DNA from: Pseudomonas capeferrum
GTDB lineage: Bacteria > Pseudomonadota > Gammaproteobacteria > Pseudomonadales > Pseudomonadaceae
NCBI RefSeq assembly: GCF_000731675.1
Contig: NZ_JMIT01000004.1
Span: forward strand, 124,001-188,000
Length of the DNA: 64,000 nucleotides
Reading direction: 5' to 3'
Every line of letters begins with the position of its first letter. The stretch's first letter is position 1. Under the pieces are notes generated by a model. It did not search any database and was not told where the DNA came from. It worked only from the letters and a program-made list of their open reading frames with translations. Shown here piece after piece: positions 1 through 64,000 of this stretch. The position numbers were made by a program, and so were the translations under genes.

Positions 1-905
1 TTCAGGCTTACCTGCGTTCGACCGTGTTGGTCTTGCCTCTGCTGCTGATATTGATCGGCGCTGCGGCATGGTGGCTGGTGCAGCGCGGGCTGGCCCCCCT
101 GCAGCACTTCCGGCGCATTGCCGGGCAGGTATCGGCCCAGGACCTGCAACACCGCTTGCCCGCTACCGGCCTGCCGCAGGAGTTGGCAGCGTTGGCCACA
201 AGCATCAACGTGATGCTCGACCGCCTCGACCAGGGCGTGAGCCAGCTGTCGCAATTTTCCGACGACTTGGCCCATGAGCTGCGCACGCCGTTGAGCAACC
301 TGATGGGCAAGGCTCAGGTTACCCTGAGCCGTGAGCGCGACAATGCCAATTACCGGGAAGTGCTGGAAGACAGTATCGAAGAGCTGACCCGCCTCAACCG
401 CATCATCAACGACATGCTGTTTCTCGCCCAGGTCAGCCAGCCGCAGGCCCAGGTGGCGCTAAAGCCCCTGGCACTGGCCGATGAGACGGCACAGGTGGTC
501 GAGCTGTTCGCCATAAGCGCCGAGTTCAAGGATATCGAACTGCGCATTCGCGGTTGGGGCACGGCATCGGGTGATCGGTTGATGTTCCAGCGTGCCTTGT
601 CGAACCTGTTGAGCAATGCCCTTCGGCATGCGCCGCCAGGCAAACCCATAGACCTGGGTATCGAGCGCCAGGGTGGCGATGTCAGGGTATGGGTTGAGAA
701 CCAGGGGGTGGGCATTGCCGCAGAGCATCAGCCGCAGTTGTTCGAGCGTTTTTACCGCGTGGGCGCTGGGCGCTCACGGCTGGAGGGTGGCACTGGCCTG
801 GGGCTGGCAATTGTGAAATCGATCATGCAATTGCATGGGGGGCGGATTGAGGTCATGAGCAGCCCGGCAGGGCCGACCCGGTTTAGTCTGATATTTCCGG
901 GTTAG
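1..905 (+). CDS. heavy-metal-type sensor histidine kinase, C-terminal part (5' end outside window)
   Basis: Inner-membrane sensor kinase of the CopS/CusS/CzcS type, which phosphorylates a partner OmpR-type regulator in response to metal ions. The frame is open from the first bases, so the gene begins upstream. Visible are one transmembrane helix (hydrophobic run encoded at about 24-85), a HAMP-like linker, the H-box DDLAHELRTPLSNL with the phospho-His codon at 273-275, a dimerisation helix, the N-box (LSNLLSNALRH) and the ATP-lid glycines (GGTGLGLAIVKSI). The partner regulator and sensor domain lie outside the window, so the metal cannot be named. The next gene, pdxJ, is convergent. Confidence 0.85.
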   Translation, partial: QAYLRSTVLVLPLLLILIGAAAWWLVQRGLAPLQHFRRIAGQVSAQDLQHRLPATGLPQELAALATSINVMLDRLDQGVSQLSQFSDDLAHELRTPLSNLMGKAQVTLSRERDNANYREVLEDSIEELTRLNRIINDMLFLAQVSQPQAQVALKPLALADETAQVVELFAISAEFKDIELRIRGWGTASGDRLMFQRALSNLLSNALRHAPPGKPIDLGIERQGGDVRVWVENQGVGIAAEHQPQLFERFYRVGAGRSRLEGGTGLGLAIVKSIMQLHGGRIEVMSSPAGPTRFSLIFPG

Positions 906-938
906 CGATGGCTCTGGCAATGTCGCCGCGTGCAGGAG

Positions 939-970
939 CGGCCTTGCGTCACGAAAGGGACGCAAGACCG
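939..970. terminator. REP-like hairpin between convergent genes
   Basis: An inverted repeat of 12-nt arms (CGGCCTTGCGTC / GACGCAAGACCG, one mismatch) lies between the ends of the kinase gene and pdxJ. The core resembles the REP sequences found elsewhere in this window. It probably acts as a bidirectional terminator or mRNA-stabilising stem. No clear T tract follows. Confidence 0.5.
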
Positions 971-990
971 CGCGTACAAAGGCCCTATGA

Positions 991-1731
991 TCAGCGCGAC
1001 GCCGCCACGATCAACGCCTTCATCTCCGCCACCGCCGCCTTGAAGCCGACGAACAGCGCATGGGCCACCAACGCATGGCCGATGTTCAGCTCATTGATGC
1101 CCTTGATCGCCGCAACCGCCTCGACGTTGTGATAATGCAGGCCGTGGCCGGCATTGACGATCAGCCCCTGGGCCACGCCAAAGGCCACACCGTCAGCGAT
1201 GCGCTTGAGCTCTTCGGCCACTTCGGTCGGCGTCTGGGCATCGGCGTAACGGCCAGTATGCAGTTCGATGGCCGGGGCGCCCACGCGGCGCGAAGCTTCG
1301 ATCTGGCGCTCGTCGGCGTCGATGAACAGCGACACTTCGGCACCGGTGCGCGCCAGGCGCTCGACGGCAGCCTTGATCCGCGCCTCCTGCCCCGCCACGT
1401 CCAGGCCGCCTTCGGTGGTCAGCTCCTGACGGGTCTCGGGCACCAGGCAGATGTGTGCCGGGCGAATCTTCTCGGCGAATGCCATCATCTCTTCGGTAAC
1501 GCCCATCTCGAAGTTCATGCGCGTCTGCAGCACATCCTTGAGCACCACCACGTCGCGTTCCTGAATGTGCCGGCGGTCTTCGCGCAGGTGCACGGTGATG
1601 CCGTCGGCACCCGCCTCTTCGGCGTCCAGGGCAGCCTTGACCGGGTCAGGGTAACGCGTGCCCCGGGCCTGGCGCAGCGTCGCCACGTGGTCGATGTTTA
1701 CGCCGAGAAGCATGCGGTTGCTGTGAGTCAC
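991..1731 (-). CDS. pdxJ: pyridoxine 5'-phosphate synthase PdxJ
   Basis: Cytoplasmic enzyme that condenses 1-deoxyxylulose 5-phosphate with 3-amino-2-oxopropyl phosphate to give pyridoxine 5'-phosphate, the ring-closing step of vitamin B6 synthesis. The N-terminus has the family signature [18 protein letters not shown], followed by [14 protein letters not shown] and the C-terminal [15 protein letters not shown] motif. I chose the GTG at 1731 (246 aa) because AGGAGA sits at the right distance; an ATG 27 bases further upstream lacks such a site. It is the last gene of the lepA-lepB-rnc-era-recO-pdxJ minus-strand block, an order known from other pseudomonads. Confidence 0.97.
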
Positions 1732-1774
1732 GAAAGGCTCTCCTGAAGATTTAGCCACACAGCATACGACGGGA

Positions 1775-2458
1775 TCAGCGCTTGCGAAACAGTTCCCGAC
1801 TGACTAGGGGTTTAGGGCCCAGGTGAACAGCCAGTGCCTGGCGCATCAGCCGTTTGGCAGCAAGCAAGGCACCTGGGGCTTCCCAGTCTGCTTCAGCCAG
1901 GGCCAGCAGCTCGGTACCCTGGAACAGGCCTGGCTGCACTAACTCGACCCGCTCAAGCCCGGCATCCACGCGCAAACGATAACGGCCAGCGGCATCGATC
2001 GGCGTCCCGTTGACGTCATGCTGCAACGAAAACGCATAGCCGAGTTCGTCCAGCAGGCGCCATTCGAAGGAACGCAGCAGCGGCTCCAGTGGGCGCCCGG
2101 CGGCCAAGGCCTGCAAGGTCAGGGTGTAGTGTTCGAACAGCGCCGGGTGTGGGGCTTCGGCCGGGAGCAAACGCATGAGCAGCTCGTTGAGGTACAGCCC
2201 GCTGAACAGTGCATCGCCATGCAGCCAGGCGGCGATACCGAGGGCATCCAGGCGGCCGACATTCTTCAGCTCACCGCGCCCGCGCAGCTCCACCTCCAGC
2301 GGCACGAACGGCCGTACCAGGCTGCCCCCTTTGCCGCGCGCCCGGCGCAGCACGGCCCGCACTCGACCTTGCGGCGTGAGGAAGTCCACCAGTGCGCTGG
2401 TTTCCTTGTAGGCACGACTGTGCAGCACATAGGCCGGCTGGCCGACTGGTTGTTCCAT
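1775..2458 (-). CDS. recO: DNA repair protein RecO
   Basis: Recombination mediator that, with RecR, loads RecA on SSB-covered single-stranded DNA and anneals complementary strands in RecF-pathway repair. The 227-aa protein has the N-terminal OB-fold region ([33 protein letters not shown]) and the helical C-terminal domain typical of the family ([22 protein letters not shown]). The zinc-cysteine cluster of some RecO proteins is not apparent, as is common in gamma-proteobacteria. It lies 53 bp after era and 43 bp before pdxJ, consistent with one operon. Confidence 0.96.
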
Positions 2459-2511
2459 GGGGAGTGGCCCGAAAGCAGAGCGGCCCGGAGAGATCCGGGC
2501 CGCTGGAGGGG

Positions 2512-3414
2512 TTACAGGTCGCCGTAGCCCAGCGAGCGCAGGGCGCGCTCATCGTCGGACCAGCCGCCCTTGACCTTGACCCAGAGGTTGAGCATGACCT
2601 TGGCGTCGAACAGCACTTCCATATCTTTGCGCGCATCGGAACCAATGCGTTTGATACGCTCGCCCTTGTCACCGATGATGATCTTCTTCTGGCCATCACG
2701 TTCGACCAGGATCAGCGCATGGATGTGCAACACATGCCCCTGCTGCTTGAACTCTTCGATCTCTACGGTGATCTGGTACGGCAGCTCCGCACCCAACTGA
2801 CGCATGATCTTCTCGCGCACCAGCTCGGCCGCCAGGAAACGGCTGCTGCGGTCGGTAATCTGGTCTTCCGGGAAGAAATGCTCGTTCTCTGGCAGGTGCT
2901 TGGCGATCAGCCCTTCCAGTGCCTCGAGGTTATGCCCCTGCTGGGCGGAGATCGGCACCACTTCCGCGTTCGGCAGTTGCTCCTGGAGCCATTGCAGGTG
3001 CGGGATCAGATCGGCTTTTTCTTCCAGACGATCGGTCTTGTTGACCGCCAGGATGACCGGGCCACTGACGTACTGCACGCGCTCGAGCACCAACTGGTCC
3101 TCGTCGGTCCAGCGGGTGCGGTCGACCACGAAGATCACCACATCGACGTCTTTCAAGGCAGCCGAAGCGTTACGGTTCATGTAACGGTTCAGGGCCTTGT
3201 CGTTGGCCTTGTGCATACCCGGCGTATCGACGTAGATCGCCTGCACATCACCTTCGGTCTTGATGCCGAGCATGTTGTGGCGGGTGGTCTGTGGCTTGCG
3301 CGAAGTGATCGCCAGCTTCTGGCCGAGGATGTGGTTGAGCAAGGTCGACTTGCCCACGTTGGGGCGGCCGACAATGGCCACGTAGCCGCAGCGGGTCGGA
3401 TTGTTATCAGTCAT
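2512..3414 (-). CDS. era: GTPase Era
   Basis: Essential GTPase that binds the 3' end of 16S rRNA and assists 30S subunit maturation. G1 (GRPNVGKS, residues 16-23), G3 (DTPG) and G4 (NKTD) motifs are present, followed by a C-terminal KH domain ([20 protein letters not shown]). The ATG at 3414 (300 aa) is preferred over the one at 3420 because GGAG lies 7 nt before it. The start overlaps the last codons of rnc by 8 bp, so translation of the two is probably coupled, the classical rnc-era arrangement. Confidence 0.97.
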
Positions 3415-4096
3415 TGCCATTCTCCACGCCCAAGGCGATCAATGCAGCCGCGGCGGCGACTTGCTCGGCGATACGCCGGCTTACACCCTGACCACGGCTC
3501 TTGTTGTTCAGCAGAACCACTTCGCATTCGACGAAGAAGGTGCGGCAGTGCGGTTCGCCTTGGATGTCCACCACCTCGTAACGCGGCAGCTCACAGCTGC
3601 GCGACTGCAGAAACTCTTGCAGGCGGGTCTTGGGGTCCTTGTTGGTGTCGACCAGGGTCAGGCTTTCGAACTCATCGGCCAGCCAGGCCAGCACACGCTC
3701 GCGAGCGGTCTGCATGTCCGCGTCCAGGTAGATGGCGCCAATCAGCGCCTCCAGGGCATCGGCCAGGATCGATTCACGGCGGAAACCGCCGCTTTTAAGC
3801 TCACCAGAACCCAGACGCAGGTATTCACCCAAGTCAAAACCCCGGGCCAGACGGGCCAGGGTTTCACCCTTGACCAGGCGGGCACGCAAGCGCGACAGCT
3901 GGCCTTCGCGGGCCTGCGGAAAGCGCTCGAACAGCGCCTCGCCCGCCACGAAGTTGAGAATGGCGTCGCCAAGAAACTCCAGGCGCTCGTTATTGCGCCC
4001 GGCGTAGCTGCGATGGGTCAGGGCCAGAAGCATCTGGTCCTGATCCTTGAAAGTGTATCCGAGCTTTCGCTCCAGAGTGGCAAGGGAAGCAGTCAT
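3407..4096 (-). CDS. rnc: ribonuclease III
   Basis: Double-strand-specific endoribonuclease that processes 16S/23S precursors and structured mRNAs. The signature [10 protein letters not shown] is at residues 36-45 with its acidic metal ligands, a second acidic set occurs in [12 protein letters not shown], and a double-stranded RNA-binding domain forms the C-terminus ([13 protein letters not shown] ... [22 protein letters not shown]). The length of 229 aa is normal. It lies 161 bp downstream of lepB, with a strong hairpin in that gap, and overlaps era by 8 bp. Confidence 0.97.
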
Positions 4097-4223
4097 GCGG
4101 CCACCCGTTGGTTGTTCAACGCGTTGTTCAAATCAACATCCTGAAAGACTGTTTGGCTGTGGTCCGCCGCTGCACGCGACGCATCTCTCGATCCCTGAGA
4201 ACACAGCCTATGTCAGAAATGCA

Positions 4224-4252
4224 TTCGGCGCTGTCTGCTGGACAGCGCCGAA
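4224..4252. repeat. perfect 12-bp-arm hairpin between lepB and rnc
   Basis: Arms TTCGGCGCTGTC (4224-4235) and GACAGCGCCGAA (4241-4252) are perfectly complementary around a 5-nt loop. The stem begins 5 nt after the lepB stop codon and lies 128 nt upstream of the rnc start. No T tract follows on the minus strand, so it looks less like a strong terminator than a processing or stability stem. Cleavage by RNase III itself is possible by analogy with the autoregulated rnc leader of E. coli (inference). Confidence 0.6.
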
Positions 4253-4257
4253 GGGTA

Positions 4258-5112
4258 TCAATGGATCAGGCCGACCCGCGACAGGTTAGGCAGGTGGCTG
4301 AGCTTGGGCTCTGGCCAGCTCATCCAGACCGCGAAGGCCTTGCCGACAATGTTCCGGTCCGGAACCATGCCGTGCAGTTCCTTGGGAATGTTCGGATCAT
4401 CCCAGTAGCGGCTATCGTTGGAGTTGTCGCGGTTGTCGCCCATCATGAAGTAGTGGCCGGCCGGTACGGTCCATTGCTGGTCCGGCGGCATGCGATAACG
4501 GCTCATCTCCTTGCGGATCAGGTGCTCGGCCTCGCCCAGCTTCTCCTTGTACAGCTCGGCGCTGCCCAAGGTGCCTGGCTCGGTGCCCACCAGTTGCTCG
4601 GCAATCGGCTGACCATTGACGTACAACCGCTTGTCATTGGTGTAGCGGATCTGGTCGCCCGGCAGGCCGACCACACGCTTGATGTAGTTGACGTTCGGGT
4701 CGCTCGGGTAGCGGAACACCATCACATCACCGCGTTGCGGGTCACCCACCTCGATGACCTTCTTGTCGATCACCGGCAGGCGAATGCCATAGGAGAACTT
4801 GTTCACCAGGATGAAGTCGCCCACTTCCAGGGTCGGTTTCATCGACCCCGAAGGGATCTGGAACGGCTCGACCAGAAACGAGCGCAGCACCAGCACGATG
4901 AACAGCACCGGGAAGAACGACTTGCCGTACTCGACCAGCAGCGGCTCCTTGTTCAGGCGCTCGACCACCGCCATCTCGGGCTGGCTGACGCTACCCTGAT
5001 AGTTGGCGATTGCCGTTCGCCGGCGCGGGGCCAGGAACAGCAGGTCGATCAAGCCCAACAGGCCGCAGACGGCTACGGCGATGACTAGCAACAGCGGGAA
5101 ATTTAGCGACAT
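4258..5112 (-). CDS. lepB: signal peptidase I
   Basis: Inner-membrane serine protease that removes signal peptides from exported proteins. Two N-terminal transmembrane segments (about residues 3-27 and 65-79) precede the catalytic Ser90 in IPSGSMKPTL and Lys145 in YIKRVVGLPGD; the conserved GDNRDNSNDSRYWG-like box reads GDNRDNSNDSRYWD here. Length is 284 aa. It starts 5 bp after the lepA stop codon, so the two are cotranscribed. In P. aeruginosa a DUF4845 gene separates lepB from rnc; no such frame exists here. Confidence 0.97.
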   Translation of the reverse strand: MSLNFPLLLVIAVAVCGLLGLIDLLFLAPRRRTAIANYQGSVSQPEMAVVERLNKEPLLVEYGKSFFPVLFIVLVLRSFLVEPFQIPSGSMKPTLEVGDFILVNKFSYGIRLPVIDKKVIEVGDPQRGDVMVFRYPSDPNVNYIKRVVGLPGDQIRYTNDKRLYVNGQPIAEQLVGTEPGTLGSAELYKEKLGEAEHLIRKEMSRYRMPPDQQWTVPAGHYFMMGDNRDNSNDSRYWDDPNIPKELHGMVPDRNIVGKAFAVWMSWPEPKLSHLPNLSRVGLIH

Positions 5113-5117
5113 AGGAC

Positions 5118-6917
5118 CTAGCTATCCAACCTGAGCACGGCGAGGAAGGCTTCTTGTGGAATTTCCACGTTACCAACCTGCTTCATGCGTTTCTTACCGG
5201 CCTTCTGCTTCTCCAGCAGTTTCTTCTTACGGCTGACGTCACCACCGTAGCACTTGGCCAGTACGTTCTTTCTGAGCGCCTTGACGGTTGTCCGCGCGAT
5301 GATCTGGCCGCCAATGGCTGCCTGGATCGCCACATCGAACATCTGCCGAGGGATCAGTTCCTTCATCTTCTCGGTCAACGCACGGCCTTTGTAGGCCGCG
5401 TTGTCGCGGTGCACGATCAGGGCCAGGGCATCGACCTTGTCGCCGTTGATCAGTACATCCAGCTTGACCAGGTTGGCCGACTGGTAGCGATCGAAATGAT
5501 AGTCCAGCGAAGCGTATCCGCGACTGGTCGACTTGAGGCGGTCGAAGAAGTCCAGCACCACCTCGTTCATCGGCATGTCGTAACGCACCTGCACCTGGCT
5601 GCCAAGGAACTGCATGTCGCGCTGTACGCCACGCTTCTCGATGCACAGGGTGATGACGTTGCCCAGGTGCTCCTGCGGCACCAGGATGGTCGCGGTGACG
5701 ATCGGCTCGCGGAAGTCGGTGACAGCCGAGACGTCCGGCAGCTTCGACGGGTTGTCGACGATGATGGTTTCGCCGGTCTTGAGTTCGAGCTCGTAGATCA
5801 CGCTAGGAGCGGTGGTGATCAGGTCCAGGTCGTACTCGCGCTCCAGGCGCTCCTGGATGATCTCCATGTGCAGCATGCCCAGGAAGCCGCAGCGGAAACC
5901 GAAGCCCAGGGCGTCGGAGCTTTCCGGCATGTACTGCAACGACGAATCGTTGAGGGTCAGCTTTTGCAGGGCGTCACGGAAGTCTTCGAAATCCTCGGAG
6001 CTGACCGGGAACAGGCCGGCATAGACCTGTGGCTGGATCTTCTTGAAGCCTGCGAGCACTTCGACTTCCGGGGTCGAGGACAGGGTCAGGGTGTCACCGA
6101 CCGGTGCACCGTGAATGTCTTTGATGCTGGCGATGATGAAGCCCACTTCACCGGCCTTGAGGTCGGCGGTCTGGGTGTGTTTCGGGGTAAAGACGCCGAC
6201 GCTGTCGACCAGGTGCACCTTGCCGGTGGACTTGACCAGGATCTTGTCGCCCTTCTTGACCCGGCCCTGGCGCACGCGCACAAGCGAGACCACGCCCAGG
6301 TAGTTGTCGAACCAGGAGTCGATGATCAGCGCCTGCAGCGGCGCGTCGATCTCGCCAACAGGCGCGGGGATGGTGTGCACCAGGCGCTCGAGCACCTCGT
6401 CGACGCCCATGCCGCTCTTGGCACTGCAGGCCACGGCGTCGGTAGCGTCGATGCCGATGATCTTCTCGATCTCGTCCTTGACGCGGTCCGGGTCAGCCTG
6501 GGGCAGGTCCATCTTGTTCAACACCGGCATGACCTCGAGGCCTTGCTCGATGGCGGTGTAGCAGTTGGCCACGGACTGGGCTTCGACGCCCTGGCCGGCG
6601 TCCACCACCAGCAGCGCGCCTTCACAGGCGGCCAGCGAGCGCGAGACTTCATAGGTGAAGTCGACGTGGCCGGGGGTGTCGATGAAGTTCAGCTGGTAGG
6701 TCTTGCCGTCTTGCGCCTTGTAGTGAAGCGTGACGCTGTGGGCCTTGATGGTGATCCCGCGTTCGCGCTCCAGGTCCATGGAGTCAAGGACTTGAGCTTC
6801 CATTTCGCGCGCAGACAGGCCACCGCACATCTGAATGAAACGGTCGGCCAGCGTCGACTTGCCATGGTCGATGTGGGCGATGATGGAGAAATTGCGGATA
6901 TGACTCAAATCACTCAC
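5118..6917 (-). CDS. lepA: elongation factor 4 (LepA)
   Basis: Ribosomal GTPase related to EF-G, implicated in back-translocation and in 30S biogenesis or initiation. The P-loop AHIDHGKST is at residues 14-22, switch II has DTPGHVDF and G4 has NKMD; the LepA-specific C-terminal domain ends with the basic segment [20 protein letters not shown]. The 599-aa length is standard. The start is a GTG at 6917. It heads the lepA-lepB-rnc-era-recO-pdxJ block, separated from mucD by a terminator and a REP pair. Confidence 0.97.
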
Positions 6918-7023
6918 GGGTCAACACTCGAAAAGGCTGCGAGCCGGGACGCCCGCCGAAAAATAGCCGGGAATTGTACCTCAAGCAGCAGGGATATGGG
7001 AGATTCCTGATCGGCTGTCTGTA

Positions 7024-7116
7024 TGGGCCCTGTCGCCGGCAAGCCGGCACCCATAGCGACAGCAACACGCCTGAAACCGGCGTAGTACCGGTGAAGGCCG
7101 GCTTGCCGGCGGTAGG
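7024..7116. repeat. pair of inverted REP-type elements
   Basis: Two self-complementary cores, GCCGGCAAGCCGGC (7035-7048) and GCCGGCTTGCCGGC (7097-7110), face each other in the lepA-mucD gap. This is the arrangement of paired REP elements in P. putida genomes. Such pairs often attract insertion sequences or stabilise mRNA ends; none is inserted here. Confidence 0.7.
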
Positions 7117-7146
7117 TACAGCACATGACCGATGTCTATTTTCATG

Positions 7147-7174
7147 AAAAAGGGCAGCCATGGCTGCCCTTTTC
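7147..7174 (-). terminator. intrinsic terminator after mucD
   Basis: A perfect stem AAAGGGCAGCCA/TGGCTGCCCTTT followed on the minus strand by a T run lies 17 bp after the mucD stop. It also has a short T run on the plus strand and may work in both directions. It separates the stress operon from lepA. Confidence 0.85.
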
Positions 7175-7190
7175 CTACCCGATGACCAGC

Positions 7191-8624
7191 TTATTCAGCC
7201 AGCTTGAAGGTAATGAAGCTTGCACGCCCCTGACGCAGCACGCGCATGGACACCGAACGGTTCTTCGGCAGGTCCTTGGCAATCTCGGTGAATTCCTTGG
7301 CCGAGCCGATTGCCTGGTTGTTCAGGTGGCTGATGACGTCACCCGGGCGCAGGCCGATCAACGCTGCCGGGCCATCCTGAACTTCCTTGATCACCACGCC
7401 GCCCTTGAGTTCCAGAGCTTTCTTCTGCTCGGCGCTCAGATCGGCAACGGAAACACCCAGACGGTTGCTGCTGCGCTCGGCACTGCCTTCAGCGCCTGTA
7501 CCGATGTCGGCGTCATCGTCCGGCAGTGCGCCGACGCTGACGTCCAGGTTCTGACGCTTGCCGTTACGGATAATCTCGAGCTTGGCCTTGTCACCATCCT
7601 TGAGGCTGCCGACCAGGTGCGGCAGGTCGGCCGACATGACGATCGGCTGGCCGTTCATGCTCAGAATCACATCACCCACCTGCAGGCCACCCTTGGCTGC
7701 CGGGCCGTCTTCCAGCACCTGGGCTACCAGGGCACCGGCCGGCTTGTCGAGGCCAAAGGATTCAGCCAGGTCCTTGTTGACCTCCTGAATGACCACGCCC
7801 AGCCAGCCACGGCTGACCTTGCCGTCTTTTTTCAGCTGGTTGGACACGTCGATGGCCACATCGATCGGGATAGCAAACGACAGGCCCATGAAACCGCCAG
7901 AGCGGGTGAAGATCTGCGAGTTGATACCCACGACCTCGCCATTCATGTTGAACAGCGGGCCACCGGAGTTACCCGGGTTGATGGCCACGTCAGTCTGGAT
8001 GAACGGCACATAGGTATCGTTTGGCAACGTACGCCCCTTGGCGCTGACGATGCCTTTGGTCACCGAGTGGTCGAAGCCAAACGGCGAACCGATGGCCAGT
8101 ACCCACTCGCCTACCTTGAGCTTCTCGGAGTCACCCAGCTTGACGGTCGGCAGGTTCTTGCCTTCGACCTTGAGCAGCGCCACGTCGGTGCGCGGGTCGG
8201 TGCCGACCAGCTTGGCCTGCAGTTCGCTGCGGTCCGACAGGCGGACGATGATCTCGTCGGCATCGGCCACCACATGGTTGTTGGTCAGTACGTAGCCATC
8301 GCTGGAAATGATGAAGCCCGAGCCCAGCGACTGCGCTTCGCGCTGGCGATCACCACGCGGCGAGCGGGGTTGCTGCGGCATGTTGCGCTCGAAGAACTCA
8401 CGAAACATCGGCGGCAAGCCTTCGAGGTCCGGCATCTGCCCTGCGGCGATGCGGCGGTCCGGCAGCTTCTGCTTGGTACTGATATTGACCACGGCCGGCG
8501 AGGCTTGCTCGACCAGCGTGGTGAAGTCCGGCAGGGCTTCCTCGGCCTGGGCGGTGAGCACCTGGCCGAGCATCAGCACGGCGGCGAACATCGATAGGTA
8601 GGGTTTCAAGCGTGTTATTGACAT
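7191..8624 (-). CDS. mucD: periplasmic serine protease MucD (DegP/HtrA family)
   Basis: Periplasmic protease/chaperone that removes misfolded envelope proteins and restrains AlgU activation. The 477-aa protein starts at the ATG at 8624, preceded by GGGAG, and has a signal peptide ending near AQA. The catalytic triad is visible as His117 (TNNHVVADAD), Asp147 (RTDVALLKV) and Ser220 (NPGNSGGPLFN), followed by two PDZ domains (about 270-360 and 390-470). Upstream mucB is 175 bp away with a promoter-like sequence in the gap, so mucD may be expressed independently of algU. No mucC gene is present between mucB and mucD, unlike P. aeruginosa. Confidence 0.95.
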   Translation of the reverse strand: MSITRLKPYLSMFAAVLMLGQVLTAQAEEALPDFTTLVEQASPAVVNISTKQKLPDRRIAAGQMPDLEGLPPMFREFFERNMPQQPRSPRGDRQREAQSLGSGFIISSDGYVLTNNHVVADADEIIVRLSDRSELQAKLVGTDPRTDVALLKVEGKNLPTVKLGDSEKLKVGEWVLAIGSPFGFDHSVTKGIVSAKGRTLPNDTYVPFIQTDVAINPGNSGGPLFNMNGEVVGINSQIFTRSGGFMGLSFAIPIDVAIDVSNQLKKDGKVSRGWLGVVIQEVNKDLAESFGLDKPAGALVAQVLEDGPAAKGGLQVGDVILSMNGQPIVMSADLPHLVGSLKDGDKAKLEIIRNGKRQNLDVSVGALPDDDADIGTGAEGSAERSSNRLGVSVADLSAEQKKALELKGGVVIKEVQDGPAALIGLRPGDVISHLNNQAIGSAKEFTEIAKDLPKNRSVSMRVLRQGRASFITFKLAE

Positions 8625-8701
8625 ACGGCTCCCGTCACAACGAGCGTGGTTAGCGTAAGACCCCTGCACAAGCAGGAAAGGCCAGGCTCCAAGAAGCCTG
8701 A

Positions 8702-8730
8702 CCTATAGAAAATTTACCGAAAGAATGCAA
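8702..8730 (-). promoter_or_regulatory. candidate sigma-70 promoter for mucD
   Basis: On the minus strand TTGCAT (8725-8730) and TATAGG (8702-8707) are separated by 17 bp in an AT-rich stretch of the mucB-mucD gap. An AlgU-independent mucD promoter is known in P. aeruginosa; its equivalence here is inferred. A 10-bp imperfect stem (AGGCCAGGCT/AGCCTGACCT) lies just downstream in the leader. Confidence 0.5.
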
Positions 8731-8799
8731 ATGACAATGCTTAAATTTCATTTCAGAGGCAGGTCTCTCACGCCGTAACCCGCCTGAAAAAGCACGCCA

Positions 8800-9765
8800 T
8801 CATTGCCGCGCCTGGGCATCCTGAGCCCGCATCGACAGCGCAATGCGCTCTGCGGTACCCAAGGGTATTTCACCGACCACGGTGACCAGGACCTTGCCTT
8901 TTGGGGTATTGAGACGGCGCGATACCGCTACGGTCGGGCCCAACTGAACGCGCGTGTCGATGCCTGAGTTGTCGTTGACCGGTTCGACGAATACCGATAC
9001 GCGAGCCAGGCCATCGTCATACATCAAGCTGGTGACCGAGCTGTTGCGAGCCGCGTCGCGGCGTACCGAGCTGTTGACCAACTCGAAACCCGGCGGCAGC
9101 CAGTCCGAACGCCAGCCAGAGACCGCTTCTTGCGTCGTAGTGGCGCGATGCTCCACCGGCTTGCAGGCGGCACTGGCGCGCAAGTCTTCGTCGGTAGGCA
9201 GGTCATCGGTATCCAGGCGGGTCATCTGGAAGCGCTCGAGCAACTGCCCTTTGTCGTTGAGCATCAACGAGCGCAGCGGCAAACCGGTACGGCGGTCCAG
9301 ATGCAATTCGAAAGCGTAACGGTGCTGGTCGCGCGGGGTGAGCGTAACGATCACCGCATCGCGCCCGGCGACACGAGACTTGCCCGCCAAGCTCAGGTCG
9401 TACCAGCCCATCAACTTGAGTGGATCGAGCACACGCGGCGCGGCATCGGGCGGCGTCTTCACGCCGCTGACCAAGGCACCACTGACGCACGCCACCTTGC
9501 CGTCCACGCGCACGATTTCCTGGGCGGCGCCGTCGAGCTGCAGAAGCCGCTCGCTGACCTTGCCGTCCTGAACCTTGTGCCAGATATCGTGGGAAGAAAA
9601 GCTGCCGTTGCGTTCGTAGATGAAAGAGCCTTGGTAGCTCTGCTTTTGCTCGGCCTGTGCCAGCTTGTTCAGCCACTCACTCGCCTCGGGCGAAGAGTTG
9701 GCCGCCAACGCTGGCACCGTCATGCAACTGCCTATCAGCAGCGACAAGAGAGGTAGCGCGCGCAT
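8800..9765 (-). CDS. mucB: periplasmic negative regulator MucB (RseB family)
   Basis: Binds the periplasmic part of the anti-sigma factor MucA and protects it from regulated proteolysis; release by lipid or LPS signals activates AlgU. The 321-aa protein has a signal peptide (MRALPLLSLLIGSC..ALA), the N-terminal LolA-like domain (QSYQGSFIYERNG at about 40-52) and the C-terminal MucB/RseB domain. An AGGAGG site precedes the ATG at 9765, 8 bp after the mucA stop codon. It belongs to the algU-mucA-mucB operon. Confidence 0.95.
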   Translation of the reverse strand: MRALPLLSLLIGSCMTVPALAANSSPEASEWLNKLAQAEQKQSYQGSFIYERNGSFSSHDIWHKVQDGKVSERLLQLDGAAQEIVRVDGKVACVSGALVSGVKTPPDAAPRVLDPLKLMGWYDLSLAGKSRVAGRDAVIVTLTPRDQHRYAFELHLDRRTGLPLRSLMLNDKGQLLERFQMTRLDTDDLPTDEDLRASAACKPVEHRATTTQEAVSGWRSDWLPPGFELVNSSVRRDAARNSSVTSLMYDDGLARVSVFVEPVNDNSGIDTRVQLGPTVAVSRRLNTPKGKVLVTVVGEIPLGTAERIALSMRAQDAQARQ

Positions 9766-9773
9766 GATCCTCC

Positions 9774-10370
9774 TTACTTAACGGGGTTATCCAGGCTGGC
9801 GGCGCGGGCATAAGGCAGAGCCGTTTCATTGCCCTTGAGCGCAGATTCCTGGGCATGCTGGCGCAGGTAGCCTGGCAGACGCTGATCCCAGCCAGCCTGG
9901 TTCTGCAGCACACCGTTGGCCATCGGCCCGGTCGGTTGCTCACTGCTTTCACTATAGCCTGCCAATACAGCCGGGCCCTGAGTTTGTGGCACGCTCAGCC
10001 CCTGCTGTGCAGGTTGCTGGGAAGCCAGCTCGGCACCGGTGATCTCATCCTGGTTGTACATGCGTACACCCGCCAGCACTGCGATCGTCACCGAGGCAGC
10101 AACTGCCAACCGGCCGATGCTGCGCAATGGGCCTTTCTTGACCTTGGCCGGTACCGCTTCGTCGGCCAATGCTGCAGACACCGCCGAGGCGATATCGAGG
10201 TTTGGCAGCAGCAGTTCCTTGTGCATCGCTGCGCGGGCTACCTGGTAACGCGACCAGGTGGCACGGGTTTCGGCATCGTCGACGGCACTCAGTACCCGAC
10301 GTAATTCCAGTTCGTCCGCTTCGTTATCCATTACCGCGGACAGCGATTCCTGCAACGCTTCACGACTCAT
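9774..10370 (-). CDS. mucA: anti-sigma factor MucA (RseA family)
   Basis: Inner-membrane anti-sigma factor that sequesters AlgU in the cytoplasm. The 198-aa protein has the N-terminal sigma-binding domain (MSREALQESLSAVMDNEADE, residues 1-20, characteristic of RseA/MucA), one transmembrane helix at about 84-103 and a periplasmic tail that would bind MucB and be cut by an AlgW/DegS-type protease. Full length, with no mucoidy-type truncation. The gene follows algU by 31 bp with a good AGAGGA site. Confidence 0.96.
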   Translation of the reverse strand: MSREALQESLSAVMDNEADELELRRVLSAVDDAETRATWSRYQVARAAMHKELLLPNLDIASAVSAALADEAVPAKVKKGPLRSIGRLAVAASVTIAVLAGVRMYNQDEITGAELASQQPAQQGLSVPQTQGPAVLAGYSESSEQPTGPMANGVLQNQAGWDQRLPGYLRQHAQESALKGNETALPYARAASLDNPVK

Positions 10371-10401
10371 GGCGGTTCCTCTCTTGGCTGTAGCCGCTGT
10401 C

Positions 10402-10983
10402 TCAGGTTTCCTGCAACAACGGCTGCAGGGCTTTATCTATGGCCTCCCGAGCGCGGAAGATTCGAGAGCGCACGGTACCCACCGGACATTGCATGACACT
10501 GGCAATGTCTTCGTAACTCAGTCCGTCGAACTCACGCAGGGTCAAGGCCGTGCGCAGGTCTTCGGGCAGCTGCTGGATGGTGCGATGGACAGTGCCTTCG
10601 ATTTCATCCCGCAACAACGAGCGCTCTGGGGACTCGAGATCCTTGAGACCATGATCGCCGTCGTAAAACTCCGCATCCTCGGAGCTGACATCGCTGTCTG
10701 GTGGCCGTCTTCCACGGGACACCAGGTAGTTCTTCGCCGTGTTGATGGCGATGCGGTACAGCCAGGTATAAAACGCACTGTCTCCGCGGAAATTGCCAAG
10801 CGCACGGTAGGCCTTGATAAAGGCTTCCTGCGCTACATCCTGGGCCTCGTGGGTATCGTGAACGAACCGCACGATCAACCCGAGAATCTTGTGCTGATAC
10901 TTCAGCACCAACAGATCGAACGCTCGCCTGTCTCCACGCTGTACGCGCTCGACAAGCTGCTGATCCTCTTCCTGGGTTAGCAT
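10402..10983 (-). CDS. algU: extracytoplasmic-stress sigma factor AlgU (RpoE/sigma-22)
   Basis: ECF sigma factor directing the envelope-stress regulon and, in pseudomonads, alginate and related exopolysaccharide genes. Region 2 (VLKYQHKILGLIVRFVHD ... AFYTWLYRIAINTAKNYL) and region 4 (LREFDGLSYEDIASVM ... VRSRIFRAREAI) are intact. I chose the ATG at 10983 (193 aa, MLTQEEDQQL), preceded by GAGGAG, over an in-frame ATG 6 bp upstream. Two AlgU-type promoters lie upstream, indicating autoregulation. First gene of algU-mucA-mucB. Confidence 0.97.
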   Translation of the reverse strand: MLTQEEDQQLVERVQRGDRRAFDLLVLKYQHKILGLIVRFVHDTHEAQDVAQEAFIKAYRALGNFRGDSAFYTWLYRIAINTAKNYLVSRGRRPPDSDVSSEDAEFYDGDHGLKDLESPERSLLRDEIEGTVHRTIQQLPEDLRTALTLREFDGLSYEDIASVMQCPVGTVRSRIFRAREAIDKALQPLLQET

Positions 10984-11042
10984 GAACACTCCTCAGTGAA
11001 CTCGAAGGAGCGTTGCAACAGCCATCGTTCAGGCTTGCAAAC

Positions 11043-11069
11043 ATAGACTCGGGCTTTGCGCAAAAGTTC
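11043..11069 (-). promoter_or_regulatory. proximal AlgU-type promoter of algU
   Basis: On the minus strand GAACTT (11064-11069) is followed after 16 bp by TCTAT (11043-11047), close to the RpoE/AlgU consensus GAACTT-N16/17-TCTRA. It would start transcription near 11036, about 50 nt before the algU start codon. The spacer contains the palindrome TTGCGCAA. Confidence 0.7.
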
Positions 11070-11236
11070 TCCCCTCCAAGCAAGTTTCCTGCAGCCCTTG
11101 GTCGGCTCGCACGGAAGACGCGGCGCGGACACGGCCGGCAACGTCGATAATCAGGTTTCGAATACGCAGGTGTCAGCCCGAATAGAGCTGCCGCCCTGCG
11201 TCGCCGCGGCAATATGTGGCGTGCGGGCAGCCTTCA

Positions 11237-11265
11237 TAGGATTTCCGGCCATGCCGGAAAGTTCC
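11237..11265 (-). promoter_or_regulatory. distal AlgU-type promoter with palindromic spacer
   Basis: On the minus strand GGAACTT (11259-11265) is separated by 17 bp from TCCTA (11237-11241), the same element pair and spacing I recall for the algD promoter. The spacer is a perfect inverted repeat (TTTCCGGC-CAT-GCCGGAAA, 11242-11260) overlapping the -35 element. A transcript from here would carry a leader of about 250 nt. The rest of the 435-bp algU-nadB gap shows no further gene, and I see no convincing nadB promoter. Confidence 0.6.
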
Positions 11266-11418
11266 CACAAAGGTTACCGCAAGCTGGCAAGTGGCATGGA
11301 AATTGGCCACCCGGGGCTGCTATAAAGGCAACCCGGCCTGGTTTAACGATAGTTTCACAATGCCATCGGCGCGTGACTATTGTGCCGCGCCCCTTCCGTA
11401 GATTACTAGTGTCCCGAC

Positions 11419-13023
11419 ATGAGCCAACAATTCCAACATGATGTCCTGGTGATCGGCAGCGGTGCCGCCGGTCTCAGCCTGGCACTGAACCTTCCCAGCC
11501 ACCTGCGCGTCGCCGTGCTCAGCAAGGGCGACCTGTCAAATGGCTCGACGTTCTGGGCCCAAGGTGGCGTCGCCGCGGTGCTGGACGACACCGACACCGT
11601 CCAGTCGCATGTCGAGGATACCCTCAATGCCGGCGGCGGTCTGTGCCATGAAGACGCTGTGCGCTTCACCGTCGAGCACAGCCGCGAAGCCATCCAATGG
11701 CTGATCGAGCAAGGCGTGCCCTTTACCCGGGACGAGCAGCACGGCGTCGACGATGGGGGCTTCGAGTTCCACCTGACCCGCGAAGGCGGCCACAGTCATC
11801 GGCGCATCATCCACGCCGCCGATGCCACCGGCGCCGCGATCTTCACCACCCTGCTGGCCCAGGCCCGAAAACGCCCGAATATCGAGTTGCTGGAGCAGCG
11901 CGTGGCGGTCGACCTGATTACCGAGCGCCGCCTGGGCCTGCCCGGCGAGCGCTGCCTGGGTGCGTATGTGCTTAACCGCAACAGCGGCGAAGTGGACACC
12001 TTTGGTGCGCGCTTCACCGTGCTGGCCACCGGTGGCGCGGCCAAGGTCTACCTGTATACCAGCAACCCGGACGGCGCCTGCGGTGACGGTATCGCCATGG
12101 CCTGGCGGGCCGGCTGCCGGGTGGCCAACCTTGAATTCAACCAGTTCCACCCGACCTGCCTGTACCACCCCCAGGCCAAGAGTTTTTTGGTCACCGAAGC
12201 CCTGCGCGGCGAAGGCGCCCTGTTGCGCCTGCCCAACGGCGAGCGGTTCATGCCGCGTTTCGACCCACGCGAAGAACTGGCCCCTCGCGACATCGTGGCC
12301 CGCGCCATCGACCACGAGATGAAGCGCCTGGGCGTGGACTGCGTGTACCTGGACATCACCCACAAGCCGGCCGAGTTCATCAAGGGCCACTTCCCCACCG
12401 TGTACGAGCGCTGCCTGACGTTCGGCATCGACATCACCCGCCAGCCGATCCCTGTGGTACCGGCGGCCCACTATACGTGCGGCGGGGTGGTGGTCGACGA
12501 CCGCGGCCATACCGACGTGCCGGGGCTGTATGCCATCGGCGAGACCAGCTTCACCGGTTTGCATGGCGCCAACCGGATGGCCAGCAATTCGCTGCTCGAG
12601 TGCTTCGTCTACGGCCGCGCGGCTGCCGCAGACATCCAGGCGCACCTGGACCAGATCGAAATGCCCAAAGCCCTGCCCGGCTGGGATGCAAGCCAGGTCA
12701 CCGACTCGGACGAGGACGTGATCATCGCGCACAACTGGGACGAGCTGCGCCGCTTCATGTGGGACTATGTCGGCATCGTGCGCACCAGCAAACGCCTGCA
12801 GCGTGCCGAACACCGCGTCCGCCTGCTGCTTGATGAAATCGACGAGTTCTACAGCAACTACAAGGTCAGCCGCGACCTGATCGAGTTGCGCAACCTGGCC
12901 CAGGTGGCGGAGCTGATGATTCGTTCGGCGATGCAGCGCAAGGAAAGCCGTGGTTTGCATTACACGCTGGATTATCCAGGGATGCTGGACGAGGCGAAGG
13001 ACACCATCCTCAGCCCGTTCTGA
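11419..13023 (+). CDS. nadB: L-aspartate oxidase NadB
   Basis: FAD-dependent oxidase converting L-aspartate to iminoaspartate, which NadA condenses to quinolinate in NAD synthesis. The dinucleotide-binding motif [13 protein letters not shown] lies at residues 11-23; [13 protein letters not shown]-type (here [13 protein letters not shown]) and [19 protein letters not shown] motifs of the fumarate-reductase flavoprotein family follow, and the C-terminal helical domain is complete (534 aa). It is divergent from algU, a constant neighbour in Pseudomonas. The ribosome-binding site is weak. Confidence 0.96.
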
Positions 13024-13033
13024 AAACCATGCC

Positions 13034-13065
13034 GGCCTTTTCGCGGGTAACCCTGCGAAAAGGCC
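13034..13065 (+). terminator. hairpin after nadB
   Basis: A perfect 11-bp stem GGCCTTTTCGC/GCGAAAAGGCC with an inner GGG/CCC pairing follows the nadB stop by 10 bp. There is no clean T tract, so termination may be inefficient or bidirectional with the convergent ygfX gene. Confidence 0.6.
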
Positions 13066-13079
13066 TGCGTCGTTTCGAT

Positions 13080-13538
13080 CTATACCTGGCTTGCCTGCCC
13101 CCACCTGCGCCGGCTGAATCTCAGCCGTACCCGCAACCGCCGGTGCTCATCAGCCCCCAGCGCATCCGGCGGTATGCATTGACTTTCCCCCAACCAGCCC
13201 CCCTCCCGCACAAAGCGCAGCACCACCAGCCCCGGCACCGCCACGCTATCGCGGCACAAGCGCACCGGCTGCCAGCCTCGGGCACGGCTCAGTACCTGCC
13301 AGCCACGCGCATCACGGCGCACGCCCACAACGGCATGATCATGCGTCAACAGAATACGTCGGGGGATGGCCCAACTGGCGTGGGCAATGCAGGCGGCAGC
13401 AACAGCAAGGGACAGCCACCAGGGCAACGCACTCACCCACACGGTAAGCAGCGCCAGCACCTGGCAACTCAGGTAGGCCGTCAGCAGCAGGCGCGAGCCC
13501 TGCCAACGGCTCTGGAAAAACTCACTTGGGCTGGACAC
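13080..13538 (-). CDS. YgfX/CptA-family membrane protein
   Basis: Small inner-membrane protein of the YgfX (DUF1434) family encoded with sdhE. The 152-aa product has two adjacent hydrophobic helices at about residues 18-57 ([19 protein letters not shown] and [17 protein letters not shown]) and a basic soluble tail. It starts at a GTG inside the end of sdhE, overlapping it by 17 bp, so translation is coupled. The E. coli homologue was proposed as a toxin acting on FtsZ/MreB, but the pairing with SdhE is better explained by flavinylation-related functions; the true role is unresolved. Confidence 0.75.
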
Positions 13539-13776
13539 GGTCCAGGATGATGCGGACCATGCGCTGCAACTCCGGGTCTTCAGACTCGGTGCGCTCCATG
13601 AACCAGCCGAACATGTCCTGATCCTCGCAGCTCAACAGGCGCACATAGAGCTCACGGTCGGCTTCGTTGAGGGTGGCGTAGACTTCCTGGGTGAAAGGCA
13701 CCAGCAGTACGTCCAGTTCCAGCATGCCGCGACGGCTGTGCCAGAAAAGCCGGTTGAGTTCAGTTTGTTCGACCAT
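13522..13776 (-). CDS. sdhE: FAD assembly factor SdhE (YgfY/CptB)
   Basis: Small cytoplasmic protein that promotes covalent attachment of FAD to succinate dehydrogenase SdhA and fumarate reductase. The 84-aa protein has the conserved RGMLE (RGxxE) motif at residues 16-20 and the helical FLAVINATOR fold pattern ([17 protein letters not shown]). The ATG at 13776 has GAGGAGG at ideal spacing, so the longer upstream frame is not used. It is cotranscribed with the overlapping ygfX gene. Confidence 0.93.
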
Positions 13777-13910
13777 GGGGCCCTCCTCGAATGGCCCGCC
13801 AGTATACAGCCAGGCGAGCGAAGCGGCACAGGGCGTTGGTCTAGTCACCTACCTATTTTGTTACTGGCGTTCTATGATGGCCGCCAGTCTTTAAGCCACC
13901 GCGATGACCC

Positions 13911-14852
13911 ATGGCCGATTCCGCTTTCTTCAGCCCTCTGTCCCACGAGGGCATCCTCGCCGTCCGCGGCTCCGACGCAGGCAAGTTCCTGCAGGGCCAG
14001 CTGACCTGCAACATCAACTACCTCAGCCAGGAACATGCCAGCCTCGGCGCCCGCTGCATGGTCAAGGGGCGCATGCAGTCGAGTTTTCGCATCGTGCCGG
14101 AAGGCAACGGCTACCTGCTGGCCATGGCCAGCGAACTGCTCGACGCGCAGTTGGCCGACCTGAAGAAGTATGCCGTGTTCTCCAAAGCCACCCTCAGCGA
14201 CGAAAGCGCCGCCTGGGCACGCTTTGGCCTGCAGGGCGGCGATGCAGCGCTGCTGGCACTGGGTGTGACGCCACCCACCGAGGCGGGCGCAACCGTGCGC
14301 CACGCGGGCCTGATCGCCATTGCCGTGTCGGCGGGCCGGGTTGAACTGTGGGCACCGGCCGAGCAATCCAGCGCAGTGTCCGCAACACTTGCCGCCAGCT
14401 TGCCCGAAGGCAGCCTCAATGATTGGCTGCTGGGCCAGGTTCGCGCCGGCATCGGCCAGGTCATGGGCCCTACCCGTGAACTGTTCATCCCGCAGATGAT
14501 CAACCTGCAGGCCGTCGACGGTGTCAGCTTCAAGAAGGGCTGCTACACCGGCCAGGAAATCGTCGCCCGCATGCAGTACCTGGGCAAGCTCAAGCGCCGT
14601 CAGTACCGCCTGGCGCTCGACCAGCAGGCCATCCCCGCGCCCGGTGCCGAGATCTTCTCGCCAACCCATGGCTCGTCGGTCGGTGAAGTGGTGATTGCTG
14701 CCAGCACCGGTGTAGGTTGTGAGTTGCTCGCGGTGCTCAGCGCCGATGCGGTGAACGATGACAACCTGCACCTGGGCAGCCTGGAAGGGCCACGCCTGCA
14801 CGTGCTGAGCCTGCCCTACGAACTGGACCGCGACCGGGAAATCCAGCGCTGA
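13911..14852 (+). CDS. ygfZ: folate-binding protein YgfZ (iron-sulfur cluster repair/assembly)
   Basis: GcvT-like tetrahydrofolate-binding protein that supports maturation or repair of certain Fe-S enzymes such as MiaB. The invariant motif KGCYTGQE is at residues 209-216 with Cys211, and the aminomethyltransferase-like barrels span the 313 residues. Its divergence from sdhE/ygfX matches the gene order in other pseudomonads. The ribosome-binding site is poor. Confidence 0.92.
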   Translation: MADSAFFSPLSHEGILAVRGSDAGKFLQGQLTCNINYLSQEHASLGARCMVKGRMQSSFRIVPEGNGYLLAMASELLDAQLADLKKYAVFSKATLSDESAAWARFGLQGGDAALLALGVTPPTEAGATVRHAGLIAIAVSAGRVELWAPAEQSSAVSATLAASLPEGSLNDWLLGQVRAGIGQVMGPTRELFIPQMINLQAVDGVSFKKGCYTGQEIVARMQYLGKLKRRQYRLALDQQAIPAPGAEIFSPTHGSSVGEVVIAASTGVGCELLAVLSADAVNDDNLHLGSLEGPRLHVLSLPYELDRDREIQR

Positions 14853-14907
14853 CCAGCCTGCCCCGTCCGCGTGACGGGGCCGCACCACCACTGCGGTAGA
14901 GAAGTCC

Positions 14908-15714
14908 ATGAACAAGCTGGCCGAGATGGTTCAAGCACAACTGCTTGAGGCCATCGAAAAGGATGACCTGGTCCTGCCCACCCTCCCCGAGGTTGCCTTG
15001 AGCATCCGCGAGGCGGCCGAGGACAGCGAGATCAGTGTGTCGGCCTTGAGCAAGGTGATCGGCCGCGACGCAGCCCTCTCGGCGCGGCTGATCAAAGTGG
15101 TCAACAGCCCACTGCTGCGTGCCGCGGTAGAGGTCACCGACCTGCACACTGCAATCACCCGCCTGGGCATCAACTACAGCTGCAACCTGGCCATCGGCCT
15201 GGTGATCGAGCAGATCTTCCATGCCCGCTCGCCAGCCGTTGAGCAAAAACTGCGCGATATCTGGGCAAGCAGCCTGGAAGTTGCAGGTATCAGCTATGAA
15301 ATAAGCCGCCGCTACACCCACCTGAAACCAGACCAGGCCACCCTCGGCGGGCTGGTCAACCAGATCGGTGCGCTGCCGGTACTGATTTACGCCGAGGAAC
15401 ACAACGAGCTGCTCTCCGACCCGGTCTGCCTGCATTACGTGATCGAGCAGATCCAGCCGGCGCTGGGCGACAAGATCCTCAAGGCATGGGAGTTTCCCGA
15501 GCAGTTGGTCAACCTGCCAAGCCAGGTTCAGGACCTTGACCGGCAGACCGACAAGGTCGATTACATCGACGTCGTGCAGATCGCCCGTTGCATCAGCCAG
15601 CGGGGGCGCAGCCGGCCGTTGGCGGCACTGCCGGCGTACCGCCACCTGGGGCTGCCGTTCGGCACCGAGCTTGAGGTGGAAGAGTTGCTTGAGGCGCGGA
15701 GCCTGTTGCGCTGA
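14908..15714 (+). CDS. HDOD-domain protein
   Basis: Single-domain HDOD protein of 268 aa. HDOD domains are HD-related but lack the catalytic His-Asp pair and serve in signalling, often beside c-di-GMP or chemotaxis proteins. Visible are LPTLPEVALSIREAAEDSE at 24-42, the RDAALSARLIKVVNSPLLR helix (51-69) and AITRLGINYSCNLAIGLVIEQ. No output domain is fused. AGAGAAG precedes the ATG. It lies 55 bp after ygfZ and is convergent with tctE. The specific role is unknown. Confidence 0.85.
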   Translation: MNKLAEMVQAQLLEAIEKDDLVLPTLPEVALSIREAAEDSEISVSALSKVIGRDAALSARLIKVVNSPLLRAAVEVTDLHTAITRLGINYSCNLAIGLVIEQIFHARSPAVEQKLRDIWASSLEVAGISYEISRRYTHLKPDQATLGGLVNQIGALPVLIYAEEHNELLSDPVCLHYVIEQIQPALGDKILKAWEFPEQLVNLPSQVQDLDRQTDKVDYIDVVQIARCISQRGRSRPLAALPAYRHLGLPFGTELEVEELLEARSLLR

Positions 15715-15752
15715 TGGCGCCGGGGCCTCCTTGAGGCCCAGCGGTTGCAGAC

Positions 15753-17132
15753 TCAATCGGCGATAAAGCTCACGCGCACCCGCAAGCCGCCCTTTTGCCC
15801 ATCGTGCAGGCTGATCTGCGCCAAGTGCGCGCGGCAGATCTCGCCGACAATGGCCAGCCCAAGCCCACTGCCCTGGGCACTGCGGCGGTAGAAGCGCTCG
15901 AACACCCGTTCGCGCTCCTCCTCGGGAATACCCGGGCCATCATCCTCGACTTCCAGCACCGCCGGCGCCACCACCCGCAAGATCACGTTGCCACCGGCCG
16001 GGGTATGCGCCAGGGCGTTATCCACCAGGTTGCTCAACAGCTCGTTGAGCAAGGTCGGCTCGCCCTTGAGCCAGACCGGCGCCTCGGCCTCCAGGGCCAG
16101 CGCCACCCCGCGTTTGTGGGCCAGCGGCGCCATGGCCATGCCCAGTTCGCGGGCCAGTTGGCTAAGGTCCAGGCGCTGCGCGCCACCTTCGGCAATCGCC
16201 CTGGCACCATTCTCGACCCGCGCCAGAGACAACAACTGGTTGGCCAGGTGCGTCAGGCGGTCGGTGCCCTGGGCTGCGGACTCCAGGGTCTGGCGCCACT
16301 GCTCGGGCTCGGACGCGCGCAAGCCCAACTCGACCCGTGCCTTGAGCGCCGCCAGGGGGGTACGCAATTCGTGGGCGGCGTCGGCGATGAACTGCGCCTG
16401 ACGTTCGAACTGGCCGCGCAAGCGCTCGGTGAAATGGTTCAAGGCACGCACCAGCGGGCCAAGTTCGCGCTGCACCTGGACCACAGGCAAGGCCCGCAGG
16501 TCGTCGGGCTGACGCTCTTCCACGGCGGTGCGCAGGCGCTCCAGCGGGCGTAGCGCCGCACTGATGGCAAACCACACCATCACCAAGGCGCCCAGCGCCA
16601 GCATGCCCAGGCGCAGCAGGGTGTCAGCCATCAACCCCCGCGCCATGCGCACGCGCGCCTCCTCGGTCTCGGCCACGCGAATTTCCGCCATGCCGTTCAT
16701 GTTCGGCTCGCTGACCGGCTTGAGCAGGCTGACCACACGCACGTCCTGGCCGAGGTAGGTCGCATTGTAGAAACGCGCCAGCGCCGGGTAGTCATCCGTG
16801 CGCGGCGTGCCCGGCGGCGGTGCTGGCAAATTCTCGTAGCCGGAAATCAACCGCTGCTTGATGTCCAGTACCTGGTAGTAGATGCGCCCGGCACTGTCGT
16901 ACGCGAACGTGTCCAGGGCCACGTAGGGCACATCCGCGCTCAACGAGCCATCGCGTTGCGACAAGCCTGCGGCGATGGTCCGCGCCGAGGCCAGCAAGGT
17001 CCGGTCGTACGCCGTGTCGGCGGCTTCGCGGCCGTTCCAGTAGGCGCTCAGGCCGCTGGCCAGCATCAGCACCACCAGCAGCAGTGCCAGGTTGCCCAGC
17101 AGCCGCCCACGCAGGCTGCCGTTGTCACGCAT
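15753..17132 (-). CDS. tctE: sensor histidine kinase TctE (tricarboxylate sensing)
   Basis: Membrane sensor kinase of the TctE/QseC type, predicted to sense tricarboxylates outside the cytoplasm and phosphorylate TctD. Two transmembrane helices (about 14-32 and 173-193) flank a 140-residue periplasmic sensor (2CSK-N type), followed by HAMP, the H-box FIADAAHELRTPLAAL with His254, and the ATPase motifs (NLVDNALAHT, GSGLGLAIVGEIC). I start it at the ATG at 17132, which overlaps the tctD stop by 8 bp, indicating coupling. 459 aa. Confidence 0.88.
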   Translation of the reverse strand: MRDNGSLRGRLLGNLALLLVVLMLASGLSAYWNGREAADTAYDRTLLASARTIAAGLSQRDGSLSADVPYVALDTFAYDSAGRIYYQVLDIKQRLISGYENLPAPPPGTPRTDDYPALARFYNATYLGQDVRVVSLLKPVSEPNMNGMAEIRVAETEEARVRMARGLMADTLLRLGMLALGALVMVWFAISAALRPLERLRTAVEERQPDDLRALPVVQVQRELGPLVRALNHFTERLRGQFERQAQFIADAAHELRTPLAALKARVELGLRASEPEQWRQTLESAAQGTDRLTHLANQLLSLARVENGARAIAEGGAQRLDLSQLARELGMAMAPLAHKRGVALALEAEAPVWLKGEPTLLNELLSNLVDNALAHTPAGGNVILRVVAPAVLEVEDDGPGIPEEERERVFERFYRRSAQGSGLGLAIVGEICRAHLAQISLHDGQKGGLRVRVSFIAD

Positions 17133-17796
17133 CGCGATGCTCGAGCAGGTAGCCCAGGCCACGGAAGGTCACGATGGCCACCGGGTGGCCGTCGAGTTTC
17201 TTGCGCAGGCGGTGGATATAGATTTCGATGGCATCGGGGCTGGCCTCCTCGTCCAGGCCAAACACCTGGGCGGCCAGTTGCTCCTTGCTCATGACCCGGC
17301 CTGGGCGTGCGATCAGCGCTTCAAGCACGCTCTGCTCACGTGAGGTCAGGGTCAGGTTGTCTTCGCCGAGGCTGAAGCGCCGGGTGTCCAGGTCGTACAC
17401 CAACGGCCCGCAGCGCTGCTGGCGCTCGCCACCGAGCACGCTACGGCGCAGCAAGGCCTTGACCCGTGCTTCCAGCTCGGTCAGTTCGAAGGGCTTGGCG
17501 AGGTAATCGTCAGCGCCCAGGTTCAGCCCGTGAACCCGGTCCTTGACGTCACTGCGCGCGGTCAGCATCAGCACCGGCAGGGTCTTGCCGCGCCCGCGCA
17601 GGCGCGCCAGCACCTCGAAGCCATCCATGCGCGGCAAGCCGACATCAAGCACGGCAACCGCATATTCCTCACTGGCCAGGGCCAGGTCGGCAGCCACGCC
17701 GTCATGCAGTACATCCACGGTCAAGCCGTGGCTTTTCAAGGCCTGGGCCACGCTTTCGGCCAGTTGCAGGTGGTCTTCGACCAACAGCACACGCAT
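17125..17796 (-). CDS. tctD: OmpR-family response regulator TctD
   Basis: DNA-binding regulator with an N-terminal receiver (phospho-acceptor Asp51 in VLDVGLPRMDG, acidic pair ED at residues 7-8, Lys in LAKPFEL) and a C-terminal winged helix (residues about 127-218). A GGGAG site precedes the ATG at 17796. It is divergent from the porin-tctCBA cluster it presumably regulates; in enteric bacteria TctD activates citrate uptake. The intervening 199 bp contain GAAAGGTT repeats that are a plausible binding site. Confidence 0.9.
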   Translation of the reverse strand: MRVLLVEDHLQLAESVAQALKSHGLTVDVLHDGVAADLALASEEYAVAVLDVGLPRMDGFEVLARLRGRGKTLPVLMLTARSDVKDRVHGLNLGADDYLAKPFELTELEARVKALLRRSVLGGERQQRCGPLVYDLDTRRFSLGEDNLTLTSREQSVLEALIARPGRVMSKEQLAAQVFGLDEEASPDAIEIYIHRLRKKLDGHPVAIVTFRGLGYLLEHRDA

Positions 17797-17872
17797 CGGT
17801 TTCTCCCTGCTCGGGTGGGGCGGTGGCGCGGAGTGTACCGCTGTAGACCCGCCTGTGAAGCCCCTTGTAACA

Positions 17873-17904
17873 AACCTTTCTCGTTGAAAGGTTAGCGAAA
17901 GGTT
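17873..17904. promoter_or_regulatory. candidate TctD-binding repeats
   Basis: Three copies of one octamer occur in 32 bp: AACCTTTC (17873-17880, inverted), GAAAGGTT (17886-17893) and GAAAGGTT (17897-17904). The two direct copies are 11 bp apart, about one helical turn, as is usual for OmpR-type regulators. The site lies between the divergent tctD and porin genes. Confidence 0.55.
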
Positions 17905-17995
17905 GGCGACCTAGCATCGCACTACGGTCGCCCCGCGCGCCGAAAAAAGCACCAGCAAGGTGCAACCAATAAGAACAATAAACGGAGCCATCTCG

Positions 17996-19291
17996 ATGCT
18001 GTCATCGCAGCCGCAGGCGTTCGCGCCTACCCGTTCCTTTGCCGCACGCCCCTCCGCCATCGCCATCGCCAGCGCCGTTGCCCTTGCCGGTGTCGCACCG
18101 CTGAGCCAGGCGGCCTTCTTCGAAGACAGCACGGCGACCTTCGAAACCCGCAACATGTACTTCAACCGCGACTTTCGCGACGGCACCAGCGCGCAGCAAT
18201 CCAAGCGCGACGAATGGGCCCAGGGCTTCATCCTCAACTTCGAGTCCGGCTACACCGATGGCACCGTGGGCTTTGGCCTGGATGCGCTGGGCATGCTCGG
18301 CATCAAGCTCGACTCCAGCCCCGACCGCACCGACACCGGCCTGCTGCCGACCCATGACGACGGCAAGGCTGCCGACGAGTACTCCAAGCTCGGCCTGACC
18401 GGCAAGATCAAGGTGTCCAAGACCGAACTGAAAGTCGGCACGCTGATCCCGGAACTGCCAACCCTGCAGCCCAACGACGGGCGCATTCTGCCGCAAACCT
18501 TCGAAGGCGGCCTGCTCACCTCGAAAGAAATCAGCCACCTGACCTTCACCGGTGGGCGCCTGGAAAAGGCCAAGGACCGCAACGACACCAACTGGGAAGA
18601 CCTGGCGCTCAACAACAAGAACGGCCGCTTCGGTGGCACCTTCTCGGCCGACAACCTGGACCTTGCAGGCCTGGATTACCAGTTCACCGATCGCATTACT
18701 GGTAGCTACCACTTCGCCCAGCTCGACGACATCTACCGCCAGCACTTCCTGGGCATGGTCGCCACCCAGCCGTGGGGCCCAGGTACCTTCGGCGCCGACC
18801 TGCGCCTGGCGGTGAGTGATGACCAAGGCCAGGCCAAGGCCGGCAATATCGACAACACCACCGTCAACGGCATGCTCAGCTACGCCCTGGGCGGGCACAA
18901 GGTCAGCGCCGCCTACCAGCACCTGTCCGGTGACAGCGCCTTCCCCTACATCGACGGCGCCGACCCGTACCTGGTCAACTTCGTGCAGATCAACGATTTC
19001 GCCGGGGCCGACGAGCATTCCTGGCAGATGCGCTACGACTACAACTTCGCCGCCCTGGGCATCCCCGGCCTGACCTTCATGACCCGTTACATCAGCGGCG
19101 ACAACGTCAGCCGCGCCGATGGCAGCGAGGGCAAGGAGTGGGAGCGCAACACCGAGTTCAAGTACGTGGTACAAAGCGGCCCGTTGAAAAACGTCGCCGT
19201 GCGCTTGCGCAATGCCACCTTCCGCTCGAATTTTGCTCGCGACGCCGACGAAGTGCGGCTGCTGGTGAGCTACAGCGTGGCCCTGTGGTAA
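17996..19291 (+). CDS. OprD-family outer-membrane porin (OpdH-like, tricarboxylate uptake)
   Basis: Outer-membrane 18-stranded channel of the OprD family. Start at 17996 (431 aa) after CGGAG; the signal peptide ends near PLSQA|AFFEDS. Family marks are the N-terminal AFFEDSTATFETRNMYFNRD, EWAQGFILNFESGYT and the terminal aromatic-rich strand SVALW. Its position in front of tctCBA matches P. aeruginosa OpdH, which admits cis-aconitate and other tricarboxylates, so it is probably the specific outer-membrane entry. Substrate specificity is inferred only from context. Confidence 0.88.
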   Translation: MLSSQPQAFAPTRSFAARPSAIAIASAVALAGVAPLSQAAFFEDSTATFETRNMYFNRDFRDGTSAQQSKRDEWAQGFILNFESGYTDGTVGFGLDALGMLGIKLDSSPDRTDTGLLPTHDDGKAADEYSKLGLTGKIKVSKTELKVGTLIPELPTLQPNDGRILPQTFEGGLLTSKEISHLTFTGGRLEKAKDRNDTNWEDLALNNKNGRFGGTFSADNLDLAGLDYQFTDRITGSYHFAQLDDIYRQHFLGMVATQPWGPGTFGADLRLAVSDDQGQAKAGNIDNTTVNGMLSYALGGHKVSAAYQHLSGDSAFPYIDGADPYLVNFVQINDFAGADEHSWQMRYDYNFAALGIPGLTFMTRYISGDNVSRADGSEGKEWERNTEFKYVVQSGPLKNVAVRLRNATFRSNFARDADEVRLLVSYSVALW

Positions 19292-19323
19292 CCCAATAAC
19301 AACAACGCTCACGGAGATTGACG

Positions 19324-20304
19324 ATGACCTTTTCACTGCGCCGCCTCGTCCTCGCTACCGGCTGCCTGCTGCTGGCCGGCAATGCCCTCGCCGCCGAACC
19401 GAAACGCCCCGAATGCATCGCCCCCGCCTCGCCGGGTGGTGGCTTCGACCTGACCTGCAAGCTGGTGCAAAGCGCGCTGGTGCAGGAGAAAATCCTCAGC
19501 AAGCCCATGCGCGTCACCTACATGCCCGGCGGTGTCGGGGCTGTGGCCTACAACGCCGTGGTGGCCCAGCGCCCAGGTGATGCCGGCACCCTGGTGGCCT
19601 GGTCGAGCGGCTCGCTGTTGAACCTGGCCCAGGGCAAGTTCGGCCGCTTCGACGAGAGCGCGGTGAAATGGCTGGCAGCGGTCGGCACCAGCTACGGGGC
19701 CATCGCCGTGAAAAGCGATTCGCCCTACAAGACCCTCGACGACCTGGTCGCCGCGCTGAAAAAAGACCCGGGCAAGGTGGTGATCGGCTCTGGCGGCACC
19801 GTCGGCAGCCAGGACTGGATGCAGACCGCACTGATCGCCAAGGCCGCCGGTATCAACCCGCGTGACCTGCGCTACGTGGCCCTGGAAGGCGGCGGCGAAA
19901 TTGCCACCGCGCTGCTGGGCGGGCATATCCAGGTGGGCTCCACCGACATCTCCGACTCCATGCCGCACATCCAGAGCGGCAACATGCGCATCCTCGCGGT
20001 GTTCTCCGAGAACCGCCTGGACGAGCCGGAGATGAAAGACATCCCCACCGCCAAGGAGCAGGGCTACGACATCGTCTGGCCGGTAGTACGCGGCTTCTAC
20101 CTCGGGCCGAAGGTGAGCGACGAAGATTACGCCTGGTGGAAAGCCTCGTTCGACAAGATGCTGGCCTCCGAAGACTTCGCCACGTTGCGTGACCAGCGCG
20201 AGCTGTTCCCGTTCGCCATGACCGGTGAAGAGCTGGACGGCTATGTGAAGAAGCAGGTGGCTGACTACAAGGCACTGGCCAAGGAATTCGGCCTGATCCA
20301 GTAA
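19324..20304 (+). CDS. tctC: tripartite tricarboxylate transporter substrate-binding protein TctC
   Basis: Periplasmic solute receptor of the TTT family that hands tricarboxylates to TctAB. The 326-aa protein begins at the ATG at 19324 after GGAG, with a signal peptide ending at NALA|AEP. The family marks ECIAPASPGGGFDLTCK and VIGSGGTVGSQDWMQ are present. It is 32 bp after the porin gene and followed by a REP hairpin before tctB, which may set the receptor in excess over the membrane subunits. Confidence 0.93.
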   Translation: MTFSLRRLVLATGCLLLAGNALAAEPKRPECIAPASPGGGFDLTCKLVQSALVQEKILSKPMRVTYMPGGVGAVAYNAVVAQRPGDAGTLVAWSSGSLLNLAQGKFGRFDESAVKWLAAVGTSYGAIAVKSDSPYKTLDDLVAALKKDPGKVVIGSGGTVGSQDWMQTALIAKAAGINPRDLRYVALEGGGEIATALLGGHIQVGSTDISDSMPHIQSGNMRILAVFSENRLDEPEMKDIPTAKEQGYDIVWPVVRGFYLGPKVSDEDYAWWKASFDKMLASEDFATLRDQRELFPFAMTGEELDGYVKKQVADYKALAKEFGLIQ

Positions 20305-20329
20305 GGCCTAACGACCTGTCACCGCCCTT

Positions 20330-20414
20330 GTGGGAGCGGGCTTGCCCCGCGAAGCCAGCACCGCGATGCATGGCACCGGCTTTGCCGGTGTTCGCGGGGC
20401 AAGCCCGATCCCAC
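20330..20414. repeat. REP-type inverted repeat between tctC and tctB
   Basis: Arms of 24 nt (20330-20353 and 20391-20414; one mismatch) of the GTGGGAGCGGGCTTGCCCCG type enclose a second small stem CACCGGC/GCCGGTG. Located inside an operon directly after the binding-protein gene, it may stabilise the upstream message (inference). Confidence 0.75.
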
Positions 20415-20453
20415 GAGGGCCGCGCTGTTCACAATAAAAACGAGGATTCCCCG

Positions 20454-20912
20454 ATGATCCTGCAACGTCTCTTCGCCCTGGCCTTGCTGGCCGTCTGCGC
20501 CGCCCTGGCCGTGATGGCCTGGCCGTACCAGGCTGCGTTTTCCTACGAGCCGGTTGGCCCGCGCGCCTACCCGCTGTTGATGCTCGGCCTGATGGGCCTG
20601 GGCCTGCTGTACCTGGTGATCCGCCCCACGCCGATCGTGCGCAAGGACGACGAACCCGAACTGGACCGCGAAACCCTGATCAAGATCGCCGCCTGTGTCG
20701 GCCTGCTGGTCGTCTTCGCTGCCACCTTCGAAGCCCTGGGCTTCATCCTCAGCGCGATCCTGGTCGGCCTGCCGATGGCCCGGCTGTACGGCGGGCGCTG
20801 GTTGCACAGCGCCATCGTAGTGGTCGGCATGAGCCTGTTCCTCTACTGGCTGTTCGACCGCGTCATGGACGTGCCCCTGCCCCTTGGCCTGCTGAGCGTA
20901 CTGGAGAACTGA
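20454..20912 (+). CDS. tctB: tripartite tricarboxylate transporter small membrane subunit TctB
   Basis: Small integral membrane subunit of the TctABC system. The 152-aa protein has four hydrophobic segments (about 5-24, 36-54, 79-108 paired, 121-145) and the PVGPRAYP-type loop (YEPVGPRAYPLLM) typical of TctB. The ATG at 20454 follows ACGAGG; a longer open frame upstream runs through the REP repeat and is not coding. It lies 3 bp before tctA. Confidence 0.9.
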   Translation: MILQRLFALALLAVCAALAVMAWPYQAAFSYEPVGPRAYPLLMLGLMGLGLLYLVIRPTPIVRKDDEPELDRETLIKIAACVGLLVVFAATFEALGFILSAILVGLPMARLYGGRWLHSAIVVVGMSLFLYWLFDRVMDVPLPLGLLSVLEN

Positions 20913-20915
20913 CAC

Positions 20916-22430
20916 ATGGATACCTTGAGCTATCTGGGCCAGGGCTTTGGCGTCGCCCTGAGCCCGTACAACCTGGTCACCGCCCTCTGTGGCACCCTGA
21001 TCGGCACCGTGGTCGGACTGTTGCCGGGCCTGGGCCCGATCAACGGCGTGGCGCTGCTGATCCCCATCGCTTTTGCCCTGGGCCTGCCCCCTGAGTCGGC
21101 ACTGATCCTGCTGGCCGCGGTTTACCTGGGCTGTGAATACGGCGGGCGCATCAGCTCGATCCTGCTGAACATCCCGGGCGAAGCTTCGACCGTGATGACC
21201 ACCCTCGACGGCTACCCGATGGCCCGTCAGGGCCTGGCCGGCGTGGCGCTGTCGCTGTCTGCCTGGAGTTCGTTCATCGGCGCCTTCATCGCCACCTGCG
21301 GCATGGTGCTGTTCGCCCCGCTGTTGGCGAAATGGGCCATCGCCTTCGGCCCGGCGGAGTACTTCGTGCTGATGGTGTTCGCCATCGTCGCCCTGGGCGG
21401 CATGGCCGGCGACAAGCCATTGAAAACCTTCATCGCCGCACTGATCGGCCTGTTCCTGTCGGCAGTCGGCATCGATGCCAACAGCGGCGTGTACCGCTTC
21501 ACCGGTGACAGCGTGCACCTGGCAGACGGCATCCAGTTCGTGGTGCTGGTGCTGGGGCTGTTCTCGGTCAGCGAAATCCTCCTGCTGCTGGAAAAGACCC
21601 ACCATGGCCACCAGGCAGTCAAGGCCACCGGGCGCATGCTGTTCAACTTCAAGGAAGCCGCCTCGGTGTTCGTAATCAACATCCGCTGCGGCCTGCTCGG
21701 CTTCATCATGGGCGTGCTGCCGGGCGCTGGCGCCACCCTGGCCAGTGCCGTGGCCTACATGACCGAGAAGCGTATCGCCGGCGAAAGCGGCACGTTCGGC
21801 AAGGGCGATGCCCGCGGCCTGGCCGCCCCGGAAACCGCCATCGGTGCGTCCTGCTGCGGCGCCCTGGTACCGATGCTGACCCTGGGTGTGCCAGGCTCAG
21901 GTACCACGGCAGTGATGATCGGTGCACTGACCCTGTACAACATCACCCCCGGCCCACTGCTGTTCGAGCAGCAGCCCGACATCGTCTGGGGCCTGATCGC
22001 CTCGTTGTTCATCGCCAACATCATGCTGGTGATCCTCAACATCCCGATGATCCGCATCTTCACCCGCATCCTTGCGGTACCGAACTGGGCGCTGGTGCCG
22101 GTCATCGCGATCATCACCGCGATCGGCGTGTACGCCGTGCATGCCACCACCTTCGACCTGTTCCTGATGGTCGGCATCGGCATCATGGGCTATATCCTGC
22201 GTAAGCTGGACTTCCCGCTGTCGCCGATCCTGCTCGGTTTCATCCTCGGCGGGCTGATGGAACAGAACCTGCGACGTGCGCTGTCGATCTCCAACGGTGA
22301 GCTGGGCATCCTCTGGTCGAGCCCGATCAGCCTGGGTGTCTGGGTATTGGTGGGCTGCATGCTCTGCCTGCCGCTGCTGCGTATCTGGCGCAAGCGCAGC
22401 CAGCAACGCCGGGCCATGGCTGATGCCTGA
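20916..22430 (+). CDS. tctA: tripartite tricarboxylate transporter large membrane subunit TctA
   Basis: Large permease subunit, 504 aa with about 12 hydrophobic segments, that uses the ion gradient to import substrate delivered by TctC. Signature stretches are GTVVGLLPGLGPINGVALLIP (given as two halves of the N-terminal repeat near residues 27-47), YGGRISSILLNIPGEAS and the second-repeat GVLPGAGATLAS. The start is 3 bp after tctB; its end overlaps the next gene by 8 bp. Confidence 0.94.
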   Translation: MDTLSYLGQGFGVALSPYNLVTALCGTLIGTVVGLLPGLGPINGVALLIPIAFALGLPPESALILLAAVYLGCEYGGRISSILLNIPGEASTVMTTLDGYPMARQGLAGVALSLSAWSSFIGAFIATCGMVLFAPLLAKWAIAFGPAEYFVLMVFAIVALGGMAGDKPLKTFIAALIGLFLSAVGIDANSGVYRFTGDSVHLADGIQFVVLVLGLFSVSEILLLLEKTHHGHQAVKATGRMLFNFKEAASVFVINIRCGLLGFIMGVLPGAGATLASAVAYMTEKRIAGESGTFGKGDARGLAAPETAIGASCCGALVPMLTLGVPGSGTTAVMIGALTLYNITPGPLLFEQQPDIVWGLIASLFIANIMLVILNIPMIRIFTRILAVPNWALVPVIAIITAIGVYAVHATTFDLFLMVGIGIMGYILRKLDFPLSPILLGFILGGLMEQNLRRALSISNGELGILWSSPISLGVWVLVGCMLCLPLLRIWRKRSQQRRAMADA

Positions 22431-23454
22431 TCGGTCGTTGCCGCTGTACTGGGCTACCGGGCTGGTCGGCCTTGCTGGCGGGTATCTCGCCAGCCGGGTC
22501 GGCTGGCCTTTGCCCTGGATGGTCGGCTCGTTGCTGGCGATCATCCTGGTGCGCTGCCTGACGCCCTGGCAACTTTCGGAAATCCCCCATGGCCGCAAAT
22601 GCGGGCAATGGATCATCGGCATCGGCATCGGCCTGCACTTCACCCCGGCGGTTATCGAGCAGGTGGCCAGCCACTTTGCGCTGATCTTCTTTGGCGCGCT
22701 GTTCACTACCCTGTCCAGCGTCATCAGCGTGTGGTTGCTGCGCCGCACCGGCGAGGACCGCGCGACCGCCTTCTTCGCCAGCATGCCGGGTGGGTCGGGG
22801 GAGATGGTCAACCTGGGGGCGCGCAACGGCGCAGTGCTCAGCCAGGTCGCCGCAGCGCAGAGCTTGCGGGTGCTGGCAGTGGTGCTGTGCGTGCCCGCGC
22901 TGTTCAAGTTGCTGCTGGGTGACGGGGTGGCGCTGAACCACGCGGGCAGCGTCAGCTGGGGCTGGCTGGCGTTGATCGCACCGCTGGGCATTGCCGTGGC
23001 GCTGCTCTGGCAACGCCTGCGCCAGCCCAACCCCTGGCTGTTCGGCCCCTTGCTGGTGGCGGCCACGGTAAGCCTTGCCGGCAACCTGCAGATCGCCCTG
23101 CCCGAGGGTGCCAGCCAAGTCGGCCAGTGGTTGATCGGCAGCGGGCTGGCATGTCACTTCAACCGTGCGTTCTTCCGCCGGGCACCGTCGTTCCTGGGGC
23201 GTACCCTGGTGGCCACGGCCTTGTGCATGCTGATCGCCGCCAGTGCCGCCTGGGCATTGAGCGTGATGACCGCACTGGACCTGCGCTCGTTGACGCTGGG
23301 GATGATGCCGGGCGGGATTGCCGAGATGAGCCTGACAGCCGAAACCCTGCAGTTGTCGGTGCCGCTGGTGACGGCGTTGCAGGTGATGCGCTTGCTGTTC
23401 GTGCTGTTTCTGGCAGAGCCGTTGTTCCGGCTCTGGAATGCTGGGCAAAGCTGA
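22423..23454 (+). CDS. AbrB-family integral membrane protein
   Basis: Polytopic membrane protein (343 aa, about nine hydrophobic segments) of the duplicated AbrB-type family (COG3180), wrongly called regulators or ammonia monooxygenase in some databases. The repeat signature GWPLPWMVGSLLA ... FASMPGGSGEMVNLGA, and again MMPGGIAEMSLTAE, is visible. Its ATG overlaps the tctA stop by 8 bp, so it is translationally coupled to the transporter operon and may take part in carboxylate transport. Biochemical function is not established for the family. Confidence 0.8.
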   Translation: MPDRSLPLYWATGLVGLAGGYLASRVGWPLPWMVGSLLAIILVRCLTPWQLSEIPHGRKCGQWIIGIGIGLHFTPAVIEQVASHFALIFFGALFTTLSSVISVWLLRRTGEDRATAFFASMPGGSGEMVNLGARNGAVLSQVAAAQSLRVLAVVLCVPALFKLLLGDGVALNHAGSVSWGWLALIAPLGIAVALLWQRLRQPNPWLFGPLLVAATVSLAGNLQIALPEGASQVGQWLIGSGLACHFNRAFFRRAPSFLGRTLVATALCMLIAASAAWALSVMTALDLRSLTLGMMPGGIAEMSLTAETLQLSVPLVTALQVMRLLFVLFLAEPLFRLWNAGQS

Positions 23455-23491
23455 AATACGCATCAACCCGCGAGGGAGGTGATGCGGTCTG

Positions 23492-24184
23492 TCACAGCGG
23501 CGGCAAGGCCCAGTTGATCGGTGCCAACCCGCGCTGTTCAAGGAAGCCATTGGCCCGGCTGAAATGCCCGCAGCCGAGGAACCCACGGTACGCCGACAAC
23601 GGCGACGGATGCACCGACTTGAGCACCAGGTGCTTGGTGCCGTCGATCAGCTTCTGCTTGCCCTGGGCATGCGCGCCCCACAGCAGGAACACCACGTTCG
23701 GGCACTGCTCGCTGACCACCTGTATGACGCGGTCGGTAAAGAACTCCCAGCCTTTCTTGGCATGCGAAGCCGCATTGGCACGCTCCACGGTCATGGTCGT
23801 GTTGAGCAGCAGCACGCCCTGCTCGGCCCAGCTCTGCAAATAGCCGTGGCTGGCGATCGGGATGTTCAGGTCGCGTTGCAGCTCCTTGTAGATATTAACC
23901 AGCGACGGCGGCGTGGCAATGCCGGGCTGCACCGAGAAGCACAGGCCATGGGCCTGCCCGGGGCCGTGATAAGGGTCCTGGCCGAGGATCACCACCTTGA
24001 CCTGCGGCAGCGGCGTCGAATTGAGCGCATTGAAGATCAGCGGGCCCGGTGGGTAGATTTCCTTGCCGGCCGCGTGCTCCTGACGCAGGAATTCACGCAG
24101 CTGATGCATGTAGGGCTGGTCGAATTCGTCGCGCAATGCGGCTTTCCAGCTGGGTTCGAGTTTGATGCGATCGTCGTCAGTCAT
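23492..24184 (-). CDS. ung: uracil-DNA glycosylase
   Basis: Removes uracil from DNA to start base-excision repair. Family 1 motifs are intact: the water-activating loop [14 protein letters not shown] with Asp70, and the DNA-intercalating loop [11 protein letters not shown] near the C-terminus. The 230-aa length is normal. I start it at the ATG at 24184; the frame is open far upstream, antisense to the next gene, which is not coding. The ribosome-binding site is weak. Confidence 0.96.
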
Positions 24185-24310
24185 GGGGCCATCCGTAAAC
24201 AATGGCGCGACACTAGGTAAGCCACTCCCGCTTGTCAAACGATCCGACCGACGACCGGCATGATCGCCCAGGCAGGCCATACTTGAGCCATGACCTGCGA
24301 GAGGTAGTCC

Positions 24311-25426
24311 ATGTCCATTCATTGCGAGGTACTGACCGGTGCCGATGGCGCCGGCATCGGCATCGCCACCCTGGATGCACCCAAAGCGCTGAATGCGCTG
24401 AACCTGCGGATGATCGAAGTGCTCGGCGAACAACTGCACGCCTGGGCCCGCGACCCCGAAATCGTCTGCGTGCTGTTGCGCGGCAACGGCACCAAGGCGT
24501 TCTGCGCGGGGGGCGATGTGCGTGCGCTGGCCCAGGCCTGCCGGGCACACCCGGGCAGCGTGCCGCCGTTGGCCGCCGCCTTCTTCGCCGCAGAATACCG
24601 CCTCGATTTCGCCCTGCACACGTACCCCAAACCCTTGCTGTGCTGGGGGCATGGGCATGTGCTGGGCGGGGGCATGGGCTTGTTGCAAGGCGCCAGCGTG
24701 CGCATCGTCACCCCCAGTAGCCGCCTGGCCATGCCAGAGATCAGCATTGGTTTGTACCCCGACGTCGGCGCCAGTTGGTTCCTGGCCCGCCTGCCAGGCA
24801 AGCTCGGGTTGTTTCTGGGGCTCACCGGCGCCCCGATCAACGCCCATGATGCCCTCGACCTGGGCCTGGCCGACCGGTTCCTGGGTGAGTACCAGCAAGA
24901 GGCGTTGATCGAAGAGTTGCTGCAACTGAACTGGCAGGAACAGACCGCCCTGCAATTGAACAGCCTGCTCAAGGCCGAACAGCACCGCGCCTGCGCCGAG
25001 CTGCCCGAAGCGCAGTGGCTGCCCCGCCGCGACGAGATCAATCGGTTGCTCGACGTTGCCGACCCAGCCGCCGCGTGGCGGGCACTGGAGGGCCTGAAAT
25101 ACCATGATGACCCGCTGCTGGCCGAAGCCGGCAAACGGCTGCACGAAGGCTGCCCGCTGACGGCGCACCTGGTCTGGGAACAGATTCGCCGGGCGCGGCA
25201 CCTGTCGCTGGCGCAGGTCTTCCAGATGGAATACAGCATGAGCCTGAACTGCTGCCGACACCCGGACTTCAGCGAAGGGGTGCGCGCACGCCTGCTGGAC
25301 AAAGACAATCAGCCGCGCTGGCACTGGCCGGATGTAGCCCAGGTACCGGCGGCGGTGGTCGAGGCGCACTTTGCCAAGGTCTGGGAAGGGCGCCACCCGT
25401 TGGCGGATCTCGCTGATCAGGTATGA
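24311..25426 (+). CDS. enoyl-CoA hydratase/isomerase-family protein, 3-hydroxyisobutyryl-CoA hydrolase-like
   Basis: Crotonase-fold protein of 371 aa. The oxyanion-hole region [10 protein letters not shown] is at 64-73 and [10 protein letters not shown] at 115-124. The residues [17 protein letters not shown] (142-158) resemble the catalytic Glu/Asp pair of 3-hydroxyisobutyryl-CoA hydrolase, and the long C-terminal extension (about 120 residues) is typical of that subgroup. This would place it in valine catabolism, but no other valine genes are nearby, so the substrate is uncertain. A GAGAGG site precedes the ATG. Divergent from ung. Confidence 0.82.
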
Positions 25427-25437
25427 CCGGGTCGTGG

Positions 25438-25458
25438 AAAGGGGCGCAAAGCGCCCCC
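25438..25458 (-). terminator. terminator between convergent genes
   Basis: A perfect 7-bp stem GGGGCGC/GCGCCCC with a 3-nt loop lies 8 bp after the lipoprotein gene stop; a short T run follows on the minus strand. Confidence 0.6.
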
Positions 25459-25465
25459 CATTGCA

Positions 25466-25906
25466 TCACCGCTGCCAGTTGCGGCCCTGCCCCCGGCCGC
25501 CCTCCGGCCTGCGGTCACGATCCCCACGCCCATTGGAGTGCCAGCGATCGTTCTGGTAACGCTGGCTGCCATCGCGATAGTCGTGACGATCGCGGTCGCG
25601 CCCATAGTCATAGCGCTGGCGATTGCCATAGTCATACCGCGGGTTACCGTGCCACTGGTTCATCCCTGGCTGGGGGTGTGGCCTGTATTGCGGCACCGGC
25701 GCCGGGCGGTAGTAGCGCGGTGCTGGCTGGTAGTAGTAGCGCGGTTGCGGCGCCACATAGTAGCGGTCGTGGCGGTAATACCCCGGCGACACGTAGCGGT
25801 CGCTGGTGTAGTAATCGGAACGGTAGTAGCCCCCGCCACCGTAGTAAGGGGCGCAGGCGGACGTCATCAGACCCAGCAGGGCGATCAACAGAATTCGATA
25901 GGACAT
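25466..25906 (-). CDS. small Tyr/Arg-rich putative lipoprotein
   Basis: 146-aa protein of unknown function. Residues 1-18 form a lipoprotein-type signal (MSYRILLIALLGLMTSAC) with Cys18 as likely lipidation site. The mature part is low-complexity: YGGGGYYRSDYYTSDRYV repeats rich in Tyr, Arg, Pro, Asn and Asp, without a recognisable catalytic motif. An AGGAGG site precedes the ATG at 25906. Such proteins are annotated in pseudomonads as hypothetical or YXWGXW-like; membership is not certain. The composition suggests a flexible, cationic envelope protein. Confidence 0.75.
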   Translation of the reverse strand: MSYRILLIALLGLMTSACAPYYGGGGYYRSDYYTSDRYVSPGYYRHDRYYVAPQPRYYYQPAPRYYRPAPVPQYRPHPQPGMNQWHGNPRYDYGNRQRYDYGRDRDRHDYRDGSQRYQNDRWHSNGRGDRDRRPEGGRGQGRNWQR

Positions 25907-26119
25907 GGCGGCCTCCTGGACCGCTGGAGTGCCCGCACAGCGGCGCTGGCGAGCATCGATGCGTAAGGCGTTCATCGATACTGAATAAGACCGCCAGACC
26001 CGGGTGCAGTGCCATTTTTGCAATAATTTGAAACAGCTCGGATAACCCTGCAAAAACTTGCAGTCATTTGCCGGCCATCTCACTAGAATGAGCGCCTTGG
26101 CACACATCACGGGAAGATC

Positions 26120-27610
26120 ATGCCTGTACGTTCCGCTCTGTTTTCGCAGCGCTCGCTGATCATTACCCTGCTGATGTTGCTGGCCAGCGGCTTCCTCGCC
26201 ACCTCACTGCTCAGCTACTTCGCCTCGCGCAGCGCCATCCGCGATGGCATCGTCAATACCGAACTGCCACTGACCTCCGACACGGTCTATTCGGAAATCC
26301 AGAAAGACCTGATCCGCCCCGTGCTGATCGCCTCGATGATGGCCCAGGACACCTTCCTGCGGGACTGGGTGCTGTCCGGTGAGCAGGACACCCAGCGCAT
26401 CACCCGCTACCTGGGCGAGATCATGGGCAAGCAGGACACCTTCACCTCGTTTTTCGTCTCTGAACGCAGCCTCACCTACTATCAGGCCAAGGGTGTGCTC
26501 AAGCAGATCAAGCCAGGCAGCTGGCGCGATGCCTGGTACTTCCGCCTGCGCGACCTCAAGGCACCCTACGAGATCAACGTCGACCTGGACATGGCCAACC
26601 AGGACAGCCTGACGGTATTCATCAACTACCAGGTGCTGGATTACCAACAGCGCTTTATCGGCGCCGCCGGCGTAGGCCTGAGCGTGTCGTCGGTGGTCAA
26701 GCTGATCGACCAGTACCAGCGGCGCTACCAGCGCTCGGTGCTGTTCACCGACGCCAAGGGCAAGGTCCTGCTGACCGGCTCCGACGGTGGCCCGCATGGC
26801 CTGCGGGTCGGCCAGCCGCTGAGCGACAACCCCGAACTGAGCGACCTGCTGGCCCAGCAACCGATACCCGGTGAAGGCAGCCACGAATACCGCGACAGCG
26901 ACAACCACAGCCACTTCCTGAATGTGCGCCACCTTCCCGAGCTGGACTGGTACCTGCTGGTGGACAAGCGCGAGACCGGTGCTCTGGACCGCATCCGCCA
27001 CTCGCTGTACCTGAACCTGGCGATCTGCGCGATGATCACCCTGGTGGTGCTGGCGCTGGTGCATGCCATGGTCAAGCGCCACCAGGCCAGCACCGAGGCG
27101 CTGGCCACCCTCGACAGCCTTACCGGCCTGCCCAACCGGCGCAGCTTCGACCTGCTGGCCGCCCAGGCCTTGCATGAAGCCCAGCGTGACAGCGGCCCAC
27201 TGGTGGCGCTGTTGATCGACCTTGACCACTTCAAGGCCCTCAACGACACCCACGGCCACCTGGCAGGCGACGAAGTGCTGCGCCAGTTCGCCAATGTGCT
27301 GCAGGGCAGCCTGCGCCAGTCGGATATACTGTGCCGGTGGGGCGGTGAGGAGTTCATCGTGCTGCTGCGTGAAGCACAAGGCCGGCAAGCCATCGAAGTG
27401 GCGGAGAAAATCCGTCGCCGCACCGAGCAACTGACCTTCAGCTATGACGACCAACCCTTGCGCCTGACCACCAGCATCGGCCTTAGCAGCCTGCAGCCGG
27501 GTGATACCTTGCATGCCCTGCTGACCCGCGCCGACCGCGCGCTCTATCGTGCCAAGCAGGCCGGCCGCAACCGCGTCTGCAGTGAAGCCCCCGGACCCAG
27601 CCATGAATGA
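26120..27610 (+). CDS. membrane diguanylate cyclase with dCACHE sensor and GGDEF domain
   Basis: Makes cyclic di-GMP from two GTP. Two transmembrane helices (about 11-33 and 296-317) enclose a roughly 260-residue periplasmic double-CACHE sensor. The GGDEF domain (about 328-490) has the active site GGEEF at 408-412 and an intact inhibitory I-site R399-x-x-D402 five residues upstream, so product feedback is expected. A GGAAGATC sequence precedes the ATG. The gene end overlaps the next small gene by 8 bp. The ligand of the sensor is unknown. Confidence 0.92.
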   Translation: MPVRSALFSQRSLIITLLMLLASGFLATSLLSYFASRSAIRDGIVNTELPLTSDTVYSEIQKDLIRPVLIASMMAQDTFLRDWVLSGEQDTQRITRYLGEIMGKQDTFTSFFVSERSLTYYQAKGVLKQIKPGSWRDAWYFRLRDLKAPYEINVDLDMANQDSLTVFINYQVLDYQQRFIGAAGVGLSVSSVVKLIDQYQRRYQRSVLFTDAKGKVLLTGSDGGPHGLRVGQPLSDNPELSDLLAQQPIPGEGSHEYRDSDNHSHFLNVRHLPELDWYLLVDKRETGALDRIRHSLYLNLAICAMITLVVLALVHAMVKRHQASTEALATLDSLTGLPNRRSFDLLAAQALHEAQRDSGPLVALLIDLDHFKALNDTHGHLAGDEVLRQFANVLQGSLRQSDILCRWGGEEFIVLLREAQGRQAIEVAEKIRRRTEQLTFSYDDQPLRLTTSIGLSSLQPGDTLHALLTRADRALYRAKQAGRNRVCSEAPGPSHE

Positions 27611-27824
27611 CAGCCAGCACTGCCCCGCCTGCGGCGCCCTCAACCAGTGCAGCCTCGCCGACCCCCGCAGCGCCACCCAGGCCTGTTGGTGCTACAGCGT
27701 GACCATCGACCCCGCCGTGCTCCAGGCCCTGCCCGCCGAATTAAGGGACAAGGCCTGCCTGTGCCCACGCTGTGCAGCAGTCGAAACGCAACTGCAGGCA
27801 GCAGCGCCCGGCACAAAGCGCTAG
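27603..27824 (+). CDS. small cysteine-rich CWC-type protein
   Basis: 73-aa protein with paired cysteines CPACGALNQC (residues 7-16), ACWCY (28-32) and CLCPRC, a pattern of the cysteine-rich CWC family that probably binds zinc. The ATG overlaps the diguanylate cyclase stop by 8 bp, so the two are translationally coupled. The function of the family is unknown; the coupling may be fortuitous packing with rsuA downstream (33 bp). Confidence 0.75.
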   Translation: MNDSQHCPACGALNQCSLADPRSATQACWCYSVTIDPAVLQALPAELRDKACLCPRCAAVETQLQAAAPGTKR

Positions 27825-27856
27825 ACTGCGCGCCCGCTTCTTCTGCCCTGTTCGCC

Positions 27857-28549
27857 ATGCGCCTTGACCGTTTCCTTGCCAACCTGCCCTGTTACAACCG
27901 CCAGCAAGTTCGCCTGCTGCTGGTGCAGCGCCGTGTGCGGGTCGATGGCATCGTCGCGGCCGACCCGTTGACCCCGGTGCGTGAGTTCAGCCGCGTCGAA
28001 GTGGATGAGCAACTGCTGCAGGCCGGGCGGCCGGCGCGCTACCTGATGCTCAACAAGCCAGCCGGGTACGTCAGTGCCACGCTCGACCCGCAGCACCGCA
28101 CGGTGCTTGAGCTACTGCCCGCCGAGATGCGCGAGGACCTGCACATTGCCGGGCGCCTGGACTTCAACACCACCGGCCTGCTGATCCTGACCAACGACGG
28201 CCAATGGTCACGGCGCCTGACCCAGCCAACCACCAAGCTGCCCAAGCATTACCTGGTCGAGACCGAGGACGACATTGGCCCGCACTATGCCGCCACGTTC
28301 CAGCAAGGCCTGTACTTTGCATTCGAAAACCTCACCACCCTGCCCGCCCAGCTCGACATCCTCGGCCCGCGCCGGGCCCGGCTGGCGATCGTCGAGGGGC
28401 GGTACCATCAGGTCAAACGCATGTTCGGCCATTTCGACAACAAGGTGGTGGGGTTGCACCGTGAGAGCATGGGCGCGATTCGCCTGGACCCAGGGTTGGC
28501 GCCAGGCGCCTACAGGGCGTTGACCGACGAGGAAGTTGCCGGCGTCTAG
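27857..28549 (+). CDS. rsuA: 16S rRNA pseudouridine-516 synthase RsuA
   Basis: Isomerises U516 of 16S rRNA during 30S assembly. The 230-aa protein has an N-terminal S4 RNA-binding domain (MRLDRFLANLPCYNRQQVRL), the linker LMLNKPAGYVSAT and the catalytic motif GRLDFNTTGLLILT with Asp102. The GRYHQVKRMFGHF stretch is characteristic of the RsuA/RluB/E/F family; the domain layout and length favour RsuA. Start at the ATG at 27857. No terminator is obvious downstream. Confidence 0.88.
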   Translation: MRLDRFLANLPCYNRQQVRLLLVQRRVRVDGIVAADPLTPVREFSRVEVDEQLLQAGRPARYLMLNKPAGYVSATLDPQHRTVLELLPAEMREDLHIAGRLDFNTTGLLILTNDGQWSRRLTQPTTKLPKHYLVETEDDIGPHYAATFQQGLYFAFENLTTLPAQLDILGPRRARLAIVEGRYHQVKRMFGHFDNKVVGLHRESMGAIRLDPGLAPGAYRALTDEEVAGV

Positions 28550-28884
28550 GCCTCTGCCTGGTCCAATACGACCGCCCAGCGGTTCAGGTCACATTTTTAC
28601 CCGAACGGCACTTGCAGGATTCCCAGGCCACTGCTTGAATCCAAATCGTCAGTCTGCATGTGACTCGTGAGTCACGCCCGCAGCCGAAGACACTTTTTGC
28701 CGGCCACCCAAGGCCTAGATGCCTTGGGGCACGGCAAATTGCCCGCCAAAAACAATACCGTCGACACGTGTGCCAAGGATCGACACTGGGCCCCCCGTTA
28801 CTCTTCAAGGCAAATGCCTACCTGTCATAAAGAACGTGCACCCTAGGTGACGCGAATACCCTTTTTGCGCCAGGAGTCGATGAC
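28550..28884. other. rsuA-phaG intergenic region with inverted repeat
   Basis: A 335-bp non-coding stretch. The only structure I can support is a perfect 8-bp-arm inverted repeat CCCAAGGC-CTAGAT-GCCTTGGG at 28707-28728, about 155 bp before phaG. It may be a regulator site or a hairpin. I could not identify a convincing promoter by eye. Confidence 0.5.
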
Positions 28885-29769
28885 ATGAGGCCAGAAATTG
28901 CTGTACTTGATATCCAAGGTCAGTATCGGGTTTACACGGAGTTCCATCGCGCGGATGCAGCCGAGAAGACGATCATTTTGATCAACGGCTCGCTGGCCAC
29001 TACGGCCTCGTTCGCCCAGACGGTGCGTAACCTGCACCCGCAATTCAACGTCGTGCTGTTCGACCAGCCGTACGCCGGCAAGTCCAAGCCGCACAACCGC
29101 CAGGAGCGGCTGATTACCAAGGAGGCCGAGGCGCATATCCTTCTTGAGCTGATCGAGCACTTCCAGGCCGACCACGTGATGTCGTTCTCGTGGGGCGGTG
29201 CAAGCACGCTGCTGGCGCTGGCGCACCAGCCGCGGCGGGTGAAGAAGGCCGTGGTGAGTTCGTTCTCGCCGGTGATCAATGAACCGATGCGCGACTACCT
29301 GGACCGTGGCTGCCAGTACTTGGCCGCCTGTGATCGCTACCAGGTCGGCAACCTGGTCAACGACACCATCGGCAAGCACCTGCCGTCACTGTTCAAGCGC
29401 TTCAACTACCGCCACGTCAGCAGCCTGGACAGCCACGAGTACGCGCAGATGCACTTTCACATCAACGAGGTGCTGCAACATGACCTGGAACGGGCATTGA
29501 GCAGGGCGCGCAACATCGACATCCCGGTGCTGTTCATCAACGGCGAACGTGACGAATACACCACGGCCGAAGATGCCCGTGAGTTTGGCCGCCATGTAGG
29601 CAAGAGCCACTTCAGTGTCATCCGCGATGCCGGGCACTTCCTCGACATGGAGACCAAGGCAGCCTGCGAAGACACCCGCAGCGTACTGCTCGGCTTCCTC
29701 AAGCCAACCGAGCGTGAGCCACGTCAACGCTACCAGCACGTACAGGGGCAGCATGCACTGGCCATCTGA
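28885..29769 (+). CDS. phaG: PhaG, 3-hydroxyacyl-ACP thioesterase/transacylase for PHA precursor supply
   Basis: Diverts (R)-3-hydroxyacyl-ACP from fatty-acid synthesis toward polyhydroxyalkanoate when cells grow on sugars or gluconate; originally called 3-hydroxyacyl-ACP:CoA transacylase and later shown to behave as a thioesterase. The 294-aa alpha/beta-hydrolase has the nucleophile elbow SFSWGG with Ser102, an acidic residue in INGERDEYTT and a C-terminal His in DAGHFLD. The sequence matches from memory the P. putida PhaG almost throughout, including the N-terminus MRPEIAVLDIQGQYRVYTEF. AGGAG precedes the ATG. As is usual, it stands alone, away from the pha polymerase genes. Confidence 0.93.
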   Translation: MRPEIAVLDIQGQYRVYTEFHRADAAEKTIILINGSLATTASFAQTVRNLHPQFNVVLFDQPYAGKSKPHNRQERLITKEAEAHILLELIEHFQADHVMSFSWGGASTLLALAHQPRRVKKAVVSSFSPVINEPMRDYLDRGCQYLAACDRYQVGNLVNDTIGKHLPSLFKRFNYRHVSSLDSHEYAQMHFHINEVLQHDLERALSRARNIDIPVLFINGERDEYTTAEDAREFGRHVGKSHFSVIRDAGHFLDMETKAACEDTRSVLLGFLKPTEREPRQRYQHVQGQHALAI

Positions 29770-29880
29770 GCGCATCGGCGTCCTGTAGTGATTACCCGCA
29801 GGCTATGGGCCGCCGACAAGCTTTTTTATAACTTGGGCTTCTAATTCGTGAAGGGTTCTGGTAAAAAGTCGAACGCAGAC

Positions 29881-29954
29881 GCGGGTATAGTTTAGTGGCA
29901 AAACGAAAGCTTCCCAAGCTTTAGTTGAGGGTTCGATTCCCTCTACCCGCTCCA
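29881..29954 (+). tRNA. tRNA-Gly (anticodon CCC)
   Basis: A 74-nt cloverleaf: acceptor arms GCGGGTA (29881-29887) and TACCCGC (29944-29950), anticodon stem AAAGC/GCTTT around the loop TTCCCAA giving anticodon CCC (reads GGG), T-arm GAGGGTTCGATTCCCTC, and an encoded CCA at 29952-29954. It is a single gene without adjacent tRNAs. Confidence 0.95.
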
Positions 29955-29968
29955 CCACGCATTCCCGC

Positions 29969-29989
29969 ATGACGTTCCAGCAACGTCAT
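29969..29989 (+). repeat. hairpin downstream of tRNA-Gly
   Basis: A perfect 8-bp stem ATGACGTT/AACGTCAT with a 5-nt loop lies 14 nt after the tRNA 3' end and before the terminator. It could be a 3' trailer processing structure. Confidence 0.5.
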
Positions 29990-29997
29990 CGCTGTTT

Positions 29998-30020
29998 AAA
30001 GGAGCCTTGGCTCCTTTTTT
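29998..30020 (+). terminator. intrinsic terminator of the tRNA-Gly gene
   Basis: GGAGCC/GGCTCC stem, extended by A/T pairs, followed by a run of six T residues. A canonical Rho-independent terminator. Confidence 0.9.
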
Positions 30021-30187
30021 CGTTTCTGGTCCCCGCCTTTCCATCTCCAAGCCCTTTCCTTGACCTGGCCCATGGCCACTTTGTTGCCGATCCGCTTGAA
30101 TGCGCGACCGACGAATCCGCTTGCAAGCGAAACGGCTTGAAGCGCATATGCGTCAGGGATTCGTGAAACATTCAGAAAGGACCCCGC

Positions 30188-31885
30188 ATGTTTCTGTCCC
30201 GCTGGCTACCTGGCCTCGCCAACCTGCTGCACTACCGCCGCGCGTGGTTCCACGCTGACCTGCAGGCCGGGTTGTCGGTTGCCGCCATCCAGATCCCCAT
30301 CGCCATCGCCTACGCCCAGATCGTCGGCCTGCCACCGCAATATGGCCTGTATGCGTGCGTACTGCCCATGATGGTGTACGCCCTGATCGGCAGTTCGCGC
30401 CAGCTGATGGTCGGCCCGGACGCCGCCACTTGCGCAATGATCGCCGGCGCCGTGGCGCCCCTGGCACTGGGCGACCCACAGCGCATCGCCGAACTGTCGG
30501 TGATCGTCACCGTGCTGGTTGGCGTGATGCTGATCGCGGCGGGGCTGGCCCGAGCGGGCTTCATCGCCAGTTTCTTCTCGCGGCCGATCCTGATCGGCTA
30601 CCTCAACGGCATCGGCCTGAGCCTGATCGCCGAGCAGTTGTCCAAGGTGGTGGGGTTCAAGATCGAGGGCGATGGGTTCATCCTCAGCCTGGTCAACTTC
30701 CTGCAGCGCCTGGGCGAGATTCACCTGCCTACCCTGGCCATCGGCCTGTGCGCGCTGGCCCTGCTGATCTGGTTGCCACAGCGCTACCCACGGCTGCCTG
30801 CGGCGCTGGTGGCCGTGGCACTGTTCACCGTACTGGTCGGCCTGTTCGGCCTGGACCGCTTGGGTGTCGCCATCCTCGGCCCGGTACCGGCCGGCATGCC
30901 GCAACTGGCCTGGCCGCAAAGCAACCTGGCAGAAATGAAGAGCCTGTTGCGCGATGCCTTGGGTATCGCCACCGTCAGTTTCTGCAGCGCGATGCTCACC
31001 GCCCGCAGCTTTGCTGCACGCCATGGCTATGCCATCAATGCCAACCATGAGTTCGTGGCGCTGGGCGTAAGCAACCTGGCTGCGGGGATGTCCCAAGGGT
31101 TTGCCATCAGTGGCGCCGATTCACGCACCGCAGTCAACGACATGGTCGGCGGCAAGAGCCAACTGGTGGGGATCATCGCCGCGCTGGTGATCGCCCTGAT
31201 TTTGCTGTTTTTCACCGCCCCCATGGCCTGGATCCCCCAGGCGGCGCTGGGCGCCGTGCTGCTGATGGCAGGCTGGGGGCTGATCGACATCAAGTCGCTG
31301 AAGACCATAAGGCGCCTGAGCCGCTTCGAGTTCTGGCTGTGCCTGCTGACCACGGTTGGCGTACTGGGCCTGGGCGTGCTGCCGGGTATCGTATTTGCCG
31401 TGACCCTGGCGATCCTGCGCTTGCTGTACAGCATCTACCAACCCACCGACGCGGTGCTGGGCTGGCTGCCAGGCACCGAGGGCCAGGTCGACATCCGCAA
31501 GTTCAAGGACGCCCGCACCGTGCCGGGCCTGGTGGTGTACCGCTTCGACGACGCGATCCTGTTCTTCAACGCCGACTACTTCAAGATGCGCCTGCTGGAA
31601 GCCGTGCAGAGCCAGGCCCAGCCCAAGGCCGTGCTGTTCGATGCCGAAGCGGTGACCAGCATCGACGTCAGCGGCATCGCCGCACTGCGCGAGGTGCGCG
31701 ACACCCTGGCCGCCCAAGGCATCTTCTTCGCCATCGCCCGCGCCCGTGGCACCTTCCTGCGCATGCTGGTGCGCTCAGGGATGGCCCGGGAGATGGAGGA
31801 CAAACTGCTGTTCGGCTCGGTACGGGCCGGGATCCGCGCTTACCGGGTATGGCGCAACAGGAGCCGTGCGCCAGCGGCTGAATAA
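30188..31885 (+). CDS. SulP-family anion transporter with STAS domain
   Basis: Inner-membrane transporter of the SLC26/SulP family, 565 aa. The membrane domain (about 1-410) carries the family signature around IPIAIAYAQIVGLPPQYGLYA and the LIGSSRQLMVGPDAATCAMI stretch; a cytoplasmic STAS domain follows (about 440-550) with VLFDAEAVTSIDVSGIAAL. Sulfate or bicarbonate are usual substrates; dicarboxylate (DauA-like) transport is also possible, and nothing nearby decides. AAGGA precedes the ATG. Confidence 0.9.
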   Translation: MFLSRWLPGLANLLHYRRAWFHADLQAGLSVAAIQIPIAIAYAQIVGLPPQYGLYACVLPMMVYALIGSSRQLMVGPDAATCAMIAGAVAPLALGDPQRIAELSVIVTVLVGVMLIAAGLARAGFIASFFSRPILIGYLNGIGLSLIAEQLSKVVGFKIEGDGFILSLVNFLQRLGEIHLPTLAIGLCALALLIWLPQRYPRLPAALVAVALFTVLVGLFGLDRLGVAILGPVPAGMPQLAWPQSNLAEMKSLLRDALGIATVSFCSAMLTARSFAARHGYAINANHEFVALGVSNLAAGMSQGFAISGADSRTAVNDMVGGKSQLVGIIAALVIALILLFFTAPMAWIPQAALGAVLLMAGWGLIDIKSLKTIRRLSRFEFWLCLLTTVGVLGLGVLPGIVFAVTLAILRLLYSIYQPTDAVLGWLPGTEGQVDIRKFKDARTVPGLVVYRFDDAILFFNADYFKMRLLEAVQSQAQPKAVLFDAEAVTSIDVSGIAALREVRDTLAAQGIFFAIARARGTFLRMLVRSGMAREMEDKLLFGSVRAGIRAYRVWRNRSRAPAAE

Positions 31886-31918
31886 AGGAAGGAGGTCATT
31901 GAACGCCACGGCGTTAAT

Positions 31919-31937
31919 ATGAATCAATATCATTATC
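31919..31937 (-). promoter_or_regulatory. candidate Fur box upstream of the DUF4917 gene
   Basis: The minus strand reads GATAATGATATTGATTCAT, which by eye matches 14 of 19 positions of the classical Fur consensus and contains the GATAAT-GATATT-GATTCA hexamer series. It is about 97 bp before the start of the downstream gene, in an AT-rich patch. Confidence 0.5.
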
Positions 31938-32033
31938 ATGCAAACCTTCTGGCCATCGCCAGCCTCAATCACCAGGGGCTTGCCTGGCATGTTAAAGTCG
32001 CCCCCGTTTCCCGCGCCGCCCAACGGACCCCGC

Positions 32034-33044
32034 ATGCCCGCACCTGACACTCACCTCGCCACCTGGCCAGCACTCGACCAACGCCACCCTTGCGACGCCC
32101 TGCTGCTGGGCAACGGCGCCAGCCGCGCACTGTGGAAGCCGTTTGGCTATTTCTCGCTGTTCGAAGAAGCGCAACGTGCGGGCCGTAAGAAGGGTTTGGC
32201 GATCAGTGACCAGGCCCTGTTCAAGTCGCTTTCCACGGAACTGTTCGAGCCGGTGCTCAGCGCGCTGAACACCACCGTACGGGCCAATGCCGCCCTGGCC
32301 ATCAACTCCACCGCGCCGCTGAACCGCTATTACTCGATCAAGGAAGCGCTGATCCATGCTGTGCGCACGCTGCACCTGCCCTGGCCGCTGATGCCGGCCA
32401 CCACGCTGGCCACGCTGAACCAGGCCCTGCGCGGCTATCGCAACATCTACACCAGCAACTACGACCTGATCCTGCCATGGGCCGTGCAGCACGCCCCGCA
32501 AGGTTTTGCCGAGCTGTTCGATGAGCAGGGTTTTTTCGACGTACGCCGCACCCGCAGCGAAGGCACCCGCGTACTGCACCTGCATGGCGGCCTGCACCTG
32601 CTGAAGCTGCCGGATGGCACTACCCGCCAGCGCAGCGCCGAAAGCGCCGAACTGCTCGATGGCTTTGCCGTGAACATTCCGGGTGAAGTGCCGTTGTTCG
32701 TCAACGAAGACCGCAGCGACGAGAAGCTTCGCGCTATTCGTCACTCGGACTACCTGAACTGGTGCCTGGGGCAACTCGCGCAGGAAAGCCAGGGGCTGTG
32801 CCTGTTCGGGCAGCATCTGGACAACAGTGACCAGCACTTGGTCGAGGCTGTTCGCCAAGCTCGCCCCCGCCATTTGTCGATTGCCATCCGGCCGTTGGGG
32901 GAGGCTTCGGTGATCAATCAGCAGCAGCACTACATTGATCGGTTCGGGGATCTGCCGGCGACTGCGCTGCACTTTTTCGATGCGAGCACGCATCCGTTGG
33001 GGTTGGCGGAACTGGCGATCGAGGTGCCGACTGCTCGCCGTTGA
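32034..33044 (+). CDS. DUF4917-family protein, SIR2-like fold
   Basis: 336-aa cytoplasmic protein of unknown function. Three stretches resemble the NAD-binding core of SIR2-like proteins: LLLGNGAS (23-30), YTSNYDLIL (139-147, like the TTNYD motif) and VLHLHGGLH (180-188, like the catalytic HLHG/H motif). SIR2-like domains occur in NAD-consuming defence proteins and in deacylases, but I see no partner gene. I chose the ATG at 32034 after ACGGA; an upstream in-frame ATG would add an implausible proline-rich leader. A Fur-like box upstream suggests iron control (inference). Confidence 0.7.
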   Translation: MPAPDTHLATWPALDQRHPCDALLLGNGASRALWKPFGYFSLFEEAQRAGRKKGLAISDQALFKSLSTELFEPVLSALNTTVRANAALAINSTAPLNRYYSIKEALIHAVRTLHLPWPLMPATTLATLNQALRGYRNIYTSNYDLILPWAVQHAPQGFAELFDEQGFFDVRRTRSEGTRVLHLHGGLHLLKLPDGTTRQRSAESAELLDGFAVNIPGEVPLFVNEDRSDEKLRAIRHSDYLNWCLGQLAQESQGLCLFGQHLDNSDQHLVEAVRQARPRHLSIAIRPLGEASVINQQQHYIDRFGDLPATALHFFDASTHPLGLAELAIEVPTARR

Positions 33045-33082
33045 GGCGGGTGTTTGTTCGCCATCACATTTTTAGCGCCTTT

Positions 33083-33308
33083 GAGACCGAGCGCCGCCCG
33101 CGCGGCGCATCGCGACGCAAGGCCGCTCCTACATTTGTTTCGGGCCAGTGAGGCCAGTGGCATTTGCGCGCGACCGCCTTGTTTGTACGACGCGATATTG
33201 AGGCGGGCACCAAGGGGCCGCGCGCCAATCCCTCAGGAATAATTGGCCCGAAACAGATGTAGGAGCGGCCTTGCGTCGCGATGCGCCGCGCGGGCGGCGC
33301 TCGATCTT
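33083..33308. repeat. long imperfect inverted repeat of REP type
   Basis: Two 65-bp arms (33083-33147 and 33244-33308) match at 62 of 65 positions as inverted copies, with REP core GTAGGAGCGGCCTTGCGTCG. The 96-bp centre holds no gene. Homology continues weakly outward on both sides into the AGGCGCT motif. Confidence 0.85.
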
Positions 33309-33427
33309 ATAGGCGCTGAACCTCCCAAGGCATGCCCGGCGGCGCTCGATCTCATAGGCGCTAAACCTCCCAAGGCATGCCCGGCGGCGCTCGATCTCAC
33401 AGGCACTGCATCAATCAAGGCATGCGC
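33293..33427. repeat. three tandem 45-bp repeats derived from a REP tail
   Basis: Copies begin at 33293, 33338 and 33383, each opening GGCGGCGCTCGATCT and containing TAGGCGCTRAACCTCCCAAG or a degenerate form, then GGCATGCCC. The first two differ at only a few positions and the third is degenerate. The first copy overlaps the outer end of the inverted repeat at 33244-33308. Non-coding. Confidence 0.85.
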
Positions 33428-33442
33428 GCAAAACCCCACCCC

Positions 33443-34663
33443 TCAACCCGCAATCAACCCATCCCCGCGCAACAGTGTCTCCAGGCAATGCTCCTGCACC
33501 CCATAAAACGCCTTGAGCTGCGCAATCTTCTCCAGCAGCGCCCCGTTATCCACCGCCTGCCTGCGCTTGACCGCCAGAATCATCTTGTTCTTGTTGGTGT
33601 GCTCCAGCGAGATGAACTCGAACACCTTGGTCTCATAACCACAGGCTTCCAGGTACAGCGCGCGCAGGCTGTCGGTGAGCATCTCGGCCTGCTGCCCCAG
33701 GTGCAGGCCGTACTGCAGCATCGGCTGCAGCAACCCCGGGCTGTGCAACTGCGGGCGGATCTGTTTGTGACAGCACGGCGAACACATGATGATCGCGGCG
33801 TTGCAACGGATGCCGGTGTGGATGGCGTAGTCGGTGGCGATGTCGCAGGCGTGCAAGGCGATCATCACCTCGATCGCTTCGGGCACCACGCTGCGCACAT
33901 CACCGCACTGGAACTCAAGGCCAGGGTGCTCAAGCCGCGCAGCGGCGGCGTTGCACAGGTCGACCATTTCCTGGCGCAGCTCGACACCCGTCACCTGGGC
34001 TTCGCGGCCCAGGGTATTGCGCAAGTAGTCGTGCATGGCAAAGGTCAGGTAGCCCTTGCCCGAGCCGAAGTCGGCCACCCGCAGGGCCTGTTCGGCTGGC
34101 ACCGGCGCGCTGGCCAGGGCGTGCTCGAACACCTCGATGAACTTGTTGATCTGCTTCCACTTGCGCGACATCGACGGGATCAACGCCCCTTGTGCATCGG
34201 TCACACCCAGGTCACGCAGGAATGGCCGCGACAATTCCAGGTAGCGCTTCTTCTCGCGGTCATGGGCACTGCTCGCTGCCGCTTCACGCGGGGCCTGGGC
34301 GCCGTGGCGCTGGAGCATGGGCTTGCCCTTCTTGCTGAACGTCAACTGCACTTCGCCGTCGGCATCGAACAGGTGGGCATTGCGAAAACTCTCAGGCAGC
34401 AATTCAGCCACCAGCACTTCGGCCTGCTCCAGCGGCAGGTTGCGGGTGATGTCCCGGGTCTGGTGGCGATACACCAGCGACAGGCAGGGCTGGCCCTTGA
34501 CCTGCAACGGTTTGGCGATGATCCGCTGCAAGGTCGAGTCGGCACCGACGTGGCGCGCCAGCACCAGTTTGACCAAGGTATTGCCGTGCAGGGCGGTGCT
34601 CAACAGCGCGAGGAACTGGGCACGCGCATCTGGCGCGGTTGAAGCAGAAGAACTGGCGGACAT
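33443..34663 (-). CDS. class I SAM-dependent methyltransferase (METTL25/RRNAD1-like)
   Basis: 406-aa protein. The central Rossmann domain has the SAM-binding motif ADFGSGKGYLTFAMHDYL (about 195-212), the acidic strand GVELRQEMVD, and a later CSPCCHKQIRPQ motif with paired cysteines, characteristic of the Methyltransf_32 family. The N-terminal ~150 residues form a separate domain with many basic residues, possibly RNA-binding. The substrate is unknown. The gene is convergent with the DUF4917 gene across a repeat-rich gap and is divergent from nothing close by. Confidence 0.82.
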   Translation of the reverse strand: MSASSSASTAPDARAQFLALLSTALHGNTLVKLVLARHVGADSTLQRIIAKPLQVKGQPCLSLVYRHQTRDITRNLPLEQAEVLVAELLPESFRNAHLFDADGEVQLTFSKKGKPMLQRHGAQAPREAAASSAHDREKKRYLELSRPFLRDLGVTDAQGALIPSMSRKWKQINKFIEVFEHALASAPVPAEQALRVADFGSGKGYLTFAMHDYLRNTLGREAQVTGVELRQEMVDLCNAAAARLEHPGLEFQCGDVRSVVPEAIEVMIALHACDIATDYAIHTGIRCNAAIIMCSPCCHKQIRPQLHSPGLLQPMLQYGLHLGQQAEMLTDSLRALYLEACGYETKVFEFISLEHTNKNKMILAVKRRQAVDNGALLEKIAQLKAFYGVQEHCLETLLRGDGLIAG

Positions 34664-34762
34664 GAAAAACGGTGCCTCGGGTAGCAGGGGGCGCGTTGCG
34701 CAATGCCCCGTATTCTACAGGTGTGGCGGCGAGCTTGCCGCCCCCTCACTCGCCAGCCGCGT

Positions 34763-35380
34763 TCAGTCCAGAATGACCAGGCGATTAGGCAGCTCGTTGC
34801 GCGTATGGGTGGGGGGTACATGCTGGCTGAGTGCCTCGCCACAGGCCTCGATGCATTCGACAAACCCCTGCACGGTCCGACCCTGGCGGACCTGTTCGGC
34901 AAAACGGCCGACGATGGCCGCGCGGGCGCTGGCATCGAGGTAACGCTCGACCCCTTGGTCGACCAGGATCTCCACATGCCGCTCCGCCTCGCTGACGAAA
35001 ATCAGCACCCCCGTGGCAGCCGTGGTGCGCTGCAGGTTCTGCTCGCGAAACTGCTGACGGGCCAGGCTCGACGCACGCCAGCGGCGCAAGGCACGGGGGA
35101 TCAACCAGCCGGCCAGGCGCGGGTTGCGCAACAGCAGGCACAAACCGATGAACACCAGCACATTGGCCACCAGCAGGCCACGCATACCGGGCCAGCCAAG
35201 CACTAACTGCAGCAGGCCAGGCACGGCCAAGGCCAGCACGGCAGCCCAGAACAGCGGCAGGTAGGCGTAATCGTCGGCACGCCTGGCCAGCACCGTGACC
35301 AGTTCGGCATCGGTGCGCCGTTCGGCGCGGGCAATGGCTTCGGCGATCTGGCGTTGATCGTATTCGTTGAAAGGGGTCAT
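34763..35380 (-). CDS. TPM-domain membrane protein
   Basis: 205-aa protein. An N-terminal helix (DQRQIAEAIARAERRTDAEL) leads to two close transmembrane helices (about 41-60 and 65-84), then a cytosolic part with ATGVLIFVSEAERHVEILVDQGVE, the TPM (TLP18.3/Psb32/MOLO-1) domain pattern. Such proteins commonly accompany LemA and a second TPM gene; here it is alone. I start it at the ATG at 35380; the open frame extends far upstream but only as the antisense of bglX. Function unknown. Confidence 0.8.
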   Translation of the reverse strand: MTPFNEYDQRQIAEAIARAERRTDAELVTVLARRADDYAYLPLFWAAVLALAVPGLLQLVLGWPGMRGLLVANVLVFIGLCLLLRNPRLAGWLIPRALRRWRASSLARQQFREQNLQRTTAATGVLIFVSEAERHVEILVDQGVERYLDASARAAIVGRFAEQVRQGRTVQGFVECIEACGEALSQHVPPTHTRNELPNRLVILD

Positions 35381-35566
35381 GCCAGCGGTCTCTCGATCGA
35401 TCTTATTGTTGTTGTCCAGGCACGCAGGGCGCCATCGGCAGCCGATATATTCAGGCATAATCCGCCGCTGGCAGCATTGCCCCCGAACTGTACAACAATA
35501 GTCGCCTGATAACTTCGGCCGCGCGCGTATCACTGTGGATACGGTAGAGGCCCCACAACGGAATCC

Positions 35567-37858
35567 ATGATGAAACTGTCTTTGCTGGGCCTGGCCATGG
35601 GCCTTGCCAGTCAGGCGGCCCTCGCCGCCCAAACCGCCCCGCCCCTGCAAGACAAGCAGGCGTTCATCAATCACCTGATCAGCCAGATGACCGAGGCCGA
35701 GAAGATCGGCCAGTTGCGCCTGATCAGCATCGGCCCGGAGATGCCGCACGAGAAGATCCGCGAGGAAATCGCCGCAGGGCGTATCGGCGGTACCTTCAAC
35801 TCGCGCACCGCGCCCGAGAACCGGCCGATGCAGGACGCGGCCATGCGCAGCCGTCTGAAGATTCCGATGTTCTTCGCCTACGACACCGTGCACGGCGAAC
35901 GCACCATTTTCCCGATCGGCCTGGGCATGGCCGCCACCTGGGACATGGACGCCATTGCCAAGGTCGGCCGCACCGCAGCCATCGAAGCCGCGGCCGACGC
36001 CCTGGACATGACCTTCGCCCCGATGGTCGATATCGCCCGCGACCCGCGCTGGGGCCGCACCAGTGAAGGTTTCGGTGAAGACACCTACCTGACCTCCAGA
36101 ATCGGCCAGGTGATGGTCCGCTCGTTCCAGGGCAGCAGCCCGGCCAACCCCGACAGCATCATGGCCATCGTCAAGCACTTCGCCCTGTACGGCGCGGTGG
36201 AAGGCGGCCGCGACTACAACACGGTCGATATGAGCCTGCCGAAAATGTACAACGACTACCTGCCGCCCTACCGCGCCGCGCTCGACGCAGGTGCGGGCGG
36301 AGTGATGGTGGCGCTCAACTCGATCAATGGCGTGCCAGCCACCTCCAATACCTGGTTGATGAACGACCTGCTGCGCAAGGAGTGGGGCTTCAAGGGCGTG
36401 ACCATCAGCGACCACGGCGCCATCCAGGAGCTGATTCGCCACGGCGTCGCCCGCGACGGCCGAGAAGCCGCGAAGCTTGCGATCAAGGCCGGCATCGACA
36501 TGAGCATGAACGACACCCTGTACGGCGAAGAGCTGCCAGGGCTGCTGAAGGCCGGCGAAGTGACCCAGGGCGAGCTGGACCAGGCGGTGCGCGAAGTGCT
36601 GGGCGCCAAGTACGACATGGGCCTGTTCAAAGACCCGTACGTGCGAATCGGCAAGGCCGAAACCGACCTCAAGGACTACTACGGCAACGACCGCCTGCAC
36701 CGCGACGCCGCGCGTGACGTGGCCCGCCGCAGCCTGGTCCTGCTGGAAAACCGCAACCAGACCCTGCCCCTGAAGAAGGCCGGCACGATCGCCCTGGTCG
36801 GCCCGCTGGCCGATGCACCGATCGACATGATGGGCAGCTGGGCCGCCGACGGCAAACCGGTGCATTCGGTGACCGTGCGCGAAGGCCTGCGCCGCGCCGT
36901 GGATGGCAAGGCCAAGCTGGTCTACGCCAAAGGCTCCAACATCACCGGCGACAAGGCGATCTTCGACTATCTGAACTTCCTCAACTTCGATGCCCCGGAA
37001 ATCGTCGATGACCTGCGCCCAGCCGCCGTGCTGATCGATGAAGCAGTCAAGGCGGCCCAGCAGGCCGACGTGGTAGTGGCAGTGGTCGGCGAGTCGCGCG
37101 GCATGTCCCACGAGTCGTCGAGCCGCACCACCCTGGAGATCCCGGCCAGCCAGCGCGAGCTGATCAAGGCCCTGAAAGCCACCGGCAAACCGCTGGTACT
37201 GGTGCTGATGAATGGCCGGCCGCTGTCGATCGCCTGGGAGCGTGAGCAGGCCGACGCCCTGCTCGAAACCTGGTTCAGCGGCACCGAGGGCGGCAATGCC
37301 ATCGCCGACGTGCTGTTCGGCGATTACAACCCGTCCGGCAAACTGGCCATCACCTTCCCGCGTTCGGTCGGGCAGATTCCGATGTACTACAACCACACAC
37401 GCATTGGCCGGCCGTTCACCCCCGGCAAGCCTGGCAACTACACCTCGCAGTACTTCGAAGAGCCCAACGGCCCGTTGTATCCGTTTGGTTATGGTTTGAG
37501 CTACAGCAGCTTCGAACTGTCGGGCCTGACCCTGTCGGCCAAGGACCTCAAGCGTGGCGATACGCTGGAGGCCAAGGTCACGGTGAAGAACACCGGCAAA
37601 CGCGACGGCGAAACCGTGGTGCAGCTGTATCTGCAGGACGTTTCGGCGTCCATGAGCCGCCCGGTCAAGGAGCTGAAGAACTTCCAGAAACTGCCGCTCA
37701 AGGCCGGCGAGTCACGGACATTGACCTTCCGCATCAGCGAAGAAGACCTGAAGTTCTACAATAGCCAACTGCAGCGGGTTGCCGAACCTGGCGAGTTCAA
37801 CGTTCAGGTAGGGTTGGATTCCGAGTCGGTGCAACAGCAGAGTTTCGAGTTGCTGTGA
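35567..37858 (+). CDS. bglX: periplasmic beta-glucosidase BglX (GH3)
   Basis: Exported glycoside hydrolase family 3 enzyme that cleaves terminal beta-glucosyl residues from oligosaccharides or glucans. The signal peptide ends at AALA|AQT (residue 20). The N-terminal barrel carries KHFALYGAVEGGRDYN and the nucleophile motif VTISDHGAI with Asp282; the (alpha/beta)6 sandwich and a C-terminal fibronectin-III-like domain (SGLTLSAKDL ...) complete 763 aa. It precedes the two-component system but is separated from it by a hairpin. Confidence 0.94.
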   Translation: MMKLSLLGLAMGLASQAALAAQTAPPLQDKQAFINHLISQMTEAEKIGQLRLISIGPEMPHEKIREEIAAGRIGGTFNSRTAPENRPMQDAAMRSRLKIPMFFAYDTVHGERTIFPIGLGMAATWDMDAIAKVGRTAAIEAAADALDMTFAPMVDIARDPRWGRTSEGFGEDTYLTSRIGQVMVRSFQGSSPANPDSIMAIVKHFALYGAVEGGRDYNTVDMSLPKMYNDYLPPYRAALDAGAGGVMVALNSINGVPATSNTWLMNDLLRKEWGFKGVTISDHGAIQELIRHGVARDGREAAKLAIKAGIDMSMNDTLYGEELPGLLKAGEVTQGELDQAVREVLGAKYDMGLFKDPYVRIGKAETDLKDYYGNDRLHRDAARDVARRSLVLLENRNQTLPLKKAGTIALVGPLADAPIDMMGSWAADGKPVHSVTVREGLRRAVDGKAKLVYAKGSNITGDKAIFDYLNFLNFDAPEIVDDLRPAAVLIDEAVKAAQQADVVVAVVGESRGMSHESSSRTTLEIPASQRELIKALKATGKPLVLVLMNGRPLSIAWEREQADALLETWFSGTEGGNAIADVLFGDYNPSGKLAITFPRSVGQIPMYYNHTRIGRPFTPGKPGNYTSQYFEEPNGPLYPFGYGLSYSSFELSGLTLSAKDLKRGDTLEAKVTVKNTGKRDGETVVQLYLQDVSASMSRPVKELKNFQKLPLKAGESRTLTFRISEEDLKFYNSQLQRVAEPGEFNVQVGLDSESVQQQSFELL

Positions 37859-37882
37859 CACGCCTGTGAACAGTACCGGCCC

Positions 37883-37902
37883 TTCGCGGGTTTACCCGCG
37901 AA
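37883..37902 (+). terminator. hairpin between bglX and the sensor kinase
   Basis: A perfect 9-bp stem TTCGCGGGT/ACCCGCGAA with a 2-nt loop, flanked by GGCC on both sides, follows bglX by 24 bp. This sequence type recurs after P. putida genes. No T tract. Confidence 0.5.
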
Positions 37903-37941
37903 CAGGCCGGCCCTGCTATCCCTTTCATGCGGATCTGCCCC

Positions 37942-39699
37942 ATGGCTTTTTCCTTTCGCGCCCTGCGTCTGGGGCTGATCATCCTGTTCATATTGCTCGG
38001 CACCGCCCTCAGCGCGGGCTGGGCCATGCACCAGGCCAAGCGCCAGGCCATGGAGGACGACGCCCAGCGCGCCAGCCAGCAGCTCGGCCTCTATGCCAAC
38101 GCACTGCACACCCTGATCGAACGCTACCGCGCCCTGCCGGCGGTGCTGGCGCTCGACCCGGAGCTGATCGAAGCGTTGCGCGGCCCGGTCAGCGAGCCGG
38201 TACAGGACGCCCTGAACCGTAAGCTCGAACGCATCAACGGTGCCGCCAACTCGTCCACCCTCGAACTGCTCGACCACACCGGGTTGGCCATCGCGGCCAG
38301 CAACTGGCGACTGCCGAGCAGCTACGTCGGCTCCAACTACGGCTTTCGCCCCTACTTCAAGCAGACCCGCAGCCAGGGCAGCGGGCGTTTCTACGCCGTC
38401 GGTGTGACCAGCGGCGTGCCAGGCTATTTCCTCGCCAGCGCGGTAACCGACGAGCAAGGCCGCTTCCTCGGTGCCATGGTAGTCAAGCTCGAGTTCCCCG
38501 AGCTGGAACGCGAATGGCGCCAAGGCAGCGATATTCTGTTGGTCAGTGATGCCCGCGGTATCACCTTCATTGCCAACCAGGACGGTTGGCGCTACCGCGA
38601 GCTGCAGCCGCTCAGCGGCGCTGACCGTGCCGAACTGGCCGAGACTCGGCAATACGACAAACAGCCTCTGGTGCCTTTGCAGCACCAGGTGCTGACCCAG
38701 TTTGCCGACAACAGCCACCTGAGCCGCGTGCATGGCCCGCAGGGGGTCGCCGAATACCTGTGGGAAAGCCTGCCGTTGCACGGTGAGGACTGGACCTTGC
38801 ACCTGCTGCGCAAACCGCAGGTCGCGGCCGACGGCCGCAATGCCGCCCTGGGGGCCGCCGCCGTGTGGCTGAGCCTGGTCTTCGCGGCGCTGTTCGTCAG
38901 CCAGCGGCTGCGCCTGGCACGCTTGCGCCAGCGCAGCCGCGAAGCCCTCAAACGCCAGGTCGAGGAGCGCACCCGTGAGCTGCGAACCGCACAGGAAGGC
39001 CTGGTGCAATCGGCCAAGCTGGCTGCACTGGGGCAGATGTCAGCCGCCATGGCCCACGAGATCAATCAGCCCCTGACCACCCAACGCATGCAACTGGAGA
39101 CCCTGCGCCTGCTGCTCGACCATGGCCGCTACGGCGAGGCCCGCCAAGCCCTGGAGCCGCTGGAGCAGATGCTCACGCGCATGGCCGCGCTCACCAGCCA
39201 CCTGAAAACCTTTGCCCGCAACAGCCCGGTCGGGCTGCGCGAGCGGCTGGACCTGGCCTCTGTGGTCGACCAGGCACTGCACCTGCTGGACACGCGCATC
39301 CGCACCGAAGGCGTCGAGGTGGCGCTGTACCTGGCGCGCCCCGCCTGGGTCCGCGGTGATGCGATCCGCCTGGAGCAAGTGCTGATCAACCTGCTGCGCA
39401 ATGCCCTCGACGCCATGGCCGACAAACGCTACAAGCGCCTGGAGGTCCGCATCGAGCTGGATAACGACCAGTGGCGCCTGAGCGTGCTCGATTCTGGGGG
39501 CGGTATTGATGATGAGCACCTGGCCAAGGTCTTCGACCCGTTTTTCACCACCAAGCCGGTGGGTGAAGGGCTAGGCCTGGGCCTGGCCATTTCCTATGGC
39601 ATCGTGCATGAGGCGGGCGGCCAGCTGCAGGCCGAAAACCTGCCTGGCGGCGCACGCCTGAGCCTTACCCTGCCCCGCGACCTGGAGCCTGTATGTTGA
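37942..39699 (+). CDS. DctB/MifS-type sensor histidine kinase
   Basis: Membrane kinase (585 aa from the ATG at 37942) that should sense an external dicarboxylate. Two transmembrane helices (about 8-28 and 303-321) flank a periplasmic PAS-like double domain containing the motif [13 protein letters not shown] coiled coil leads to the H-box [14 protein letters not shown] with His372 and the ATPase motifs ([25 protein letters not shown]). The layout is that of DctB, or MifS for 2-oxoglutarate in P. aeruginosa. Its end overlaps the next gene by 7 bp. An alternative start is 37927. Confidence 0.88.
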
Positions 39700-41024
39700 A
39701 TTCAGTGATCGTTGTCGACGATGAAGCCAGTATCCGTACCGCCGTCGAGCAATGGCTGAGCCTGTCCGGCTTCAGCGTGCAACTGTTCGCCCACGCCGAA
39801 GCGTGCCTGGCGCAACTGCCAGAGCACTTTGCCGGGGTGATCATCAGCGATGTGCGCATGCCGGGCATCGATGGCCTGCAGTTGCTCGAACGCCTGCAAA
39901 TGGCTGACCCCGACCTGCCGGTGATCCTGCTGACCGGCCACGGGGACGTACCGATGGCGGTGGAGGCCATGCGCAACGGTGCCTACGACTTCCTCGAAAA
40001 GCCCTTCACCCCGCAACACCTGCTGGGCAGCCTGCGCCGAGCCCTGGAAAAACGCCAGCTGGTGCTGGAAAACCGCCGGCTGCACGAACAGGCAGACTTC
40101 AAGTCGCGCCTCGAAGGCACCCTGCTGGGCATGTCCCAAGGCCTGCAGCAACTGCGTCGGCAGGTACTGGACCTGGCCGGCTTGCCGGTCAATGTGCTGA
40201 TCCGCGGCGAAACGGGCAGTGGCAAGGAGCGCGTGGCCCGCTGCCTGCACGATTTCGGCCCGCGGGCGGCTAAGCCCTTCGTTGCCCTCAACTGCGCGGC
40301 AATCCCCGAATCGCTGTTCGAGGCCGAGCTGTTCGGCCATGAGAGCGGTGCCTTCACGGGCGCCCAGGGTAAACGGATCGGCAAGTTGGAATATGCCAAT
40401 GGTGGCACGGTGTTCCTCGATGAGATCGAGAGCATGCCCCTGGCCCAGCAGGCAAAACTGTTGCGCGTGATCCAGGAACAGAAGCTCGAACGGCTGGGCG
40501 CCAACCAGAGCATCAGCGTCGACTTGCGCATCATCGCCGCGACCAAACCCGACCTGCTGGAAGAAGCCCGTGCCGGGCGCTTTCGTGAAGACCTCGCCTA
40601 CCGCCTGAACGTCGCCGAGCTGCGGCTGGCGCCGTTGCGTGAGCGGCGTGAAGACATCCCGTTGCTGTTCGAGCACTTTGCCCGTGCTGCCGCTGAGAAG
40701 CTGGGCCGAACAGCGCCGGTGCTCAGCGCCAGCCAGCTGGCGCAGCTGCTGTGCCATGACTGGCCGGGCAATGTGCGCGAGTTGGCCAACGCGGCAGAGC
40801 GGCACGCGCTGGGGCTGGGTTCGCCGAACAGTGAAGTGGTGCCGGCCGGGCAGTCGCTGGGCGAGCAGATGGAAGCGTTCGAAGCGCAGTGTTTGCGGGC
40901 GGCGTTGCGCCAGAGCAAGGGCGAGATCAAGGGGGTGATGGAGGCTTTGCAACTGCCGCGGCGGACGTTGAACGAGAAGATGCAGCGGCATGGGCTGGTG
41001 CGGGAGGATTATATCGAGCGGTAG
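39693..41024 (+). CDS. sigma-54-dependent response regulator, DctD/MifR-type
   Basis: Activates sigma-54 promoters on phosphorylation by the preceding kinase. The receiver has Asp53 (ISDVRMPG); the AAA+ domain has Walker A GETGSGKE (about 171-178), the GAFTGA loop that contacts sigma-54, and Walker B VFLDEIESM; a Fis-type helix-turn-helix ends the 443-aa protein (LRQSKGEIKGVMEALQLPRRTL). Start overlaps the kinase gene by 7 bp. The likely target is the permease gene downstream, which has a good sigma-54 promoter. Confidence 0.92.
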   Translation: MLNSVIVVDDEASIRTAVEQWLSLSGFSVQLFAHAEACLAQLPEHFAGVIISDVRMPGIDGLQLLERLQMADPDLPVILLTGHGDVPMAVEAMRNGAYDFLEKPFTPQHLLGSLRRALEKRQLVLENRRLHEQADFKSRLEGTLLGMSQGLQQLRRQVLDLAGLPVNVLIRGETGSGKERVARCLHDFGPRAAKPFVALNCAAIPESLFEAELFGHESGAFTGAQGKRIGKLEYANGGTVFLDEIESMPLAQQAKLLRVIQEQKLERLGANQSISVDLRIIAATKPDLLEEARAGRFREDLAYRLNVAELRLAPLRERREDIPLLFEHFARAAAEKLGRTAPVLSASQLAQLLCHDWPGNVRELANAAERHALGLGSPNSEVVPAGQSLGEQMEAFEAQCLRAALRQSKGEIKGVMEALQLPRRTLNEKMQRHGLVREDYIER

Positions 41025-41031
41025 GCGGTTT

Positions 41032-41061
41032 TCCGCTTATCTGATGAGCGGGGTAAGCGGA
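41032..41061. promoter_or_regulatory. candidate upstream activator site for the sigma-54 regulator
   Basis: Inverted 8-mers TCCGCTTA (41032-41039) and TAAGCGGA (41054-41061) are separated by 14 bp, centred about 180 bp before the predicted permease transcription start. Enhancer sites for DctD-type activators are inverted repeats at such distances. It could instead be a weak terminator of the regulator gene, whose stop it follows by 7 bp. Confidence 0.4.
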
Positions 41062-41085
41062 TATTTGCTTATGGCGGCTCGTTTG

Positions 41086-41130
41086 GGGCTGCGCTGCAGC
41101 CCTTCGCGACGCAAGGCCGCTCCTGCACGG
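41086..41130. repeat. single REP-like element
   Basis: A short stem GGGCTGC/GCAGCCC is joined to the REP core CGCGACGCAAGGCCGCTCCT. It is a lone, partial copy of the repeat type seen at 49572-49686. Confidence 0.55.
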
Positions 41131-41201
41131 GCGCCTTGCCAGGCCTTGGTAGGCGGGCTGGGTGCCATGCGTGCCCGCAAATGAATCACTTCGCACCCAT
41201 T

Positions 41202-41217
41202 TGGCACACCTTCTGCA
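41202..41217 (+). promoter_or_regulatory. sigma-54 (-24/-12) promoter of the permease gene
   Basis: TGGCAC-N7-TGCA with the GG and GC doublets exactly at the canonical spacing (41203-41204 and 41215-41216). Only one base of the -12 element (C for T) departs from TTGC. It lies 60 bp before the permease start and downstream of a sigma-54 activator gene. Confidence 0.8.
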
Positions 41218-41276
41218 ATCACCGTGGCAAGCAGCGCTCCGGCGCGCTCCACAAAAACAACGAGAAGGTATCCCTG

Positions 41277-42596
41277 ATGGATAACGCCACCTCCCTGCCC
41301 ACCGGGGCGGCCATTGCGCCGACCGCAGAAAAAACCACCGCCAGCCGCCTGAAGTCGATCTTCAGCGGGTCCATCGGCAACATGGTCGAATGGTACGACT
41401 GGTACGTCTACGCCGCATTCTCGCTGTACTTCGCCAAAGCGTTCTTCCCTGCCGGCGACACCACTGCACAACTGCTCAACACCGCCGCGATCTTCGCCGT
41501 GGGCTTCCTCATGCGCCCGATCGGTGGCTGGCTGATGGGCCTGTACGCCGACCGCAAAGGCCGCAAGGCCGCACTGATGGCCTCGGTGCTGCTGATGTGC
41601 GCAGGCTCCCTGGTCATTGCCCTGACCCCTGGCTATGAAACCATCGGCGTCGCCGCCCCAATTCTGCTGGTGCTTGCGCGCTTGCTGCAGGGCCTGTCGG
41701 TGGGCGGTGAGTACGGCACCTCGGCCACCTACCTCAGCGAGATGGCCAGCAAGGAACGCCGTGGCTTCTTCTCCAGCTTCCAGTACGTGACCCTGATCTC
41801 TGGCCAGCTCATCGCCCTGGCGGTGCTGATCATCCTGCAGCAGACGCTGACTACCGAGCAGCTGTATGCCTGGGGCTGGCGTGTGCCCTTCGTGATCGGC
41901 GCGCTGTGCGCGGTGGTTGCGCTGTACCTGCGTCGCGGCATGGAAGAGACCACCTCCTTCACCAAGAAGGAGAAGGCCAAGGAAAGCCTGATGCGCACCC
42001 TGATGCGTCATCCCAAAGAGCTGATGACCGTGGTCGGCCTGACCATGGGCGGCACTCTGGCCTTCTACACCTACACCACTTACATGCAGAAGTACCTGGT
42101 CAACACGGTGGGCATGAGCATCACCGACTCGACCACCATCTCGGCCGCCACGCTGTTCCTGTTCATGTGCCTGCAACCGCTGGTCGGCGGCTTGTCCGAC
42201 AAGATCGGCCGACGCCCGATCCTGATCGCCTTCGGTGTGCTCGGCACCCTGTTCACCGTGCCGATCCTCAGCACCCTGCACACCGTGCAAAGCTGGTGGG
42301 GCGCGTTCTTCCTGATCATGGCTGCGCTGATCATCGTCAGCGGCTACACCTCGATCAATGCAGTGGTCAAAGCCGAGTTGTTCCCGACCGAGATCCGCGC
42401 CCTGGGCGTTGGCCTGCCGTACGCCCTGACCGTATCGATCTTCGGCGGCACCGCCGAATACGTGGCCCTGTGGTTCAAGAGCAACGGCATGGAAACCGGC
42501 TTCTACTGGTACGTCACCGGCTGCATCGCCTGCTCGCTGCTGGTGTATGCCACCATGAAAGACACCAAGCAGCATTCGCGGATCACCACTGACTGA
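41277..42596 (+). CDS. MFS metabolite:proton symporter, 2-oxoglutarate/dicarboxylate type
   Basis: 12-helix major facilitator of the metabolite:H+ symporter family (439 aa from ATG 41277 after GAGAAGG). Typical marks are GNMVEWYDWYVYAAFSLYF near the N-terminus, the RPIGGWLMGLYADRKGRK loop and LLQGLSVGGEYGTSATYLSE. The family includes 2-oxoglutarate (KgtP), citrate and proline/betaine symporters. Neighbourhood with a MifSR-like system and a sigma-54 promoter favours 2-oxoglutarate or a C4 dicarboxylate; specificity is inferred. Confidence 0.85.
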   Translation: MDNATSLPTGAAIAPTAEKTTASRLKSIFSGSIGNMVEWYDWYVYAAFSLYFAKAFFPAGDTTAQLLNTAAIFAVGFLMRPIGGWLMGLYADRKGRKAALMASVLLMCAGSLVIALTPGYETIGVAAPILLVLARLLQGLSVGGEYGTSATYLSEMASKERRGFFSSFQYVTLISGQLIALAVLIILQQTLTTEQLYAWGWRVPFVIGALCAVVALYLRRGMEETTSFTKKEKAKESLMRTLMRHPKELMTVVGLTMGGTLAFYTYTTYMQKYLVNTVGMSITDSTTISAATLFLFMCLQPLVGGLSDKIGRRPILIAFGVLGTLFTVPILSTLHTVQSWWGAFFLIMAALIIVSGYTSINAVVKAELFPTEIRALGVGLPYALTVSIFGGTAEYVALWFKSNGMETGFYWYVTGCIACSLLVYATMKDTKQHSRITTD

Positions 42597-42618
42597 TTCA
42601 GGTCCGCGGGTCTTGAAC

Positions 42619-42651
42619 AGGGGCGCTCCTTCATGGGGGCGCCCCTTTTTT
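42619..42651 (+). terminator. intrinsic terminator after the permease gene
   Basis: A perfect 8-bp stem AGGGGCGC/GCGCCCCT followed by a run of six T residues, 22 bp after the stop codon. Confidence 0.92.
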
Positions 42652-42668
42652 GCGGTGGGTCACCGTAC

Positions 42669-42733
42669 GTGAGCCGAATAGCGCTATTATTCGGCTCACA
42701 TAATGAGCCGAATAGACAGCTCATTCGGCTCAC
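42669..42733. promoter_or_regulatory. two tandem palindromes directly upstream of fic
   Basis: Palindrome 1 has perfect 12-bp arms GTGAGCCGAATA (42669-42680) and TATTCGGCTCAC (42688-42699) with a 7-nt spacer. Palindrome 2 has perfect 10-bp arms TGAGCCGAAT (42704-42713) and ATTCGGCTCA (42723-42732) with a 9-nt spacer. The four copies of one half-site end 19 bp before the fic start codon, a position suited to repression. Confidence 0.8.
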
Positions 42734-42751
42734 GGGTGGAGTGAAACGATC

Positions 42752-43891
42752 ATGAACAGCCCAATGTGGATCTGGCAGCAACCCGACTGGCCCCATTTCC
42801 AATGGCAAAGCGAGCCAATCGGGGCCTTGCTACGCGGTTGCGTCGACAGGCAAGGACGCTTACTGGGCAAGATCGGCTCCATCGACGCGCTCAGTGAGTG
42901 CCAGAACATCCTGGATACCCTCCTGCAGAACATTGTCACTTCGTCGGCGATCGAGGGTGAACAGTTGAACGTGGGTTCCGTGCGCTCCTCGCTCGCACGA
43001 CGCTTGGGCATCCATGAACAAGGCCCGACCACTGTCCGCAGCGAAGGGCTCGCGCAACTGATGCTGGATGCGACGCAAGGGTACGACCAGCCGCTGACCT
43101 TGCAGCGTCTGTTCACCTGGCATCACTGGTTGTTCCCTGCGGTGGAAGAAAGCCTGAGCAAAGCGATACGGGTGGGCCAGCTGCGTGCCGAGGCACCGAT
43201 GCAGGTGATTTCAGGACGCCTCGACAAGCCCACGGTACATTTCCAGGCACCGCCCCGTGATAGCCTGGAAGGACAGGTCGATGCTTTTCTCGACTGGTTT
43301 GCCAGCAGCCGCCAAGCAACCAACCTGGACCCGCTGTTACGTGCAGGCATCGCGCATTTCTGGTTCGTCACGCTGCACCCTTTCGACGATGGCAATGGCC
43401 GCCTGACCCGGGCCATCACCGACTTGGCGCTGGCTCAGGCAGAGCGGCAGGCGATTCGTTTCTATGCCATGTCTGCAAGCATCCTCGAAGACCGGACTGG
43501 CTATTACCAGATATTGGAGAGCAGTCAGAAAGGCGACCTTGATATCACCCGCTGGCTGACCTGGTTTCTCGAAACCCTGCTACGCAGTCTCGAACAGGCT
43601 TTGCTGAATATCGACCGGATACTCAGCAAAGCCAGGTTCTGGCAAACACACCGCGCGGACGGCCTGTTGCCCGAACAGGTCAAGGTACTTAACAGGCTGC
43701 TCGACGGAGGCCCACGCGGCTTCGAAGACGGTATCAATGCCGCGCAGTACCAGGCCGTGGCGAAAGTCTCCAAGGCCACCGCAACCCGTCACCTCACCGA
43801 CCTGCTCGACAAGGCTTGCCTGACCCGCCTGCCAGGTGGAGGGCGCAGCACACGTTATCGCATCAATACTCAGGACATCCCAAGCGCCTGA
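42752..43891 (+). CDS. Fic-domain protein (class II, DUF4172 N-terminus, winged-helix C-terminus)
   Basis: Predicted AMP- (or other nucleotide-) transferase of 379 aa acting on protein hydroxyl groups. The N-terminal DUF4172-like domain (WIWQQPDWPHFQW) is followed by the inhibitory helix motif S64-x-x-x-E68-G69 (class II, self-inhibited) and the catalytic motif HPFDDGNGR at 209-217, all residues intact. The C-terminal ~70 residues form a winged helix (VAKVSKATATRHLTDLLDKA, then a RSTRYRI wing). It stands alone without an antitoxin gene. The C-terminal DNA-binding domain and the palindromes upstream suggest autoregulation (inference). GGTGGAG lies upstream of the ATG. Confidence 0.9.
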   Translation: MNSPMWIWQQPDWPHFQWQSEPIGALLRGCVDRQGRLLGKIGSIDALSECQNILDTLLQNIVTSSAIEGEQLNVGSVRSSLARRLGIHEQGPTTVRSEGLAQLMLDATQGYDQPLTLQRLFTWHHWLFPAVEESLSKAIRVGQLRAEAPMQVISGRLDKPTVHFQAPPRDSLEGQVDAFLDWFASSRQATNLDPLLRAGIAHFWFVTLHPFDDGNGRLTRAITDLALAQAERQAIRFYAMSASILEDRTGYYQILESSQKGDLDITRWLTWFLETLLRSLEQALLNIDRILSKARFWQTHRADGLLPEQVKVLNRLLDGGPRGFEDGINAAQYQAVAKVSKATATRHLTDLLDKACLTRLPGGGRSTRYRINTQDIPSA

Positions 43892-44168
43892 CGGGGTTCA
43901 CGCCGCTGGTAATAGGTGGCCATAAAGACTGATTTTCGATCTTAACGCCCCATTAATTTCACGCCGTCATTCTGCAAGGGCTGACGAAGCGATGATCCGC
44001 GCCCAGACAATACACCTCAGGCCCACTGCCTGATTCACCGTCAGCATGGGCTAACCAATCGATTAAAACGATATTTAGACGCTATTTTTTGCGCTTTTTA
44101 ATCAATTTTATAAGCGTAGGATTAAACCCATAGAAACAACAACCCCTCGCCACCCTGGAGCAACGACC

Positions 44169-44456
44169 ATGAAAAACAAACTGATCCTCACCCTGGCCCT
44201 TTCGGTTTTCGCTGCTGGCGCCTTCGCCGAAGACGGCTTCGATCGTACCAATGCCCATACCTTCGCAGCGGTGCAAACCCAAGCCGCCACTTACGCCGAA
44301 GACGGCTTCGACCGCACCGGCGGCCAACGCTTCGCCGAGGACGGCTACGACCGCACTGGCGCCCAACGCTTCGCTGAAGATGGCTTCGACCGCACCGGCG
44401 GCCAGCGCTTCGCCGAAGACGGCTTCGATCGCACCAACGCTCACCGCATCAGCTGA
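44169..44456 (+). CDS. secreted repeat protein with five AEDGFDRT motifs
   Basis: 95-aa protein that I do not recognise. Residues 1-20 form a signal peptide with cleavage at AFA|ED. The mature 75 residues are almost entirely repeats: EDGFDRTNAHTF (21-32), a linker, then AEDGFDRTGGQRF, AEDGYDRTGAQRF, AEDGFDRTGGQRF and AEDGFDRTNAHRIS, a 13-residue unit encoded by near-identical 39-bp repeats. No cysteine and no hydrophobic core. A GGAG site precedes the ATG, and the upstream 277 bp are unusually AT-rich for this genome. Likely a periplasmic or extracellular, intrinsically disordered, acidic/arginine-patterned protein; function unknown. Confidence 0.85.
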   Translation: MKNKLILTLALSVFAAGAFAEDGFDRTNAHTFAAVQTQAATYAEDGFDRTGGQRFAEDGYDRTGAQRFAEDGFDRTGGQRFAEDGFDRTNAHRIS

Positions 44457-44574
44457 CCCCTGATGCGCGTACCCAGCCCGGCTTCGGCCGGGCTTGATCA
44501 TTTTCAGGCGGGCACAGGCTTGGCACACTAGAGGCCTTCGTCCCCAAGAGGTAGGGCAAGCAAGCCCAGCACCG

Positions 44575-45186
44575 ATGTATTACTACGAACCTGCCAAAGG
44601 CCACGGCCTGCCCCACGACCCCTTCAACGCCATCGTCGGCCCCCGCCCCATTGGCTGGATCTCGTCCCACGACCGCGAAGGCCGCCTGAACCTGGCGCCC
44701 TACAGTTTTTTCAACGCCTTCAACTACATCCCGCCGATCATCGGTTTCTGTAGTGTCGGGCGCAAAGACAGCCTGAACAACATCGAGCAGACCGGCGAGT
44801 TTGTCTGGAACCTGGCGACCCGGCCTTTGGCCGAGGCGATGAACCAGAGCTGTGCGGCGGTAGCGGCAGACATCGATGAGTTCGCGTTGAGCGGCCTGAC
44901 GCCAGCACCGTCGCGTGTGGTGCAGGTGCCCCGCGTAGGCGAAACGCCGGTGGCGTTCGAGTGCAAGGTCAGCCAGATCGTCCAGCTGCAGCGGGCGGAC
45001 CAGGCGCTGGTGCCCAGCTGGCTGATCCTGGGTGAAGTGGTGGCGGTGCACATTGCCGAGCACCTGCTCAAGGACGGCATCTACGATACCGCTGCCGCCG
45101 AGCCGATCTTGCGTGGTGGCGGCCCGGCGGATTACTTCGAACTGGGCAACCTGTTCAAGATGGCCAGGCCGCAGGCGGGCAACTGA
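44575..45186 (+). CDS. flavin reductase-like FMN-binding protein
   Basis: 203-aa split-barrel flavoprotein of the flavin-reductase/DIM6-NTAB family. Marks are DPFNAIVGPRPIGWISS (residues 16-32), NLAPYSFFNAFNYIPPIIGF and the FMN-phosphate region KDSLNNIEQTGEFVWNLA. Such proteins reduce FMN with NAD(P)H, or bind FMN for another oxidoreductase. No partner monooxygenase is cotranscribed. The ribosome-binding site is not obvious; the ATG at 44575 fits the start of homology. Confidence 0.85.
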   Translation: MYYYEPAKGHGLPHDPFNAIVGPRPIGWISSHDREGRLNLAPYSFFNAFNYIPPIIGFCSVGRKDSLNNIEQTGEFVWNLATRPLAEAMNQSCAAVAADIDEFALSGLTPAPSRVVQVPRVGETPVAFECKVSQIVQLQRADQALVPSWLILGEVVAVHIAEHLLKDGIYDTAAAEPILRGGGPADYFELGNLFKMARPQAGN

Positions 45187-45420
45187 TCACCAGATCAGCT
45201 CGCCCTCATCACTGACGCCCTGCAGGCGTTCGAGTTCGGCGCAGGCGGCCTCGTCGGCCGCCATGGCGCCCTTGAACACCTGGCCGTCCAGTACCTTGTG
45301 AAAGCGCGGGGCGCCGCCCATGCCAAGCGCTTTCACCGCAATGGCCGCGTTGTAGCCACCCCCTTCCACCGGGACCATCGCCGAAACCGCTTCGAACTGC
45401 GGGAATTCTCTACGTGCCAT
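45187..45420 (-). CDS. small hypothetical protein
   Basis: 77-aa protein, soluble, without recognised domain (MARREFPQFEAVSAMVPVEG...). GGAG lies 6 nt before the ATG at 45420, and its acidic C-terminus ends DEGELIW. It is convergent with the flavin reductase gene, with its stop codon immediately adjoining that of the reductase gene, and lies 55 bp after the ABM-domain gene on the same strand, so the two may be cotranscribed. Function unknown. Confidence 0.65.
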   Translation of the reverse strand: MARREFPQFEAVSAMVPVEGGGYNAAIAVKALGMGGAPRFHKVLDGQVFKGAMAADEAACAELERLQGVSDEGELIW

Positions 45421-45475
45421 GCTGCGCTCCGCGCCATTGATCGAGGGCGGCATTCTAACCTGCACACACCAGCGA

Positions 45476-45769
45476 TCAATCGAAGGTATGCAAATCCAGG
45501 CTGCTGACCACCTGAGCCTGCACCAGCTCACCGAACACCTCCAGGGTCGGTGACGCGAAGTAGCCGCTCATCGCCTGCTGGTCGCGCCAGCTGCCGCTGA
45601 GCAGCCAAAGGTCGGCGTCGGCCTGCGAGCGCTGGACCGTGAAGCTAAGGCAACCCGGTGTACGCAAAGAAGGCTCGAGCAGATCGCGCAGGCGCGCGCC
45701 CAGCTCTGCCGAACGTCCGCTGCTGGCACGAATGAAAGCCAAGTGGGTGACCGGTTGTCGTTGGGTCAT
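45476..45769 (-). CDS. ABM-domain (antibiotic biosynthesis monooxygenase-like) protein
   Basis: 97-aa dimeric ferredoxin-like-fold protein. The pattern SGRSAELGARLRDLLEPSLRTPGCLSF..DADLWLLSGSWRDQQAMSGYF is that of ABM-domain proteins, which include quinol monooxygenases and haem-degrading enzymes; most are uncharacterised. AAGGAG precedes the ATG at 45769. It is divergent from an AraC regulator, with a long palindrome in the shared 200-bp region, which suggests the regulator controls it. Confidence 0.82.
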   Translation of the reverse strand: MTQRQPVTHLAFIRASSGRSAELGARLRDLLEPSLRTPGCLSFTVQRSQADADLWLLSGSWRDQQAMSGYFASPTLEVFGELVQAQVVSSLDLHTFD

Positions 45770-45851
45770 TGCACGATCTCCTTGAAGCAGGCGGACGAAA
45801 AACCAGGCTGCCAAGGTTAGAGGCTGGCGCGCGCGACGCGTTAGGCTATTA

Positions 45852-45907
45852 CTGCACGGCGATTGCCTGATCCTGCAGCACGGCAGGATCAGGCAATCGC
45901 CGTGCAG
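45852..45907. promoter_or_regulatory. perfect palindrome with 25-bp arms between ABM gene and araC
   Basis: Left arm 45852-45876 and right arm 45883-45907 are exact reverse complements over 25 nt with a 6-nt spacer; the arm core is GGCGATTGCCTGATCC. It sits centrally in the divergent intergenic region (83 bp before the ABM start, 63 bp before the araC start). It may be an operator, a paired operator duplication, or an RNA stem in the araC leader. Confidence 0.85.
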
Positions 45908-45969
45908 CTTTCGACTAGCGCCCGCCATTGCCCAAACCTATGCTGCGTCAGTCAGTAGAGGAAACCATC

Positions 45970-46890
45970 ATGACCACCGCCACGCCCATCGAGCCGTCCC
46001 TGGAAGTGCAACGCCAGGAGCTGGCCGAGCTGATCCGCCGCCATGCCGGCGAGCCCCAAGGCACGGTGTCGGCCATCGACGACCTGTATCTGGTGCGCTA
46101 CACGGAAAACATCCGCGCCATGCCTACCTTGGCGTTGCCGGCGTTGTGCATCCTGGCACAGGGCAGCAAAAGCCTGTTCCTCGGTGACGAGCAGTACGCC
46201 TATGACCCGCTGCACTACATGGTGGTGTCGGTGACCTTGCCGATCAGCGCGGCCAAACTCGATGCCAGCCCCGAAAACCCCAGCCTGGGCTTGCGACTGG
46301 ATCTTGACCCAGCCGAAATCAGCCAACTGATCGCCGAAAGTGGGCCGATGTTGGTGCCCAACCTGCCGTCCGGCCGTGGGCTGTATGTGGAGAGGACCGA
46401 CGCACAGTTGCTTGACGCGCTGCTGCGGCTGATCCGCCTGCTGGATTCGCCACGGGACATTGCCATGCTGGCGCCGCTGTTCCGCCGAGAAATTCTCTAC
46501 CGCCTGCTGCGTGGCCCGCAGGGCTATCGGCTGTATGAGATCGCCTTGGCCAACAGCCAGACCCACCGAGTCTGCCAGGCCATTACCTGGCTCAACCAGA
46601 ACTTCCAGCAGCCGTTGCGCATCGAGGACCTGGCCCGGGAGGTCAACCTCAGCACCTCGACCTTGCACCATCGGTTCAAGGCCGTGACGTCCATGAGCCC
46701 ACTGCAGTACCAAAAGCAATTGCGCCTGCAAGAGGCACGGCGGTTGATGCTCAATGACGGGCTTGAAGCCGCAGTGGCGGGCTATCGGGTCGGGTATGAA
46801 AGCCCGTCGCAGTTCAGCCGCGAATACAGCAGGCTGTACGGCGCGCCGCCGATTCGCGATGTGGCACGGTTGCGGGCCCCGGCCGGGTAG
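45970..46890 (+). CDS. AraC-family transcriptional regulator
   Basis: 306-aa regulator with an N-terminal AraC_N-type domain (AMPTLALPALCILAQGSKSLFLGD at about 50-73) and the C-terminal double helix-turn-helix (about 205-300: LRIEDLAREVNLSTSTLHHRF and AAVAGYRVGYESPSQFSREY). This N-terminal family is frequent in regulators adjoining aldehyde or alcohol dehydrogenases and monooxygenases. AGAGGAA precedes the ATG at 45970. It probably controls the divergent ABM gene. Confidence 0.9.
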   Translation: MTTATPIEPSLEVQRQELAELIRRHAGEPQGTVSAIDDLYLVRYTENIRAMPTLALPALCILAQGSKSLFLGDEQYAYDPLHYMVVSVTLPISAAKLDASPENPSLGLRLDLDPAEISQLIAESGPMLVPNLPSGRGLYVERTDAQLLDALLRLIRLLDSPRDIAMLAPLFRREILYRLLRGPQGYRLYEIALANSQTHRVCQAITWLNQNFQQPLRIEDLAREVNLSTSTLHHRFKAVTSMSPLQYQKQLRLQEARRLMLNDGLEAAVAGYRVGYESPSQFSREYSRLYGAPPIRDVARLRAPAG

Positions 46891-46939
46891 TTGTGCACGG
46901 CCTGTACCGGCGAAGGGGTCGGTACAGGCCGGCAGCTTT

Positions 46940-48577
46940 TTACGCGACCACCGCCGCCTGCCACTGATTCTGGTCAACCTGAATCAAGGTCGGCCCCTTG
47001 CGCTCCACCGCACGCCCCAACGCCGCCTGTAACTGCGCGACATCAACCACATGCTCCGCTTCGGCGCCCAAGGCCCGTGCCACGCCGATGAAGTCTGGGG
47101 TATGGATATCCACGCCGACCGGTTCGATGTCGCGATTGACCATGTACTTCTTGATTTCCTCGTACCCTTGGTTGTTCCACAACAGCACGATCAGCGGTAC
47201 CTGGGCCTCCACCGCACTGGCCAGCTCCGGCAGGGTGAACTGCAAGCCACCATCGCCGATCAGGCAAACCGACGGCGCACGCTCGGCGATTTGCGCGGCG
47301 CTGCCCAGCCAGGCGCCCATCGCCGCTGGCAATGCATAGCCCAGTGTGCCGTAACCGGTCGAGGCATTGAACCAACGGCGCGGCTGGTCCATGTCCAGCG
47401 TGAGGTTGCCGGAGTACACCGGCTGGGTCGAATCGCCGACCAGAATGGCGTTGGGCAGGCGCTCGAGGATACTGCTCAGCAGGCGGGTCTGGCTCAGGGT
47501 CGGCTGGTCCCAGCCGCTCGCCAGGGCCTGGCGCAGCTGCTGCACGCGCGGCTGCCCCCAGCCACCGTCACGCGCTGGCAGCGGCTGCCCCTGCAAGGCC
47601 GCGCACAGCGCCTCGGCAGCCAGTTCGGCATCGGCGACCAACGCCAGCTCGGGCAGGTAGTTGCGCACTGTCTGGTCCGGGTCGATGTCGATCCGCAGCA
47701 GACTGCCCGGGATCTCGAAGCCGCCCTTGAAGGTCACGTCATAGTCGGTTTCGGCAAGTTCGGTACCGATGGCCAGCACCACGTCCGCCTCGGCCACCAG
47801 CGCCCGCGTGGCCGGCAGCGACTGGGTGGAGCCGATTTGCAACGGGTGATCGGACGCCAGCAACCCCTTGGCATTGATCGTCAATGCTACCGGTGCCTGC
47901 AGCAGCTCTGCCAGGCGGGCCAAGGGGGCGCCAGCGCTCAACGCACCACCACCCGCCAGAATCAGCGGGCGCTTGGCCTTGGCCAGGCGCTCGGCCATCA
48001 ACGCTACGGCCTGGGGGGCGGCACCTGCGCGGCTGCTGCGCACCGGGCGGCCTGGCAGCAAGTGATCGGCTGGCTCGACCAGCACGTCCAGTGGGATCTC
48101 GATATGCACAGGGCGCGGGCGGGCGCCCTCGAACACGGCAAAGGCGCGGGCCAGTACCTGTGGCAGGTCGTTGGCGCTCATCAGGGTCTGCGAGAAGGCT
48201 GCCACGCCCGACACCAATGCAGCCTGGTTCGGCAACTCGTGCAGCTTGCCGCGGCCGCCGCCCAGTTGATCGCGCGATTGCACGCTGGAAATCACCAGCA
48301 TCGGGATCGAATCGGCATAGGCCTGGCCCATGGCGGTGGTGATGTTGGTCATCCCAGGGCCGGTGATGATGAAGCACACCCCTGGTTTGCCCCGGGTCCG
48401 GGCATATCCGTCGGCCATGAACCCGGCGCCTTGCTCGTGGCGCGGGGTGATATGACGAATGGAAGAAGCCGCCAGGCCGCGATAGAGCTCGACGGTATGC
48501 ACGCCTGGAATGCCGAAGACATGGTCCACACCATAGCCTTCAAGGAGTTTGACCAATACTTCGCCGCAGGTTGCCAT
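46940..48577 (-). CDS. thiamine-diphosphate enzyme, acetolactate synthase-like (AruI-like 2-ketoarginine decarboxylase)
   Basis: 545-aa ThDP-dependent enzyme. The activating Glu48 lies in PRHEQGAGFMADGYAR and the Mg/ThDP motif is GDGGLQFTLPELASAVEAQ ... NN. The family covers acetolactate synthase and decarboxylases. The N-terminal wording YGVDHVFGIPGVHTVELYRGL resembles from memory the P. aeruginosa AruI, 5-guanidino-2-oxopentanoate decarboxylase of the arginine transaminase pathway, more than the anabolic IlvB; no small regulatory subunit gene follows. A divergent LysR gene probably regulates it. The substrate needs testing. Confidence 0.75.
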   Translation of the reverse strand: MATCGEVLVKLLEGYGVDHVFGIPGVHTVELYRGLAASSIRHITPRHEQGAGFMADGYARTRGKPGVCFIITGPGMTNITTAMGQAYADSIPMLVISSVQSRDQLGGGRGKLHELPNQAALVSGVAAFSQTLMSANDLPQVLARAFAVFEGARPRPVHIEIPLDVLVEPADHLLPGRPVRSSRAGAAPQAVALMAERLAKAKRPLILAGGGALSAGAPLARLAELLQAPVALTINAKGLLASDHPLQIGSTQSLPATRALVAEADVVLAIGTELAETDYDVTFKGGFEIPGSLLRIDIDPDQTVRNYLPELALVADAELAAEALCAALQGQPLPARDGGWGQPRVQQLRQALASGWDQPTLSQTRLLSSILERLPNAILVGDSTQPVYSGNLTLDMDQPRRWFNASTGYGTLGYALPAAMGAWLGSAAQIAERAPSVCLIGDGGLQFTLPELASAVEAQVPLIVLLWNNQGYEEIKKYMVNRDIEPVGVDIHTPDFIGVARALGAEAEHVVDVAQLQAALGRAVERKGPTLIQVDQNQWQAAVVA

Positions 48578-48691
48578 GTGTTTTTACCTTGAGTCTTGTT
48601 GGAATCTGCCCGTATTGGACCCAAGCCAACGCTATCGCCACAATGCAAAAAAACACATACTAGCCATGTCTCCACGTCATGGCTTAATGCA

Positions 48692-49576
48692 ATGAAACGG
48701 CTACCGCCCCTGCCCGCCCTGTACACCTTCCTGGTCACAGCCCAGCACTGCAACTTCACCCGTGCGGGGCAGCAGTTGCACATCACTCAAGGCGCCGTCA
48801 GCCGGCAGATCGGCGCACTAGAAGCGCACCTCGGTTACGCCCTGTTCCAGCGCCAGGCCCGCGGCCTGAGCCTGACGCGTGAAGGCCAGGACTGGTTGCC
48901 GCGGGTGCAGCAGGTGTTTGCGCTGGTCGAACAAGGCGTGCGTGAAGTGGGTGGGCATCGCGCCACCTTGCAGCTCAAGGCGCCGACCTGCGTCATGCGT
49001 TGGCTGCTGCCACGCCTGATGGAATGGCAGGCGCTGCGCCCCGACGTACCGGTAGAGCTGACCACCACGGTGCAGCATGGCGTGGACTTCCGCCGCGAAG
49101 GCTTCGATGCGGCGGTGGTGTACGGCAGCCTGCCGAACCATGGCCTGCAGGTTCGCAAATTGTTCGACGAGCAGCTGACACCTGTCTGCGCGCCTTCACT
49201 GCTGGAAGGCGCCTTGCCGCTGGCGCAGATCGACGACCTGATGCGCCACATGCTCCTGCACCCCTCGCGTGACGAGCACGACTGGCGGCTATGGCTGCAG
49301 GCAGCTGGCGCGACGTTTGCTGCTCAAGGGCCGAAACAGCACTTCGAGACCTTGGACATGGCAATGGCCATGGCATCGCAGGGCACCGGGGTGGCCATTG
49401 GCGATTGGTCGCTGATCGGCGATGACCTGCACGGCGGACGGCTGTGCATGCCTTTTGGCTTGAAGGTGACGACCGGCAAAGGCTATTACCTGGTCAGCCA
49501 GGCCAAGCACCTGCCCGCCGGCCTGGTCGAGCTGATGGACTGGCTGCAGGCGCGCGCCAACCGCGATCCCTTGTAG
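48692..49576 (+). CDS. LysR-family regulator (GcvA-like) divergent from the ThDP enzyme
   Basis: 294-aa LysR regulator. The N-terminal helix-turn-helix reads LPALYTFLVTAQHCNFTRAGQQLHITQGAVSRQIGALE (residues 7-44, in parts), typical of the GcvA/AmpR-like subgroup; the effector-binding domain follows. Start at the ATG at 48692. The divergent position 114 bp from the decarboxylase gene suggests it is the specific regulator. Confidence 0.9.
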   Translation: MKRLPPLPALYTFLVTAQHCNFTRAGQQLHITQGAVSRQIGALEAHLGYALFQRQARGLSLTREGQDWLPRVQQVFALVEQGVREVGGHRATLQLKAPTCVMRWLLPRLMEWQALRPDVPVELTTTVQHGVDFRREGFDAAVVYGSLPNHGLQVRKLFDEQLTPVCAPSLLEGALPLAQIDDLMRHMLLHPSRDEHDWRLWLQAAGATFAAQGPKQHFETLDMAMAMASQGTGVAIGDWSLIGDDLHGGRLCMPFGLKVTTGKGYYLVSQAKHLPAGLVELMDWLQARANRDPL

Positions 49577-49686
49577 GAGCGGCCTTGCGTCGCGAAAGGG
49601 TCGCGGAGCGGCCCTGGGTTTTTGGGCGCCTGTAAGAACGTAGGGGCCGCTCCGCGACCCTTTCGCGACGCAAGGCCGCTCCTACA
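49572..49686. repeat. perfect 43-bp-arm inverted REP pair
   Basis: Arms 49572-49614 and 49644-49686 are exact reverse complements (43 nt) around a 29-nt centre, containing the REP core GTAGGAGCGGCCTTGCGTCG. It occupies the whole gap between convergent genes and begins inside the last codons of the LysR gene. The perfect identity suggests recent duplication or gene conversion. Confidence 0.9.
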
Positions 49687-49703
49687 CGAGGCCGTGCTGT
49701 GGC

Positions 49704-50318
49704 TCAGTACCCGACGGTAAACCGCGCCCGCGAATGCGCCGGCTTTTCCAGCTCATCGAGCATGGCAATCGCATAGTCGGCAAAGGTGATCCAGCTCTTG
49801 CCGTCGGCACCGATCAGCAGATGATCCTTGCCCAGCGTGTAGTGCCCGCTCCGCTCGCCCTCGACAAACTCCGCCGACGGCGACAGGAACGTCCAGTCCA
49901 GATTCTGCTCCTGGCGCAGCACCTCGAGAAAACGCACGCCGGCACTCGCCTCGGCTTTGTAGGCCTCGGGGAAGTCCGGGCTGTCGATCACCCTGTGCCC
50001 GGAAGGCAGCAGCAGGCTGCCGGCCCCGCCCACCACCAGCAGGCGCCTGACCCCGGCGCGCTTGACCGGCTCGATGATCGCGTGCGCGTCGATAGTTGCA
50101 AAGTGCGCAGCGCTCAACACCGCGTCCACACCGGCGACAGCCGCTTGTAGCGCCGCACTGTCCTTGACGTCCAGCGCCTTGACCGTCACCCCATCACGCC
50201 CCTGCAGCCGCGACGGGTCGCGAGCAATGGCCACGACACTGTGGCCACGGCGCAGGGCTTCTTCCAGCAACTGGCTGCCGGCTCGGCCGGTGGCACCAAT
50301 GATTGCGATCTTGCTCAT
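49704..50318 (-). CDS. NAD(P)-binding NmrA-like oxidoreductase
   Basis: 204-aa short atypical reductase of the NAD(P)H-binding family (COG2910-like). The dinucleotide motif is KIAIIGATGRAGSQLLEEAL (residues 3-22), followed by ALDVKDSAALQAAVAGVDAVLSA. No Tyr-x-x-x-Lys catalytic pair is evident. GGAG precedes the ATG at 50318. It lies 27 bp after the MBL-fold gene, so both are likely cotranscribed and under the divergent LysR. Confidence 0.85.
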   Translation of the reverse strand: MSKIAIIGATGRAGSQLLEEALRRGHSVVAIARDPSRLQGRDGVTVKALDVKDSAALQAAVAGVDAVLSAAHFATIDAHAIIEPVKRAGVRRLLVVGGAGSLLLPSGHRVIDSPDFPEAYKAEASAGVRFLEVLRQEQNLDWTFLSPSAEFVEGERSGHYTLGKDHLLIGADGKSWITFADYAIAMLDELEKPAHSRARFTVGY

Positions 50319-50345
50319 GGGAAACACTCCATCAATTGAACGGAA

Positions 50346-51221
50346 TTACCACTTCATCTCGCCCTTGGCGACCTTGGCACCGAGCTCCAGCGAGCTCTCG
50401 TCAGCCAGGCCCGGGTAGCGTTTTTTCATCGCCGCGATCAACGTAGCGGCATCTTTCGTCTTGGCGGCTTCGGCATCGAACGCCTCAACATAATTGGCCG
50501 TGAAGCGCACAGCGGCGAGCGAACGGCTGCTCTGGCCCAGGTAATGGCCGGGCACAACGGTGCGCGGCGCCAGCTGCTCGATGTGCTTGAGCGTGCCCAG
50601 CCAGTCGGCATGCGACTGGGCCGACTGGGTATCGGCCATCCACACGTGGATATGCTCCGCAACCACCACGCCGCCGACGACTGCCTTGATCGACGGAATC
50701 CAGACAAAACTGCGATCAGGCTGCGGCCCGTCCAGGCCGACCACCTCGAGCGTCTGGCCTTCCAGGGTCAGGCGATCGCCCGCCAGGACCTGTGGCACGA
50801 CCAGCCGCGCCGGTTTGTCAGCGCCCATTTGCGGGCCCCAGTAGGCCAGCTTTGCGTCCATGGTCTGGCGAATGTGCGCAACCGTGGGCGCCGAGGCGAC
50901 CACCTTGGCGGCGGGGAACGCCTGGGTCAGCGTGTCGAGGCCGAAGTAGTAGTCCGGGTCGCCATGGCTGATGTAGATGGTGGTCAGCCGCTTGCCGCCG
51001 GCACGCAACCGCTCGACCACCTGTTCAGCCTGCGCCTTGCCGAACTGGGCGTCGACCAGGATGGCATCGTGGGCGCCGCTGACAATCACCGAACTGACTG
51101 GGAAAATGGCCTCGTGCCCAGGGTTGTAGACCTCCAGCTGCAGCGGCTCGGCAGCCAGGGCCGGGCCGGTCAACGCAACACAGGCCAATAACAGGCCACG
51201 CAAGGGAGTGAATAGCGACAT
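50346..51221 (-). CDS. exported MBL-fold protein with altered metal motif
   Basis: 291-aa metallo-beta-lactamase-fold protein with a signal peptide (cleavage near ALA|AEP, residue 24). The usual THxHxDH metal motif is replaced by SHGDPDYYFG (residues 85-94), so two of the histidine ligands read Asp88 and Tyr91. Other ligand positions look kept (AEHIHVWMAD, PGHYLG). Either a subfamily with a changed or single metal site or a protein that has lost hydrolase activity. The gene is divergent from a LysR regulator and followed by an NmrA-like reductase. Confidence 0.82.
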   Translation of the reverse strand: MSLFTPLRGLLLACVALTGPALAAEPLQLEVYNPGHEAIFPVSSVIVSGAHDAILVDAQFGKAQAEQVVERLRAGGKRLTTIYISHGDPDYYFGLDTLTQAFPAAKVVASAPTVAHIRQTMDAKLAYWGPQMGADKPARLVVPQVLAGDRLTLEGQTLEVVGLDGPQPDRSFVWIPSIKAVVGGVVVAEHIHVWMADTQSAQSHADWLGTLKHIEQLAPRTVVPGHYLGQSSRSLAAVRFTANYVEAFDAEAAKTKDAATLIAAMKKRYPGLADESSLELGAKVAKGEMKW

Positions 51222-51324
51222 CGCAACGGTCCGTCTGTAGAAGAATGGTCAACAGCTTAGTTGCCAAATCCATGACAAAAAATGCGATGCTCGAACATAG
51301 TTTGTTTCTAAAATCGGGCAAATC

Positions 51325-52233
51325 ATGGACCGTCTCAACGCCATGCGCGTTTTTGTCACTGTTGTCGACCTGGGCAGCCAGTCTGCGGCAGCGGATCACC
51401 TGCAGCTGTCGCGGCCAGTGGTTTCACGCTACCTGGCAGAACTCGAGGAGTGGGTCGGAGCGCGGCTGATGCAGCGCACCACGCGCAAGCTGAGCCTGAC
51501 CGCCGCTGGCCAGGAGACACTGCCCCGCTGCCGCCAACTGCTGGAACTTGCCGGCGACCTGCAGGTTGCCGTACGCCAACCGGACGACGCGCCCCGCGGC
51601 GCGCTGCGCATCAGCGTCAGTACGTCATTCGGCCAAGCGCAACTGGTGGATGCCGTGGCCGCGTATGTTCGGCGCTATCCCGGGGTGAAGGTTGAACTGC
51701 AGATGCTCGATCGCACGGTCAACCTGGTGGATGAGCGCATCGACCTGGCCATCCGCACCAGCAACGACCTGGACCCGAACCTGATCGCCCGGCGCCTGAC
51801 CGTGTGCCGCTCGGTGGTGTGCGCGGCACCGGGCTACCTGCGCGAACATGGGACGCCGCAGCGGGTTGAGGAACTGAGCGGGCACAATTGCCTGACCCAT
51901 GCCTACTTCGGCCACAGCCTCTGGCATTTCGAGGTGCAGGGCCACGCCATTGCCGTCCCGGTCGAGGGCAACATCAGTGCCAATGAGGCCATGACGTTGC
52001 AAAAGGCGGCACTGGCCGGTGCGGGCATTGCCATGCTGCCAACCTACCAGGCTGCCGCTGCGCTGCGCTCGGGCGCACTGGTGCGCCTGCTGCCCGAGGC
52101 ACGGCCGCGCGAGCTCAACCTGAATGCGGTGTATACCTCGCGCAAGCACATGCCGGCGACCTTGCGCAGCATGCTGGACTTTCTCGCACAGCGGTTCCGG
52201 GACGAGCCGGAATGGGACAAGCACCTGATGTAA
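51325..52233 (+). CDS. LysR-family regulator
   Basis: 302-aa LysR protein: N-terminal helix-turn-helix MDRLNAMRVFVTVVDLGSQS (residues 1-20) continuing to VVSRYLAELEEW, and a LTTR effector domain (GALRISVSTSFGQAQLVDAV). The subgroup is that of CrgA/DsdC-like regulators controlling divergent oxidoreductase genes. It is transcribed away from the MBL/NmrA pair with 103 bp between starts, and is the likely regulator. Confidence 0.9.
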   Translation: MDRLNAMRVFVTVVDLGSQSAAADHLQLSRPVVSRYLAELEEWVGARLMQRTTRKLSLTAAGQETLPRCRQLLELAGDLQVAVRQPDDAPRGALRISVSTSFGQAQLVDAVAAYVRRYPGVKVELQMLDRTVNLVDERIDLAIRTSNDLDPNLIARRLTVCRSVVCAAPGYLREHGTPQRVEELSGHNCLTHAYFGHSLWHFEVQGHAIAVPVEGNISANEAMTLQKAALAGAGIAMLPTYQAAAALRSGALVRLLPEARPRELNLNAVYTSRKHMPATLRSMLDFLAQRFRDEPEWDKHLM

Positions 52234-52301
52234 GCCCATGGCGCCGCGAATTGGCCTACGCTTACCGGTATCACCTGGCGCGGTAACAGGAGGTGAGCAC
52301 C

Positions 52302-52475
52302 ATGGGCATCAAGACAAGAAGGTTCGCAGTGGTGATGGCGCTGTTTGCCGTTGCCGGGCTTTACGGCTCAGCCTGCTGGCGGGTCGAACTGCTCCGCGAC
52401 CAACCCAGCTCGGCAGCCAATTGTCAGCACGCGCACTGCGTGCCGCAAAGCGCAACCTTGAGCGCCGTCCGTTGA
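52302..52475 (+). CDS. small exported or membrane protein, 57 aa
   Basis: Short gene supported mainly by a very good ribosome-binding site (ACAGGAGGTGAGC) before the ATG. The product has a basic N-terminus and one hydrophobic helix (FAVVMALFAVAGLYGSACW, residues 8-26), then a short tail with two cysteines (NCQHAHC). It may be an uncleaved membrane anchor or a lipoprotein-like peptide. It lies 68 bp after the LysR gene and is convergent with the decarboxylase gene. Function unknown. Confidence 0.6.
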   Translation: MGIKTRRFAVVMALFAVAGLYGSACWRVELLRDQPSSAANCQHAHCVPQSATLSAVR

Positions 52476-52494
52476 GCTGACGGCGCCCTGCCGG

Positions 52495-53364
52495 TCACTC
52501 CTCGACGCTCATGTATTCCTTGGCCCAGCGGATGTAATCCTCGGGCTGGGTGTAGGTGTGCGAGAGTTCGGTGGCGTTGAGGTTCTCGGACCTGTTCTGC
52601 TGGCCGCGCTGCAGGCGCAGGCAGTCGTAGGTGGCCTTGATGGCAGCAAAGTACGCCGCATGGCCATCGACCACGATGCGCACGCCCAGGCGTGCCAGGC
52701 GTTCGTCATCACGCAGGTTGGGGTTGGCGTAGGTCACCAGCATCAACGGCACGGTCAGGTGCTCGGCAATCTGCTCGAGCTGCTCGAAATCCTTCACCCC
52801 CACCATGCAGATCCCGTCGGCACCGGCTTTCTGATAGCTCTGGGTGCGCACGATGATTTCTTCGGTGCTCAGCACGCCGGCGTTGGTGCGGGCGATGATC
52901 GACAGCGACGAATCGACCCGTGCTTCAAGCGCCGCGCGAATCTTGCCGACGCCTTCATCGACTGGAATCAAATCGGTGGACTTGCGCCCGAACTGGGCCG
53001 GCAGCAGCGTATCTTCGATGGTCAGTGCCGCAACGCCGGCACGCTCCAGTTCGATGACCGTGCGCATGACATTCAGCGCGTTGCCGTAGCCGTGGTCGGC
53101 ATCGGCCAGCACCGGCAGTTGCGCCACACGGCCAATGCGTGTGGCCTGTTCGACGAACTCGCTGAGCGTGATCAAGGCAAAATCCGGTGCGGCCAGCACC
53201 TGCAGCGAAGCCACCGAACCACCAAGAATACCGACTTCGAAACCCAGGTCAGCGGCAATGCGCGCCGACATCGGGTCGAACACGGACGCTGTGTGGTAAC
53301 AGGAACCTGAAGCGAGCAGCTCGCGGAAGGCAAAACGCAAATCTTGGTGGGAAGCCCTGGGCAT
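52495..53364 (-). CDS. oxaloacetate decarboxylase (PEP mutase/isocitrate lyase superfamily)
   Basis: 289-aa TIM-barrel protein resembling the Pseudomonas oxaloacetate decarboxylase (PA4872 type), giving pyruvate and CO2. The metal/substrate region [18 protein letters not shown] and [11 protein letters not shown] are seen; methylisocitrate lyase and phosphonomutase motifs (KKCGH-type loop) are not, because the loop reads FGRKSTD. GGAG precedes the ATG at 53364. Often mis-annotated as carboxyphosphonoenolpyruvate mutase. No operon partner. Confidence 0.85.
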
Positions 53365-53711
53365 GATCACTCCGCAATAACGTGAAATTGAACGGTTGCT
53401 ACCAACCCCTGAATCGGGTCTACCTGACCTGTTCCAACCGTCGCCCACCGGGCGGTCATGCTCGACATGCAGGCAGAGGAATAAAAGGTATGGGATACAG
53501 CGACACGAAAACCCTGCGGCAATTAGCTGCACCAAGCTGGTGCAGGCCACGGATCACAGCCCCTGCGGTCCAGCCACGATATCACGCGGCCATGCCTCAC
53601 TGGATGAATGCGCCAATGCCGATCTTGCATAGGGGATGCAGATAGTACATAGGAAGCTACCTAAGTCAGGTTACACTTCATCGGCCTCATTGCCATGCCT
53701 AAGGTAATTTC
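53365..53711. other. non-coding gap between decarboxylase and MFS genes
   Basis: 347 bp shared by two divergent genes. I see one short inverted repeat CTGCACCA-AGC-TGGTGCAG at 53527-53545, a possible operator for either gene, and no gene-like frame with a ribosome-binding site. Confidence 0.5.
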
Positions 53712-55163
53712 GTGACTGCCGCCCTGCCCCCGACCGTCTTGCGCAACGTGCTCACCGCTCTGATGCTGGCCATCTTCCTCGGCGCGTTGGACCAGACCAT
53801 TGTCGCCGTCTCGCTGCCGGCCATTTCCGCACAATTCAACGATGTCGGCCTGCTGGCCTGGGTGATCTCCGGGTACATGGTAGCGATGACGGTGGCGGTG
53901 CCGATCTACGGCAAACTGGGTGACCTGTATGGCCGGCGGCGGATGATCCTTACCGGCATCACGCTGTTCACCCTGGCGTCGATTGCCTGCGCCCTCGCCC
54001 AGGACATGCAGCAACTGGTGCTGGCCCGTGTGCTGCAAGGGGTCGGTGCTGGGGGCATGGTGTCGGTCAGCCAGGCGATCATCGGCGACTTCGTGCCACC
54101 GCGCGAACGTGGCCGTTACCAGGGCTATTTCAGCAGCATGTACGCAGTGGCCAGCGTCGCCGGGCCGGTGCTCGGCGGCTGGCTGACCGAGTACCTGTCC
54201 TGGCGCTGGGTGTTCTGGATCAACCTGCCACTGGGAATGGTCGCGTTGTGGGCGATCCATCGGGCACTGCGCGACATGCCGGTCAAGCGCCGCGAGGCCC
54301 AGGTCGATTACCTCGGCGCCGTGTTGCTGATTGTTGGCCTGGGTAGCCTGCTGCTGGGCATTACCCTGGTCGGCCAGGGCCACGCCTGGGCAGCGCCATC
54401 CGTACTGGCGCTGTTCGCCTGCGCGGTGCTTGGCCTGGCGCTTTTCATTGGCCATGAACGGCGCTGCCCGGAGCCGCTGCTGCCCCTCGACCTGTTCGGC
54501 AACCGCGTCGCCGTGCTGTGCTGGGGGGTGATATTTTTCGCCAGTTTCCAGTCGATTTCCCTGACCATGCTCATGCCCTTGCGCTACCAGGGCATCACCG
54601 GTGCAGGTGCCGACAGCGCGGCATTGCACCTGCTGCCACTGGCCATGGGCCTGCCGATGGGGGCCTTCACCGGCGGCCGCATGACCAGCCTCACCGGGCG
54701 CTACAAACCGCAGATACTCACCGGCGCGCTGCTGATGCCGGTGGCCATCTTCGCCATGGCCATGACACCGCCGCAGTCGTCGCTGCTCAGCGCCGTGTTC
54801 ATGTTGCTGACCGGCATTGCCTGCGGGCTGCAGTTTCCGACGTCGCTGGTGGGCACGCAAAGCGCGGTGGCCAGCAAGGACATTGGCGTGGCCACCAGCA
54901 CCACCAACCTGTTCCGCTCGCTTGGGGGGGCCATGGGGGTGGCGTGCATGTCCAGCCTGCTGCTGGCGTTGCTGCACCAGGGTGGGTTCGAGCTGCTGGG
55001 CAACCCCTTGCTGGGCAGCCTGAAGGCAGGCGAGGCCGACCCACTGACCCAGGCAAGGTTACTGGAGACGTTCAAGCATTTGTTGATGGGCAGTGGTGTG
55101 GTTGCACTGCTGGGGTTGGTGGCGGCGCTGGCGTTGCCGGACCGGCAATTGCGCGGGCACTAA
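53712..55163 (+). CDS. MFS drug exporter of the EmrB/QacA (DHA2) family
   Basis: 14-helix proton-driven drug exporter, 483 aa, GTG start at 53712 after TAAGG. Family marks are LGALDQTIVAVSLPAI (residues 18-33), GKLGDLYGRRRMIL (motif A, about 71-84) and GVGAGGMVSVSQAIIGD. No EmrA-type membrane fusion gene accompanies it. It is convergent with ttgR, so it is not part of the ttg operon, although the same neighbourhood occurs in P. putida. Confidence 0.9.
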   Translation: MTAALPPTVLRNVLTALMLAIFLGALDQTIVAVSLPAISAQFNDVGLLAWVISGYMVAMTVAVPIYGKLGDLYGRRRMILTGITLFTLASIACALAQDMQQLVLARVLQGVGAGGMVSVSQAIIGDFVPPRERGRYQGYFSSMYAVASVAGPVLGGWLTEYLSWRWVFWINLPLGMVALWAIHRALRDMPVKRREAQVDYLGAVLLIVGLGSLLLGITLVGQGHAWAAPSVLALFACAVLGLALFIGHERRCPEPLLPLDLFGNRVAVLCWGVIFFASFQSISLTMLMPLRYQGITGAGADSAALHLLPLAMGLPMGAFTGGRMTSLTGRYKPQILTGALLMPVAIFAMAMTPPQSSLLSAVFMLLTGIACGLQFPTSLVGTQSAVASKDIGVATSTTNLFRSLGGAMGVACMSSLLLALLHQGGFELLGNPLLGSLKAGEADPLTQARLLETFKHLLMGSGVVALLGLVAALALPDRQLRGH

Positions 55164-55165
55164 TA

Positions 55166-55218
55166 AAGCAGGGCCGCAAGCGACCCCGCCTTTAATGCCC
55201 CGTTAATACAATGGGGCA
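55166..55218. terminator. hairpins between the convergent MFS and ttgR genes
   Basis: Two stems: an imperfect GCAGGGCCGC/GCGACCCCGC at 55168-55189 followed by CCTTTAA, and TGCCCCGTT/AATGGGGCA at 55196-55218 with one G-U pair. They probably end the two convergent transcripts. Confidence 0.5.
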
Positions 55219-55246
55219 ACACTCCCTCACAATCCTTAACAAAGTG

Positions 55247-55879
55247 TCATTTGCGCAGCGCTGGGCTCAAGCGCAGCATATCCAGCCCGGTGTCGACCCA
55301 TTTTTCGACATCACGCAGCAGGTCGAAACTGTCCGGCAGCAATAACCAGCGCCCGATCAGGCCATCGACATAGGCAAACATGGCCACCGCCGCGCGCTCG
55401 ACATCCAGCTCGACAGGCAACTGGCCCCGGCGCGCGGCATTGGCAAGCGCCAGGGCAATGCCCTTGTGGCAATCCAGCACCGTGCTCTGGCGCTGCTGGC
55501 GAATTTCACACATGTCATCGGTGAACTCGCACTTGTGATGCAGAATTTCATTGATACGCCGGGTTCGGGCATCGAGCACCAGCTCGTTGAACACTTGCAG
55601 CAGCAGCTTGCGCATGCAACCCAGCGGGTCCAGTTCGTCCTCGCTTTCACTCGCGCGTGCAAGGTGGTCATGGGCTTCATGCAGGCTGTCGAGCAACGCC
55701 TGCACCAGTTCGGCCTTGTTGTTGAAGTGCCAGTAGATCGCACCTCGGGTGACGCCCGCCAGTTCGGCGATGTCGGCCAAGGTGGTTCGCGCAACCCCGC
55801 GCTTGTAGAAGGCCTTCTCCGCCGCCTCGATGATCTGGGCGCGGGTTTCCTGGGCTTCTTCTTTGGTTCTACGGACCAT
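55247..55879 (-). CDS. ttgR: TetR-family repressor TtgR
   Basis: Represses the ttgABC efflux operon and itself; flavonoids, chloramphenicol and other amphipathic ligands release it from DNA. The 210-aa protein has the N-terminal TetR helix-turn-helix [21 protein letters not shown] (32-52) and an all-helical ligand domain. The sequence agrees with TtgR from memory over its whole length. It is divergent from ttgA, with the known-type operator between them. Confidence 0.95.
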
Positions 55880-56005
55880 GGCAGTACAACCTCATCTGGG
55901 CCCGAGCGCACGGCGCGCTCGGGGAAACCGCCGGGGTCGCCTCTGCAGGGCGTCTCCCGAATGGGCTAATCAAGGGCTGCGGCAGTCACCAAGTACTGCG
56001 CAGCG

Positions 56006-56036
56006 GTATTTACAAACAACCATGAATGTAGGTATA
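56006..56036. promoter_or_regulatory. TtgR operator in the ttgR-ttgA intergenic region
   Basis: The sequence around TATTTACAAACAACCATGAA followed by TGTAGGTATATTCC corresponds to the pseudo-palindromic operator described for TtgR in P. putida, which overlaps both divergent promoters. Half-sites TATTTACA (56007-56014) and TGTAGGTA (56027-56034) are inverted copies with one mismatch. Confidence 0.85.
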
Positions 56037-56134
56037 TTCCTTAGCAAGCTATTTATCCACCGGATAGCATTTTTCTGAATCAGACTCTTCCATTACTCTT
56101 GAGCGTCTCCTGCTCCAGCGCCCCGAGGATCCTC

Positions 56135-57289
56135 ATGCAATTCAAGCCAGCCGTTACCGCTCTGGTTTCCGCCGTCGCCCTGGCAACTCTGCTCAGTGGC
56201 TGCAAGAAAGAAGAAGCAGCGCCTGCCGCGCAGGCTCCTCAGGTCGGCGTCGTGACCATTCAGCCGCAAGCCTTCACCCTGACCTCGGAATTGCCGGGGC
56301 GCACCAGTGCCTACCGGGTTGCCGAAGTGCGACCACAGGTCAATGGCATCATTCTCAAGCGTCTCTTCAAGGAAGGCAGCGACGTCAAGGAAGGCCAGCA
56401 GCTGTACCAGATCGACCCTGCCGTCTACGAGGCCAACCTGGCCAATGCCCAGGCCAACCTGCAGGCCACCCGCTCGCTGGCCGAGCGCTACAAGCAGCTG
56501 ATCGATGAACAGGCTGTGTCCAAGCAGGAATACGACGACGCCAATGCCAAACGATTGCAGGCAGAGGCTGCACTTAAGAGTGCCCAGATCGACCTGCGCT
56601 ACACCAAAGTCCTGGCACCGATCAGCGGCCGTATCGGCCGTTCCGCGTTTACCGAAGGCGCGCTGGTGAGCAATGGTCAGACCAACGCCATGGCCACCAT
56701 CCAGCAACTCGACCCGGTCTACGTCGACGTCACCCAGTCCACCGCCGAGCTGCTCAAGCTGCGCCGTGACCTGGAAAGCGGCCAGTTGCAAAAGGCCGGC
56801 GAAAACGCCGCCTCGGTGCAACTGGTGCTCGAAGACGGCAGCCTGTTCAAGCAGCAAGGCCGCCTGGAGTTCTCCGAAGTCTCGGTCGACGAGACCACAG
56901 GCTCGGTGACCCTGCGTGCGATCTTCCCGAACCCAGACCACACCCTGCTGCCAGGCATGTTCGTGCATGCCCGCCTGCGCGCCGGGGTCAACGCCAACGC
57001 CATCCTGGCCCCACAGCAGGGCGTGACCCGCGACCTCAAGGGCGCGCCGACCGCACTGGTAGTCAACCAGGAAAACAAGGTCGAACTGCGCCAGCTCAAG
57101 GCCAGCCGTACCCTGGGCAGTGACTGGCTGATCGAGGAAGGCCTGAACCCGGGCGATCGCCTGATCACCGAAGGGCTGCAATACGTGCGTCCGGGCGTCG
57201 AGGTCAAGGTCAGCGAAGCCACCAACGTCAACAAGCCGGCCAGCCCTGATCAGGCCAACGCGGCGAAAGCAGACGCCAAAGCGGAGTAA
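56135..57289 (+). CDS. ttgA: RND efflux periplasmic adaptor TtgA
   Basis: Lipid-anchored membrane fusion protein linking TtgB to TtgC. The 384-aa protein has a lipoprotein signal LATLLSGC (Cys24) and the HlyD-type layout: RTSAYRVAEVRPQVNGII lipoyl half, long alpha hairpin (residues ~95-165) and beta-barrel. CGAGG precedes the ATG at 56135. First gene of ttgABC, the constitutive efflux pump for toluene, chloramphenicol, tetracycline and beta-lactams in P. putida; transcription from the TtgR-controlled promoter. Confidence 0.95.
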   Translation: MQFKPAVTALVSAVALATLLSGCKKEEAAPAAQAPQVGVVTIQPQAFTLTSELPGRTSAYRVAEVRPQVNGIILKRLFKEGSDVKEGQQLYQIDPAVYEANLANAQANLQATRSLAERYKQLIDEQAVSKQEYDDANAKRLQAEAALKSAQIDLRYTKVLAPISGRIGRSAFTEGALVSNGQTNAMATIQQLDPVYVDVTQSTAELLKLRRDLESGQLQKAGENAASVQLVLEDGSLFKQQGRLEFSEVSVDETTGSVTLRAIFPNPDHTLLPGMFVHARLRAGVNANAILAPQQGVTRDLKGAPTALVVNQENKVELRQLKASRTLGSDWLIEEGLNPGDRLITEGLQYVRPGVEVKVSEATNVNKPASPDQANAAKADAKAE

Positions 57290-57292
57290 ACC

Positions 57293-60200
57293 ATGTCGAA
57301 GTTCTTTATCGATCGCCCGATCTTCGCCTGGGTGATCGCCTTGGTGATCATGCTGGTCGGGGCCCTGTCGATCCTGAAGTTGCCGATCAACCAGTACCCA
57401 AGCATCGCGCCACCGGCCATCGCCATCGCCGTGACCTACCCGGGCGCCTCGGCGCAGACGGTGCAGGACACCGTGGTGCAGGTCATCGAGCAGCAGCTCA
57501 ACGGTATCGACAACCTGCGTTATGTGTCTTCGGAAAGTAACTCCGACGGCAGCATGACCATCACCGCTACCTTCGAGCAAGGCACCAACGCCGACACCGC
57601 GCAGGTTCAGGTTCAGAACAAGCTGAACCTGGCCACCCCGCTGTTGCCGCAGGAAGTGCAGCAACAGGGTATCCGTGTCACCAAGGCAGTGAAAAACTTC
57701 CTGTTGGTGATCGGCCTGGTGTCCGAAGATGGCAGCATGACCAAGGACGACTTGGCCAACTACATCGTCTCGAACATGCAGGACCCGGTTTCGCGGACCG
57801 CCGGCGTGGGTGACTTCCAGGTGTTCGGTGCCCAGTACGCCATGCGTATCTGGCTCGATCCGGCCAAGCTGAACAAGTTCCAGCTGACCCCGGTCGACGT
57901 GAAGACTGCGGTCGCTGCGCAGAACGTGCAGGTATCGTCCGGCCAGCTCGGCGGCTTGCCTGCCCTGCCGGGTACCCAGCTGAACGCCACCATCATCGGC
58001 AAGACCCGTCTGCAGACCGCCGAGCAGTTCGAAAAGATCCTGCTCAAGGTCAACAACGACGGTTCCCAGGTACGCCTGGGTGATGTCGCCGAGGTTGGCC
58101 TGGGCGGCGAGAACTACGCGGTCAGTGCCCAGTTCAACGGCAAACCGGCTTCGGGCCTGGCGGTCAAGCTGGCCACCGGCGCCAACGCCCTGGACACTGC
58201 CAAGGCGCTGCGCCAGACCATCAGCGACCTCGAGCCGTTCTTCCCGCCGGGCGTGAAGGCCGTGTTCCCGTACGACACCACGCCAGTGGTCACCGAATCG
58301 ATCAGTGGGGTGATCCACACCCTGATCGAAGCCGTGGTCCTGGTGTTCCTGGTGATGTACCTGTTCCTGCAGAACTTCCGCGCTACCATCATCACCACCA
58401 TGACCGTACCGGTGGTGTTGCTGGGTACCTTCGGCATCCTTGCCGCTGCGGGCTTCAGCATCAACACCCTGACCATGTTCGCCATGGTCCTGGCCATCGG
58501 CTTGCTGGTGGACGACGCCATCGTCGTGGTGGAGAACGTCGAGCGGGTGATGTCCGAGGAGGGCTTGCCACCCAAGGAAGCCACCAAGCGTTCCATGGAG
58601 CAGATCCAGGGTGCCCTGGTGGGTATCGCCCTGGTGCTGTCGGCGGTACTGCTGCCCATGGCCTTCTTCGGCGGTTCCACTGGGGTGATCTACCGCCAGT
58701 TCTCCATCACCATCGTCTCGGCCATGGGCCTGTCGGTGCTGGTGGCGCTGGTCTTTACCCCGGCACTGTGCGCAACCATGCTCAAGCCGCTGAAGAAGGG
58801 CGAGCACCACACAGCCAAAGGTGGTTTCTTCGGCTGGTTCAACCGCAACTTCGACCGCAGCGTAAACGGCTACGAGCGCAGCGTGGGCACCATCCTGCGC
58901 AACAAGGTGCCCTTCCTGCTGGGCTATGCACTGATCGTGGTTGGCATGATCTGGCTGTTCACCCGCATCCCGACGGCGTTCCTGCCTGAAGAAGACCAAG
59001 GCGTGTTGTTTGCCCAGGTGCAGACCCCGGCAGGCTCCAGTGCTGAACGCACCCAGGTGGTGGTCGACCAGATGCGTGAATACCTGCTCAAGGACGAAGC
59101 CGATACCGTTTCGTCGGTGTTCACCGTCAACGGCTTCAACTTTGCCGGCCGCGGCCAAAGCTCGGGCATGGCGTTCATCATGCTCAAGCCGTGGGGCGAG
59201 CGCTCCCAGGAGAACAGTGTGTTCGCCCTGGCCCAGCGTGCGCAGCAGCACTTCTTCACCTTCCGCGATGCGATGGTGTTCGCATTCGCCCCGCCTGCGG
59301 TACTCGAACTGGGTAACGCCACCGGCTTCGACGTGTTCCTCCAGGACCGCGGCGGCGTCGGCCATGCAAAACTCATGGAAGCACGCAACCAGTTCCTGGC
59401 CAAGGCTGCACAGAGCAAGATACTCAGTGCCGTGCGCCCTAACGGCCTGAACGATGAACCGCAGTACCAGCTGACCATTGATGACGAACGTGCCAGCGCC
59501 CTGGGCGTGACCATCGCCGACATCAACAACACCCTGTCGATTGCCTTGGGTGCCAGCTACGTCAACGACTTCATCGACCGTGGCCGGGTCAAGAAGGTGT
59601 ACATCCAGGGTGAACCCAATGCCCGGATGAGCCCGGAAGACCTGCAGAAGTGGTACGTACGCAACGGTAAGGGCGAGATGGTGCCGTTCTCTTCCTTCGC
59701 CAAGGGCGAATGGACCTACGGCTCGCCGAAGCTGTCCCGTTACAACGGCGTCGAGGCGATGGAAATCCTTGGTGCGCCAGCGCCGGGCTACAGTACCGGT
59801 GAGGCCATGGCTGAAGTGGAACGCATCGCTGGCGAGCTGCCGGACGGTATCGGCTTCTCCTGGACGGGCATGTCCTATGAGGAAAAACTCTCCGGCTCGC
59901 AGATGCCGGCACTGTTCGCCCTCTCGATTCTGTTCGTGTTCCTGTGCCTGGCAGCGTTGTACGAAAGCTGGTCGATCCCGATCGCGGTCGTGCTGGTGGT
60001 ACCGCTGGGTATCATCGGTGCCCTGATCGCCGCCAGCCTGCGCGGTTTGTCCAACGACGTGTACTTCCTGGTCGGCCTGTTGACCACCATCGGCCTGGCG
60101 GCGAAGAACGCGATCCTGATCGTCGAGTTCGCCAAAGAGCTGCACGAGCAGGGCCGCAGCCTGTACGACGCTGCGATCGAGGCGTGCCGCATGCGTCTGC

Positions 60201-60445
60201 GCCCGATCATCATGACCTCGCTGGCGTTCATCCTCGGCGTGGTACCGTTGACCATCGCCAGCGGCGCAGGCGCCGGCAGCCAGCATGCGATCGGCACCGG
60301 CGTGATCGGCGGCATGATCAGTGCGACCGTGCTGGCAATCTTCTGGGTACCGCTATTCTTCGTCGCAGTGTCGTCGATGTTCGGCAGCAAAGAGCCGAAA
60401 AAAGACGACACCCCTGAAACTCCACGTTATGAGGCTGGGCAATGA
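57293..60445 (+). CDS. ttgB: RND efflux transporter TtgB
   Basis: Inner-membrane proton-driven hydrophobic/amphiphilic RND pump, 1050 aa, with twelve transmembrane helices and two large periplasmic loops. The relay aspartates are in [16 protein letters not shown] (about 402-417), and the PEEDQG motif of the porter domain and the C-terminal [14 protein letters not shown] motif are present. Starts 3 bp after ttgA and overlaps ttgC by 4 bp. Confidence 0.96.
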
Positions 60446-61896
60446 CCAAGTCTTTGTTGTCCCTGGCGGTAACCGCTTTCATTCTTGGCGGTTGCTCGCT
60501 GATCCCTGATTACCAGACCCCGGAAGCGCCGGTGGCAGCGCAGTGGCCGCAAGGCCCTGCGTATTCGCCGACCCAATCGGCAGACGTTGCTGCCGCCGAA
60601 CAGGGCTGGCGCCAGTTCTTCCACGACCCGGCGCTGCAGCAGCTGATTCAGACCTCGCTGGTGAACAACCGCGACCTGCGTGTCGCGGCGCTGAACATCG
60701 ACGCCTACCGCGCGCAGTACCGCATCCAGCGGGCCGACCTGTTCCCGGCGGTTTCGGCCACTGGCAGCGGCAGCCGCCAGCGGGTACCGGCAGACATGTC
60801 GCAGACCGGCCAAGCCGGTATCACCAGCCAGTACTCGGCCACTCTCGGCGTCAGTGCCTATGAGCTGGACCTTTTCGGCCGTGTGCGCAGCCTTAGCGAG
60901 CAAGCGCTGGAAACCTACCTGTCCAGTGAACAGGCACGGCGCTCCACGCAGATCGCCCTGGTGGCCAGCGTGGCCAACGCCTACTACACCTGGCAGGCGG
61001 ATCAGGCGTTGTTCAAGCTGACCGAAGACACCCTGAAGACCTACCAGGAAAGCTACAACCTGACCCGTCGCAGCAATGAAGTCGGTGTCGCCTCGGCGCT
61101 CGACCTCAGCCAGGCACGCACCGCCGTGGAAGGCGCGCGGGTCAAGTACTCGCAGTACCAGCGCCTGGTTGCCCAGGACCTCAACAGCCTGACTGTGCTG
61201 CTGGGTACCGGCGTACCGGCCAACCTGCCCCAGCCGCTGGAGCTGAACGCCGACCAGCTGGCCGAAGTACCGGCCGGCCTGCCGTCGGACATCCTTCAGC
61301 GTCGCCCGGACATCCAGGAAGCCGAGCACCTGCTCAAGGCCGCCAACGCCAACATCGGCGCGGCCCGTGCAGCGTTCTTCCCGAGCATCAGCCTGACCGC
61401 CAACGCCGGCACCTTGAGTACCGACATGGACGGCCTGTTCAAAGGCGGTTCGGGCACCTGGTTGTTCCAGCCGCAGATCAACCTGCCGATCTTCAACGCC
61501 GGCAGCCTGAAGGCCAGCCTGGACTACTCGAAGATCCAGAAGGACATCAACGTCGCCAAGTACGAGAAGACCATCCAGACCGCCTTCCAGGAAGTCTCCG
61601 ATGGCCTGGCGGCGCGCAAGACCTTCGAAGAGCAGTTGCAGGCCCAGCGTGACCTGGTGCAGGCCAACCAGGACTACTACCGCCTGGCCGAGCGTCGCTA
61701 CCGTATCGGTATCGACAGCAACCTGACCTTCCTCGACGCCCAACGTAACCTGTTCAGCGCCCAGCAGGCACTGATCGGTGATCGCCTGTCGCAGCTGACC
61801 AGCGAGGTCAACCTGTACAAGGCGCTCGGCGGCGGCTGGTACGAGCAGACCGGGCAGGCCAATCAGCAGGCTTCGGTGGCAACACCGAAAGGCTGA
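60442..61896 (+). CDS. ttgC: outer-membrane efflux channel TtgC
   Basis: TolC-like outer-membrane lipoprotein of the OprM type, 484 aa. The signal peptide ends with [10 protein letters not shown] (lipidated Cys18), followed by two OEP repeats ([10 protein letters not shown] ... NPADLGG-like regions; [31 protein letters not shown]). It completes the TtgABC tripartite pump. The ATGA overlap with ttgB indicates translational coupling. Confidence 0.95.
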
Positions 61897-61915
61897 ATGC
61901 CCTGGTAGCAACATC

Positions 61916-61941
61916 AAGCCCACCCTCGCGGTGGGCTTTTT
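61916..61941 (+). terminator. intrinsic terminator of ttgABC
   Basis: A perfect 9-bp stem AAGCCCACC/GGTGGGCTT followed by a T run, 19 bp after the ttgC stop. Confidence 0.92.
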
Positions 61942-62152
61942 GTTGTCGCTTGCCTGGGCAGGCAAACAATTAACCACCTGGAACATTCCGTTCGATTATC
62001 GCCCCATACCGTCTGCGACGAATTGCCTCGCCCCTTCCCTTCCCCGCACCATCCGCTCACGCAACGTTGCCCACGTTCATCAAAGACCCGCACCTGCAGG
62101 CCGCATCCTGCAGCGCAACGGCTCGCCCATAAAAACAAGAGATCCACGACAG

Positions 62153-63406
62153 ATGAGCACTTCGCATACCGCACGCCAGCTGCTGCCCGGCCTGTTGGCC
62201 ATGTCCTGCACCCTCCCCGCGTTTGCTGCGGACGGCGGCTTCATGGAAGACGCCAAGGCCACCCTCAACCTGCGCAACTTCTACATCAACCGCAACTTCG
62301 TCGACCCAGCCCACCCCCAGAGCAAGGCCGAGGAATGGACCCAGAGCTTCATCCTCGATGCCCGCTCCGGCTTCACCCAGGGCACCGTGGGTTTCGGCGT
62401 GGATGTGTTGGGCATGTACTCGGTCAAGCTCGATGGCGGCAGAGGCACCACCAACACCCACCTGTTGCCGGTGCACGATGACGGCCGTCCCGCAGACGAT
62501 TTCGGCCGCCTGGGCGTGGCCCTGAAAGCCAAGCTCTCGCAGACCGAACTGAAGGTCGGCGAATGGATGCCAGTGCTGCCGATCCTGCGTTCGGACGATG
62601 GCCGCTCGCTGCCACAGACCTTCCGCGGCGGCCAGCTCACCTCCAAGGAAATCGACGGCCTGACCCTGTACGCCGGCCAGTTCCGCGGCAACAGCCCACG
62701 CAACGACGCCAGCATGGAAGACATGTCGCTCAATGGCCGTGCAGCCTTCACCTCGGACCGCTTCAACTTCGGCGGCGGTGAATACACCTTCAACGACAAG
62801 CGCACGATGATTGGGCTGTGGGATGCCCAACTCAAGGACATCTACCGCCAGCAGTACCTCAACCTGGTACACAGCCAGCCACTGGGCGACTGGACCCTGG
62901 GCGCCAACCTCGGCTACTTCATCGGCAAGGAAGACGGCGCCGAGCGCGCTGGGGAACTGGATAACCGCACCGCCTCGGCACTGCTTTCGGCACGCTACCA
63001 AGGCCATACCTTCTACGTCGGCCTGCAAAAGGTCAGTGGCGATGACGCCTGGCTGCGGGTCAACGGCACCAGCGGCGGCACCTTGGCCAACGACAGCTAC
63101 AACGCCAGCTTCGACAATGCCAAGGAGCGTTCCTGGCAGGTGCGCCATGACTTCAACTTCGCCACCGTCGGGGTACCGGGGCTGACCTTGATGAACCGCT
63201 ATATCAAGGGTGACAACGTGACGGCGGGTGGCGTCGACGATGGCAAGGAATGGGCACGGGAGACCGAGTTGGCCTACGTGGTGCAGTCGGGGTCGTTCAA
63301 GGACCTGTCGGTGAAATGGCGCAACTCCACCATGCGCCGGGATTTCAGCACCAATGCGTTCGATGAGAACCGACTGATTGTGAGTTACCCGTTGAATCTG
63401 CTGTGA
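62153..63406 (+). CDS. OprD-family porin (BenF/OpdK-like)
   Basis: Outer-membrane channel of 417 aa; signal peptide ends at AFA|ADG. The mature start ADGGFMEDAKATLNLRNFYINR and EEWTQSFILDARSG identify the OprD family; within it the shorter form without the long loops fits the OpdK/BenF aromatic-acid subgroup. The ATG at 62153 has AAGAG upstream. The downstream LysR suggests control by an aromatic or organic acid. Second OprD porin of the window; substrate unproven. Confidence 0.88.
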   Translation: MSTSHTARQLLPGLLAMSCTLPAFAADGGFMEDAKATLNLRNFYINRNFVDPAHPQSKAEEWTQSFILDARSGFTQGTVGFGVDVLGMYSVKLDGGRGTTNTHLLPVHDDGRPADDFGRLGVALKAKLSQTELKVGEWMPVLPILRSDDGRSLPQTFRGGQLTSKEIDGLTLYAGQFRGNSPRNDASMEDMSLNGRAAFTSDRFNFGGGEYTFNDKRTMIGLWDAQLKDIYRQQYLNLVHSQPLGDWTLGANLGYFIGKEDGAERAGELDNRTASALLSARYQGHTFYVGLQKVSGDDAWLRVNGTSGGTLANDSYNASFDNAKERSWQVRHDFNFATVGVPGLTLMNRYIKGDNVTAGGVDDGKEWARETELAYVVQSGSFKDLSVKWRNSTMRRDFSTNAFDENRLIVSYPLNLL

Positions 63407-63413
63407 TCTGGCC

Positions 63414-63445
63414 ACCCTCGTCGCAGTCAAACCCGTGACGAGGGT
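63414..63445 (+). terminator. weak terminator after the porin gene
   Basis: A 9-bp perfect stem ACCCTCGTC/GACGAGGGT with a 14-nt loop, followed by TTTAAAT. The next 100 bp are AT-rich and hold the promoter region of the LysR gene. Confidence 0.6.
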
Positions 63446-63545
63446 TTAAATAACAAAAAAGAATAACTAACGAAATAAACCATCTTTGACGACATATGCG
63501 GTAACCGCTTAAATCGACGTCTGTTCCCCGCCCTAGAGCCTCACC

Positions 63546-64000
63546 ATGGACCTTCGTCAACTGCGCTATTTCATTGCACTCACCGAGTACCGCAGTTTCG
63601 TCCGCGCCGCCGAGGCCATGGGCATCACCCAGCCTGCCTTCAGCCGCGCCATCCAGGGCCTGGAACAAACCTTCGGCTGCCCCTTGGTCGACCGTGCCAG
63701 CAAAGCGCTGCCGCCCACCCCTGAAGGCTTGGTGGTACTGCAGCACGCCCGCCGCCTGGTACAAGGTGCCGCGCAACTGAGCAACGAAGTGCTGCAGATG
63801 ACCAAGCTCGATGCCGGAGAGTTGCACTTTGGCAGCGGCCCGGCCCTGGCCGTGCGCCTGGTCCCCGAAGCCTTGCGCCACTTCATCGACAGCCACCCGG
63901 GGATCCGCACCGCGTTGCTGGTGGACAATGCCGAACGCCTTGGCCAGGCACTGCGCCGTGAGCAGATCGAGTTTTTCGTCGACGACATCCGCCCCTTCGA
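63546..64000 (+). CDS. LysR-family regulator, N-terminal part (3' end outside window)
   Basis: The first ~151 residues of a LysR protein: helix-turn-helix MDLRQLRYFIALTEYRSFVR with SRAIQGLEQTFG, and the start of the effector domain (GELHFGSGPALAVRLVPEAL). The gene runs past the window edge. It follows the porin gene in the same direction and probably regulates a nearby aromatic or organic acid pathway, unknown from this window. Confidence 0.88.
   Translation, partial: MDLRQLRYFIALTEYRSFVRAAEAMGITQPAFSRAIQGLEQTFGCPLVDRASKALPPTPEGLVVLQHARRLVQGAAQLSNEVLQMTKLDAGELHFGSGPALAVRLVPEALRHFIDSHPGIRTALLVDNAERLGQALRREQIEFFVDDIRPF

Follow-up and report, generated by a model that had tools for sequence, protein, structure and literature searches.

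The window, the 64,000-nucleotide stretch of Pseudomonas capeferrum DNA analysed here, carries at 44169-44456 a real gene for a repeat protein. Its exact limits, its length of 95 aa and its five repeat units, all claimed by an earlier note made from the letters alone, were borne out by the sequence and by open reading frame (ORF) reading. The features of the locus are as follows.

44058 to 44072, plus strand: putative operator box 1, ATC-N9-GAT (ATCGATTAAAACGAT), from an alignment of 51 promoters.
44091 to 44105, plus strand: putative operator box 2, GCGCTTTTTAATCAA, overlapping the -35 region.
44117 to 44122, plus strand: -10-like hexamer TAGGAT, within a conserved GCGTARCAT block at fixed spacing in a near-gapless alignment.
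44156 to 44160, plus strand: ribosome-binding site TGGAG, read from the sequence; GGAG lies just 5' of the start in 68 of 74 family genes.
44169 to 44456, plus strand: repeat protein gene, 95 aa, ATG start.
44169 to 44228, plus strand: signal peptide MKNKLILTLALSVFAAGAFA, conserved in the alignment, cleavage site judged by eye.
44226 to 44264, plus strand: unit 1, AEDGFDRTNAHTF; its first A is also counted as the last signal peptide residue.
44295 to 44333, plus strand: unit 2, AEDGFDRTGGQRF, from the TRF array and unit reading.
44334 to 44372, plus strand: unit 3, AEDGYDRTGAQRF, from the TRF array and unit reading.
44373 to 44411, plus strand: unit 4, AEDGFDRTGGQRF, from the TRF array and unit reading.
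44412 to 44450, plus strand: unit 5, AEDGFDRTNAHRI, from the TRF array and unit reading.
44475 to 44494, plus strand: terminator-like hairpin AGCCCGGCTTCGGCCGGGCT, weak alone (709 bases contain 2 such sites, where shuffles predict 0.8).

The units start at residues 20, 43, 56, 69 and 82 and contain AEDGFDRT four times and AEDGYDRT once. The earlier description of nearly the whole protein as a 13-residue unit holds for these five units, but ten non-repeat residues split unit 1 from the rest, and an exact 13-aa tandem exists for the last four only. At the DNA level, the near-identical 39-bp repeats proposed earlier form a TRF array at 44294-44435 (3.6 copies, 86% matches, score 228), and the first 33 bases of the last four units agree pairwise at 25-30 of 33 positions. 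Secretion, predicted in the same note, is supported by a signal peptide conserved in 16 aligned relatives, and the TGGAG justifies its mention of a good ribosome-binding site. The mature part, taken as residues 21-95 with a cleavage site of our own reading, holds 10 Asp and 9 Arg, has a computed pI of 4.6 and contains no Lys, Met, Leu, Pro or Trp and, as described earlier, no Cys; the 95-aa protein has two His and its mature part no dibasic site.

Pfam and NCBIfam returned no family above cut-off for the 95-aa protein, in agreement with the earlier statement that no recognised domain is present; the candidate DUF4148, which scored 14.2 bits where 27 are required, was discarded. The protein showed neither an anchor nor a surface domain, with none above the Pfam cut-off, and the best E value in a PDB sequence search was 0.26. 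The AlphaFold mean pLDDT of 45 fits the disorder predicted earlier and is no proof of it. We conclude that the product is probably a Sec-exported disordered polyampholyte of a repeated 13-residue unit. The hairpin at 44475-44494 suggests a single-gene transcript. Opposite the repeat gene runs an antisense ORF of 148 aa (44082-44528), which was assumed to be a by-product of the repeat composition. A structured RNA leader was dismissed, the sole Rfam match being below the gathering score and on the opposite strand.

The repeat gene is flanked on one side by a Fic/DUF4172 gene (42752-43891) and on the other by a gene with a flavin-reductase domain. At 13 of 15 window-type loci, by which we mean family genes and promoters of the 44169-44456 kind, the adjoining cluster is that of an MFS permease or of an ORF running antisense to the permease; a flavin-reductase cluster adjoins 9 of the 15; L047 and L053 are located elsewhere. 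The Fic/DUF4172 gene, placed between the MFS permease and the repeat gene, is a singleton cluster among the compared loci. In some genomes the unit at the window-type position is ADGADHVGANR. Other paralogues lie at other places, one group having AsmA, TetR and urease accessory genes as neighbours; neighbours are conserved at some positions only, with no neighbour cluster common to all family positions.

The earlier view that the protein stands alone could not be maintained. It is a member of a large multi-copy Pseudomonas family of small exported repeat proteins with a GxD core every 12-15 residues, and it carries the family's signal peptide followed by at least three G-x-D units mostly 12-15 aa apart. 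When 38 genomes were searched at the protein level, 24 of the 25 genus genomes matched and none of the 13 others did. The profile search suggested in the earlier note was run with a 12-member profile, which matched 101 of 198 Pseudomonadaceae genomes, spread over 10 of 19 genera, as well as one of 274 class genomes, namely the window's own. Of 68 regions fetched, 65 were kept (L042, where the search reports an in-match stop, L054 and L093 were lost), and after removal of rows with a start score below 15, mostly antisense, they yielded 73 repeat proteins, which with the window's own contain 572 core units. These units were located with a regular expression in which the Gly is fixed and the residues around it are restricted. 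The spacing between units is 13 residues in 338 of 498 spacings in these 74 proteins, and 9 in one.

Among the best 80 of 264 relatives, a protein with 3-16 units was read at all 80 named-genome loci, which supplies the comparison of repeat number proposed earlier. Window-type carriers within this set include P. putida, P. guariconensis, P. entomophila, P. protegens, P. fluorescens, P. syringae, P. fragi and P. chlororaphis, and 11 equal-length orthologues from it gave dN of 0.02-0.21 and dS of 0.49-1.47. Lack of conservation, which the earlier note had named as grounds for refutation, is excluded, since orthologues are kept with dN well below dS; a repeat due to chance or composition only is ruled out by the same two observations. 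Within proteins, repeat identity was 0.92 in the core and 0.84 in the variable part, and between proteins 0.65 and 0.30 (47 proteins, 325 units). Differences between family proteins fall mostly after the core. A literature search with unit strings and PtrA-domain phrases retrieved no paper and no function for the family, in accordance with the earlier remark that no function is described for this repeat.

Copy number varies among genomes. The second family member in the window's genome (G000:C3:232023-232367; L034, L320) has 120 aa and five EGGSDRL units 15 residues apart, with a promoter of the same class as that of the 44169-44456 gene. Genomes G002 and G016 have nine family copies each, some of those in G002 being cut by contig ends. 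At L092 (6430-10906), five tandem paralogues with near-identical promoters occupy 4.5 kb, which looks like a recent expansion. In genus g22 the members are diverged, with AENGSSQTVDRLHKQLG-type units; in ten g22 genomes searched singly, two or three adjoining family genes were found in eight and none in G232. At L324-L341, also from g22 genomes, the genes are often paired. Their products have repeats of the AENGSSQTVDRLHKQLGV type and a C-terminus of which AESGGDTVFDAHLKA is an example, and the genes are preceded by an ATC-N9-GAT-like box and then a TCGTTTTNNAATCGA-like sequence. For paralogue L074, which has near-perfect repeats, two of five models predicted a beta-sheet (pLDDT 82.6 and 85.1), and because of this prediction disorder of every family member is not certain. 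The predicted L074 structure matched no PDB fold at E ≤ 0.001, and single-sequence structure predictions of perfect repeats are unreliable.

The AT-rich 277-bp leader described earlier has the right length, but it holds a conserved promoter module and is not a plain 5' leader. An 84-bp near-gapless alignment of 51 distinct family promoters, drawn from very different paralogues, gave the order ATC-N9-GAT, a second box that covers the -35 region, then GCGTARCAT as the -10 element and CCRTA; promoters entered this alignment by box 1 only, so that its letters are invariant by selection and the others are not. Box 1 falls at about -71 to -57 relative to the inferred transcription start, and TAGGAT is the putative -10 element; a generic sigma-70 scan found no promoter. 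Window-type promoters of the MKTKL class have GCGCTTTTTAATC as their second box; in the others it is mostly ATGAA[CG]TT.

At E ≤ 0.01 the promoter profile matched 61 of 74 family upstreams and none of 642 neighbouring-ORF upstreams on the reading strand, and the 31 control matches on the opposite strand all coincide with family operators. Thirteen of the 74 family genes have no module match, two of them with only 32 bases of upstream sequence. In held-out searches at the same threshold, a profile built without window-type promoters found 15 of 16 window-type promoters, giving the 44169-44456 promoter an E value of 0.076, and a profile from window-type promoters alone found 29 of 58 others; much of the signal was retained either way. 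The promoter profile matched in all 59 genus genomes. Thirty of 31 strong-match loci examined read into a family gene, the remaining one lying at a contig end, and 20 further match regions, mostly weaker, led to repeat-type genes (17), azoR (2) or neither (1).

Some loci depart from this pattern. At L138, L139, L140, L143, L148 and L150 the promoter class also drives a different repeat of 13 residues, ATETDPLFSDAVA, closed by a unit like AEGGSDRLIESR or AEGGADRLLERR; here the unit appears to have been replaced while promoter and signal peptide stay. At L142 an operator-like match (E 4e-8) is followed by a hydrophobic ORF of 30 aa, with no repeat gene. The own-genus genome G172 has three operator matches and no family profile match; these are possibly a diverged repeat type or azoR-type targets.

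Of the 20 further matches of the promoter profile, two read into azoR, beside a LysR gene. The 5.94-Mb genome holds exactly two copies of the pattern RCGCTTTTTNATCRA, one before azoR and one at 44091-44105; 0.04 occurrences are expected by chance at the window's base composition, and a reversed control gave none. The pattern was drawn up after sight of these sequences, and its value lies in its rarity. It is present exactly in 9 of 16 window-type upstreams, 1 of 58 other family upstreams and 19 of 21 own-genus azoR upstreams; 20 of those 21 have RCGCTTTTTNATC. Exact box 1, present in the 44169-44456 promoter, was found in only 3 of the same 21. Window, paralogue and azoR promoters align with a common layout in which the azoR promoter of the window's genome half-keeps box 1, and box 1 is visible in the nine g22 azoR match sites. 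Since box 1 stands at 3/21 and box 2 at 1/58, azoR and most paralogues share part of the module only. The proposal that the whole module is common to azoR and family promoters was withdrawn, as a recount leaves box 2 only.

A family-trained model with azoR withheld matched 15 of 27 regulator loci at E ≤ 0.011, two of them from other genera, and did not find the azoR promoter of the window's own genome; the pirin match in that genome was weak (E 0.096). In 14 genomes of other genera there were 49 matches at E ≤ 0.05, and among the 30 listed as loci the downstream gene was azoR in 10, a small protein of about 77 aa in 9, a repeat gene in 7, pirin in 1, DoxX in 1 and another gene in 2, the azoR, small-protein and repeat assignments having been made by eye. 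Genus g22 accounts for the pirin and DoxX loci and has azoR loci among its matches as well. The small protein is hydrophobic (MQVILDFLLLVGSLVELLLYVAL...) and follows the operator in the g22 loci L298, L301, L303, L306, L308-L310, L312 and L313; the one tested gave no Pfam match, and the protein is possibly a further regulon member.

The azoR-linked LysR regulator is present in 25 of 25 genus genomes, G007 having a second, 41% match. In the window's genome it lies at G000:C1:2571939-2572856, is 83% identical to the query orthologue and has as neighbours azoR, a protein of 104 aa whose start is signal-like, an alpha/beta hydrolase and a cyclophilin. Of 12 loci tested, nine belonging to g22, every one had the regulator beside azoR, with identities of 79.5-86%. 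The name PA3223 for the azoreductase is based on PMC4051601 and on gene order. By synteny the LysR gene beside azoR is the PA3225 orthologue, the locus order matching that of PA3225-PA3226-PA3227(ppiA) reported in PMC5527654.

According to the same source, loss of PA3225 raises PA1210 (pirin) by 4.16 log2, or 38-fold by qPCR, and also raises PA2864 and the regulator's own operon; a MEME search by Hall et al. found no motif for PA3225 (PMC5527654). In the portion of PMC5527654 available, PA3223 is absent from the main text and the planktonic Table 3 contains no azoreductase; PA2864 and PA3229 appear in that table as unidentified hypotheticals. PA3225 is listed among regulators with putative sites at amrZ (PMC8041468, excerpt), and P. 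aeruginosa azoreductases are described as having NAD(P)H quinone oxidoreductase activity (PMC4051601, excerpt).

On this evidence the 44169-44456 gene probably belongs to the azoR-linked, PA3225-type LysR regulon, an estimate that we lowered in view of the poor conservation of box 1 upstream of azoR in the own genus; membership is less likely for paralogues without box 2. The complete reading, in which the exported disordered repeat family is the exported arm of this regulon, we favour by a narrow measure. An electrophilic or oxidised aromatic compound (a quinone, flavonoid or similar) would change the state of the LysR protein on its operator, ATC-N9-GAT / GCGCTTTTTNATC. Azoreductase, as a quinone reductase, and pirin, which is quercetinase-like, would then act in the cytoplasm. 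The repeat proteins, for their part, would be synthesised and leave for the periplasm or the surface, and there their many acidic/basic units, each binding weakly, might buffer, coat or sequester. The molecular role is inferred from the regulon, the composition and the repeat pattern: a promoter box common to the gene of a quinone-reducing enzyme suggests an extracytoplasmic role against reactive aromatic chemicals, and we put forward the buffer or coat function only tentatively, as somewhat doubtful, although of the roles considered it agrees best with the evidence. The operator position would also suit an activator, which counts against this reading, PA3225 being described in print as mainly a repressor.

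The regulator may be a different one. That another LysR-type protein such as OxyR, or different proteins for each paralogue class, binds the operator seems to us unlikely, if the most serious of the alternatives: the boxes lie about one helical turn apart, like the generic LysR/OxyR ATAG-N7-CTAT arrangement (PMC5720770, excerpt), window-type promoters and those of the other family members have unlike second boxes, and own-genus azoR has a weak box 1. Against this, the boxes differ from OxyR tetramers, box 2 precedes azoR next to a PA3225-type gene in other genera too, and pirin, a class whose dependence on PA3225 is known, also lies behind the operator. OxyR itself, raised by the box spacing, was set aside once the azoR and pirin promoters had been found. 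As for the protein, the sole hint of the metal or polymer binding suggested earlier is the likeness of the unit to the mature N-terminus of PtrA. A periplasmic copper tolerance protein of PtrA type, with the unit as a metal-handling element, is improbable. PtrA-type proteins do have one AEGGxDRxxxxM unit directly after the signal peptide in 18 of 20 loci compared (two were misread), NF041599 matches 8 of 12 diverse family members at E ≤ 0.01 (best E 8.9e-22), and PtrA is described as copper-induced and periplasmic (PMC8872213, excerpt); the 95-aa protein, however, scores 17 bits against the 31 required and offers no Cys or Met and two His, and nothing was found that traces PtrA's copper role to the unit. 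ATC-N9-GAT occurs within 250 bases upstream in one of 20 PtrA-model loci, 21 bases before the start. Copper or CopR as sole explanation was rejected, the box being absent from the family position at PtrA-type loci.

An equally improbable reading is a matrix or surface protein serving adhesion, hydration or as a scaffold and co-induced with the stress regulon. Multi-copy tandem-repeat exported proteins are often structural, and the long beta-sheet predicted for L074 in two of five models speaks for it; the missing anchor or surface domain of the 95-aa protein, the lack of a PDB match for L074 and the unreliability of such predictions for perfect repeats speak against it. More doubtful still is a precursor of secreted peptides, in which proteases would cut between units to free 13-residue peptides (AEDGFDRTGGQRF) and the variable second half would give lineage-specific activity, as in repeat pheromone or antimicrobial precursors. 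The units are in register with the end of the signal peptide, the mature N-terminus lying approximately at a unit start, their number runs from 3 to 16 among the best 80 of 264 relatives, and the repeats are homogeneous inside proteins and divergent between them (47 proteins, 325 units); slippage alone would homogenise them too, however, no neighbour cluster recurs at all family positions, and the mature protein has no dibasic site. Least probable of all, and a long shot in our estimation, is the combination in which a quinone-responsive LysR protein switches on an expandable exported repeat set that is cut into, or acts as strings of, 13-residue peptides. If true, some 'hypothetical' genes would conceal a system of secreted peptides, used to signal or to defend against plant and microbial aromatics, with a variable part that diverges between lineages.

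The exported arm of a PA3225-type regulon, the reading that we prefer, would turn many orphan genes into one testable system, in a gene class that is present in 101 of 198 Pseudomonadaceae genomes sampled and for which our searches gave no function. The two boxes provide a binding-site hypothesis for PA3225, whose published search gave no motif, and if the reading is true, a cytoplasmic quinone/azo-reductase response has an unexpected exported protein arm.

Several known systems resemble the locus in part. RTX nonapeptide proteins share short Gly/Asp-rich tandem repeats in exported proteins, but they have nine-residue GGxGxDxUx repeats, whereas the family period is 12-15, mainly 13, and the 95-aa protein lacks the GGxGxDx consensus. 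Bufferins are cysteine-based copper-binding modified peptides, and the exported part of the 95-aa protein has no Cys. YqjF is DoxX-like, and a DoxX gene lies behind the operator in one g22 genome (L314). In E. coli, yqjF is activated in dinitrotoluene sensors by the LysR protein YhaJ, the likeness being the aromatic link (PMC8882911, excerpt); the best NCBIfam model for our regulator, however, is PunR, below cut-off, with YhaJ absent from the 25 models listed, and the reported YhaJ box is unlike the family boxes (PMC11739112, excerpt).

The PA3225 regulon of P. aeruginosa comprises PA3225-PA3228, the PA1210 pirin, PA2864 and mexAB-oprM. It shares with the present system a syntenic regulator locus (azoR, LysR, alpha/beta hydrolase and cyclophilin in L176) and pirin behind the operator, and the window's genome has both the regulator orthologue and a box 2 like that before azoR; in contrast, PMC5527654, in the portion available, names no repeat protein and found no operator. 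PtrA (PA2808), of model NF041599, is called a periplasmic copper storage protein in a review (PMC8872213, excerpt) and likewise has a Sec signal peptide followed directly by an A-E-[GD]-G-x-D-R unit. Paralogues L049 (76.8 bits) and L034 (37.6 bits) pass the NF041599 cut-off, of which the 95-aa protein falls short. PtrA-type proteins have one unit and a non-repeat tail, whereas the 95-aa protein has five units and an azoR-type promoter box; the repeat family may be an expansion of the PtrA unit, or PtrA a reduction of the repeat family.
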